In this document: one piece after another, positions 1 to 64,000 of the stretch
Position numbering within the stretch: position 1 is the stretch's first letter
Layout: every line of letters starts with the position of its first letter
Assembly: GCA_032358255.1 (NCBI GenBank)
Contig: JAULBX010016637.1
Span: 1 to 64,000 of the forward strand
Direction of reading: 5' to 3'
Length of the DNA stretch: 64,000 nt
DNA from: Heterotrichella gracilis
Taxonomy: Eukaryota > Sar > Xanthophyceae > Tribonematales > Xanthonemataceae
Position numbers and translations under genes: made by a program
The notes under the pieces: generated by a model
Databases searched by the model: none
What the model was told of the DNA's origin: nothing
Seen by the model: the letters and a program-made list of their open reading frames with translations, nothing else

Positions 1-861
1 AGGTGCTATGCCCTTGTTACCCACGCCATGTTCCACTGGTTGCTGCCCGGCTTGTCTGTGTTTTTCAACATTGCTGGATGTGGTTTGCCGCCGTGTGTGG
101 GGGCGTTCTGTTTCTTTCTTTCTTTCTTTAGTACGTACATGCCTTGTCTGAGCAGCTGGCCGCAAAGACGGGGGCCCAATGCAGGCCCTGGGAGTTCTGC
201 GACATTACGAGTGCAGAAAGGCCACTGATAAAAAATAACATCAAAGAACAGGTTTGAACTGACAGCAATAAAAAGAATACCATGTGCAATGCGATGATCA
301 CAGTGATCACCCATTGGCAGCCCAAAAGCAGCGACGTGTCATGCCATAATGGTTGGGCTGCGTAAAGTGATGGACTAAGTAACATGCTTGACTTGGAAAT
401 ATTTGTCCACTAGGGTATACACAGTTTCTCTCGGGGCTGTGCACTGGGACAATGCGACACAGCGTTGCAAGGTGAGTGCCACAGATTGCCAGCATCATAA
501 ATGCAATACCATAATGCCAAAAACGACCGAAGGTGGGAGCAAAGAACGTACGCATGGTGACTCACATTGAATGATTGATGATAAAAAGAGGAGGAATAAA
601 ACAGACAGGGAACAAGAAGCTTGAGAGGCAGTATTAACAAGTGAAAAGAAGCCTCCTTGGACATAACGATGAAACAACCAGGGTTGTGCACTGTCCTTGA
701 GTAGCATAAATTAAATGCAAAGACCGGGGAATAGGTTATTCCAATCTGATGAAGACAATGCAGAGAGAAAATGAGCCATTTTGCAATTGTCGGGTCTGAA
801 AACATATAAATAAATGTAACAGACACCGCACTATCCTAACCTTGGACCCTCATCCAAACTG
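1..861. other. Left flank, no supported gene
   Basis: No gene can be supported here. It lies downstream of the minus-strand glycosyltransferase copy 1. Several overlapping minus-strand frames between about 130 and 555 encode hydrophobic stretches, but none has a start, a clear splice pattern or a family signature. A (TTTC)n microsatellite lies at 111-129. Confidence 0.5.
111..129. repeat. TTTC microsatellite
   Basis: About five TTTC units in a row, preceded by a GC-rich stretch. A GAAA tract with a similar short flank lies in the opposite orientation at 8361-8381. Confidence 0.9.
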
Positions 862-3800
862 TCATGTAATAGACTTTTCAGCGATTGAGAAACTTATCTG
901 CATGCACTGCAGCATCTCCTCACCATGCTCCTCCGGTAGCATAGCTTTCACACCACCCGCGTCCACCACGTCACCCAACCACAGTACATGTTCATGTTCA
1001 AGCTTTGCCAGCTCATCTGCCAGCCTTTGCTGCGAAATCTTGACAGGCTTGGTGGGGCGTTGGAAGGGTTGCAGGGCCTGGTTGGCGGGGAATGGCTTGC
1101 CTTCCAAAAGCAGTGAGTTTTCTGCTGCTGGCATGTGGTTGCTTTTTGTATTGTTGCTCAAGAGAGTGAGCAGTAGCTTGAAATCTGGGTAGAGCATGGC
1201 CTGCGAAGTAGCGCATATGCAATCATTATCTGTATAATCATCTTATGAAGCACGTACATGCACTGCATGCTGTTGCATGCTGGAATGCATCTATGGGTTT
1301 TGTTGCAAACCACTGATTTTGAGGCCACTGCAATTCATGGCACGATTTGTGTCATAGATTTGAGATAATATATCTTTCTGAATATCTCCTTTAACGAAAT
1401 TCACAAAGCATTGGTAGCTGTCTGACTGCAGGTGGGATGCATGCGATCCGGCAAACTGCAATATTTGTGACTTAATTTGTCGATTACTATTGACAGCATC
1501 CAAGATGTGCACAATTAATCGCATGCCGTATGCTTCTGGTCCCAGCAGAGTGGTAATCAACTTACCACATTGTCACAAGCAGGTGGTTTACACTGCCACG
1601 CAAAGCACGCTGGCTCTGCATCTTCTGGGTACAGCTGGGCATCAACCACTGGTACAGAGGACCAGCCATCCTTTGCGTAGCAGCCATACTCTGTGCGAGG
1701 CTTTCCCATGAGGGCGCCTGGCTGCGCAACCATAGGGCTGTCGCACGTGACCAGTGGCAGCACAGCAATGCGATTGCTCAGCAGTGCCACCTGCAGAGGA
1801 CAGACGTCTAACATTGTATATGAGTTTGCAGGGTACTGGATTTTGAACCTCACGCGTGTCATGATCGATCAACCCTTCAGTGTCATTTAGTACTAGTCCA
1901 GGGCAACCGCATCAGGTTCTGACATTGCTTATGGCAACTGCCAGAGCACTGCCACAAGTTTTATTCCTGGACTCATACTATTACATTATATACATAAAGT
2001 GCACTACAATACATGCATCCTTTGCATCAATCCAAATGGCTTCATCATCCATTGACCCATCTCCCAATTGCCACCCTTCCTTCCCTTCCCCTCACATCAA
2101 GATTGCAGTACACACACCACCCTGCCTGACTTCTTATTAATTTCCCCTTTGCCACACTTTTATCCCCCCCTTACCAGCGCCAGCCCCAGCATGACGTCAG
2201 CCACATTTTCCTGTGTGAGGCGCAGCTTCAGCCCGGGGTGGTCCACAACCACGCGCGGCACTGGTGCACCCAGCGGGGCATTGGCGTAAATGGCCCATGC
2301 CCCGGTGTGCTGCGCCAGAAGCTCCTCGACCTGATGGCAGGCAGGCAAAAACCTTTAGGGACCCTAATTAGGGTATTATGCACCTGCCGCAGCAGAAATC
2401 GTGATGTACCACAAGCACTCCTGCTGTGGTACAATGCCACGGCCACCAGTCAGTCTGCACTGACGCCACTGTCCATCGTAAATACAACACGGCGCAATGA
2501 TTTAATGCGCACGTCCTTGCAACTGAATCGCCACAGCTGTGCCCCAATCCCTGACATGATGTAATGGCCTTGACGACACGTGTGACGTCTGTACTCTTGA
2601 TTTTTGTGCACCTGCGTATACACACCTTCCAGTGGTACCAGCCCAGGATCTTCCAGAACACAGCGCGCATTGACCTGTCGCCCCCAATGTTCACCGTGTG
2701 GCTGAAAACAGCTTGAGGCGGCTGCCGGCCCCACCAGTGCAGCTCGCAATAACCTGCACAGCACGCAATGCAAGGCAGGTTCATGCCACATGCTGCAACC
2801 CAATCGCTTGCGATGTAACACGTCACCGATGTACTGCACGGATGACTTGAGGATAGGGAGACACAGAGCACTTCTTATCTGCTCTGCCTGCTCAGGCTTG
2901 TAAACACCACCCACATGCTATGTCACTTTTAAAAGTGAAAGGCAACTTCACTGCACATGCATGCATTTATGTACAGCGCCCATCTGCCTTTGTATCTAAC
3001 CGCACGCACCTCCAATCATGGTCTGCATAATGAACATGCTCGACAAGCTCTTGCCCATGCGCTCCTTGTACTGCTGCCAGTCCCTGCCCCCGGGCTCGGA
3101 CCATTCCTGGCCGCTCTCTCCACCCAGTCGCTCCATGATGGCGCTGGTCCATGGCACCCTCTCAGGCGGCATCACGGGGCCGCCAAGGCTCTCCGGCATC
3201 TCACCAGGGGCAATGAAGCGCACGTCGGCCCAGGAATAGTGCACTGAAAGGGTTGGGGAGGGGGTGCGTCAATGTGCATGGGACCCTTAGAAGGTAGCCC
3301 TAATGGGGCACAAGGGTAGGACCTCCATAATGCATGAACATTTACTTTGGTTTAAAGATACAAAACTGCTGCATTTATGCAATTAAAAAGAAATAAATCA
3401 CAAATTCCACACCAGCACTCCCATCGCCGGCATAGGAGGTCAATTGCATCCCCTGCTCGCTACCCTCAACCATGTGCACCTAAGTGATGTGCTGGGATCT
3501 GTGGCAGCCATTGTGCTGCGAAGCTGTGTGCACCTACATCGCGTAGCATTGAACCTCCCTTGTCACTCCCTTGGCATGTCCATCCAGACTCGGTGCTGGA
3601 ACGCATCCATTGGGGCGTCGTCCAGGTATTTTTCCTTGAACCGGGCAAACATCGCCTGCCACTCAGCGTAGCAAGGGTCGTTATCCACCCGCACCTGCAC
3701 AGGATTTTACAGGGTTTTTAGTAAAGTTTAAGCAATGACGATGCGGTCAATCTCCATTTGCAGGGTATGGCTAGGGAATGGCTAGAGTTTGTGTAGGGTT

Positions 3801-6800
3801 TGGCTAGGGTTTGCGTAGAGTCCTCTGTTATCCTTCTCACCATGGCGGCCACTAGCTGCAGGGCTTAGCTAGGGTTGTACTAGGGCTTGAGTAGGGTCCT
3901 CTGTACCCTTACCATGGTGGCCACTGCCAGGCGCTGGCCATACATTGCGCTGCGGAAGACGTCATCCAGCAGGTTCTGGCGAACGAGGGCCCAGTAGCGC
4001 TCAGGGGGTCTGTCATGCGGCCAGCGCTCGCGCCACCAGCTGTCAGTATCACCATAGCGCATGCCCTAGGGTGAGCAAATGGGGGGTGAATGGGGGCTGG
4101 AGCAAACGCATTGCCTAAAATTTTCAATGTATACACAGGATGCAAGGCTGACTGCTACCTGGCTGGAGTAGAGGAATGCATATAGCAACTTGCTGAATGC
4201 TATTGCAGGATTGGAGGTGGAGAGAAGTGTTTGACAGCATGCATGCATACCATGGTCTGCATGCAATTGTGACAAATTAAGAGCTTTCCCTCCTTGCAGA
4301 TTACTGGCTGCAGCGCAAATAGATAGCCCAGGCTAATTCAGGATGCGCAGGCTGTATTCCCTGTGCCCCACGTCCATCCTTCACCCACCCTGTCCACAAA
4401 ATCTGCCATTCCCCATGCTGTTGGCCCATTGGGGTGTATGTTCTGCCAGTAGGTGACACCTGAGTTGGTCCCCAGCAGGGACTCGTGGTTGGACTCATCC
4501 TGCAAAAGCATGGTAGGCATGGGCCTCAGGAGAGTATGCACATTTTTGGCGCCAATCAGGTATATGCTTGGTATGTCCACGTCGCTGGTGGAAACTTGTA
4601 TGGTAAGTGCCTGGTCTCAGAGCGCCGCTGTGCAATGCGCAGCTATACTTTTTAATGTTTTTACCAAGCATGTCTGTTTGGCGGTGCAATGTGGCCAACC
4701 CATCTCACGTTATCTGGCAGTGGAGCATCGCCTGCATTGGTCAAACTCAAATGTGCCACTCGCATGGCATGAAGGTGTCATGCACTGCATAGAATGGCGA
4801 CGTCCCCATAACCACGCTGTTCAAATGCTGGCAGAAGCATGCGTACCTGGAAGATGTAGTTGAGGGACGAGTAGGGCGGTGCCTTGAAATACTTATAGAC
4901 ATCATCGTGAATTGTGACATCAATATCAGTGCCAAGCACGTTGTACCCAAAGCGCACAGCCCGTGCGACCTGCACCATTGTCCAAAAGCGCTGTCACCTG
5001 TTGGCAGCATATACCATACACCTAAATAAAATACCACAAGGACCCTGACGTGGCCAACATTCCCCACAGCAACTGCTTGAAAAATTGCTTTCCAAAAAGT
5101 TATGGCAGCACCAACAAATGGCAGGAATGTTTCATGGTGGTTCTAGGCTAAAATATCTTGATTTTATTTTTGGCCCCTGCATCCCTGTCTTTCACAATTG
5201 AGCACGATTGTTTTTATCTTTTTGGATCTTATTTTAGATCCAAATAATAGGATAAACGGGCTCAAAAACAGGAGAAATGGGCTCAAAAGCAGTGAGGCTT
5301 TACATCAGTACATTGGCAAGCAGATATTTCAGCACCAACAGTGACAGTGGACGCGCAAAAATCAGTGGGGTGTGGAGGCAGATATGTTGATTTTTTAGGA
5401 TCCCAATCCTTCTTTGAGGAATTATCACTCAAATTATAAATTATAATCAAAGGCAGTGCGCATGTACACCTAGGTAGCAGCCTGACCATGGTGTTCACCT
5501 CATACAGGAGCACAAACTTCCTGAGGATGCCGTTGAAGCCATGCTGCTTGAACACGGATGGCGCCTCAGGACGGTCCCGAATCGAATCCCACGCACAACC
5601 TGCACGGACATGCAAGGAACCCTCAGCCTTCTTACGTTGCAATTTAATGATGAGTGCCCAACCACATGGCAGGGCCATGACAGGGTAATTTCGGACCCTT
5701 CCAGCCAGCCTTCCCCAGACACCCAAAATTTGCTCCCAGGGCGTGTCGCCAGCCATCCCCTGCCACACCATGGGTAGGCACAATTATTATTATTATTACA
5801 CGCGTAAAGGCAACAAAACCAGATCAGCAATCAGGCTTGCACAAGCATGCGCCACCCGTCCCTATCCTGGGTAGGCACAATGCCTGGCGCCTAACACAAC
5901 GGCACACCACCCCAGCTTTCATCCCCATCCCCAATTGCCCCACCTGCCCTGGGCATGAGCTCCATGATACTGCAGCACAGCTCCCTGGTGGGCGCCATGG
6001 CCACCCAGTGGTCGTAGCCAAGGTCACGCAGGTTGAACATGAGGTTCAGGCTCTCGCTGAGGTGCATCTCGTCAACCAGGAACAGGATGATCTCGCGCTT
6101 GTAGCTGCGGGTCTGCAAAGGGGGCAGCAGAGGTATCATGCTGTTCCGTATCACACATTACCATATGCGTTGAGGCAAATGTGATTCTGTTACACGCCGT
6201 AGATTGTATGACACTATTTATGTTTCTGTCGATCATTTACGGTTTGTAGGTATCGATTCATGCAACCAGTGGCAGTACATGTACCATGACATGAGCATAA
6301 TCTGTTGCAATCTCCCATTTACTTAACAACATTGTGTATGGGATTGCTTGTTGCCATTCGACATCCATCACTTGTGGCTGTTCATGGGATGCGACATCTA
6401 CCTTGAGCATCTCCTCCATGGTCCCCTCTGTATCCAGGTCCCCCACCCATGCAGGCAGCTTGAACAGGCTGAAGTGGGTGGCGGAGGGGGAAAGGTGGGA
6501 CAGGCCGCACACCCTGCAGGACAAGGGGAAGCCATGGTGAAATTGTGGGCTTGGCTGCAGCAATCATGCCAGCTAAGTTGTTGGATTCCCACCCACTTTA
6601 GCATTATGCTGTCATAGCAACATGGGATATCACCGCCACTGGAGGGGAAAGCTGAATCGAATATGTACCAGGTTATTGTCCTGGATGTGAGGCCACATGT
6701 GGTACTATGCCGTGGCTTTCAGAAGGCGCAAGTGATTCATGCATGATCAGTGCACTGTGTTGATGTTGTAGAAGACGCACTTGTGTAACCGCATGGATTG

Positions 6801-7243
6801 CAAGGATTTTGGCTGTCTGTTTGTGATTTGAGGACAACCTTAAGGGTGCCTAAGAGCAGCATCAAGTTACTTGATTCCAAGTACCTGCCAGAGCTTGCAA
6901 TCCATCTTTTGTAGCGCACACTATCGGCCCAATCCAGGTCATCCAATTTCAGTTTCGGGACCTGGCCAAGGCTGATTGTCCCAGTAAGGCCGCAGCCGTG
7001 AGCTGCAAACTGGTGTTGCGTGTGCAGGGACGCCTGCAGCTGCCGCTTTGCAGTTGCACCGTGCCAGAGCAGGTGTCGCGCATGGTGCCGTGTGCGTGGG
7101 CACAGCTCACCCACTGAGGAGTGGGTGCTGGCCCGTGCCGTTGCTGTCCTGGTGCGGTTCTGGGCGCGTGCTATTGCTTCCACCTGGGCTGGGCTGGTGG
7201 GTGACAGCAGTGCAAGGAGCAAGGCTGCCGCGAGCAGACATGC
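862..7243 (-). pseudogene. GT77-like glycosyltransferase, copy 1 (probably decayed)
   Basis: Tandem paralogue of the gene at 9599-14679. Exons in coding order: 7243-6885, 6513-6402, 6112-5944, 5599-5499, 4969-4847, 4499-4389, 4065-3913, 3694-3538, 3243-3010, 2753-2626, 2330-2175, 1790-1566 and 1200-862. Phases close throughout. The first visible exon carries a hydrophobic anchor (ACLLAAALLLALLS) and starts at an acceptor, so the start codon must lie in an unseen upstream exon or be lost. The fifth exon has the nucleotide-sugar motif GTDIDVT, the counterpart of DxD in PF03407/GT77 proteins. Oddities: a TGA at 3563-3565 replaces a Trp (MPREWQ-type context in copy 2), and an extra intron (3695-3912) splits the exon that is single in copy 2. 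All other exons are intact. It could be a young pseudogene or a truncated form. The family call is moderate. Confidence 0.65.
3695..3912 (-). repeat. Extra intron with duplicated exon-edge segment
   Basis: This intron exists only in copy 1. It contains TAGGGTT-rich sequence and two related segments, 3814-3853 and 3891-3925. The second holds the real donor (coding strand CCACCATG/GTAAG). The first carries a similar exon-like edge and donor (CCGCCATG/GTGAG). The reading frame across the intron aligns with copy 2 without gain or loss of residues. Confidence 0.7.
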
Positions 7244-9598
7244 CTGCACAGTAGTTGTAGCAGTGGTTTGATTGCACAACAGGAGTGACTAGGCACAACT
7301 GTTGTTCGTTGGGTGTCGCTGCGCGTGGTGGGCATGGCAGTGCTGGGGCCCATGGCCAGGAAGCTTGCAGGAGATCACTATATACTTAGAGATGCAGGTG
7401 ATGACGGATGCAGGTGATAACATGTCACAGCGCTCCAAGAGCTTTAAAGGGTTGCTCATCCTTAGGAGGTATGAGAGGTACTCAAGTTGACGTGTGATCT
7501 GTTTGCTCGTGAAGAACGCTCGCAAGATGCGGTCACCCTGGCGGCCAAGCACCCTGGTGTACGGCCCTGTCGGCACAGCAAGCAAGTTCGAACTGACACC
7601 GTCAAATGCCGCTTGAAGGCTTTACAATTTGAATGGTAGCAGTGGCAGTCCCGAAGCACAACCTAGCAACTGTGCCCTGTTTCCGCGCGACAGGCGAAAC
7701 CTCCTGTCACGACATGCATGCAAAGCTGGTTCACCTGCCGAGAGCACTGCATTCACACGTTGATCCAGTTACTACGCCAGCCCAGCTCTGCAAACCCCAG
7801 TGATTGTCACCACCAAACGTAACTCCTTGAAAAACTGAACTGCCGTAGTGAGTGCATGCAGTCATTGCCAGTGGCATGGCGGTTGCGCATTATCGCTTTG
7901 GCGGGCTCGATTTTTTTCTAAACAGCAACACACGAGCATTGCTAACATACTGGTGTGAACAGATAGCCGCCGAGTAGCAGTTGCCTATCGAGAACGCTCT
8001 AGCTTCAGCTCCACCTTCTAGAGTCTAGACTTGTCAGATTACTTCCTCTGCCAGTCAACCGGGCTGTTCATGGCTCGGGATTTGTTCACTCTGTGTGAAC
8101 ATTGGGGAGAATGACAGTGATAAGTGTGTCGCAGCTGTCGCGCTGCAGGCTGCTGGAGTGACGTAAGTGTGTACACGGCACTGCGCAGATGCATGCATGC
8201 ATCTCCTCGCATCGTCTGTGGACCCAAAGCTCAGCAAGCTGCTCACCACTCGTGTCTTATACGTACCTGTTTGGCTAGGGGTGGGCGGGGGCAACTTACG
8301 CAACTCATCAGTGTGCAAGACTCCGCACACTGCATAAGTCGAAACGGCAGTCTACGGAGTGAAAGAAAGAAAGAAAGAAACAAAACGCCCACAGGAAGCA
8401 GCCAAGCACAACACACACAACAGGGCGTGTTCCACCTCGCCAGAAACCCCAAAAGCGTGGATCACAAGGCATAGCCTGAAGCATAGCCTCGGTAGAAGAA
8501 AACAGTCAGTCTGAATATGTGTCGCGGGGTGGAAAAAATTGATCAAGTCTGCGGCGGGTGCGGCTAGTGGAAGGGGGGGGCTGAGTATAAGCAGAAAAGG
8601 CAGTAACAGGAGAGAGAGCAGGGCGGGTGGGAGAGGTGTGGGGCAGCATATGAGATTGGGAGGGCACATGTGGAGGCGGGTGGCTGGGATGAAGGGCTGA
8701 AGGCTGTGGGTGGGAAGTGGCGGCAGGAGCTGGCGGCAAAACGGGGATGGACGAGGAGGTGGCGAGGAGGTAGCGTCTGGTTTGGTAGGCAGCAAACGAG
8801 CGTCTTGCAGCAGCAAGTTGAAGGCGTGTGAGACAAGATTCAAGTTGAGATGTACGACACTGCCTACTAGCTCACTCACACTGTAGGCTACAGAGGTGAG
8901 CTTCTTGTACAGAAGCACAGTGATCAGCAGTCTCCACTTGCTGTCTCCAGCCAGTGCAACACGAATGTACATCGAAGAAACCCACTGAATGACTGTCTTA
9001 GTCACAAACAGGACAGGACTTGAAAGATATATTTTCTGAACAAGACTACACAGACATGGAAGGTCTCCCCCACATATCTGGGATAACTGGGAAAGCATAG
9101 GAAGCATGGAGGCAGAAACATGCAAAATAAATCTCAGCAGAGCATCTTGGAACCGCTGAACAGAACTAGGTTATGGGCTTGTGTTCCCCAAACTACTTGT
9201 GATAACGGTTTCCAAAGCCATGCACGCTGTATGCTACAGAAAACATCTATCATAACACGGTAATCACACACCCTCTCAAAGAAATAGAATGAACAACACA
9301 AAAGGACCGCACAACTCTCAGCCAGGCATGTGGCAACTGCATGTTCGACACGGATGGTGAAGGAAAAGCGTACAGTGGACATGGCAAATTTCAGCAGTTT
9401 CACGTTGGTACAGTCGTCAAGTGGCCCAGGAGAACATGTCCAATGTCAAGGATTGCAAAGGTACCCACTGGCACCTGAAATTTTTGCATTCCAGTCACCC
9501 CCCCGCTGGCACCATAGGTGCTAACAGCTGGACCTTGAGGCCAGTACAGTCAAACGGAACTTTCGCTATTTTCAAATAACGTCATGCACTCACCAATT
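7244..9598. other. Spacer between glycosyltransferase copies; possible unassigned exons
   Basis: No recognised gene. On the minus strand an open stretch about 9155-8700, preceded by an acceptor-like site, encodes a leucine-rich, membrane-like sequence (for example RFQDALLRFILHVSASML) that then becomes proline-rich. A second open stretch lies at 9403-9134. They might be exons of an unknown membrane protein, but no start, no donor chain and no family match is visible. A GAAA microsatellite is at 8361-8381. The part 7300-8350 shows nothing. Confidence 0.3.
8361..8381. repeat. GAAA microsatellite
   Basis: About five GAAA units in a row within the spacer between the two glycosyltransferase genes. 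Confidence 0.9.
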
Positions 9599-12500
9599 TT
9601 ATTGGATGGCTGACACAGGAATTGCAAACGTGGTACGCATACATTGAAGCAGAGAATTCCAGGCTGACTTTGAGAACGCCTCCTTTACGCCTTGCGCCTT
9701 CACCCCTTGTCCCAGCCACAGCACGGGCTCGTGTGCATACGTTTTCAGCGTGGCTGCCAGCTGCTCGTGTGACATTGCCAGAGGCTCGACGGCGCGTTGA
9801 AAGGGCTGGACAGACCCATTATCTGGGAAGGGGCTGCCCAGCACTGTGTTGCCATTGCTTGGGATCTGACTCGATCCCAGCTCCTTGCTGACCAGGTCAA
9901 GCACCAGCTTGAAATCAGGGAAGAGCATGGCCTGCAACAACACCCAGTAAAGTCAGCTCCTGCCATGTAATTTTTTCAACCAACGCCCTCGTGCTTGAGA
10001 TGGGGACCGCTGATGATTTAATTTGTCTATTAAATGCAACTCCTGCCTAAGGCTACCTGTCGTAGTCCACAAGAAACCAAGCCCCCAGAAAATGCAGCCT
10101 ATCATTGGGACCACCATTGGCAGGGCATTAGCCATGCACCCTGCATGGTGCCACGCGGCAACTGATGATGCACTTTCGTCAAGCACAACCACCATTCACA
10201 GCAGAAACCCCACCGCATTTTCCACTCACCTTGGTGCTGCATGATGGTGGCTTGAACTGCCACGCAAAGCACGCTGGCTCTGCATCTTCTGGGTACAGCT
10301 GGGCATCAACCACTGGCACAGAGGACCAGCCATCCACTGCATAGCACCCATAGTCTGTGCGGGGCTTGCCGGTGAGGGCGCCTGGGCGCGCAAAGATGGG
10401 GCTGTCGCACGTGACCAGTGGCAGAACGGCGGTGCGGTTGCTCAGCATTGCCACCTGCAGAGCACAGCAAGCAGCAATCGGTGGTGGGTTGGAGGAGGCG
10501 ATCATAACCTTGTGGTGGTCACATGTGCAGCTCTGTGACCACCACCACCACCACAAAAGCCGTAGAACCAATGGCTTCAGTCAATTGCCAAGTTCCTCAT
10601 CACAGGCTACCATTTCCATCCTACATCATCAATTCTACAGATATAAGCAAAAACCATGGGGACCAGGCCAATCCACTCCCTTCGGTCCCATCACTGTTCC
10701 CCCTTACCAGTGCCAGCCCCATCATGATGTCAGCCACATTGTCCTGGTTGAGGCGCAGCTGCAGGCCAGGGTGGTACGCAACCACGCGCGGCAGGCCCGT
10801 CTCAGTGGGCGACATGGTGAACAGCGTCTTCCTGCCATGGTACAGCGCCACAAGCTCCTCCACCTGCGCAACAGGAGGAGAGCTACGATGTTGGTCTTGG
10901 TCGGCACTACAAGCTGATCAGTGGCACCCAAACCCCGGTGCTGTGATATGGCCGCATGCGTACTAATAATTCCAAATGCCCAATACACCAAGTATAATTT
11001 GAAAGCAACATGAGAATATATGTACACCTCTTCCATGCACAGGTGCACAGGATGTGCAACCATACAGGTGACTGCCAGCGATTGTCACGTGTGATGCCTT
11101 GCAAGACAATTTCTCACCAGCGGCAAGCCTTAGAGAACATACCTTCCAATGGTACCAGCCAGCCACCTTCCAGTAGAACACGCGCATGTGGTGGTCACCG
11201 CCGATGCCCACAGTATGGCTGAACAGCACAGGCGGAGGCTGGCGACCCCACCACAAAAACTTGCAGTGACCTGCAATTCAAAAGCCACTGTGACACCAAA
11301 AGATTTTGCACAGGCAGCAGTTTGGGAGTGGGCACATGCGCTGGGGCACAATGCTCTCCACACCAGTGCGATGCACAAGCTATCATCCAGGTCCAACACC
11401 CCAAACCCTAAATAGGGCTGCTTGGAGTATGTTTACACCAAAGACAAGCTGGGGGTTCATGCCACCATGAGCAGCAAGTTTGCAAGCCCCCTCACCTCCA
11501 ATCATGGTCTGCATGATGAACATGTGTGACATGCTTTTGCCCAAGCGCTCATTGTATTGCTGCCAGTCCCTGGCACCCGGCTCAGTCCACTCCTGGCCGC
11601 TCTCCCTGCCCAGGCGCCGCATGATGGCTCGGGTCCATGGGCCCCTCTCAGGCGGCATCACGGGGCCACCAAGGCTCTCCGGCATCTCACCAGGGGCTAT
11701 GAAGCGCACGTCCGCCCAGGAGTATTGTACTGCAGGAACGATACAGGTCATAATCCTGATTGGTCAACATCCTTAGCAATTGGAATGCCATTCGTTGCCC
11801 TTGCCCACATCGTGTGATTTGCACCTTTGAAATTTGAACGCACATGCAACCAACGCACTGCAAGACAGGTGATATGCACTACTACAATTTGTACAGGCCC
11901 TTTTATTTGCAGCTGCATTATCGCTGCTACCACACATCACCCTAGCCTGTGCTGGAACGTACATCTTGTTGTGTTGAATCGGGCCTGCCACTCCTCAGGC
12001 ATGACCAGCCACTCGCTGTGTGCAAGCGCCCTGGCGGACGGATTATCCAGGTACTTGATTTTGTATGCTTCAAACGCCTTCTGCCATTCCGCATACATCG
12101 GATCATCCGGCCCGCGCTTCAGCGTGGCAAAGCCCAGACGTTGGCCGTGCATTACGCTGCGGAACACATCGTCCAGCAGCACCTGGCGGGTGAGGGTCCA
12201 GTACCGCTGGTGGGCCTGCTCCGTTGGCCACCGCTCACGCCACCAGCTGTCGGTCTCACCGTAGCGCATCCCCTGCATGGTTACACACATGCCAGGGCTG
12301 GATATGGGAGTCAAGTCATACAGACCGATGCAGGCATTCAAGCGAATAAGAGAGGGCATGGGAGGACAGCGAGGTGCGCAGAAAGTGGCTTCAAGGCGGA
12401 AATTCATGCAGTGGGTGTGTGGGTTCACGCACCCTATCAACAAGCTCCGCTAGTGCCCATGCTGTCGGCCCGTTTGGGTGTATGTTCTGCCAGTAGGTGA

Positions 12501-14679
12501 TGCCTGAGTTGACGCCCATCAGGGACTCGTGGTTGGACTCATCCTGTGGGGGTGTAGTCAGGTCAGAGCATGGGATGCATCATTCATTTGCAACATAACG
12601 TATGGAGTGCACACAGGGGTTTTGGACAGTTTGGTTGAATTGTGAGAAGCAGGGATGACAGGGGTACATGCATCCCAATTCTAAGGAGGTACCTGGAAAA
12701 TGACGTTGAGGGACGAATATGGCTCTGCCTTCAAGTACTTATACATGTCATCATGGATGGTTACATCAATATCTGTGGCCAATATATTGTAGCCATATCG
12801 CACCATGCGTGCCACCTGCAAACCAACGTAGGAGTGTGACAAGGGCAGTTGGCTGAAAATGGCTGGGGTAATCAGCAACAATGCAGGAGGCCCCCACTAC
12901 ATATTCACAAGGCTCGAGTGCACCCTAACATCACCACAGCATCAAGCCTCATGCATGGGAATGCAACGCGGCAATCTGCAGTTGATAGCATGCGCCATGC
13001 AGCACTGCATGATATTTTTGCAAAATTAGCACTTGCCACTCTTACCTCATAAAACAGAACGAACTTCCTGAGAATGCCGTTGAAGGCATGATCATGGAAG
13101 ACTTTTGGCGCATCAGGGCGGTCCTTGATGGAGTCCCATGCACACCCTGGCCAAACAATGGACAGCTCTTGGTCAAACACCTCAACTTCAGAACAGGGCA
13201 TGCAGCATGCATGGTGCGGCACCTGGCTTGATCCTCTCACACTCCCTAGGGATAAGCGGTGTGAGTGCAATTTAAAGGTTGGCATACCCCAGCATCATAT
13301 ACGCTTTCCCCCTCGTTTGGCCAGGGGCACGAGGATGCACATGCTAGAGGCTGGCCTGGCTGCCTGCCTTGCACATGTCCATGCATCCTGCAACATAAAC
13401 ACCCACTGTGTGGGTCCCTTTTCCCCCCTTCCTTCCCCTTCTTCTGCCCCACCTGCCCTGGGCATGAGCTCCATGATACTGCAGCACAGCTCTCTTGTGG
13501 GCGCCATGGCCACCCAGTGGTCGTAGCCAAGGTCACGAAGGTTGAACATGAGGTTCAGGCTTTCGCTGAGGTGCATCTCGTCGACCAGGAACAGGATGAT
13601 CTCGCGCTTGTAGCTGCGGGTCTGTAAGGGGGAGGACAGTGTGGGGGCGAGGGCTTCACCAGCTCGGGGCCGTGCCCGAGTGTGCATGTCCGCTTCATTG
13701 GGTGCCTCCAACCACCGTGAATGCAGGGAATGCACTACATGATGGCAGGGACATGTGCCAAATGATCTCTCTCTTTGTGTAGCTTTCCTTACTAAAGCCC
13801 TCGTGATTGAGAGGAGAGCAGTTTATACTTCTTCATGGGATGCACTAAAATGCACAGCGCTCCATCCATGGCTACAGAGTCGTAAATTCGCTTGCAGAAT
13901 GGATGAAATCAATTGCAGAATGGATGTTTGGGCAGAGTGGGTTGCTCCCTACCTTGAGCATCTCCTCCATGGTCCCCTCCGCATCCAGGTCCCCCACCCA
14001 TGCAGGCAGCTTGAACAGGCTGAAGTGGGTGCCTGAGGGGGATAGGTGGGACAGGCCGCACACCCTGCAGCGGGGAGAACGTCATGCCATGCCATGCCAT
14101 TGATGCATATGCCATACCATGGCTTCACCCCTGCCCGATGGGTGCAATACAGCATTTGCAGTGCATTGTGGTGCAATGTACAGGCCCATTGTAACCAAAG
14201 TTGCAGCAGTGGCATGCCGGATACAGTGAGTGCATTGTCTGGCGACAGCGTGCTTTTCAGTGGCTGGCGCACCTGCCGGAGATGGCTAGCCATCGCCTGT
14301 AGCGCAGCCTGTCCGACCTGTCTAGGTTCTCCAGTGACAGCGGCTGTAACTCGTCCAGGCTGATACTCCCAGTCAGTCCACAGCTGGCATCTGCATATGG
14401 GTTGGTAGGGGCACGCGCTTGGCGCCTGCCGGGAGCTGTGTGCTGCAGCAAGTGCCGGGAGTGACTCCCCTGGCCGCAGTGCTGCTGCACTGAGGTGTGC
14501 ACGCCAAGGGCAGCACGCGCTTTGGGTGCCTTGCGCGTGAGGTTAAGTGGAGCTGTGTGCGATGGCCTGGCTATGAGCAGGGTTGTGACCAGCAGGGCCA
14601 AGAGCCCAGCCTGCACGGGGCAAAGGGCGCAAGGTGAGTGGCCTGGCGCAACTGGTGCAGCGGGACTGCTCTGGACCAT
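9599..14679 (-). CDS. GT77-like (Nucleotid_trans) glycosyltransferase, copy 2
   Basis: Putative type II membrane or secretory glycosyltransferase using a nucleotide sugar, probably in the Golgi. Exons in coding order: 14679-14273 (or 14610-14273 after an upstream exon), 14064-13953, 13621-13453, 13146-13046, 12815-12693, 12543-12433, 12272-11963, 11729-11496, 11270-11143, 10863-10708, 10454-10230 and 9931-9599. Phases close, giving about 802 residues. An N-terminal anchor (AGLLALLVTTLLIA) precedes the catalytic region. The pattern FVLFYE...GYNILATDIDV near residues 255-281 matches the PF03407/GT77 order of helix then DxD-type motif. NSGITYWQ around residue 320 fits the acceptor-side loop of that family. 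The C-terminal half has conserved W/H-rich blocks (GWYHW) shared with copy 1. The ATG at 14679 is in frame, but copy 1 has an acceptor at the equivalent place, so the true start may be upstream. Substrate unknown. Confidence 0.7.
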
Positions 14680-15689
14680 CAAGGAACCACTGGTTGAAGC
14701 AGGAGGGGTGCTCACAAAACTTGACACAGCCAAACACCTTCTTTGTGTCTGACTTCCAAGTGTGCGTAACTTCAGACTGGGACAAGGCAGCTGTTGTGAG
14801 AGTGCTGGCAGTGGGCAAGGTTCTGGCTATCACCATGGCAGAGTTGACTACCACATTCCACACGATTCCACCGAACCCCACACCTCTTAGCAAGTATGGT
14901 GAGATAGGGCACACAGATATCCCAAGTTGGGTTTGGCTGTTGCTCACTCTAAGTGTAGGGCCAGTGTAATCCTACCTGGCCGCCCATCATATGTTTGTGA
15001 CACCAGGAGGCAATAGGTCAGTTCAGCAACCAGTCGTCCATAACGGCTTTTGCATGCGGCACAGGGTGTGTCACGGTTGCTTGCAGACCCTGAGTGCGAC
15101 GGGCTGCTCAACATGCCACAGTGTAAATGCCGCTCCACTTGTCAAGCTTCAGGTTACACTGTATTCTGTGGTATTGCTGCCCCAATGAAAGAAGCTGCAG
15201 CTGCAGAGGCAAGCCTTTCCCACGGCTCATGACATTCGTCCCAACAGAACGGTGCATGCAACTTAGCTCATATCAACGCCTGTCTTGCCTCACGAGAGTG
15301 TTGCATGCAGTGGCAGCGGCATGCCAGGGAGCGGGCATCTAACAAGCAGTTGAGGCCTACCCAGAATGAGCTTTCAACGCAGGTAGTTGATGAGCCGGTC
15401 TTTGCTAAAAGGCTTTGGCTTCTGATTCACGTTCTGCTGCTGGCCGTGACGTCAGTTTGTTGCGAGGTGACGGTCAAGTTCGTCAGCCAGGCCAAACGTT
15501 TAGGGTAAACTTTTGGGTATATACCCTAGAAATATATATGTAAAGGGGTCAAACGAGGAGGTACTTTTAGCCGCCGCGGTCGCAAAAACATGGGCGCAGA
15601 GTTGATAGTGGGGGACGGGCGAAGTCATAGCCCTCTTTCACTGCTGTGTTGGCCGCCAGCAGAGCAGCATCCTTGCTGAACAAGCCAAG
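14680..15689. promoter_or_regulatory. Divergent intergenic region and RPS3A promoter
   Basis: The region separates the minus-strand glycosyltransferase from plus-strand RPS3A. A 12-bp palindrome GGGTATATACCC at 15515-15526 contains TATATA, and a second TATA-like tract follows at 15531-15540. A pyrimidine-rich leader motif AGCCCTCTTTCACT lies at 15629-15642, shortly before the start codon. The TATA role is inferred from sequence and distance. Confidence 0.45.
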
Positions 15690-17816
15690 ATGGCTGTCGG
15701 CAAGAACAAGCGTATTTCGAAGGGCAAGAAGGGAGGGAAGAAGAAGACGTAAGTGGCAGCCATCCAGCCCTCCCAGCCGTCTCATACAGTAACAGGGGGT
15801 GTTCGTAGTGCCTAACGAGTTGCGTATGCGCAGGGTGGACCCCTTCTCGAGGAAGGACTGGTATGATATCAAGGCACCAACCTCCTTCACTGTCCGCAAC
15901 GTGGGCAAGACCCTGGTGACCAGGACAACTGGTACCAAGGTGGGCAGCAAGTTTGCATGCATTTGGAGACACATCGCTATAACGGGGTTGCCTACACGCA
16001 AGCATAAGCAGTTTAATACAGCGCAGTAGCCTTTCTGTGAACATATGAGGGCAGGGTGGGCACACCTGCTGCCCTTTATCCATCTGAAGAATGGCTGCTA
16101 GGTTGCCTTGTGAATGGGCTCTGAATCAGCTTGTTTGTCGTGCAGATTGCCTCCGATGCGCTGAAGGGACGCGTGGTGGAGTGCTCTCTTGCAGACCTGC
16201 AGAACGTACGGGCAGATGTCCACTGTAGCATAGGGCAGGGTACACCTTTGCCAAACAACATTCTTGCTGTTCAAAATGCAATTATCTGCAGTTCTGCGCA
16301 AGAACTCACTATGGGTTCATCTTATTGCATGCTGTTGAGTTCTTCTTTGTCCTGTTTGTGTTAATTGTTATCAGGGCGGTGCTAATTTAGGTTTTCATTT
16401 GTTCAGAACGAGGCTGATGCCTACAGGAAGATCCGGCTACGGGTGGAGGATGTGCAGGGCCGCAACTGCCTGACAAACTTCTGGGTGCGTGACATGTCTA
16501 CAGCATGATGATGGCAGTTCTATTCAGCAAACAACACTTGGGGTGGACTGTGAGCCAAGCGCGTGTTGCTTCATGCATGCAAGGCCATGTGCAGCCAGTT
16601 CAGGTCATGCTTGCTGGTATGGGGATAAGCCACACCAGCTCTCAAAGCACAAACGCGCTGGTTCACAGTAGGCTGCCAACTGGCGCCGGACCCTCGCCAT
16701 CACCAAATACTGGGTCACATTGTCCCCCCGCATCGTGCCCACCAGCGCATTGAGCAGGCTGGCAAAGCCTGCAGCAGGGTCTCACACCCCACCCGCACCG
16801 CTCCTGCAGGGCATGGACTTCACCACCGACAAGCTGCGCTCGTTGGTGCGCAAGTGGCAGTCGCTGATCGAGGCCACCGTGGACGTGAAGACCACCGACG
16901 GCTACACTCTGCGCATGTTCTGCATCTCCTTCACCAAGAAGCGCGCGGGCCAGGTGAAGCGCACCAGCTACGCCCAGAGCAGCCAGATCCGCACCATCCG
17001 CAAGAAGATGGTGGAGATCATGGTGCGCGAGGCAAGCACCTGCGACCTCAAGGAGCTGGTCAGCAAGTTCATCCCAGAGTCAATCGGTGAGTGGCGCGGG
17101 GCAGGCATACCTGCTGGGGTGATCGGCAGGGTGATGGTGGCGGGGAGGAGGTGCATGTACAAAGACACCCACAATGCTGGGGGGTGGCGGTGGGATGGGG
17201 GGGTGGCGTGGCATAAATAGCACTAGGGAGCCTGCGAAAAGGTGGGGGTCACCAAGGTCAGCACTGGGGCAGTTGATATTTGCTGGAAACACCACCACTA
17301 GTGCACACTGCATCGTCGGACATATCTGGCACTGGCGGTCGCAGCGGCAGTTGGTTGGCAACCAGTTTAGCTTTAAGTAATAACGGGCAAGCAATCAGCA
17401 TGTGGCGTGGTCGTGGTTTCACGGCGGCGTGGTCATTATTTAAGAAAAGGTGCAGTGGCCTGTGCTCACAATTCACTTGTGAGCAGCGCTTAGTGTCGCA
17501 ATTAAGTTATGAGCAGCTCTCAGTGTTGAGATGGAGAGGCAAGTGGTCAGCGTGCAACAACTGCCCTTGGTCCTACATGCCTTGACCATTGCGCCCCCCC
17601 ATTCCAGGCAAGGACATCGAGAAGGCATGCCAGGGCATCTACCCCCTGCAGAACACCTTCATCCGCAAGGTGAAGATCCTGAGGGCGCCCAAGTTCGACT
17701 TGACCAAGCTGATGGAGGTGCACGGCGACTACACTGCCGAGACTGGCGACAAGCTGGAGAGGCCTGCCGCCACCACTGAGGAGCCAGCTGCAGAGGAGCC
17801 CGCTGCCGAGGCCTAA
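15690..17816 (+). CDS. RPS3A: 40S ribosomal protein eS1 (S3a)
   Basis: Structural protein of the small ribosomal subunit, located on the platform near the mRNA exit channel. Exons: 15690-15748, 15834-15939, 16146-16205, 16407-16484, 16810-17086 and 17608-17816. All introns are GT-AG and the phases close. The protein starts [19 protein letters not shown], followed by the family blocks [53 protein letters not shown] and [20 protein letters not shown]. It ends in an acidic Glu/Ala/Pro-rich tail ([12 protein letters not shown]), as in other eS1 proteins. The start is the first ATG after the TOP-like leader and agrees with the family N-terminus. A TGTAA, the usual chlorophyte polyadenylation signal, follows about 45 bases after the stop. 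Very secure call. Confidence 0.97.
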
Positions 17817-18824
17817 GCAGTGGTTTTGTAGCATGTACACCACGAGCTTCGCACTCGCACTGTAACAGATTCACAGCGGCCCCAACAACCAGTCTCTGCG
17901 TTTGGCGCAATCCATGCGTATCCGGTGCATGTGCCTGCTGGGCTGGGTGATATGCCCACAGGAGCATATGCAGGATGCAAAATGAAACATAGGAAGGGGA
18001 GATGCATACACCAGGGGCCAGGGCATCCGTTTGATGGCAGCACTTGCGCCCTGCAGAGTTTACAGTGAGTCACTTTGGCCCGAACAAGTTGCAACTTGTC
18101 TGCTGGCTATGCACTGTTTCAGTACTAGCAATGGAGTACAGTTTAAGGCTTATGCCATTCGTGGGTCTGGCATTGGACTGCCAGCAGCTCTCAACAACTA
18201 GTGAATGGGCAGTGAGCACTGTCACTGTGCCATATTCAGCCGTGGCATGAACCGGGGTAATGGCGCTTCAACGCTTGGAGCAATGGCGCCGTTGGAATAT
18301 AAAATCTCTGTATGAGCAACACAGAAGTCTAGCACTGGGATTATGAATGCCAAAGAGTATACCCCTATAGGCATTCAACACTCAAAAGTCCTGTAGACAC
18401 AGCCAAGCTTGCTCTGCAAGTTGCAGTGCCAGGGGTGTTAGACGAGGCTTCACAAGGGGAGGGTCCCATGGCATACAAGCTTGTTTCCGGGTGCACAACA
18501 CAGCATAACTTTAACCAGAGTTGTATATCTCGCGCTTAAGGGTTGTAACGGAATCACGAGTTTCTTTACCTTTGCGGTTTTTGAACTGCGAATAGCGTTC
18601 CGAAAGCATGCATGCATATCTCAATAACCAGATCACCCCGCAATAACAGCAGCTCGCTGGGCAACTGCTAACGAACTCATATTGTAGCTGTATACGGTGT
18701 ACATCGCGGTTTGATATCTTGCCGTTGATAGCGGGCTCTTGTCTGTGATAGTTAAATTTGTGCCTCGTGTGACACGAAGTGCACGAGCATGTGAACTGCA
18801 GCAGGTTTGCCGTTCTTTGCTGGT
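17817..18824. other. Intergenic, RPS3A to ATG4
   Basis: About 1 kb that holds the RPS3A 3' end and the ATG4 promoter. No open frame with codon bias, RNA gene or repeat is recognised. Confidence 0.6.
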
Positions 18825-21169
18825 ATGCTGGAGACAAATTCCGGTAGTCCGGTTGGCAGGTTGTCTTTGGTGCGGCAAGGGTTCAAGACCAGCTACTACG
18901 TCATGGCGCATTCACTCCGGAGAATACAAGCATTCCTGCAGGTGAGGGTTGGTGATATGCTGAAGCACTGGTACCAAGAACCTGCTTTCGCAGTGCATTT
19001 GGACATTGGGTCGGCTGCCCTACCTTGTGCTGAACGTTCACCACCTCCAGGGCACCATGACCCTGCCCGCTTCCAACGAACCTGTTTGGTTGCTTGGAAA
19101 AGTGTACCAGAACCCAGATGCCAGTGACCTGGAAGCCCTCGACCCTGAGGTAGGTTCACTTGTCTCCCTCAAAGGGCAATGCAAGCTTGTGGTTCAACGA
19201 GGAGGCACTGCACCACAAGCAGGCCCTGTGACAGCCAGCTTTTGACGGTCGCTGGTTTGTGCAGGTCCAGCAAGCGATATTGGAACAGTTTTCAAGTTGT
19301 ATGTGGATGACATATCGACGAGACTTTGCACCTTTGGGTGAGGAAGCTGTTGATCATGTATAGATATTATACTGCAGTATCAATATTTGTGCTATACCCA
19401 AGCGAGCCTGTGCACAACACCTTTGGGGACACGGGTTTGACGAGCGAGTTGTGTCCTGCACCAGGTGACAGCGGGTTGACGAGCGACGCAGGGTGGGGGT
19501 GCACGTTGCGTTCAAGCCAAATGCTACTTGCACAGGTAAGGAGGGAGATAGTGTCATGGTGTCAGCACAGCCCGCGCCTGCCCTTGTCCAACTGGTTCCT
19601 TTTTATTGTCACAGGCTGTACACAGACATCTTCAAGCTAACCAGTGCAGTACAACAACCAGAGAGGTTTTACCCCTGTTTTGGGACAGTGACGATCAACC
19701 CCTGTCCATACACACGCTCTGCAAAGCAGGGAGTCAATTTGGGTAGGTTGGCCTGTTGCCCCTTGCGCAGTTTGTTGCATTCGGAGCGTGTACAGCAGCA
19801 TTGCTAACTTGTTCACTGCCATTGCTAGGATTCAACCAGGAGAGTGGATAGGGCCATGGGTGATGTGCAAAACGTTGGAGAAAGCGGTCAACGTGGCAGA
19901 GCTGTGGGGCTTGTCGGTGCACTGCGTTGGTGACCACGGCGGTGGCACTCCAACTCTGCACATCCCCAGGTCAGCATGCCCATCACTACTGGTTTACACA
20001 TGTCAGCCTTCTCGCTGTCTTTTCAAATCCTGTTTATGCAACTGCGCTATGGGCATGCCTACTAATGCATGTGCACTTGGGTTCAGTGTGGAGTCGCTGT
20101 TTGAGCACCCAAGGAGCAGCGCTGAACCAGGCGTCATTATCCTCATTCCCCTCATGCTGGGCTTGGGCAAGGTGGGTACTACTCGTGTCCCTTGCGCATG
20201 TGTGGCACGTGCTATCACTGCATGGGACAGATTTTGCTGATTAATGCTGACGGGAAACCAATCGCATGTCGCACGTGTACAGCTCAATCACTCCATTACC
20301 AACGGGATGGTGGTGGTACGCAGATCAATCCCATCTACGTGCCCCAGCTGCTGAAGGTGCTGACGATGCCACACACAATTGGCATTCTGGGGGGTCGCCC
20401 GTCATCATCACACTACTTCATCGGCTTCCAAGAAGATCAATTGCTGTACCTGGATCCACATGACATCCAACCAGTAAGTAACCAGTACGCCAGCATTGGC
20501 GGCTGGGTTGCCTTTCACTTGACCTGCAAGCACGGCATACGATGTGCACTGGGGCTGCCCTGACATATTGGGGTTGCCACCACAAATTATGCTTGTGCAC
20601 TCTCGTATGAGTGACAGGTGTTGACACCCCTCGTTGTTGCAGGCTGCCTTGGATGACAGCTCGCTTGACACAAACTCCTGTGATGCCATGCGCTTCATTC
20701 CGGCAGCTTCAATTGACCCGTCACTTGCCATTGGCTTCTACTGCTCGTCTCTTGGTAGGTGGCGTGATGATTATGGAGGTTTTTCGCATGTGCATATGTA
20801 AAAATTGCTGAAGTCAAATCCATGTCCTGATGGTACAGTACTATGCGGCTGCGCGGCTGCGCCGGGGACAGTTTCCAGCCAATCCGGGAGGCACCACTTG
20901 CTGTGTACACGACATATACCTTGCTTTGCTCTATGTTGTGGTGGTCTTACTGTGTCCGGGGTTCTTGGACAGGTGATTTCAGGGACCTCCAGCAGGAGCT
21001 GCGTGTACTGGAGCAGGAGCACAGTGCGCATCCGCTGCTGTCCCAGTCCATGGAGGCACAGCCACAGTGGGAAAACGTGGACGGTGACCATGGCGTGCTC
21101 GATGAGGATACAATGGATGGCACCCCACGGGGGCAGTCTGGTCAAGGGGAAGAGTGGGAGCTGTTGTAG
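18825..21169 (+). CDS. ATG4: Autophagy cysteine protease ATG4
   Basis: Peptidase C54 that trims the C-terminus of ATG8 for lipid conjugation and later releases ATG8 from membranes. Ten exons: 18825-18941, 19051-19149, 19265-19337, 19465-19535, 19615-19742, 19829-19969, 20087-20171, 20324-20473, 20643-20754 and 20973-21169. They give 390 residues with closing phases. Family landmarks in order: PVWLLGKVY, MTYRRDFAPLG, the catalytic-Cys block DSGLTSDAGWGCTLRSSQ, GEWIGPWVMC, INPIYVPQLLKV, GILGGRPSSSHYFIGFQ and the Asp/His block YLDPHD. All catalytic residues (Cys, Asp, His) are present. The C-terminus EEWELL resembles an ATG8-interacting LIR motif. The ATG at 18825 is the first in-frame methionine; a slightly different first exon is possible. 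AATAAA lies about 50 bases downstream. Confidence 0.93.
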
Positions 21170-24130
<2,961 letters not shown>

Positions 24131-25962
24131 AACGCCACTGTCACTACACTAGCTGGCAACCTGCCTCTGATTTCCCCGCACTCTCTCTTTGCTTACCTGC
24201 TGCAGAACTGGGTGTTGGATTTTAGATGGCGTGGCTACATGCAGATCCCGATGTCAGCTATGTAGTGTGTGTGTGCTTTCCCTTTCCGCTGTTGCTAGAG
24301 GTACTTGAAGTTTATTCTTTCCAACTGCTTGGCAGTTGCCGTGCGTAGGGCGGTTCCAGGCAGAACTCTGTTGTGTGCTGAGCCAGACCTTCTTTTGTGT
24401 AACAACTTGAAACGGTGCAATGGAATATGTGTCTTGCGTCATTGCCAGTACTGTGAGGCTCAGTGGCATCTTTGCCCAGCCTTCTGCACACACCATGGCG
24501 TGTTGTCACACCGTAGCACACCAGCGGAGTCTGGATGCTCCGCCACATGCCTTGTACTCAAGGCACCAGTCAAGGCCAGCTCGTTGGGGTGACACCAGAG
24601 ACTGCCTGTTCTTAACTAGGGAGAAAGTTGGGCTTTGTTGGCTGCTGAGAAGGTGGTTGCCACTGATAGACACAATTCTAGGTGTGGCGTTCAGCCTATT
24701 TTGCACATTGTTACTGCCAAAGCACTTGTGAAAATATGTGGACAGTCAGGTTGGTATTCTACTGCAGCACTGTTGTGCATGCCTTGGGGTTTGGGCAGGA
24801 CTTTGGGATGTAGTCCCCAACTGCACAGGCTGTACAGCAACAGCACAAGGTGTTTCAACTTTACAAGAGCAGTGCAGATGGGTGCTCAATCAGGGTTGGC
24901 TGGAAAGAACCCTGCAACGGTGGCCACCAACCGCCGCAAAAAAAGTGGCGCCTGGCTCAGCCTGAGAGGCACATAATTCCATGGCAGTGTTGCAAGCACA
25001 CAGGTGCTGCTGTGGAAGAACAGTGTTGCAAGCCAGCAATTGCCAGACGCAGTGTTGGAAGCCAAGTTTGTAGGTGGCAAAATGACTACGCCACGGGCAC
25101 ACGCCATCCCATGTGCACATGCCATTGCCATGCCTTGCCAGGCCACAACGTGACCACGTCAGAAGGTGGTTACAGTGTTGTTACATGGGAAGCGTACAGC
25201 TGTTGGTGCACATGAGTACACAAAGTACGCTCAGGATGGGCACTGCGAGGGTGTGTTGTAAGGCTAGGCTGGACTGAGCGCTCTGAGTAGGCGTGTATAT
25301 CAACCACCAGCTTGGTCTGTTGCAAGTGCTTGCTCAAGAAGATAAACAAGCAGCACAGATAGACCTGATTGGATTTGTGGGTGCTCCTGATTGGTTATGT
25401 GGGTTGCCGCTGCAATTAGGCCAGTCCTGCCTAGAGCTGGGCAGTGTGCATTTGCACTTCAAAGAAACAACCTTTTGCAATAACTGCTGCCGTGACAATA
25501 CACAGTGCACTTTTTTACAGACAGGCACAGGCACCACGACCTCGTGCTTATGGCTGTGACCTGCTTTGGCACCGCACTTCGAGTAATCCTGCAGGACTCC
25601 TGTGGCTGTGGCAATGCAACTTGTGCAAAGGCTTGTGTGGCCTTTAAACTTGCTGAGCCACTGAAGGATCCCGACCTATAGCTAGCTGAGCACTTCTGGC
25701 CCTGGCAATTTGGGATTCATAAGGGTTTTCCCAGCTGAACCCTATTCTTAGGGTCTCCACAATGCATGCATATAATATATGCAGTGCAGTGCCAGTGTGT
25801 ACACACCCTTTACGGTTATCGACGCAGACGGACTCCAAAAATCGCATAGTCTTTGCTTTGTAGATGCAAAGCAGTTAGGGGACAGGAGGCCAGCTTTCCC
25901 AGTCACTGCAGATACTTACTGTGTTGGGTTGCAAATCGCAAGGGGGGCTCGCCCACAGCGTT
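24131..25962. other. Intergenic, EF-1alpha to bZIP gene
   Basis: About 1.8 kb. It includes the EF-1alpha 3' UTR (a TGTAA lies near 24397). No frame with coding bias and no RNA gene is seen. A 5' UTR or an upstream exon of the bZIP gene could lie in the last few hundred bases. Confidence 0.55.
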
Positions 25963-26691
25963 ATGGACCATGTGGGTGCCGCCGCACAGCGTTATGCTTC
26001 AAACACGTTTGAGTGGGAAGCCTATGGAAGGCAGCGTGGGGCAGATGTTTATGACTCGGTGGAGCAGAGGCTGGCTGGCGGGGACGGTGCAGCACCCAAA
26101 ACCTTGCGGGCCCTGAACTTGGGCACAGAAGAGGAGGAGGAGGAGGGGGAGGACGGGGTGCCAAGAGTGCCATACTCCGAGGGTGAACTTTCCATGATGA
26201 GTCCAAGGTACGTATGGAAGCAGACTGTGACACATACACAGTACACACGACACCCCTTGTCAACACTTGTTGGCACCAACAATGCAACCTCCCTTCCTTG
26301 CAGGTCCAGGAAGCGCATCATACAAAACAGACAGTCAGCTGCAAGGTCCAAGTACAAGAAGAAGCAGCTGTATGAGTTTCTGAAGGCCAGGGTGTTGGAC
26401 CTGAGGCAGAAGCATGCCAGCTTGAAGCGCCAGGTGGAGGACCAGGCCTCAAAGAACAGCGCTGTCAAGTATCGAAACCTGGAGGCGCGCAAAGCGTGTG
26501 GATGCAACGAGTGCTTGGCAATTGTGTCACAGGCGTATGCAGAAAGCCAGGGTCTTGCTCGGCCACCCCCCCATGCACACAGCCTGGCATACTCGCGCGC
26601 ACAGCAGCCTGGCCCACCAAGGGGACCCATACCTCCCCCTCCACTGAGCAGCCTGCACAGAGGCCCGCATATTCCGTATGACCTTATGTAG
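25963..26691 (+). CDS. bZIP transcription factor
   Basis: DNA-binding basic leucine-zipper protein of the nucleus. Two exons, 25963-26207 and 26304-26691, joined in phase 2. The N-terminal half has an acidic run (EEEEEEGED). The second exon opens with the basic region KRIIQNRQSAARSKYKKKQ, followed by a leucine-containing coiled coil (LYEFLKARVLDLRQKHASLK). The invariant basic-region position after N-x7 is Lys instead of Arg, as in plant group I (VIP1/RSG-like) bZIPs. After the zipper come a small Cys cluster (CGCNEC) and a Pro-rich tail. The start at 25963 is the first in-frame ATG, but splicing from an upstream exon is possible. Target genes unknown. Confidence 0.8.
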   Translation: MDHVGAAAQRYASNTFEWEAYGRQRGADVYDSVEQRLAGGDGAAPKTLRALNLGTEEEEEEGEDGVPRVPYSEGELSMMSPRYVWKQTVTHTQYTRHPLSTLVGTNNATSLPCRSRKRIIQNRQSAARSKYKKKQLYEFLKARVLDLRQKHASLKRQVEDQASKNSAVKYRNLEARKACGCNECLAIVSQAYAESQGLARPPPHAHSLAYSRAQQPGPPRGPIPPPPLSSLHRGPHIPYDLM

Positions 26692-27504
26692 ACCAGCCAG
26701 GTTTGCAGTCTGCAGCTGCAGACCCAGGTTTCACCACATGTCAGTCTGTCCTTTTGCTTCTACAGCAGCTGCAGCTCCAGTGCAGCGCGTATTCTTATCA
26801 GCAAGGGGATTGACAGTACATAGTTCTCTGTTCAGTTTATAAGTTTTGCTACACAGTTTGACTCTGTCTTTTTAGGTGTCACAGCTCCAGTGACTATTCC
26901 GGAGAGTGGATCAGTTGATGTTTTCTGTCACTGATAGCGGCACTTTAGAGGTGCAAACAGTTTACAGCCCAGCAGCCCTTTGTGCCCAAGAAAGTGGCCT
27001 GAACCATTCATTTTCATCAGCCATTTTGTTTGCAAAGTTTTGGTCCTTTGCTTCGAAATTTTGATGACGTTTTTGCTGCGCCACTGGCCACCCGCTGGCA
27101 ACCTGGGGGGAGATCACAGCAGGGATTGGGTTTGAGGCCAAGAAAAACGTAGTGGACCAGTACAATTGTGGGAAAAAGTTATTTATCAGGCACATTACGC
27201 ACGTAACCTTCTATGCAAATTGCCTCTGCAGCAAAACATGTGCCGTTGGTGCTTTGGTGGGGAAAAAATCATGTACAGCATCTTTCACAGGCTGTAAATC
27301 CACAATTTTACCTATTGCAAGGCTATCATCTGAGAACGGGGCCGACAATAGAAAGCTACTAACTGTATGGTTGGGTGATATGCGCTCAGATGGTGGCAGC
27401 GATTACATGTACTTGATTGCATGGCCATGGCAACCCGACACCCGGTGCAATATCTGGCAATCATTGTGGCAAGCTCCGCAGGGGCCCTTCACACCGCAGG
27501 CATG
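26692..27504. other. Convergent intergenic, bZIP to CC2D2A
   Basis: Holds the 3' ends of two converging genes. No further gene or structured element is recognised. Confidence 0.6.
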
Positions 27505-30500
27505 CTAGTCTCCACCCTCCTCCTCTCCACCCTCCTGGACAACTGCAACATAAAGCCATATCCCAGACACAAATTGCACTCCTGTCCGTTCCACAAATGC
27601 CGCAGCTGCAAACCTCGCTGTATCATCGCCAATGTTGTGGATGCCGGTGTTCAAAATCGCTTCACTGATGGCATCGTCAAACCCGTCTGACAGTGTCAAG
27701 GGTAGAACTTGACCGGCAACCAGCTTGCTCTGCGCCTGCTTAGCAATGGCCTGCGGCGCACATCCACATGGTTAGCACAGTCACTGCAGGATCGGGAAAT
27801 CCCGGCTTGGTGTTTCCAACCCACAGAGTCTGATAACACAACTGTGCACTGCCATCAGTGGCCTGGTCCCAAGGTGTATCGGGTCGAGCCCAGCATGATG
27901 AGCAGTTTGTATTGTTGAGCCAAGCACTGCCTCCTTGCAGGGATGGCTGCACACGCCAGCACATGCACATGTTACAGGCACAGCATGCTGCAGCGGTCGC
28001 AGCTGACGAGAATGCATGAAACAGTGCTGCATCATGCCACAGCTCAAGTGCAAATTTGCTGTACCTCTGCGTGCCTCTGCTCCAATGTGCGCCTCAGCTT
28101 TGCGGCATTGCGTCTGATGTCCTTGGCATTGGCAGGTGCCATGTCACCAGGCGCAGATGCTGCAAGTGCCCCGTGCAATAGGTGCAGGCTGTCAATCGCT
28201 GTGCGTTCCAGCAAGCCCTTCAGTACTTGGGACACGCGAGCGCTAGTGTGTGTGGCAGCCTGACGAGCACGCTCAATGGCATCTAGGGCCACTTGTTCCA
28301 CCTGCCAGTAAAACACGCAACGCTTGCACTGAGCGATGAGCACCAGTGAAAACACTGCAGCAATGCTGCGAATATAATGGTTTTAAAATTAAATTGTTTT
28401 CTTATTATCCTTTGCCCGCTTCATGCCTGCACCTAGGCTCAGTACCTCGACAGAGACTGTAGCATAGCAGCAGTTTCATGATATCAGCATTCATTTGAAT
28501 TATTTACATTGGAATCCCTGCACCGCGTCCCATGCCCAATTTTTGCAGTGGGGGCACTATAGCTTTGTTACCCATACACGAATAAAGCATCATAGACTGA
28601 AGAACTGGACTCACCTTTGCCTCCATATCTGTGTAGAACTCAGTCGGTTGATCCTGGTAGATGATTGGCACCTGTAGCGTGCTGAGCTTTGTTGCAGGCA
28701 GACGCTTGCCATAGAACGCCTTCCAGCAGCGCTTGTCCTCCAGATCCCATAGCACCTGCCATGGTGCAGCTTGGCGCTGGATGTTGGCCCACATGTTGTC
28801 ATCGCCCACTATCAGATGCACCTGCACATGGCGTGTGCACACCATGTTCATTCAGCCCCAACATGCCCAGGGCATCCTAAAGAGGAACAATTACCAGGCA
28901 TGCATGCACAGGATGATAAACAAAATGCATGCATGTAACACCAATATGCCTAAATGAGTTCACTTATATTAGCAGAAGAAGCATGCGCAACCAGATTCCA
29001 ACGGTCTGCACAGTGAAAGCAAAGCCAATGGTTCCCCAGCATTACCTCTCGCAGGGGACAGGTGCGATCGCTGACATGTGATGGCCTGCCAGTCACAGGG
29101 TCCCACAGCAGGGGCAACTCGTTCACATCTGCAGCAGCCATCTCTGCTGCAGCGGCTTGGGACCTGCCCAACCCCCATGGGCCTGAGGCATGCGGCCTGG
29201 CAGGCAGCGCACCCCTGCCACTCACTCCAGGACCTCTATTCATGTCAGCAGCTTGCTCCGTTCTGATACCCTTGTGGTTCTGGGCCTGCCCTGCATGTGG
29301 TTGGTGGCTTTGCCTGCTGTGCCCTCTGTGCTGCGCCCCAGGTGATGCCTCCTCCTCGTCATCCTCAGTCTCCTCCTCTGGCTGATCATCATCATCACCA
29401 CTAACATCATCACCGCCCTGATTGGCATTGTCAGCGTGATTGTCAGGGCATTGGCCTGTGCCGGATCCATCTCCTGTGGTTCTATGACTGCCAGCCTTCT
29501 CATCCTGTTGATCACCGGCGCTGGCAACAGCTGGTTGCTGTAGCTGTTGAGGCTGGCCTGATGCATGTGCAGCCTTGGATTGTTTTGAAAATGGTGGCAA
29601 CGGCATGGCAGTCTGCTGCCTGATGAAGCGATGCCCAGTGGTGTACACAAACCTGGCGCGTGCCCCACATAAACCAATGCCAAACACCAGGTAGGTCTGC
29701 AAAGTGGTATGTTATAAGTTGGAGAGAACATGTGTTGCAAATCAGTTAATAATCCAGTCTGACCACCATCAGCTATATTGCCAGTGGCAGTGGCAACATC
29801 ATGAATGCGCACCGTAGTTTGGTCTCAGAACAACAACACTATCAGGTCACCGCAATGCGGCTGGCCGGTCAGTGTCACGATGTGCACGGACATATGGTCC
29901 TCGGACATATTGTACTGGCCTGCAAAAGGGTCAGTATCATCTGGAGCGTGTAGCGCTACTGATATATTGACACTTAAGAGCCCCGTACCATATGCCCCAC
30001 GTTTGTGCAACCAAGTTCAAGCAGTATGCATGGACCCACCTCGTAACCCATGTGCAGGAAGTAGTTTGCCAGCAGGGTTGCGTGCTCCTCTGGACCGCCT
30101 GACGCCATGCGCACCAGCTCAGATGACGTCACCCACACGTTATGCTGCCTTTTGGGGAAGAGACTGCACCATCACAGCCAAGGTTACACTCTAACAAGCA
30201 AGCATGTTCAAGAGGTGCCCATGGGGACGCACAGTTCAACATGTATCGATGCCTAGCACGGCACTACATCTGGCAGGATATATTTACTGTGTGTGGCCAT
30301 GCAACTTCGCATGCATTACTTTCTTTCATATATGCGCACCTTTCGTTCATGTAGGGAATCTGGGAGGCAAATCGCGCCACTTTGAGCATTGCCATCATGT
30401 CGTTCCCTCCATAACCAGGTGGCGGGGCGGCAGGTGTGATGTACCTTGTCAGTAATGCAGAGGTACCCTCGGCATCAAAGGCCATTGTTTGCACATGCCT

Positions 30501-33500
30501 GTCTCGGCATTGAGGTCGAGAGAGCAGGCGCGTCACCCACCTGCGCAAAGAATGAGCAGATAAGACAGGCACAATATCACCAGTGACACATATGTCAAAC
30601 TGTGAAGTAAAATGAACATGCTTTGAACAGTGAACAGGATGACGTTCATTACTGCACCAGCACCTACTGGACACAACCTCAGGATTAATAACTTATTATC
30701 AAAATCTAAGAAATTCTTTTCAATTTTTAATAATTTTTTAATTTTAAAAAGAAATGAGAATACAGGATTACTAGAAAACAATTTGAATTTTGAAATAAAA
30801 GTATTTTATTACACTTTCTGTCTATTTTTATCAGTGAACTGCAAATGCCAAGCGCGCATCATCACCGTATAGATGGATGCATGCACCGAGAATCCATAAT
30901 TTTAAACAACAAGCAGGCCTTTGTCATGAGAACAGAACAAGAGAAGCAGGTTGTTGACATGGATCGCCTTTGTCATGAGAACAGAACATGAGAAGCAGGT
31001 TGTTGACATGGATCGCCTTGCCAACTGCAAATGCGCACACACCTGGGAATTATTTGTGCAGAAAAAAAACGATTGAAACCCCTCCTTTTTTTAACATAGA
31101 ATGTTAATCCATATTTAAGCAGTAACCCAGGCAATGTCACTTACCTTTCAGAGTGCAGCACGACTGCGGAGTGCTCCCTGCTGGTTCCCTGCTTGGGCAT
31201 GAGTAGCGGTGGCTTGGGCATCAAAGGCTGCAGGGAAAGCTCCATGGATATTGTTGCTGCTGGGGCTTCAGGATGTATGTGGTAGCCCAAAATGACTTGG
31301 GGCACATTGATCTGCAGAGCATAGATAGCAGCATGCTCATATGCAAGATTATGAGCGCGCATGGTTCCTGTCTGTCTCAGCGCTTGTCTACCCATAGACC
31401 TCCAAACTTGGGTCCAGGCTTATCCACAAAGGTAAACCCCTTGCGTTTGCCGTGTGCATTACGAAATATCCAGCAGAAAGTGGGGATAAATCTACTTTGA
31501 GCGACTAGACACGGAAATGTGCAACAACTGGCTCATACCGAAGGCACAATGCGGCCAATTAGACACCATTCAACCCATGCACTGACTGTGTGGGGTGCAG
31601 TGGATGCTGCAATGGCAGTGCATTGTACCATGAATGTCCCTTGGACAGTCCTCAATGAAACCAGTACAGAGAATGGGATTTGCACTGTCCCCAGGTACCG
31701 CTGCTCACGCGTCACCCTTGCAAATCGGTGGTGACTGTCGCGAAAACCACCAGTGCTTTTTCCACCAGAGGCTGCCTTCCCACTCCCTTTTTTGCCAGCT
31801 GGTGCGTATGAGGTGTCAGCAATTTCCACTTCATCGTATATGTTGATGATGACGAGGTCATTGGCCTGCAAACAAATGATACATGATTGCCACCACAGCG
31901 TTCAATACCCAAATTAAGCATCAGTGCATGTATGCTGTGGTAGGGGGAACAAGGAAAAAATTGACTATTCACCTCCTCTCAAAGTATGAGGGCGTTGGTT
32001 GAGGCACTTCACTCTACGCACACTAAATCCCACTGAAACACGGCACTGCTAGTCATGCTGCACGCAATTAACAAAAAAAAAGCATGCCCACATATCTACT
32101 TACATCAGATCCGTAATCTACTTCATCTGATGCAAGCAGATGGAATGCCAGAGACAGTTGCTCATTCCATGCCGGTGACCCTCCAGCTGACACAGATGTC
32201 TCCTCCAATGCATTCTGGTAGCAGACTTCAACAAATGGCTGTAGCTGTCTCTTGCGCTTCTGCTTTGCGTCCTCTCTGTAGCAATCCAATCAGCAACCGT
32301 AAACAGTCTGCAAATGCAACTGGTACAGTAGACATGCAACTGTAGTAGCATGCTCGTTTTGAAGGCAGTACAAATGTGTTACAACTTGGTTATTCTGATG
32401 CATCGCATGCACGCAGGGTAGGTCACTGGTGTGAGGCAGTAGAAGCACATCACCACACTATTGCGGTGCAACAATGTTAAGTGAGTGAATATACATCTGC
32501 ACAATGCAACCAGAGCCAAGGTAGCACTACCAAGGCAATTTTGTGGGTTAATTAGACAGACTGTTGAGTTCGGTGGAAATTTCATGCGCAGCGTTTGCAA
32601 CAGAGTTGCCCCTATAATGATACATCCCTGTTTCAAGATACCTGATGACTGTTTGTAGTTGCGCTTTGGCCCCTTTGCTGCGATGCCCCTGCTTGACAGC
32701 TTTTGCACCGATTCGAGACTTGGGCCTGTGTGGGGTGATGGGCTCATCCTCACTTGCCCTTGTGGGGAGGTGTTCAGCCCTGTGAATGCTGACCACAAGC
32801 TGGTACTTCTCGTCTTTATTGTCACCCCCCTGCAATGCGTTTAAATTCACTCATAACTAACCGACATATCTGTCACATTGCATTCATCGTGCCGCACTTT
32901 CCTGTGGTAACATGCTCTCATGTGAACTCTTGGCAATGCAGCTTAGCAAGGGCAATGCAGGGCGATGCAATGCAGGGCTACATATTTTAAGGGCCATTAT
33001 CACAGCCTTACCAACAAGCTTGACCCTCCACAGCAACCTGGTGCAAACCGTACAAGGTCTTCAAGCCGGAACCTGAAAAAGCGATGGTGCAGTTTCATGT
33101 ACTGTACTGACACTGACTGTAATCGCAAACCAAAGTCTTTGATATCTGCCTCCCGCTGATCCACTGGCGCTGTCATTGCGCCACACCGCCACTGCGCTGC
33201 TCGATCCCGCCTTTGTACCCACGCTTGACCCAACCTGCCACTGTTGACACAGCAAAATATTCAGCAGAACATTAAAGATTCTACATCGGAAATGTAAGGC
33301 AGTAATATATAACGCAATGTACATAACTGTAACCTTCAACATGCACTTTCCCATTCCACACACATGGACAGTGCAACGCAACTGCAGAATTGACTATAAC
33401 TATGTGCCATAATAGGCAGCCAGACAGTCCCAGATGAACGTCCCGGATGAAACCCGGATGTAAAACCCTAATTCTCCATGTTCCACATGAAAATTTGCAC

Positions 33501-36500
33501 ATACCGCCAGTAAGAGATTTGGGGTATGTCAGGTACTGGCATTTGTGTTTGCTTTGGCAATGCGTCAAATTATATACTGATCACTTATATTGAATGAATA
33601 TTAGGTACACTTTGCTCCATTTTTATTCCTTGCTTTCTGAGATGTGGACTAAGAATCTGCCATATATATCTACCTGTCTGTGTCCTCAATGTGCCAGTCT
33701 TTCCGATCCAGCAGTGATGTACCAGTGGAAAACATACCCATTGATGTCCCATCCCGACTAGCTGGCCCACCTGCATGCGTGAGGATCCCTGTGCACAAAT
33801 TGCAAGAAGTTTCCATCATAATTATGCATTGCGTTCCATCAAGATAATAGCTCAGACACAAAGAGTGCTGATGCCCAAACATGGATATTACACACATTTT
33901 ATATGATTGCTTGACATGTGGCTTGATGTACATGTATGCACGATCACGGCCACAGGCTACCTCTGCCAACCAGCTTCAAGCTTACAGTTATGTACACTAC
34001 GGTAGCCGATGCACGGACCTTCAAGTAAACAGATTGCATCTTGATACAAAAAACTGTACGTACCACCACTGGGCTTTGCATTGGACTGCATCTGGCGATA
34101 GTGTTGCAGCTCCCAGCGCTTGCGGATGAAAACCATTCGCTGATGGTTTGCAGAGATTTTGCTGAGGGGGAGTGTTGCGGTGGATGTGAACACATGAGGC
34201 CTTGGGATCAACATATTTGTTGATGAAGGCCCAGCCATGTCTGGATCATTATTTTCTTGACCTCCTTGGATGCCGGGCTTACCCCAGGCAACAGGCTGTC
34301 GAATCTGTAACACCACACCCTTTATTTAATAGCAATAATAGCAATAATTACCGTTGCAAACAATCAGGATGCCAGCTGCAATGGCTAGCCCACATCAATG
34401 GACCTGCTTCCATTGCGTCGAATGGCCACAAAAAGATAACAAACAAAGAACAGATGAAAGTTTGCTCTGAAAGGCTCACCATCACATTGGAGGAGCTGCC
34501 TTGCACACTTGATGTCCTATGGTCTATGAGTGGCTGCAGAACTCTTGCTGGACGCCCACCAAATGGCACACAGTTAGCCTGAAGCTGTATGCTGCCACTG
34601 TATGGCATGCGACCTGTACACAGCGGGCAGCTGTAATATCGCGCAGTTGATTATGCAAACCAATATGTGATGCCACCAATGCATGCCTTGCTGCCTGTTC
34701 ACTACATTTGGATACTAGATGACGTGCAGCACATAACATGTGCTGAAATGCCCACCTGTAGGATTGTTGAGCACCCTGCTCTTAAATTCTGGCCCCTTGA
34801 ACCAGCACATGCTTGCAAGGACATCGATTGTGCTTGCAGTAGGTGCAGGCACATGGACTTCCCCAAGGACAATGCTTGTTGGCCAGCGCAGCTGCACAAT
34901 CCTGATCACAGTATCATCAGGGTGCTTCGCAAGATGCACCCTGCAAAATCCGAGAAAACCAGTTCTGTCAAAGGTTTGCCAATAAAAATAGGAAGTAATT
35001 GTAATGTTTGCATCATGTTGCAAAAGCCGCCAGTGAAAATTGGCGATCACGGTTGATCAATCGATATGAGGCATGCATGCGGGCACTTTGAAAGAAATTG
35101 AACCAACTGTAGGTAGGGCACAGGTAGGTGCTTTACCTGATGGTACAGTTGAGATCTATAATGAAATCTGCTGAGGGATTTGCTGCGATTGTTTGCTCAC
35201 AAAGCTGACCATTAATAAACAGCTGTGCTGCAATCTTCAGTTGTTGGATGCTTTGCAAGCGCTGCAGCTCACTGCGAGGAAGATGATGCACTGCATCTAA
35301 CTGCGAGTAGGCTATGACTGGCATTGAGAAGTTGCGCAATTCCTGAAACCGCTGCTGTTCTGTTGCGAGCTGATCATTGACTGACTTTAACAGCTCCTGT
35401 AAATCATCATCTGAAAAGGCGTTGTCTGACTGCAGTTTTGGAACATCTCCCAAGGTCTGCAGCTGTGCCTCCACATGCAGCAAATCCTGCAGCAGACAAG
35501 GCACTGTTCACACTGCTGTCTGGAATTCCGCCACTAATCTTGACCATGATCCGCATGCGCAAGGCGGGTAAATGTCATACCTGGACGATATCAATGCCGT
35601 GGTGGCAGCACTGCAGGGATGCCAGCTGTTTCATCAAGCTGCCACGCATGACGGCATGCGCTGTAGCAATGCTTTCAGCACGCGCCACAAGGCTTGATGT
35701 CATGCCCATGCTACGTTTGGGGACCAAAGCCGGGGCATGAAATAGAGCTGGGTATGCTGGCAGCCCACATATGTCCTCCCTTTCTGCCTTTGCCAGCTTC
35801 AAGGCTATATCCACATCATCGTGTTGCTCCTGCAAGAGACAGAATTTTCTGCGATTACAATGGGTATCCAATGCAGACTGCTGACGAGGTTGTCCACAAA
35901 TGGCAAACATCAGACAGACATGCATTGTTGCAGCAATTGCGAAGAAGGGTCCCAGGTGCTTTATAGTTTTGCACTGTCAAACTGCCGCTGATGTATAGTG
36001 GACTCATGGATGCAGCAACCTGACTTTCCTGTCAGGGGTTGTTGCATGCACTCACCGGCAGAATTGTGATGGCGCTTTCCATTGGCGCATCAAATTCCAG
36101 CACATGCGGGGTCATGCGGTAACCCTGTGACCGCCGCTGAGCTTCCAGGTCATCATATAAGATTTGCAAGTCCTCAACTGCTTCATGCATAGCCCTTATC
36201 TTCTCCTCTTGAAGAGCCTTTGTCACTGCCACCTGGCAACAGGCAAGGAAGCACGGATGCTGTTAGCCCATCCCAACATTGACATGCAACAGGCAAATGT
36301 CCAGTAACAAATGTGAGTCTGGCATGTGCAGGCATGTGCTGCTGGCAAGTGCTGCTGGCAATGCTATTATGGTCTTTTTGAAGTAATGTGCCGCTGGCAT
36401 ATGCTGCTGGAAATGCTACAATATCTAGTGATTTACCTCCATCTCCAGAGCAGCAAGTTCAGCAAGTGCATGGGACCTTGTTCCCGAATCTGTGCCAGGG

Positions 36501-37739
36501 CTCAAACTCAATACCCTTGCCCGGGCTTCAATGAGGTTGGCTTGCAAAGCTGTCAGCTTCCCCCGAACAAGGTCCACCACACTCAGGTAACTCTGCTGTT
36601 TGTAGCTCTCCACCGCATCGGAAAGCCTCCCTGCCTGTAAACACACTTTTTGGTCTGCACGCTATTAAGAAGATAGCATGATGGTTCAATCCAGCCTGCA
36701 CCTAAGCCTGATGATCCACCCGTTTTGGGTAAGGCCTGTCATGAATGCTAACAAGGCTTGCCATAAAAAAGCTGGGTGGCGCAAATTCTTCATTGTGGTT
36801 TCTAAACGTGACAACTGCTCAATGCATGTCACTGACTTCCCTGCACAGCAATTACTCACCAGCCACTCCTCTCGAGAGCGCAAATAATGGGATGTCATTG
36901 TCAACCTCCCCAGGCGAATTGTGAGTGTGTACTTTGCATCTTGCTCCTCAGCAAGGATAGATGGACGAGTAGCTGCAACCCATTTGGGTTTTGCAGCCTG
37001 GCTGAAAACCCCACTGTGCTCCACCCCCTCTTTGACTGTATAGCTCCAGTCCGGGTCCAACTACGCGCGTGCAAATTATAGTGGATACGATGCTGAAAAT
37101 GGCCGCTTGCAAAAATTAAAATCCGTATTTGAAAAATTAGTGGGGACTTACCACCAGTGGATCGTGAAGCATGCGCAACAATCCATCCTCACCAAACCAT
37201 TGACTTTCGGCAGGTTCTGCACTTGAAGCACCACCTGCTTCTGGGGACAGATGGGATGTGTTAAAAGCACTGCAATGAGGATCCCCTACAGGACAGAAAT
37301 GCAACCCTGCCATGCTATTGTGTACCTTCAAGTTGAGTGAACCTCTCCTCTTGGGATAGTCGAGCTTCAACTTTGTAGAGCACTTTGTCACTTGTCTGGG
37401 GTTTTCTGTCAACGTGAACCCCTACCACCTCTGTCACCTCCTTGCCTGTGAACCTCACTTGGGCTCGTTGGGGGGTGGGCAATACTCCGGTGTGGGTTGC
37501 AAACACGCGTGTTTCAGCCTCAACATCCAAAGGGAAGGCCTGCCAATGCAAAGAAAGTGAGATCAGCGCAAAGCCTCCACTTACACCCCAAAATCCAACA
37601 CCCCAAACCCCAGACCACCCAAACTCTATCCACGGGAACAAGAAAACAAGACGTGGCAAGCTCTCCATGCTGAACACTTGGTGCGCACCTGCTCCGCGTG
37701 CTCAACGAAAAATAACTCTTCGCCTGCCACGTTGGACAT
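27505..37739 (-). CDS. CC2D2A: CC2D2A, ciliary transition-zone protein
   Basis: Subunit of the MKS/B9 complex that builds the gate at the base of cilia and flagella. Twenty-three exons in coding order: 37739-37689, 37539-37326, 37240-37152, 37060-36860, 36634-36437, 36232-36056, 35829-35581, 35486-35137, 34940-34756, 34613-34480, 34304-34064, 33788-33674, 33234-33012, 32829-32642, 32275-32104, 31865-31629, 31311-31145, 30540-30340, 30163-30040, 29696-29046, 28821-28615, 28301-28065 and 27750-27505. All phases close, giving 1618 residues (human about 1620). Landmarks: HYLRSREEWL (start of the coiled coil); an N-terminal C2 near residues 475-610 (AAQLFINGQL, LRWPTSIVLGEVHVP); the main C2 near 810-1065 (PFVEVCYQNA, INIYDEV, YLGTVQIPFS); and the transglutaminase-like C-terminal region (GGPEEHATLLANYFLHMGYE, DDNMWANIQ, GIWLYVAVV). 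Exon 20 carries a roughly 150-residue acidic, low-complexity insertion. The start MSNVAGEELFF is inferred from phase. Confidence 0.9.
30655..30850. other. AT-rich island in a CC2D2A intron
   Basis: Base composition drops abruptly to mostly A and T within an otherwise GC-balanced intron. Long runs of T and A and organelle-like codon content in both directions suggest a possible insertion of plastid or mitochondrial DNA. No organelle gene is recognised. Confidence 0.4.
30917..31014. repeat. Two-copy 49-bp tandem repeat
   Basis: Two adjacent 49-base units (30917-30965 and 30966-31014) differ at one base, which suggests a recent duplication inside the CC2D2A intron, just beside the AT-rich island. 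Confidence 0.9.
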
Positions 37740-38330
37740 GGCTGCATGAATATGACGTACAAAAGCAGTTGTCGCCTGGCCTAGGTGTGCAGTCCCAGAC
37801 CTCTATGACACTGCAGAGTGTGTATCCGAAGCCACGACATGGCCACCACTCAAGAGGGGCAAGCCAGCCATACGCTATTCGTGCACACCACCAACTTTGG
37901 ATGCTAATACTATCGAATCAGCCACGGAGTTGTTCAAGCACTGCAGTTTTGCATCGCAATTGCGCGCACTGCCAACATCTTGTTTCAGGACTGGCGGGGA
38001 GATGCGGGGACATGCATACATACAAACGGGCGCATTTGACCAGTGGTTAACAAAGTTGTTTGCATTTTCTTCTATTGTGTCTTTCAAACAGTACGTGGAT
38101 GTGGTTGCCGAAGTCCCGGTGGAACCTTTATAACTTCATTGACAATGCATGCCATGACCCCCCCGGGGGTAATATAATACAGGGTTGTGGCACCCGCATT
38201 TCCATGCATATATTGGGGTGTTTTCCAAACACGTCCCGCAAGCATCCAAGTGTCAAGCAAGGCACTCCGTGTGCTGGGGATGCAAAGTGCACACGACACG
38301 AGCCGCACAGCGTGACATCACTGGGCTGGG
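37740..38330. promoter_or_regulatory. Bidirectional promoter, CC2D2A and NDUFA6
   Basis: Only about 590 bases separate two divergent start codons. No TATA box stands out. Shared control is inferred from spacing alone. Confidence 0.45.
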
Positions 38331-39128
38331 ATGGCCTCCCCAGCAGCTAATGCAGCCAGGGCAGCACGGCAGTTGGCAGCCAGTGGGGCTGGTGCAGGCC
38401 ACGTTGAGGGCAAAGCAAGGGAGTTCTTTCTGGAGGTATAGCCAGCTTGAGCGCATTCCCAGTTTGTGTGAGCAAAGTGCTTCCAAATGCTCTACGAGGT
38501 CCTCACCCCCCACCCCCCTTCCTCCAGGTCTGCAGGTGCTTGCCTTGGGTGGTGAAGAACTACAAGCTCGAGGAGCTTGTGACGGTAGCGCAACTACGGC
38601 GCAACGTCTGCGACATGTTCCGCCAGTACTCGAGCATCACTAACCCACAGGTACCTGCTATGCCCCCATGCGATGCCTTCCTGTGTTGAAATTGCACTCC
38701 AACCCCCAACCAACTATCGGTGGGTTAACCTGCAGGTGGTGGACATATTGGTCTACAAAGGACGAGAGGAGCTTGAGGTAAATGCTTAGCAACCATCCTC
38801 TTTGGCACTTGCTCACCTCCTACTTGGCATGCATATGCACATCTACCAGACCTACGTACTTTTCAAGCACGGCACTGACTGGGTTGTTGTTGGCTGGTGC
38901 AGATGGTCCTTCTGCAGCACAAGCAACGGCACCATTTGGTGAGTCTATAGTTCTGGCTGGGTTTTTTTGCTGTCTTGGGGACTGTGACACAAAAGGACAT
39001 CACCCGCGATACCGTGCCAACTTGTGTACTCTGCCCCGCGACAGATCACCAAGTACTTGCAGCACGTGTACAAGGACAAAGCTTCTGGCCAAACGAAGTT
39101 CCTGGACAACTTCTTCAAGTCAAACTGA
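38331..39128 (+). CDS. NDUFA6: Complex I subunit B14 / NDUFA6 (LYR family)
   Basis: Accessory subunit of mitochondrial NADH:ubiquinone oxidoreductase, which binds the acyl carrier protein through its LYR-type helix. Five exons: 38331-38435, 38528-38650, 38736-38777, 38903-38938 and 39045-39128. They give 129 residues and close in phase. The N-terminus is Ala/Arg-rich and may help mitochondrial import. The core block REFFLEVCRCLPWVVKNYKL is the LYR-motif region in its plant-like, divergent form. It is followed by VAQLRRNVCDMFRQYSSITN, NPQVVDILVYKGREELE and the conserved KQRHH. It ends KFLDNFFKSN, like the plant B14 C-terminus. Confidence 0.88.
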
Positions 39129-39921
39129 TATGTTGTCAGCAACCTGGGCTACCACATGCGAGCTGCTTTCCAGCAGCGGCGTGGGTTTCCCTTGGCTATC
39201 TACCCACCAGCCGCCTTCGAAGACTGGTAGCAGGCACCAGCCAAAGTTGAGCAAGGCAGCGCAACTGTTCCATGCCACAGCTTTGAAGTGCACGCAGCCA
39301 CTGGCCCCAGCAGCAGTATATGCCCCACACATGCAGTGACTGCCTACTTTGATGGCTGTTTTCCCTTCCTTGTCCCCTATAGCTAGTAATAGATCTTGCT
39401 TGGGCATTCTCCCCACGATCCTACTTAACTTTTTAGACACAGCAAGCAACACCCACAACAGCAAGCATGGGGGGTGTTCCTGCTGTGCTGCTGCAATTCA
39501 CCCCTGAATTTTGCGGTTGTAATGGGGCACATTGTGCGTGGCCACTGTTTCAATTGCACTTTCCCAGTCTTGCTTGCGGGAGCTGAGAGCTGCATCTGCG
39601 CCAAGCACATATCTGTGCACCTTGCAGCAACTGCTTCAAATCTGTTTGTGCACCGTCACACGTTATCCAGGATGTAAAAGGCGTTTTATGGAGAGGCGCA
39701 TTACACGGCAACACTGTAATGGGGTAACTATTTCGTTCTCAAACAATCGTGCTGCTGTTCCTGGCTAGTAAAACAAACAAGAATTTGCAAGTTGAAATCA
39801 ATCCAGGAGAGGATGCCTGCAATCTGGTAGAGCAAATACAGTTGCCATGTCTCTTTGTCAAGACCTTCCAACCAACAAACCTTGTGGGCAAGAAATTGCA
39901 TTGAAACACACACATGGGGGG
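39129..39921. other. Convergent intergenic, NDUFA6 to PheRS-beta
   Basis: Contains two 3' ends. No other gene, RNA or repeat is seen. Confidence 0.6.
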
Positions 39922-42900
39922 CTAATTGAGGCCTGTGGGAAGGCTGCTGTAGTTCTGATCGAAACAGAATGGCTCAATTTGTAGCTCCAAAGCTGACACC
40001 GGATATTGGATGTCAAAGGCAGCAAGCACTTCTGGATGGACAATGCCAAACACACCCAGCTGCTGCACTGTCTCATTGCGTTTAGCATACACAGCTGCCT
40101 GTCGCCCAGGGAAGAAGTTGCGGTCGTCAGATGGTGCCCAGTAGTAGCCCCCGTTGTACTTTCGCGATGCCAGCTCTGCCTCGCCTGCGCAAAATTGTTG
40201 GGGAACACTTCACTAATTGAGCAGCAAACATGCCACCACTTCCTTAGCCACTATTCACAGTGCTCCTGGTATAGGCTGTTGCCAGCGTATTTTGTTGCCT
40301 ATAGTTCCACTGGCACGTGTTCACAGTGCCGGGGCAACAGACAACGCTGGCAACAACCCATTGCCAGTCAATCATTTCAATAATGAGGGTAAAAAACAAG
40401 GACATTGAGATACGCAAAATAAGGACTTCTTCTTTGCAGTCTACGCACCTTGGAGTGGTATCCCCAACACCTCCATCACCCTGTTGAGCAAGCCATGGAT
40501 GACCTCAAATCCTGACTCTTTGCTGCAGTGCAGTGCAACTAGTCGCCGCTGGTTTGCTGCGCCAGTTTCAGACTCACTGGAAAGCAATATTACATCCGAG
40601 ACCTGCATGAAAACGTGGAAGAGTTTTGTCAGCTCAGGCCACTCCCAACCTCCGTTTCCATTAACGACAATTGCAGGGGGGTGCTGACTTTCCACAGAAG
40701 CCCATTCAGACCTTCATCACAAACAACGACTACAAAACCACTATCAAGCTCCGGCAGCTGCTGAAGTGTTTACTAGGATGTGCATGCACCCATTGAGGCA
40801 CATACCTCAAACAGTTTGATAGGCAGTGGCGCATCCTTGTTGGCACCCAGCGTCTTGAGTGCACCGGCAAGTAGCGTTGTCCGGCAAACCTCAAACTCAG
40901 CCGTGGCGGGATTCCCTGGAGTGGGTGATGCTAGGTGAATATCCTTGTCGCATGCCACCATGCCATCAAAATCGAGATGGCAAATCTCACGGTGATGATG
41001 TAGTACACAGCGATGCAGTATCCACATTATGCAGTTGCATCATGCGCATATCTAGAAGGGGCGTCGCACCTATGCATACAGCTGTCTTGCCATCATCCTG
41101 TCGCAGGTTCAAAGAGTTCTCTGCCTTAGAGCACAGCGCCCAGGTGAGTATCTCTGTGTAGCCTGCCATGGCACACTCAGCTCGCAAGAGCTCTGTCAGC
41201 TGGTTGAGGGGCAGTTCCCGCCCAACAGTGACGGTGTTGGGAACAGTCTTGGCAATGTTGTTGTACCCGTACGCAATCGCCACATCCTGCACGGCATAGG
41301 CAGAAGATGAGCTTGTGCCAGTATGGAGGTGATATGGGGGTGTGAGGATGACGATCACCCAGTGGCCAGCAGAGCATTGGCATATACCATCATGCATTTT
41401 CTGGCCAGACCTTCAAGGGATGAGTGCTATGCACCTGCCAATACCCTAGTGGTCCACATACCTCCATGACATCGCATGGATGCAGGATGTCACTCCGGGT
41501 AGGAGGTACACTGACGTGTATCGATGTCCCGTCCGACACTGTTGCCTGGTGCTGCATCTTCCCCAATATGGTTGCTATTTGCTGTGCTTCCAGCTCCACG
41601 CCAATGCTCTTGTTGATGAAATCCACAGGGACAACAAACTCTCTGCTGGACAGGTCTGGGTACACTGCAACATCAGACATTCAATAATCAGTTCTAGCTG
41701 CTCAACAAGCAAGATGGCATCAAGGAAGCGGCTCTCAACCAGGAGCGTGCACACAAATTGGCGACACAGTTACAGGAGCATGCAAGCCATCAGAAGTCTA
41801 ATTGTCGTCCTTTTAGATCCGTTGGTTGATCCTGACTTTAGGTATCGTCATTGGCAATCAGAAGCAGGTGCAGGCATTACTTGGCTTTCATGTTTACAAC
41901 AATAACGTGCGAGCCGTCAGAAGTCTAATTGTCGTCCTTATGGATCCGTTGGTTGATCCTGACTTTAGGTATCGTCATTGGCAACCCAGGAGCAAATGCA
42001 TGCATTTGATGACGTTTGTGGTACAATAACAATGTGCAAGCCGTCAGAAGTCTAATTGTCGTCCTTATGGATCCGTTGGTTGATCCTGACTTTAGGTATC
42101 ATCATGGGCAAATGCATATGCCTGCATTGATGACTGTCAAGATCAAATGAAAATGTGCTGGCCATCAGAAGTCTAATTGTCGTCCTTATGGATCCGTTGG
42201 TTGATCCTGACTTTAAGTACCGTCATAGGCCAGGGAGAGAAGAGTGACAAAGTGCCTTGCTTATGCTCCTGCCTCTGACTGTACAGGTTGACTATTGCTG
42301 CATGACTTACCGTGGCGATCTCCCATGGCATCGATGACCTCCACTGGTTCTGTTTGGAACGGTACCGCACTGTACTGACTGAACATCGACACCACCGTGT
42401 TCAGAACAATCTTGGCCTTTGTCAGGTCTGTAGCAGTGCACTCAATGAGCACATCGGTTGTCTCCAATGTGATCTGCAAGTGAGGGGAGGCCACTGAAAC
42501 CACCTCTAGAGGCAACCATACTTGATCATTGGTTGGGCATCAGGAACAAGCCACCACGGTGAACTGTGCTGTATCATCCCAAGCATAATGTGATGTAACC
42601 ACGTACCGCTGAGTGTGCGCCATTGATGATGGGTGGCAAGGAAAGCACAGTGCGGTTGGCGTCGTAGATCACAGGGTACACCAGGGAGTCCTTGATGATG
42701 GGCACAAACTTCTTGAGCTTCTGATCATTGGCCAGGTAGTACTGCACAAATGGGTGTGGAGTCAAAAAGCTTGCTGGCGCAGCAGGTATAGAAGCAACAC
42801 TGGGGTATTATAATACATTTGACGGCATACAATAATACTGCAGGGCCTGTTGCATACCTCCATCAGCTCAGCGGCGTTGAATTCCCGCGCCTGCTTGAGA

Positions 42901-44042
42901 GGAACAAACTTGATGTCTTCTGGAGGCAGTGCCTCATATGTGAAGGGACCCTGCAGGGTGTGATCTCATGTGAAATGAAATTTGGAAACTGGATACTGGG
43001 TCAAGAATAAGTAGGATGCAAATTGAGACTCCTGTTTTCACTGTATTATCTTCTTTGTCAAGGCTGACACTTCATCATGAAGGCAGCTGCCATGTACACA
43101 AACAGACAGCAATCACTTTTGGCGCCGGCGCCCACCTGGATTGTGGCCAGGTCGTGTGTGCCAATGGCGACCAGTGACCGCTGCCTGCACAGATTTTGGT
43201 GCAGCTTATCCTGCAGGTCAATGAAGCTCTTGTACCGTACTTCATCGAAGTTGATTCCCCGCAGCACCGCTGCTACCACAAAGGGCCTGACCAGAGCAGT
43301 TTCTGGCTTGACTACGATGCGCATGGCATCGCCTGTGATGGCATGGCGCACATGGGAAAAGTTAGCTGTTGTTTTTTGCTAGCACGATGGTCGCTGTGAT
43401 GGCGCACCAGGAGCTAACCACTGCACAATGGTCTGTGCAAACAGTGAGAAAACTTGTTGACAAAGCAGAGAGGTTTCCCTGGTAGTGCATACCTGGCACC
43501 TCCGCCACTGTGTACGTTGGAGATGGTACCCGGCCCAGGAAGATGTTCAGCGCCCGTGAGATACCCTCCAAACACAGCATGTCATACCGGTTGGCAGGAA
43601 TGTCAATCTTGTACAGAACTTCCTCATTTGCATCGGGTATATCACCCTCCACATTCAGCTCTTTCCGGATCATCTCCTTCTCAGTGGTCTACACAAAGGT
43701 ATCATGCGAGGTCTTAAGATAAAGGTGTGGATTCTCAACCCATAGAGTGCAAGGAAACGGTAAGCCAACAGCACAGGGGTGGACAAGGAGGTAGTGAGAT
43801 TGTCCAGTTGGTACAGTACAGTTTATGCATGCCACCAGCAGACATACCACATCGTCAAGCTCGATACCGTATTCGAAGCATAACTCTTGGAACTCCTCTT
43901 CAGCTGCAGGGGTGCAACCAGTTAGGTGGGGGTTGAAATAATGAGGACATGACTAGCACATCACTGTTGCACCATTCAACGTACTGTATTCTCTGCCAAG
44001 AGCTTCAAAGAGCTTATCGCGTACTACACTGACGACGGGCAT
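39922..44042 (-). CDS. FARSB: Phenylalanyl-tRNA synthetase beta subunit (cytosolic)
   Basis: Beta chain of the alpha2-beta2 enzyme that charges tRNA-Phe. It carries the B3/B4 editing module and the B5 and catalytic-like domains. Twelve exons in coding order: 44042-43985, 43903-43848, 43688-43493, 43365-43136, 42950-42858, 42741-42607, 42473-42311, 41664-41462, 41286-41070, 40915-40806, 40602-40449 and 40184-39922. Phases close, giving 625 residues. Diagnostic blocks in order: [129 protein letters not shown] and RNFFPGRQA. These are the archaeal/eukaryotic-type beta chain, not the organellar single-chain enzyme. The start [19 protein letters not shown] fits the family. The intron 41665-42310 holds the snoRNA-like array. 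Confidence 0.96.
41786..41855 (-). ncRNA. C/D-box snoRNA-like unit, copy A
   Basis: Intronic, in sense with the host PheRS-beta gene. Reading the minus strand, a C-like box ATGACGA (41851-41845) and a D box CTGA (41793-41790) delimit 62 bases. They are flanked by a 4-bp terminal stem (41786-41789 with 41852-41855). An internal 12-base element at 41823-41834 is complementary to the conserved 5' end of 18S rRNA. The C box has one change from RTGATGA. Confidence 0.6.
41913..41982 (-). ncRNA. C/D-box snoRNA-like unit, copy B
   Basis: Same 62-base spacing between box C-like ATGACGA (41978-41972) and box D CTGA (41920-41917), with a 3-bp terminal stem. The core is nearly identical to the other three copies, whereas the flanks differ. 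Confidence 0.6.
42040..42109 (-). ncRNA. C/D-box snoRNA-like unit, copy C
   Basis: This copy has a perfect C box ATGATGA (42105-42099) and D box CTGA (42047-42044), 62 bases in total, closed by a GCC/GGC stem. It is the best match to the C/D consensus. Confidence 0.68.
42158..42233 (-). ncRNA. C/D-box snoRNA-like unit, copy D
   Basis: Box D CTGA at 42168-42165 and C-like box ATGACGG at 42226-42220, again 62 bases apart. The terminal stem is the longest of the set, six pairs (CTGGCC at 42158-42163 with GGCCAG at 42228-42233). The C box is the most degenerate. Confidence 0.58.
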
Positions 44043-44843
44043 TGTGCCTGACCACAGTTATTGTGCCAATAGTCAAGGGCTGCTTTGTTTCAAGAACAGG
44101 CTTGGTAGATCTAGGCAAGATGTTGGCGGCGACCCGCTCACACCGTGGCACCTTCCAATAGGCACGCTTTTCAGGTGGGCTCTTACTATACTGTGATGCA
44201 GACCAGTGCAAGGCTACAGGACCATTGAAGCAGACAGTATAGCCTGTGGAAACCCAGTGACGAACTCTTTATACAGATAAGGTCCAGGAAGAAATATGCC
44301 CGAAAATGGCGTTTGTTTTTAAAATCGATTTTAGTTTCCCTCATCCCCCCACCCAAAAGGCATTCAGTGTGGCTCAAATTCATCACTGGTGGAGTTCACA
44401 GGTATCATGTTAAACTTTCAAGCCTTGCAAAGCAGAGCTCCGCCAGAGTACACACGGAAATACAGTGTCTGTACCACACACAGTTCTCTAGGATTGGAAT
44501 GCAAAACACGCACGACTGCACTCTTTCAAAGCCAACAGCATGAGTGACAGAGAATAAAAATTGGCAATATCAATTGGCAGCATCAATGTTACATGTTCAG
44601 TGAAGCAATAGGATGACAAACAATTCCTTGGGTAGTCCTACTGCAAACACATGGCGAAGTGTCCTGTCAAGTGCTCTGTAGGCCGTGGCTACTACTTCAG
44701 TGGTACCTTGCGCTGCTGCTATTTTCTCCACCACGCCCCACCGTGGACCCAACAATAAATAATGAGTTGTGGTGCAATCCGTGTCAGTTGAGACAACGAG
44801 ACCTCAAGCACGCTCCCAGCCATCAACATATTCAGAACGCCTT
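44043..44843. other. Intergenic, PheRS-beta promoter side
   Basis: Lies upstream of PheRS-beta and downstream of the acetyltransferase, both on the minus strand. No gene or distinct element is seen. Confidence 0.55.
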
Positions 44844-45912
44844 TTACTCCAAAGGGTACTTCATTTCCATCCAGGGGTCCTGCCCAAACTCAATCGCAGA
44901 AGGACCCACCAGCTGAAAGCCTGCTTTGCTGTACAGTGCCACCTGTTCAGCGCAACGAGACTTTCTTAATATTGCGCTTCAGTTAAAGTAGAATTGCTTC
45001 AACAGGCCACTGTCTACCTGCCCCTAGACATGGCCAGCGGTGGCACAGGCAGTGCTCAGCAACTAGACTCACCAGGTGCTCCTTGCATATGATACGGATC
45101 TGTGTGGCGCTTGGGGTGCTTTGTCTCACGTACTGGAAGTATGCAGCTAGCAGCCTGTGGAGTTGTCACAGCATGGTCAGTGGTGGCAGCGAAGGACATT
45201 GGACAGAGGTACATTCGTTGTACATGCGCACAGAAATGGGAGAGCCGGTTTCCCAGCAGCAATTCACAGGTCAGGGCTTCCTCGGTTCTTACCTGGAGGC
45301 AATGCCTTGGCGTCTCTCGCTGTTGTCCACGCACACGGAGTGGATGCAGATGGTGGTCCCGGTAGGTTCATGCAGAAACATAGAGTCATGCTCTAAGGTT
45401 TCCGACGTCGATAACGTACCACAGGCATACCTGCACCAGAACAACGTCTAAGAAAAGGGTTTGGGCACAAGCACAACCATAACATATTATTGTGCAGCCA
45501 AGTGCTATGTATGCGCACCCGACTATCCTGTCAACCCCGTCTGTGCTCTTCACTGCCTCCAGAAACAACCCAGGTGCTGCAGAATAACCAAGGAGTCTGA
45601 GGGTGCCATTTGAAAGAACTGGGTAGCAAGATAGTGGCAGCTGGTGCTGGTGGTAGTTGTCCTACCGTTACGCAGGCGGCTCTCCAACCGTTCTGCAGTG
45701 GCTGCCTCGTCTGGAGGATACCCAGCAGCCTGCGAAGTAGAAAATAGTTACCATAGTGACCTGGCCATCGTCTGCAAGACCTGGCAGCTGCAAGTGCCAC
45801 AAGCCTTTGTGGGTTCAACGTGCATCACCTCAAGCTCCACAATTCTATCAAGATTGGCGACGTCTGCTGGCCTGAAGTATAGCTGGTTTTCTGGGAATGA
45901 AGAGTATGCCAT
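44844..45912 (-). CDS. GNAT acetyltransferase, AANAT/polyamine-type
   Basis: Acetyl-CoA-dependent N-acetyltransferase of arylalkylamines or polyamines, by similarity to the AANAT-like branch (fungal and plant forms). Six exons in coding order: 45912-45829, 45729-45666, 45576-45519, 45430-45293, 45154-45073 and 44942-44844, giving 174 residues in closing phases. The N-terminus LYFRPADVANLDRIVELE is the first GNAT strand and helix. AGYPPDEAA with NAPGLFLEAV is the segment typical of the AANAT branch. GYACGTLS is followed by a long loop and then motif A, ICIHSVCVDNSERRQGIASR, which carries the acetyl-CoA pyrophosphate loop RRQGIA. VALYSKAGFQLVGPS and DPWMEM form motif B and the C-terminus. The actual amine substrate cannot be told. 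Confidence 0.85.
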
Positions 45913-46713
45913 TGCTTGCACCGAAGGACTTGATGGCTGCAGAGCAAACTAGGGTTGATTGTCTACAACTCTGCATGCATGCATGTGCACTTGCGCAGAG
46001 CAACAAATCTCGCGGCTTCGTATATCACTGCATTGATAGAGGCATACCCTCAAGGTGACTGAGTCAACTGTCACAATATCCACCGCTGCTGTGACTTGAG
46101 CCTGTTCGGAGACGGATATGCACTATGGTTCAACCAATGGTTGTAGGAATGTGGATATTGACAATAAAGGTTTACAATTTCTTTTCTATAGCCCAATAAA
46201 GGTTTGCTTTTTCTAATATGCCATTGGTGAACCCTTGACTGAATGGTGACGAAGACCCTTCACGGCAAGCCAAAAGCGTGGCATATGCCACTACATAGCT
46301 CTCACTGTTACAACTCTCAGCCTGGGTGCCAAATCCTTCCATGTGTGGCAAGACTTCTGAAACTGGTTTCATTCCCCTGAAATGCACGGTCAATACAAGC
46401 TACTCAAGGTGCGGCGGCATAATTAAAATCAAATCCAACAAGGATATGTATTACAGCCATTATGCTTACGTCAAGTCTTAGACAAAACCCCCAGGGTGCA
46501 CAACACCGGTCATGCGTTTAGCAAGCAGGGGCACCACCCCTGGGTCCACCTGATGTCCCTCTGATGACTTTGCAACAAGGGGCAGGCGTGTGAAAGAAGC
46601 CAAAAATACACTCAAATAAAGCCGGTACAAACAGTGTTTCTACGTGAAAACCACAAAACTGCAGGCCACAAAAGTGCAGGCCAACTACAGCCTGCAACTG
46701 CTGTCAAGCGTGA
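45913..46713. other. Intergenic, acetyltransferase to transporter
   Basis: Contains the acetyltransferase promoter and the transporter 3' end. Nothing else is recognised. Confidence 0.55.
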
Positions 46714-48579
46714 CTAGCTGGAGGGCAAAGCAGTCCACCGCGGAGTTTGCGTAGGCGTGGAATCTGCTGAGCCATTTTTCAAGCTGCTGGTCGACGCCGA
46801 TGCCTTCATGTCCATACCGTTCTGCGACATGCCGCTCATCAGGAGCTCCTTCATGCGATCACGGCCAATGACAGGAGGCTTGACCTGCGCTAGAAGCTCC
46901 TTGGCACTCTTCTTGCGCGCCTGCACAGCCAGTCGCAGTAGTTGAGGTGGGAGAGCTGAACGAAATTCCTGGCGATGGTGTGCGATGAGCAAAATTCCGC
47001 AACCGATGGGCGGAGATGGCTAAATTTGGCCAACAGTGCATACAATGGGCATGAGCACTCATGCGGTATGTCCACGCAACCATGGTGCTTAACAGGACTG
47101 AGATATGAGAGTGCTCCACTTTTGCTCATGCGGCATGTCTCCAGCAATGACATGGTTAAACATGGGTACCTACCCGCAAAGCCGATCGTGTGGCATACCA
47201 CACAGCGCCTGCCATGCTGATCACCAGCCCCGCTGCATTCCAGGGATGCCACCGGTAGTCCGGGAAAGCCAATGCACCCACAATGGTCATCAGCACGTTC
47301 TTGACACTGCCAGCTACACTCGTCATCAGTGGCTCATTGATGATGGTACACAGGAATGTGGAGTGGTTGATGCTCAGCCCTAGGCTCATGGACATGCCTA
47401 CAACGACCTGCGGGGAATGGGTATGCTCACCATTGTGTTGGCACCACCAATGCAGGGGGGTTCCAGCAGGAGAAACTTCCCATATTTATTACCACCCACA
47501 GCAGCACCAACCGCGCACCACCGCGCTAACATATGGACTGGTGCAGCCGGGAAGGGAGCCCCTCCATACCTGGAAATCCCGGTCAAATAGCAGTGGGTAG
47601 TCCAGGATGCTCCACGGTTCTCGCGTGCACACCATTGCTATGAGCAGCAAGGGAATTGACAGTACACTGTTGTAGAACAGCAGTCCTGTTGTCGACAGCC
47701 CCTTGGTGGACTGCGGCGCCCCTTTCACCATCACCAGGTAGAGCGCTGTCAGGAAGTCGTTACCCAGCACAGCCAGGTAGCCAAGCATGTTGAAGCTGAG
47801 GTCATGCACCGCAGCTACAATCGCTCCCAGGATCATGATCGCCACAGCCGCCAGGGTTGCACTGTCGTGGTGCTTGCTGAGCCACACCCGCTCAAGGCCA
47901 ATGGTGAACAGCAGGGTGAAGCGGCGCAGGGCAATGAACATAGGCACACTGAGGCCACCAGTGCCTGCAAGGCAAGGATAATCATGTGGAAATGGCGCTG
48001 CCAATGGTGTGAGGGGAAGGGGTGCGATGACATGGTTGCAAGCAGGCCATTGGTGAGCAGGCCGGGAGTTGCATGCCATGTCTTACCTATCAATCCGCAC
48101 ACCACATTGGACACGTTCACCAGCGCCAGTGGGGCGATGCTTTTGGTCAGGCCCCACTCTATTTTGGGGCGTGACACCGCATAGCAAACTGGTGCAATGA
48201 CCAGCATCTGCAGGAACGCCACTGTGAAGGGGAAGTTGAACTTGTACGAAGTGAAGAGGGCCTGCAGCAACAAATAGAGTCTGGCCGCATTCCAGGGGTT
48301 GCAAACTACAGGCTGCCCTGTTAGTAGGCAGGTAGGGCAGGCAACACGGTGTGCTTGGAGCAGCATTGTGCAATGCTGGGGTGTGCATGAATCCCATGCG
48401 GTCAAAGTCTTGCCTTGCCAAGGGTTGGCCTTGAAGCATGCACTTCCCAGAGGAGTTACGCAAACCCAACAAACACTTGCCTTGTTTACGAACTGCACCA
48501 GCATAGAGGCCGATGCATAGTACCCAGCAGCCGCTAGCCTCTTCCAAGGCGGATGTTGCTCTCCTTCAGTCTTCCGCAT
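46714..48579 (-). CDS. Nucleotide-sugar transporter, SLC35D-like (DMT superfamily)
   Basis: Multi-pass membrane antiporter that would carry a nucleotide sugar into the Golgi or ER in exchange for a nucleoside monophosphate. Five exons in coding order: 48579-48481, 48261-48087, 47964-47570, 47407-47174 and 46920-46714, giving 369 residues. Family blocks: VNKALFTSYKFNFP, NVSNVVCGLIG, GLSVPMFIALRRFTLLFTI, LGYLAVLGNDFLTALYLVMV, GLLFYNS and SVAGSVKNVLMTIVGAL. These match the SLC35D and plant UDP-GlcNAc/UDP-glucose transporter branch, and about ten hydrophobic segments can be counted. The cytosolic C-terminus is Ser/Thr-rich. Exon 1 must end at AAG followed by GCAAGT to keep the conserved VNKAL reading, which makes intron 1 a GC-AG intron. 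Substrate not determinable. Confidence 0.88.
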
Positions 48580-49543
48580 GGTGTGTAGCCCTTAGGCACA
48601 CCTGCCCCAACTCAATATCACGGCAGTGGCCGTCGTTGATCAGAAGGCTGACCGTATGCTACCCTAGCGCACATTACTGGCGATGACTTGTGGTCAAGCT
48701 CCTGATTTCCAAGCAGTTTGCGCAAACCCGAGGGCCCTCACGGGCCGCCGTGCACTGCCCTCATGCCCCAGTGGCACCAGTAAAATGTTACTAAGTTTGC
48801 GTCAACAGTCAACGGTGCAAGTTGCCAGGACTTCGGTTGCGGCTGTCGATTACAAACGCACACACACATATGCATGCATATGCGTCGCTACCAAGGCGCA
48901 GTCAGCCGAATAGTCAGGCACAGCAGGGCATCTGGTGGTTTGGGGTTGGTCGATGCTCGAGCACGGAATGGGTGTGTGTCGCAGAAAACAGCGCAATTAT
49001 CACCAGTGTTGCTTTTCCAAGAAGTTTCCCTCTTATTTTGAAAAAACCCTGTGGGGCTCACTCAGTACCCCCGACAGACTCGTGAAAAAGGTTGCTATAA
49101 CGCAGGTGGGCGGAGCTCGTTCTGACTGTTTGTAATGGCACGGTTGCGTTTTGAAGCCAGTGAGCTACGAGCGCTGCTCCACCTGGTGTGAATTGGAACA
49201 CTTATCAGGGATCCTGACACCCAAGATGACACCTACATCGTTGCAACTGTCAGGACCGTGGTAGGTAGTGTTGAAAACCTCGCGTCCTTCAACGTGAGAC
49301 CTATTCAGGAACGCAACAATATGTCGCTGCTTCTGTCCATTGGAACGTTTGGAACTTGCATGCACATGCATGCATGCATGCAGTCACATGCATGCATGCA
49401 TAGATTTGAACTGGAATATGCACCGCAACAGTGTGGCAGACGTGCGCGCACAATCATAACACGTAATGTGTTACCTTGTTGTCCTCTAATTTTGACATAC
49501 AGGCAGTAACACCTCCGTTTTCGCGCACAAAACCCACCACACC
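48580..49543. promoter_or_regulatory. Divergent intergenic, transporter and TTI1
   Basis: About 960 bases between divergent starts. A GCATGC-rich palindromic cluster lies near 49357-49401. No TATA box is obvious and no gene is seen. Confidence 0.4.
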
Positions 49544-52500
49544 ATGGCGCCCACTTCTCAAAGGCCGCCTGTGTCCGCCATCGAGTGGAGTTCAGACTCT
49601 GATGAAGACAGTGGCCCCAGCAGTGCCACCCAACAGTCCTTGCCTGAAGGCATGCAGCCCAGGGAGGAGGCCAAGCTCGATGCGTTCAGGCAGTTGCGGC
49701 CCATCTGCTCTCAGCTGCTGCAGGCACGGGCGGACGCCAGTGCTCTGCATGGCTTGCTGGGGCGCCTGACACAGACCCTTAAGGGTTTGACGGAGGAGGG
49801 GTTGCGTGCCTGCATTGACTATGTCCTGTTCCCTCTGGTGTACATCGTGCAATCGGTGTCTGCTTCCCGCACACCAGCAGGTGAGTCTACGAGCCACAGC
49901 ACCGTAGAAAGACCCATTGAGCAACACCTACATGAATCAGCCCATTTGCGAAGGAAGTTCAGTGCTTTATTAATAGCACATTGGCTGCATCGCATGCATT
50001 CAGCGCCCTGCACGCACATTGGCCTCGGCCAGCACGCCGCAACCTCCCCTAGGTGGCGTTGCAATTATCTTTTGTCACCTGGGCCCTCGCACCTCCCTGT
50101 ACCTGCACGCTGCCTCCGGTAAAACCCGAACACCACTCATACATGCCCACTCCCAGCTGGGTGCTGTGCCATACACTGCTGGTGCGGCTTTTGCACGGCT
50201 CTTGCCACGTGCGCCAGCAGCTGTAGCGCACCCACACCCTGTCCTGTCAAGCACTTACACCCTGTCCTCTACAGGACTCATACCCTTTCTTTTAGAGCAC
50301 TCACACCCTGTCCTTCCTGTTTGGGCCGCCTCTCTGCAGGCACCACCACCACTGCACCCAGCTCCAATAGCCCCAGCATACCGGCCGCCGCCAGTGACCG
50401 TGTGGCCGAGGCTGCGCTCGACTGCCTGCTGGCCCTGCTGCAGCGCTGCCCAGTGGGCGACGGGCCGCAGCTGCTGGAGCTACTCACGTGCCTGGCGGAT
50501 GTGCTGGCGCTGGAGCGGAGCTGCGCCACTGAGGAGGCGCGTGGCCCACGTGGCATGTGCACCATATGGCATGCACACACTCACTGCTGCACCGAGGGGC
50601 CACGGATTATCGAGCATTTAATTGGCATGGATTATCGCGCATTCAATTGCAAAAAATTGTTGCTGGGCGATTAGAGTGTATTCATAATGTACAGCTGGCA
50701 AACCATGGTTAATTGTTTGCATCATTTGGGTGGCAATGGCTGCTGTTGTATGGGTCACTCAAGCCATGCCTGATATCAAGGGGATCGATGCAATATATTT
50801 TCATCAACAGATGCGCCTGGCCGTCCTCCAATGCCTGTCGGCGCTCCTCTCCAAGCTCCATCTCAGCGCCCCAGGCACAAGCAGCACCCTGAGCAACCAG
50901 GCCTACACGCCCCTGGTGGCGTTCCTGTTTTCCACCCTGATACAAACAGCGGAAGGGGAGGTGGCCGCTGAGGGGTCCGGCAGCAAGGCGGTGCGGGCAG
51001 CGGCGCTGAAGGTGGTCCGACTGCTGGCAGCCGCCATGCCCTCCCCTGATGTGCTCGCGTATTTTGTTCCTGGGTTGGTGTCTGGGCTCTGCAAGGCACT
51101 CATTGTGTCAGGTGAGGAAGGGGAGGTTTGTTCGTACCTGGGCAGGTCTATGTGCATGGTATAAGAAAACGCTGATCACGGTATGCTGGAGGGTACTGTC
51201 AGACATGGGCATTGCGTGGGTGTGATGGATATGCTGGTGAAGGCAGCCAAAGCTCTGCAAGTTTACATTTGCACAAAGATACACGGCACAATGTCGAGGG
51301 GCTGATTTTGAGAGGGTGGCCAATGACCACTTCTCACATTACACATGACCCCTCCACTGGCCACGCCATACATGCAGTACTCCCTTCCCAATGCGTCCTG
51401 TTCAACCCCACCAGTACTGCATGCCACCTGACTCCCTCTGCACGGCGCATCCTGACCGGTGTGTGCGCTGGGATGCCGCAGGGAGCAGCCAAGGGGGGCG
51501 CAAGCGGGTGGGCGCAGCAGCCAGCGGTGCAGCGGCAGTGGAGGCCATGCAGGGGCTGACAAGTGTCCTAGTGGCCACGCTGGGTGACGCCAACCTGGCG
51601 GATGATGTCATCGCTGAGCTGGCACCCAGCACCACCTCGGCGCCAGGTGTCAGCGCCTTGCAGGCCCTGGAGCAGCTGCGGGAGATGGCACGGCGGGTGC
51701 AGAACGGGGAGGAGGGGGCTACACAGATGGAAGGTAGGTTGCAGGGTTGCTGCTGCAAATTGGTGCACAACTAAGCATGGTTTCAAGTATTGGGTTAATG
51801 ACAAACGTTCCTAGTCCATCGCAAAATGCCACAGCCTACGTGTTAATGTGGTACAACACAGCAATGTAACGGAGGTTTTTGGCGTTCAGCATGCAGAGGT
51901 TGTGCTTTTACATGTGTTGCACAAGTATGTTGACGACCCTGGTGTGATGTAGAGGCAGGTGCGTCAAGCGGTCAACCACCAGCGCCACCAACACCACCAT
52001 CACCCATGCCCCACATGCCCCAGCAGCTCACTGTGCTGCGCAATGCCGGGTGGGTGCGGGGAACCGCTGCGCGGGTCAGCACCCTCATGGCGCAGGCTCT
52101 GCCCCCTCTGTGCTCACACCCGCGACCAGCAGTGCGGGCGGCGGTGGCAAAAGGTGGGGGTTGGGCGAGTCAAGCAACAACCCATTCAGCACTTCAAGTA
52201 GAACGGCAGTGTTCACCAGGGCCAGTGCATTGCCTTGTTTTAAGTGCTGTGAGTGACCCGTACACAGCCACCTGTGCTGCTTCCCTTCCTGGTCATGCTC
52301 ATCCATTGGGGGACCTGCAGGCATCCTTGGTGGCAGGAGTGTACATCCCACCTAGTAGAATTGAAAGAGATGTTAAAAGTATGAATGTGTTTTGTTGACT
52401 ATAGCAATTTTTCACTAAATAACTAATATCTTATAAGAACAAATTCCAATTATGCGCAGAAACACACCCCTGTCACAGGGTGCAGGCGCGTCCATGCCCT

Positions 52501-55500
52501 CCTGCAATTCCATCCCCCTGTCCCCCCTGCCGCAGGCTGCATTGACCTCCTTGACCTGTGCCCATGCTCCCTGGCGCCATGTGGGCGCCTGCTGCTGGAA
52601 GTGGTTTGCACGCTGGCGCAGGATGAATTCCCGCAGGTGGGGCATGGCAGCTTCAAGTTATTGAGGCCATTAATCACTTAATGATAATCCCACTTGAATC
52701 TGGTTGATGAATAAAAATGTTATGTTATATTCTGTTCATTTGCAGCGGTGCGATTAGGCATGTGCCAGTCAGACTGCACTTGCAGGAACGATATCTCTGC
52801 CTTAGCACAATGTTTTGTATCCAGGCGGTGTCGTGCAAAAATATATGGGCAAGTTTTACAGTGCACAATCCTGTTGTTGATGTTTACCATGGTGTGTGTT
52901 TTTGCCAGGTCAGCAGCATCTGCCGCACATGGCTCATGCTGCACCGGTTGCGGCAGCAAGGGGAGGAAGCAAGGGAGTCAAGTGGGGAGGTGGGCAATGT
53001 CTGCTGGCTGGCTCGGAGATGATCTGATTAGTGGCCTACACAGTGCACGGGAGTCAAGGCAACCCACATGCTACACATCACCACCCTTGTATCATCTGTC
53101 CTTGGCATTCTTTTCCATTCTAGCGCTCGCCAGCAGATGCTTAATAAATCTGCTGGAAACAGCACAATCATCACATGGCATTCCTGTGGGTGATGGGCAT
53201 TTGAAATTCACACCGAAGCATTTGTGGGTGCCCATCCCACAGGTGTCGTGGCCTGTAGTGGAGCAGCTCCTCCTGGACCTGGTGCAAGGGATGGACGCTG
53301 CAATGAAGAGCGGGGAGGAAATCGCCACCCTGCATGCACGCCGCCTGACCACAGCCCTATCACTGGCCGACCCTCGCCAGCTCAGCCAAACCCTGATTCG
53401 CAACCCGGTCAACTTGGCCAAGGTGGCGTCAGCGCTGCTTGAGGGCTTTGCGTTTGACCAGCGCAGTGCGGGGCTGATGTACTATGCAACCTCCGAGGGG
53501 GGGGTGTACATCAAGACCGGTGGAGACAAGGCAAGTGGAGAAGGGAATGGGCATCTGACCAGGTTCTTGTGGTGTCCCATGGTACTTCTATGGCTGGTGC
53601 ATTAGGGCGATCCAGGTGATATGGTTGTGCGTGTGATATCAACGCATGGATCAGGGGTACTTGGTGAAACTGGGATATGAAGCCAACCAATTTTGTGGTC
53701 GCATTCTGCCATGCTTTCCGCCAGTGATTGGGTGACAAGGCACGCAGATCACTGCAGAAGTTTGAATGCCATCAACTGAGTCACCATCCATGCCACAGGG
53801 CAGTCATGGAGAAGCCAGCACAGGCGATGCAGGACCCCCTGCCGTTGCAGCCCTTCCTCGCATGCCTGTTGGTCTGCTGTATGTCAGTCCTGGGCGCATG
53901 TATGACAGCCTGGCGGGGGCTGTGCGCACCCTGGGGCGGCAGGCGGCGCAGGCTGATACGGGGCAAGGGGGTGAGTGTTTTATCATGAAAAGGGGGCCTC
54001 CCCTCTGTGCTGGCAGGCTGCCTGGCCACACATTGAGATGTTGGTGCAACCTGCTGTTGTTGTTCAGCATGTGATGCACATGCTCAGGCCAAATGCAATT
54101 GTTACTGATTACATGTTGTTTCTGAATACTGGTCCCCTGAATATAACTTAAGCTGATACTTGCAACATTGTCAGGCGGAGTGGCTCTACGGGCATTGGTC
54201 GACGAGCTCCTCCAGCGCTTCAGAGGAGCAGTCTCCCCAGCCACGGCCACTGGCAGCCAACCCCCAGGGGTTCAGCCAGCTGCTGCACCAGGCGCCCCTG
54301 CGGGTGACTGGCAGCTCCAGGCGGCATCTGCAGCTGCTGTGCTCAATGAAGTCCTGTTTGGCGCCTCACCCACCTGGCAACCCCCATCTGGGGATCTTGG
54401 CGGTGGGGCGGGGATGCAAACCATGCCTGGTCAGCTTCAGGAGCTGGTGACGCAGGTGGTGGAGGAGTATGTGGGGGAGGGGGTGTGGAACCTGCCCACT
54501 GCCGTGGAGTTTGAGGTGGCACCAGGGGAGGTGGCACTATTGGAGGGAGGAGGGGATCAGCAGTTGACACCTCAGGTAAACTATTTGTTGATATTTTTGT
54601 TGCTCGATGTGTGGCCTATGCTTGTTCTGTCATTGGAAAAATTTGTATTGCGGCGCAAAGCAACAAGCTAGTATCATGAACCTATACTGAGGATGTACCA
54701 ATGTGCATGTAGTAGCACTGTAGGTGTCCAGGCAAATACTGGTCCTCACTGCCAGTTGCCTACTGTAACAGGTGCTGGGCCAAAATGCGATGCTGATCAG
54801 GGTGCTGCTGGAGGGTATTGGCGGGTGCGCATACGCCCTAGGGAGCCGCATCACCTCGTCAGGCCGCCTCATGCGCACCGTGCTGCTGCCCACATTGGAG
54901 AGGCTAGGTGCGCCTATGCACCGCACAATCACCTCTGCCGCTGTGTGACACACCTCACTGTCACTGCCTTACATGTTGCCATCGCCATGCCGATGCGAGT
55001 TCAATCGCACAAACTCTGACAGTCTGGTCACTGCCATCAGCCACCACCGGGCAATATTGCCACCAACTGTCTTGGCTGCCTCCACCGGGTGCAACAGGGC
55101 ACTAGCACATAGTGGAAGCTCAAAACCTCTCGATTTGAAATCATATCGTACCAATTACCAAAAGCAAAACAAAATTTAATAATAAAACAGCATGACAACA
55201 TGTTGAGGCATTAAGACACCCCCTCCTCCCTGCCACATCACCACAGGTGACCCCTGCCCATTGGTGGCGGTGGCTGCGGACGCCGCGGTGCGGGCGCTGG
55301 TGGTGGCTGGTGGCTACACCAGCTTGCGCCACCTGGCAGCAGGCAACGGAGACTACTTAGTGGAGGGCCTGTGCCGCCAGCTGCGCCACCATGAGAGCCA
55401 CCCGCGCGCCCCGCAGCTGTTTGCGGGGCTGATGCGCCAGGCGGGGGTGGCGCCTGAGCTGCTGCCACTGCTTGCGGAGCCGGCGCGGTCAGCGATGCAG

Positions 55501-58260
55501 GTGGGTGAGATGGGTGGGTGGGTGGTGAGTCCATGTAAGACTAATTTGTTGCAGCTGGTCCATGTCAGCTTGCAGTCAGCCTGCAGCAATGATGCTTTGT
55601 CTTTCCCTGCGCATGTTACTCTACATATGGCTTCATCGCTGGCTCTTATGCAGGGCTTGTCCATCACCGCCCGCACGCGCCGCCCGCACCACATGGCCTC
55701 GTTCCTGGCTGCCCTCGGGGAGGTGGTGGCTGGGTGTGGGGCTGAAGCACAGGCGGTGCAGGCTGCCGTGGACCCCTTCTGCACAGAGCTCAAACAGCGC
55801 TACGTTGCCAAGCAGCGGCACACAAGGGGTGGTGAGCAGCCGCAGGGTGCCGAGAGGGGACATGGTGGTGGGGAGGTTGCGCTGGTGGACGGGGTTGGCA
55901 GGCTGCATCTGGATGGGGGAGGCCAGAGAGGTGAAGTTAGGGAGGAGCAGGAGGGGTTGGTTGATGTGAGCGGCAGTGAGAGTGATGTGGAGGGTATCGA
56001 TGACGTGCGACAGTATTTCCAGGAGCACAATTCTTCCAAGGGCATGCTCCAAGAGGAGCAGGATGCTGCAGACGATGAAAAGGTGTGGATAGAAAACCAT
56101 CACGGCGGTTCATAACGCATAAGGGCCGCAGGCACCTTCTAGATGCCTCCCAATTTATCTGTTGGAGCTGTTATATGGTGCAATTGCCCCGCCATCGCAT
56201 TGCATGCATGTGTCTGCCATGTCATTTGCACTGTGTTTGGCTGCCATAAAAACGCAGCTTGCAGGAGAACCCAACATTCCAACGTATTGTATGTTTGCAG
56301 AAAGTGGTGCTGTCGGCAGCTGAGCATGAACTGGTACATGGGTGGCGCCGCCGCACCCACGCCTGTGCGGTGCTGGCTGCGGCTGTGGCTGACGTGTGCG
56401 CCCCCCTGGTCCATGATCCTGCACCCCGAGTGACGCTCCTTGCGCTAGACAATGGATCAAAGGTGGGGTGCTGCATGCCTAGCGTGGCCAACCCAAATGT
56501 GTTTGTCAGCTTGTGCGGTTTTGCCCCTTGTGAGCCACCGATGGCAGTAGATGCATGGATGCAATGATCCTTCAAACAGCTGCACTTGACTGGCACTAAT
56601 GGCTAAATGTATTGTGCAGGAGATTAGTTGGGTGGTCCAAATAGACTTCCAGTTCCAGAGGTCCAAATGCACACCAGTCCACTTCGCACATCCGCAACCC
56701 TTTCACAGCCTGCATGAAGTGTTCCACCTTCCCCTGCAGGCGCTTGCTGTGCTGGGCACCACCACCCACGTGCTTGACCTGGTGACTGGCCCCGTGGCTG
56801 AGCTGTGTGCGCCGCGCAGCACCTTGGCCCCTGTGGAGCCTGAAACACCCCGCCTGCTGCCAGTGGTGCACCTGCTGTGGAGCCAGGTGGTGCCTGCACT
56901 CAAGGTAGGGTCCTACAGCTGGATACAATAGCGGGTTATGTAACGTGCACGCGGAATGTGTGCTGGTGTCCTTTGGAGCATTCCCAAGATGCAGATCAGA
57001 ATCTTGGATATTGGCCTAGCGCACATGACATGTCGGCGTGCCATGGCGCAAAATGTCACACTGTGGTCACTGCCAAACAGCAGCATGTCAATGCCGCATG
57101 AGCTAGGGTTTGTATCAGACCTTTGACCCTAAAGTGTGACTGCGTGGCATATTGGCGTGCAGGACAATCTAGCGCCAGTTGTGGAGCGAGGTCTGGAGTG
57201 CTTGGCGGGGATGGCGGAGGTGTCTGGTGGAGATTTTATTCGCCAGCGCTTCCAGAACGAGGCGCTGCCGCAGCTGGTGCGCTTGCTGCGTGAGGGGCCA
57301 GCGCATGTCAAGAAGAATGTTCCAGGTCGGTGCTTTATTTTTACTTCATGATGGACTGAAATGAATGTTCTGGAGGACTGTGTGTGTGGTATGGCACCCA
57401 GGGCAAGATGCCTTGAGTTGTCTTTCACAGGAACTGTAATTGTGACACCCAAGGCATCCACTTATTAGAGTTCAGGGTTATGGTTTTGGGTTTCAGGTTG
57501 TAGGTTAAATGCACTATGTTGCTTGTATCAAGCTAGTCTAAGTCCTAAAATTGTCCTAGGCATAGAATGCTCGAACTTAACACATGCGTTGGGGGTTTTA
57601 ATGGCGCTTGCGCTGCAGGCCACGACGAGGACCTGCTTGCTGCTGGCACCGTGTCGCGGGTGCAGGGTGCGGTGCTGCACTGCCTGGTGAAGGCAGCTGA
57701 CAGTGCCGTGGCTGGCCGTGCTGTGCAGCCATGCGTGTGGGACCTGGGTGGTGCGGTGCTCCCTCTGCTGGCCAGGCACCACCCACCCGCCATCCGCCAA
57801 GCTGCGCTCAAGGTGAATACAGCCCACAAGGACTAGCACATGTGAATCTCACACTGAGCTGGATATACGGCCTTGCGAAAACCCTCGATTGCAAAAATGG
57901 TGGCATTCTGTCACCACTGGCTGGAATAAGATATGGGTAACATCCATTTCCCCTTTTGTCCTGCAGGCTCTGGTGGCACTAGCCAGCCTGGACGCAGACG
58001 CCATCTGGCTGTTGGCTGCTCAGGCTGCCCACTTCATGCCACGCAATCCCGCCCCCAACCTGCTGCCGGCACATGACAAGATCCAGCCACCTCCGCAGCA
58101 GCTGGCGCTCCCTGCTGCCAAGGGCGTCGCCGAAGGTGCAGCGCAGCTGTTGGTGCACTTGGACTCCTGCCCCACACAGTGGCACGCAAAGCTGGAAGCA
58201 GACCTCAAATGGCTACGACAAGAAGCGCAGGGCAGTTTGACATCCGAACAGGGGTTTTGA
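49544..58260 (+). CDS. TTI1: TTI1, TELO2-interacting protein 1
   Basis: HEAT-repeat scaffold of the TTT (TEL2-TTI1-TTI2) complex, which matures PIKK kinases such as TOR, ATM and ATR. Exons: 49544-49880, 50340 to about 50540, 50811-51111, 51482-51733, 51953-52153, 52536-52636, 52909-52989, 53243-53530, 53799-53970, 54175-54575, 54772-54907, 55247-55500, 55654-56082, 56301-56462, 56740-56904, 57163-57325, 57619-57812 and 57967-58260, about 1375 residues. All junctions close in phase except exon 2 to 3, whose donor is unclear. Landmarks: FRQLRPICSQLL, IDYVLFPLVYI, LQCLSALLSKL, MQGLTSVLVATLGD, CRQLRHHESHPRAPQLFAGL, GVAPELLPLL and GDFIRQRFQNEALPQLVRLL, all in the order known for plant and animal TTI1. 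Exon 8 probably ends at a GC donor. A long acidic linker follows in exon 13. Confidence 0.88.
50231..50311. repeat. Imperfect CACCCTGTCCT repeats in TTI1 intron 1
   Basis: Four imperfect copies of an eleven-base pyrimidine-rich unit spaced about 20-28 bases apart, just before the exon 2 acceptor. Confidence 0.7.
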
Positions 58261-58296
58261 CTAGCAGGTGCCGACAGCGTGCTGCAGCACAGCAGC

Positions 58297-58346
58297 TGTG
58301 TCGCGCTAGATCTAGCTTTCTAGCGCGACACATAGAGTCTATGTGT
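58297..58346. repeat. Two overlapping perfect inverted repeats after TTI1
   Basis: Thirty-six bases after the TTI1 stop, a 14-bp arm TGTGTCGCGCTAGA (58297-58310) pairs with 58319-58332 across an 8-base loop. A second perfect repeat, ACACATAGA (58328-58336) with TCTATGTGT (58338-58346), shares 58328-58332 with the first, so the two stems cannot both form fully. Confidence 0.9.
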
Positions 58347-58560
58347 CTGACATGTAGCAGCACTCCTACAATAGCTATAGCTTGACTTATGTTACAGGCC
58401 TGGCATGTAATATCTGAGAATTTTGAGAACTACAAAGCTATTTGAAAGTGTCAATTTGCCAAAGTGGCCACTGGCACAACCAGACTGCACACATGACAAC
58501 AGGGTTGAAGTCTGCCTGGCAAGCACCGCAATGTCAAGCAAAGAATGGCAACCATTGGTC

Positions 58561-59278
58561 TTATGCGGCAGTGGCACTAGCAGCTGTATCTCCAGCGCTC
58601 TTCTTCATTGGCTCCCCCTTCTTGGCGGCAGCAGCTGGTGTGGCAACAACAGGCTTCTTTGGTGCCGCCTTGGCGGGCCCGTTCTCCACCGCATCTGCAG
58701 CAGCCTTCTTGGCAGCCTCAGCCGCTGCGCGCTCTGCAATCTTCTTCTTCTTCTCGTCCTGCAAGCATTATATATTGATGTCAGTTACCGGCTGGAAAAC
58801 AAGGGTTCACAAGCACTTTAAAGCACTCAACACGACCCAACATTGCTTACCAAGTCTGCACCATCATGAGTTGACCCTCCAAGTCCTGGCACATATGTAT
58901 AGCCAATGCAATTGAATTAAGTGCCAATACGTAGTGCACAGTCAAATCGCTGTCACAACATTGAGCGAGCGCTAGCTAGCATCAAACTGCAGGGAAATTC
59001 AATGTACCTTTGCTTCCTTTTCGTGTCCCCAGGGAACTATTTCTTCCTTCCGAGCCTTGGGCGCATTCTTCCCTTTTCCCACCCACTCTGCGTCCTTGGA
59101 GCCCTTGGTGTGCTTGTCATTGACCGCCTTCTTCTGCTTGTCCTGCAGGACCACCGTTTAGGGTTTAGGGTTTAGGTAGAGTTCAAGTTCGACCCAGCAA
59201 CTGGAGCGACTGGAGCATGTTTTATTCAGCGGCAATAGCAGAACAATGCGTTACCTTGGCTTCCTTCTTGGCACCCAT
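58561..59278 (-). CDS. Small Lys/Ala-rich protein, unidentified
   Basis: I do not recognise the family. Three exons in coding order, 59278-59255, 59142-59008 and 58758-58561, close in phase and give 118 residues. It starts MGAKKEAK, continues DKQKKAVNDKHTKGSKDAEW and has one distinctive block, KARKEEIVPWG. The last exon is a charged helix (DEKKKKIAERAAAEAAKKAA) followed by an Ala/Pro/Lys-rich, probably disordered tail. In size and composition it resembles small ribosome-associated or nucleolar basic proteins such as CCDC124/Lso2, but the sequence does not match them clearly. Consistent splice sites and codon use support a real gene. It lies in tail-to-tail orientation with TTI1, 300 bases away. 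Confidence 0.65.
59156..59178. repeat. Interstitial TTTAGGG repeats
   Basis: About three consecutive TTTAGGG units, the plant-type telomere repeat, lie in the first intron of the small Lys/Ala-rich gene. Confidence 0.9.
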
Positions 59279-60511
59279 GATTGCGGAAGTCGAGGGAACG
59301 ACGGCGCTGCCTGCGAGTCAGAAAGGACTGGTCAGTTCGGTGTCTCCAAGATGCACCCTAGAACTCATCGATTGGTGTGAGTCCAACCCTCTTTAAGGCG
59401 CCTTAAACTTGGATGGACTTCGGTGGTTGATGAATAGTTGTAAATTTGTTTGGCTGCTTGTGTACGTGTGGCTGAAGCTACCGAGGGGGAGTGCACGACA
59501 GGTGCAAAGCAGGGAGCATGCATGCATGAGCACACTCTAGAGCACTAGTGTCTAGAGGCACAGGGTGCACTGTGCTACTTCAGTTCAAGCAGGGAAAGTT
59601 CCATTATAAGACGCCCACAAAGGCAAACACCAAACCATCTTACTTTGTAACTAGCGTTACAGGATATACATCGATATGAGGAGTGCTTACTTGTGGGGTC
59701 GGGTGCCTGACCTCAAAACCTATGCTACAAGCTGCGCAAGTCCCGGAAAGACGATTACCAGTTTGTAGTGCAGAGTGTGTCTGTTCTGTCGCAGCTAGCG
59801 CATTTATAACTTTCAGGAGCTGTCTGCTATCGTCCTTGTTCGTTTCAGGGAGCACCGATCACTGCTGCAGCGTCCGATCCACTGCCTACGGGCAGAAGAG
59901 TCAGCATCACGGGGTGCGTGGGCTGAACCCCAGCAAGGAAAGCCTTGATAGCACCTTCGAGGGGTCGAGTTTGCCTCGGGCATTGATGCTGACTTTGGTC
60001 ATCTACTACTATGCACGGTGCATGTCCAGTCAGAGTAGCCCCAGCCACATATGGGCAGCGCAGTGCACCCACGGTGGGTGACCCAGCATGGCAATGCCCT
60101 AGAACGCCGTGTGACCCTTTGACAATGGGGAGTCAATGGGCCACACATCAGGTATACCCAGGGAAGTAGTCAAGCCTCACAAAGTGTTACACCGCTGCCA
60201 GCCTCTCAATGTAAAGGAAAACAAAATGCACCTTCCTGGATAGCTATCTAGTTGGTATGCATAAACACGACACTCGGTTCGCAAGCATGGAATGAACCCT
60301 AAGGGCATCAGCCGGTTGCATGCCTAGTACCTACACTTTACAATGCCAACAGTTGGCTTGCACTGATACATTCAATCTGAACAATATTTGCACATCCTGC
60401 TAGTACGCCTGCCATAATGCATGCACAATCTTCACCTCCCAAACCGCCATGCGTGCACCTTGCGCCCACACTGCTGAAAACAGCACGCCGCCTGCCCTAC
60501 GCCCCACAGGC
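59279..60511. other. Intergenic, small gene promoter to DUF629 hydrolase 3' end
   Basis: Both neighbours are on the minus strand. Open minus-strand frames at 60072-59845 and 59855-59640 look slightly protein-like but lack a family match and splice continuity. No RNA gene or repeat is seen. Confidence 0.5.
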
Positions 60512-63500
60512 CTAACTATGCTCAAAGAAGAGCAGCGAGGGCTGGATCCTGCCCATGTAGCACTTGTTGAGCACATCCCGCCAGGCACCCACCACCGTGA
60601 TGGTGGTGTCATCGAACATGACCCACTGGCCCAGGTCAGGCATGCGCACAAAGGCGTGGTAGTGCGCGCCATAGTAGCACACCATGCTCTTCAGCTCGTA
60701 CAGGTCTGCGTTCTTCTTATGGTTCCTGAGGCAAACAAGCAATAGGGGCGTCAACAAAGTCCTGTGTTCAGGCCACTTCAGAGTGCAGAACAAGGCCAAA
60801 GCACCGCAGGTGGCTGTTTACGTGGGGCATCTTCCGCAGCAGCAGCAGCAGCAAGAGCAAGGTTGGTTGCCGCTTAGGCATATAGGCGGACTGCTAATCT
60901 GGCTGTTTTGCTGAGCTGCAAGCCATATTACCACCGGTTACACCCAGCAGCTGTGCCACTGCAAGCATGGCCACTGACCTGTAGAGGGAGGCAATGTCAA
61001 ACACCTCTGAGATTCCATCTAGCGTGGTCTTGATGTCGCTAGCTGTCTCATCCTCCCTCTCCCATGCCAACATGACATTGAACACACGCGGGGCCCGCGT
61101 CAGCTGGTGCATCACAGGGAGCCGGGCATTGCAGCCACCTGCAACATACCGATGCGTCTGATGGCCAGGCCTACGAGCTACAAATGTATCGAATAATCAC
61201 GTGGTGGGCTAGCAGCATGAGTGGAATTGTGTCTTGTTTTCAGTTGGTTTTAGGGTAAAAAGGTCCCTCCAGGCCCATTTCTGGCAACACGTGTTGATCA
61301 TTAGACTTGTACAGAGGAAGAAAAACAGCCCTTCCCATGGCATTGTGCAAGGGGTTGTGCTGATGCGCCGCCACTTGGTCCTTGGTATGCAAACCCGCCA
61401 AGTCATGCACACATGAACAGCCGCAGTCGCAAAGCAATTTGGTGCATGTGGCTGCGAGTGTGGTATCTTCCGAGGGAGGTACAGATGAGGAACAAAAGGC
61501 TCCCTTACAACGCACCTTCATCGGTGTCACATGACTTGTGATTCTGCGCCTGCAGCTCCTGCAGCAGCATGCCCATGCTGGCGCCATGCATCTCCAGGCG
61601 CAGCATGCGCAGCGAGCTGGCCACCACATGGTGGTAGTACTCAACGTATTGGTGCTCATGCGTGGTCTTGGAGCAATTGGTGCAGTACACGTGCTCGGAG
61701 ATGGCCAGGCCAAATACGTGGCTCACCAGGTCAGGGCTGCGGGGCACAAGCAGCGGCTGAGGAGCGAGCGCTACGCAGTCCAGGCGAGCTGCATACGCTG
61801 TGACTGCTGACCAGGCACTACAATGCCCTGGGTTCCACACATGCAGTACCACCCATACTATACCACCACATCACCACTTGCAAGACACAGATGGCTGCAG
61901 CATGGTCTGCAATCCCACCACACTTCATCCACCACATTTCCATATATTTTCTAGCTACGATTCGCCATGGCGCCACCACCATCACAGAGCGCCCTTGCTC
62001 CCCCACCAGCCTCCATGCAACCCCCCCCACCGCAACCCCACCCTCCGCACCTCCCCGTCTTCTTGGCCACCGCCTCAATCTGGTCAAACACCGCCATCAG
62101 CACCTCAAGCGCGTCGTTCATCTCGCCCACATTGAAGCGGTACCCAGACTCCTCTGCCAGCGCCTCGCGCAGGGCGGTGGGCGATATGACGTTGCGCTTG
62201 CGGGTCTCCTCCACAGCGCTGCGCCCCGCCTCTGCACTGGCGTCTGACACCTGGCGGAAGTCCTTGAACAACTCCACCAGGGCTTCCACCACAGGGTCGG
62301 CCTCATACACGTGAGAGGGCATGGCCAGCAGCTTCCCACGGAACTCCCTGCAGGTGGCAAGCGCATGTCGCCTTGGCCCTCTCGCTCCTTTCAAGACAAT
62401 TTTGTCCAAGCCCAACATAGCAGCCATCTAGTCTATCCCACAGGCAAGTGGTGACCCTAGCAAGCTAGAGTAAACCCTGGTAACCCTGGCAAGCTAGCCG
62501 TTCACAGCGGTTGCAAAAGTTGCCAAGTGCATGCCGGTGCAGCATTTCCAAGAGTGAATAACCTGTTGTGGATGCGCCTGAAAGTTGAATAAAAAATGCA
62601 TAGATGGCGCATTGCTGCGCTGGCAATGGCTTGTGGTGCATTGAAATCAGGCAAGTGCATCCCATCCACATGCTCCACCCACACTTGCGGGCTGTCTCAC
62701 CCACGGCGCTCTGGACTTAGTATAGGATGGTATTGACCAGCACAAGTTAAAGAGCATGCAACTCACTATACCTTGAGAGTTGCTACTAAATTGTTTCTTA
62801 GAACAGGGCTGGCTGGCGCAATGTAGAACAAGCTTCTAATTTGGCTGCAGTGCTCCAACGCGTAAAACTCGTTATTTACCTAACTAACAGCGCCGGTGGC
62901 ACAAGCTGTGCACAGATCACTGGCATTTCTGGCTGTCCAGCCCGGAGCACCCACCTGCAGTGCCACAGGCACTGTATGATGACGTTGAGGAAGCAGTTGT
63001 ACTCGCCAGTCTCGTTCTGCAGGCCAGCTGCTGACAGGTCCCCAGGAACTTGCACCTCGCGGGTGGTGGCAGGGGGGGGCGCCCTCAAGGGGGGGAAGTC
63101 CCCGGTTGAGGGCCCACCGCGGCCGTAGCCAGTGGGATGCAGACTGGCCTGTGGAGGTGGGGTGCAAGCGTGGGTAAGCACAGGGCTGATATCTCCCTTG
63201 TGTAAAGACATGCTTGGGCAAAAGGTTGTGGCAGAAACGGCCTGCAAGGAGCAGCCCGTCTCGCAAGATGTTGCAACATGAATGGTCCTGGTTACCACCA
63301 CATTTCAATTCCCCTGAACAAGGGTTTGGTACATGCATAAGATACCCTTGGGTACGCAGGAACACCCTTGGGTACGCAGGAACCCTGGGTCAATGCGCAG
63401 GTACTGCAGTCCATATGGGACAGGCTATTGTGTCCATTGTAACCCTTGAAGTGCATGGCATGCGGCGCCTATCATGCAACATGCTAGCATGGACATGGCA

Positions 63501-64000
63501 CCTGTCATGTGTACATACCGATACTGCGAGCTGGGCAGTATACATTCATGGTGTTGTGGATTTCTTTACATCCTGTACTCCGAACAGAAAAAAATTGGTC
63601 TACTTGACCCACACCTACTCTGACTTTTGTTCAATGCCATTGAGTGCCGATTGCTCTTCTGCCATCATGGCGACACCCACGAGTCACTAAGACAGCATGA
63701 ACAGTCCCACAATGACATCCTCCACCGCACCTTGATGGCCGCCACCAGGTCCTCATCCTCCCCGGAATCATGCGCCACCGTCGCCCAGCTGGGCTTGCCT
63801 GGCGCCACAGAGGTGGGCCCCGCCATGCCGCTGGTGCCCCTGGGGAGCAGCGCCTCCAGGGTTTTCTCATCCAGGCCATTGGAGGGGGTCACTGGGCGGT
63901 CCGCCCATGCCGCGCGGGCCGGCTGCGGGTTGCCTGTGAGTGACGCCAGGGTGGCACTGAAGTCGTCATCGTCAGAGCCATCTGTGCACAGGGGGGCATT
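60512..64000 (-). CDS. DUF629-type ubiquitin carboxyl-terminal hydrolase (5' partial)
   Basis: C-terminal C19-peptidase region of the plant DUF627/DUF629 ubiquitin hydrolase-related proteins. The start lies beyond the right edge. Exons in coding order: from the edge to 63731, then 63148-62955, 62347-62051, 61736-61516, 61138-60979 and 60725-60512, with all phases closing. The Cys box reads GLQNETGEYNCFLNVIIQ, with the Cys in the catalytic place. NVGEMNDALEVLMAVFD and DLVSHVFGLAISEHVYC follow. Two Cys pairs (YCTNCSK and SCDTDEGGC) form the finger zinc site. The His box is YYGAHYHAFV, and QWVMFDD supplies the third residue. The protein ends LLFFEHS, like plant members (LFFEAV). Some relatives are called inactive, but here the Cys, His and Asp positions all look occupied. 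The visible N-terminal part is acidic and low-complexity. Confidence 0.85.
63344..63382. repeat. Short tandem repeat in hydrolase intron
   Basis: Two copies of an 18-base unit (CCCTTGGGTACGCAGGAA) separated by two bases, inside the intron between the first two visible exons of the DUF629 gene. Confidence 0.85.

Follow-up and report, generated by a model that had tools for sequence, protein, structure and literature searches.

The box C/D snoRNA genes that an intron of the alga's PheRS-beta gene very probably carries form a family of four copies made by tandem duplication. The four units lie in sense with the host gene, and the C and D boxes and a short terminal stem stand at the edges of a nearly invariant core. 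A fifth copy is found in a modelled intron on another contig, and all five copies contain the same 12-nt complement to the 5' end of the 18S rRNA. This copy, the 18S complement and a D'/C'-like pair inside each unit go beyond the original prediction.

Four tandem units in an intron of the PheRS-beta gene

The DNA analysed, referred to here as the window, is a single stretch of 64,000 nt. The host gene was modelled as eight exons joined through GT-AG introns and giving a 367-aa product; this model covers exons 1-8, without the 3' part or the end of the ninth exon. The product matched the Pfam families PhetRS_B1, B3_4 and B5, and its best PDB match, over the whole length, was 3l4g, PheRS beta, with an E value of 4.2e-125, in agreement with the gene named in the original prediction. 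The features of the locus, with the units lettered A to D, are the following.

41462-44042, minus strand: PheRS-beta exons 1-8 as modelled, with Pfam and PDB matches
41665-42310, minus strand: host intron of PheRS-beta, 646 nt, GTAAGT...TTGCAG
42165-42226, minus strand: putative snoRNA copy D, C box ATGACGG at 42220-42226, D box CTGA at 42165-42168
42228-42233 with 42158-42163: copy D terminal stem, CTGGCC with GGCCAG, 6 bp
42044-42105, minus strand: putative snoRNA copy C, C box ATGATGA without mismatch at 42099-42105, D box CTGA at 42044-42047
Copy C terminal stem: GCC/GGC, 3 bp
41917-41978, minus strand: putative snoRNA copy B, C box ATGACGA at 41972-41978, D box CTGA at 41917-41920, 3-bp stem
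41790-41851, minus strand: putative snoRNA copy A, C box ATGACGA at 41845-41851, D box CTGA at 41790-41793
Copy A terminal stem: GCCA/TGGC, 4 bp

The units are four direct copies (register 41752-42230, spacing 127/127/121), for which TRF returned a period of 127 over 41781-42230. From C box to D box, each of the four units measures exactly 62 nt (minus strand, 41790-42226), and all four cores lie on the minus strand within the 646-nt GT-AG intron, so that the identical 62-base units in one intron and their sense orientation, both claimed beforehand, were recovered at these positions. A reading of the units as tRNAs was ruled out, the tRNA search having found 0 tRNA genes. Elsewhere in the window, a tandem repeat with a 49-nt unit occupies 30917-31019, in 2.1 copies that match at 98%.

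Among other genes of this genome, the chlorophyll a/b-binding family was matched 43 times. For one such piece the closest chains were 9kqp_3 and 6zzx_3, presumably from Coccomyxa and Chlorella, before several named Lhca3; for a second piece 9vfj_2 (LHCI-2, two stretches) came first and 8bd3_3 next. These matches make it likely that the alga is a trebouxiophyte of the green lineage.

Boxes, terminal stems and chance expectation

The box D reads CTGA in all four window copies and CCGA in the fifth copy, E. The C box, RTGATGA in consensus, is perfect in only one of the five copies (C), with one mismatch in A, B and E and two in D, and a U-to-C change at C-box position 5 is common to four of the five. 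The terminal stem scores 4 pairs in A, 3 in B, 3 in C and 6 in D. For these four copies the original prediction had described just this, a CTGA in each unit, a C box intact in copy C and altered at one or two positions elsewhere, and a short stem kept throughout with six pairs in D. In the alignment, copy E has a stem of 5 pairs directly adjoining its CCGA box; in copies A-D a single base separates box D from the stem and pairs only in A. The terminal-motif position is occupied by U.U in copy C, by C.U in A, B and D, and by C.C in E. The K-turn of U4 snRNA has a G-C pair at the corresponding position. In single-strand folding, copies C, D and E were predicted to form the terminal stem and copies A and B were not, and the folding was notably better than that of shuffles only for D (z -2.24), the other copies giving z values from -0.44 to -0.85.

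We compared the units with 3000 dinucleotide shuffles each, under a criterion of at most one C-box mismatch, a CTGA and 3 or more stem pairs in a span of 55-70 nt. The numbers of shuffles that reached it were 0 for D, 1 for C, 0 for B and 2 for A; copy D, with its two C-box mismatches, itself falls outside this criterion. When up to two C-box mismatches were allowed and the stem had to have 5 or more pairs, 22 placements were found in the whole window (6 on the plus and 16 on the minus strand), and copy D alone would therefore not stand out. Within the intron, two placements were found on the opposite strand, each having 2 mismatches in the C box and a 3-pair stem, and the minus strand gave the four units and one further placement (41880, 91 nt, 2 mismatches, stem 6).

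A covariance-model search, which had been proposed as a check on the predicted snoRNAs, returned nothing in their favour. Rfam gave no match at the gathering score in the whole window, and when E values up to 10 were admitted, 4 matches at chance level (E 6 to 9.9) appeared in the intron, of which the sole one on the minus strand was the Tetrahymena snoRNA TtnuCD31 on copy A, with 15.4 bits where the gathering score is 75. A match to an Rfam family is needed for filing a sequence under a known family and not for membership of the box C/D class. The lack of a match may be due to the tapering off of snoRNA-cluster conservation between land plants and algae that is described in PMC5122169.

A fifth copy and the conservation of the core

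A DNA search of the genome with copies C and D located copy E at C663:131735-131812. Patterns made from the 23-nt D' half and the 20-nt D half, at up to 3 mismatches, hit the same five places, with 0 matches for the backward controls, and a pattern of a C-like box plus TTAGACTNCTGA hit only the four window copies, with one backward-control match. These genome counts are lower bounds, that is, at least five copies in 68.5 Mb, counting near matches only; the core pattern had 0 matches in viral contigs. Copy E has the sense orientation within a modelled intron of 626 nt (G000:C663:131530-132155, L005 4031-4656), whose bordering exons join in frame in the gene model; the gene to which they belong matched no Pfam family. 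Its core has 55-57 of 62 bases in common with copies A-D, and its flanks share 11-21 of 50 bases, ungapped, with those of the others on either side. Of the 10 bases that adjoin the core on its 5' side and contain the stem, 8 agree with copy D.

A copy located elsewhere with unmatched wider flanks and the short inverted ends would also be accounted for if the units were a DNA repeat with no RNA function, small and either mobile or borne by introns, that has spread into two introns. We regard such a repeat as highly improbable, as only a lower bound of five copies was counted in the genome, the differences are concentrated outside the guides, the boxes lie at the edges of the repeat and both sites are intronic and in sense. 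A repeat that is kept in relatives while its boxes are not conserved had been named as evidence against a snoRNA, and the comparison within this one genome touches on that without going so far: in copy E the repeat is kept and the D box reads CCGA in place of CTGA. The snoRNA-like character of the cluster is supported by the boxes and stem that edge the block, with a weak C box in most copies, by the guides that copy E keeps and by the sense-intronic position.

Within the array, the cores are identical at 58-61 of 62 positions (differing at 1-4, 94-98%), and the three inter-copy spacers at 42/59, 39/59 and 47/64 plus gaps (66-73%). For each spacer alignment, none of the 300 shuffles reached the observed score. 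Resemblance to two of the spacers extends into the sequence that follows copy A, where 0 and 1 of 300 shuffles did as well, and is absent from the sequence that precedes copy D. Since the spacers are still alike yet diverged and the core is alike, the tandem duplication is real and the core was held while the spacers drifted. At the two edges of this block, which has changed far less than the spacers, stand the C and D boxes with the terminal stem. The selection on the core that had been deduced from near-identical cores between dissimilar spacers is supported by these values and by the degree to which copy E is kept. Gene conversion or a very recent tandem duplication might instead maintain the cores, with no selection on an RNA, and a tandem array with a 127-nt period is what such events would leave; we consider this extremely improbable, because spacers and cores that arose from the same duplications differ so much in identity and because copy E, on another contig, has kept most of the core.

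Over the five copies, nine core sites vary (5, 7, 11, 36, 37, 39, 42, 58 and 60). The 8-nt stretch 35-42, in the loop between D' and C', holds four of the nine (enriched, p 0.011), and the 30 nt of the guides hold one (depleted, p 0.017), for intervals of loop and guide that were picked after the alignment was seen. These sites bear on the possibility that A, B, D and E belong to the same C/D family and are decaying, so that copy C would be the only active one, which is compatible with a duplicated snoRNA family. The perfect C box found only in C, the two C-box changes of D and the altered D box of E would fit decay. Decay should, however, reach the guides, which hold a single variable site, and all five copies have the 12-nt 18S element unchanged; moreover, ATGACGA is more simply ancestral than decayed, because A, B and E have the same C-box letter. 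We therefore see partial decay of the family as possible and rather unlikely.

An internal D'/C'-like pair and a predicted guide against the 5' end of 18S rRNA

The alga's own 18S is represented by its first ~70 nt (L007 1797-1868), at the end of G000:C762, and a query of the assembly with SSU and LSU sequences found no further rDNA, which appears to be missing from the assembly. As only these ~70 nt of own rDNA were at hand, eukaryotic rDNA contained in bacterial genome records was used for comparison, namely eight loci (L013-L020). These records, seven MAGs and one named Actinoplanes strain, carry a eukaryotic-type LSU stretch, and contamination is likely. A match of an 18-nt LSU pattern on contig C390 (2 mismatches) was set aside as evidence of rRNA, since it did no better than the backward controls, which gave 1 and 2 matches. 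A scan of viral contigs for LSU had 0 matches.

Each unit contains a D'-like CGGA at core positions 31-34 and a C'-like AGGACGA at 41-47 (AAGACGA in E), both off consensus and assigned after the 18S match was seen. In the alignment, their tandem G-A letters are kept in five of five copies, and the two departures from the D'/C' consensus would, we infer, form a G32-C45 pair. With this putative internal pair, the unit may be read as a double guide. The element upstream of the D'-like box is present in every copy.

41823-41834, minus strand: 18S-complementary element CAGGATCAACCA in copy A, one base 5' of the D'-like CGGA
41950-41961, 42077-42088 and 42198-42209, minus strand: the identical CAGGATCAACCA in copies B, C and D; also in copy E on contig C663

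At core positions 18-29, CAGGATCAACCA is a perfect 12-nt complement of TGGTTGATCCTG, nt 5-16 of the 18S, and this site is present in the alga's own 18S fragment. We take UACCUGG to be the 18S start, and the numbering of U8 is based on it. The 18S start was found in four of the eight comparison loci, where CAGGATCAACCA pairs perfectly in L016 and L020 and with one G-U in L013 and L018. Shuffle tests were run on three of the eight loci: a 12-nt match to the 18S or better was obtained in 16 of 1000 shuffles for L020 and in 13 of 1000 for L016, and for L018, which has a GATCTTG variant at the 18S start, the longest perfect match was 9, with 658 of 1000 shuffles as good. On the opposite strand, the longest rRNA match was 8 in L020 and L016 and 9 in L018.

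The D+5 rule and an 'NNGA' form of boxes D and D', which CGGA fits, are given in PMC8053127. Under this rule the D' guide is predicted to address U8 of the 18S for 2'-O-methylation. That the five-copy snoRNA directs this methylation, or else masks the very 5' end of the 18S for a time, is a tentative proposal that we hold to be rather less likely than not. The first methylated base listed for the Arabidopsis 18S is A28 (PMC8053127, Table 1), and a search of the open-access literature found no publication on Um8 of 18S rRNA with a snoRNA.

The 18S 5' segment is also used by the box A of U3, which binds a stretch there, and by the central pseudoknot. Box A shares CAGGATC and the same 18S segment with the units. 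The RNA might be a C/D-type chaperone or processing factor that acts on the 5' end of the 18S in the pre-rRNA and not mainly a methylation guide; it would overlap the binding stretch of U3 box A and so time U3 release or pseudoknot formation. The 12 bp with nt 5-16 would serve such a role, and so would the lack of a methylated base before A28 in the Arabidopsis table (PMC8053127, Table 1). The length of the element and its register next to D' are, on the other hand, those of an ordinary methylation guide, and we regard this role as improbable. A search of the genome with a U3 pattern gave no match to the alga's U3. Unlike U3, the unit is 62 nt long, and no other U3 feature was noticed in it.

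Candidate targets of the D guide

The D guide ends in CAATTAGACTT directly before the CTGA box, that is, TTAGACTT before CTGA. By the +5 spacing, its TTAGACT-N-CTGA could address the C of LSU GGAGUCUAA, presumably yeast C663 and Arabidopsis C675, the site of snR58 and SnoR58Y; human SNORD104 has this register too. In register, LSU GGAGUCUAA can form 8 bp with the D guide (7 Watson-Crick, 1 G-U); this region was found in six of the eight loci and reads GAGTCTAA in one of them, L015. For the known guides, 25S C675/U676 is given as the target of Arabidopsis SnoR58Y, through its D' guide (PMC8053127), and 25S Cm663 as that of yeast snR58 (PMC5344495).

With AAGTCTGGT, which is SSU by position, the D guide can form 9 bp including two G-U in three loci (L016, L018 and L020). 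The C of LSU GGAGUCUAA or that of SSU AAGUCUGGU is a candidate site. Competing sites were seen at L018 334 (8 Watson-Crick pairs), L020 7198 (9 pairs) and L020 6528 (10 pairs, three G-U), and the best six sites per locus reached at most 8 Watson-Crick pairs and a total of 10 pairs. We did not adopt LSU C663 as a secure target of the D guide, as other sites score equally or better. A match of 15 pairs (3 G-U) between the D half and L016 was set aside because it lies before the 18S start and out of register.

A model for the intronic units and comparison with known snoRNAs

In the model that we favour, a tandemly duplicated family of intronic C/D snoRNA genes, splicing of the PheRS-beta pre-mRNA would free the intron with its units. 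In each of them, the K-turn formed by boxes C and D and the short terminal stem would bind the 15.5K/NOP56/NOP58/fibrillarin core, and the bound core would shield RNAs of ~75 nt from exonuclease trimming. Each RNA would carry two guides, of which the D' guide would pair with 18S nt 5-16 for 2'-O-methylation of U8 and the D guide would lead to a second methylation site. Transcription, snoRNP assembly, target and methylation are all put forward here on the strength of the genomic data.

If the U8 target holds, the alga would have an rRNA modification site that is absent from the Arabidopsis list and a snoRNA in competition with U3; it would offer a test of how methylation guides and U3 share the 18S 5' end during formation of the central pseudoknot. 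Green algae would, in any case, gain a candidate tandemly amplified intronic snoRNA. Within the searches made, the PheRS-beta host, the five-copy family and the predicted target at the 18S 5' end are new, and the arrangement itself is of a known kind. No publication on a snoRNA hosted in an intron of phenylalanyl-tRNA synthetase was found in the open-access literature, and among the matches listed there none was a report of snoRNAs in trebouxiophytes.

The LSU site that the D guide may address is, in Arabidopsis, addressed by the D' guide of SnoR58Y, and the pairing here consists of seven Watson-Crick pairs and one G-U. As for the genomic arrangement, snoRNA clusters are largely intronic in Chlamydomonas. 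That intronic snoRNA clusters are known from green algae and plants had been part of the original prediction, and the published accounts agree. Mainly polycistronic clusters, usually with multiple isoforms, are described in Chlamydomonas, snoRNAs that are intronic and clustered in O. tauri, and few green algal species are stated to have a snoRNA catalogue (PMC7671301); plant clusters are conserved and partly intronic (PMC5122169). Because snoRNA clusters are described for Chlamydomonas (PMC7671301), a new host gene would be an ordinary extension. Like the clusters of Chlamydomonas and land plants, the array would place several snoRNAs on one precursor; unlike them, it has PheRS-beta as its host, and its four units would all be the same snoRNA.
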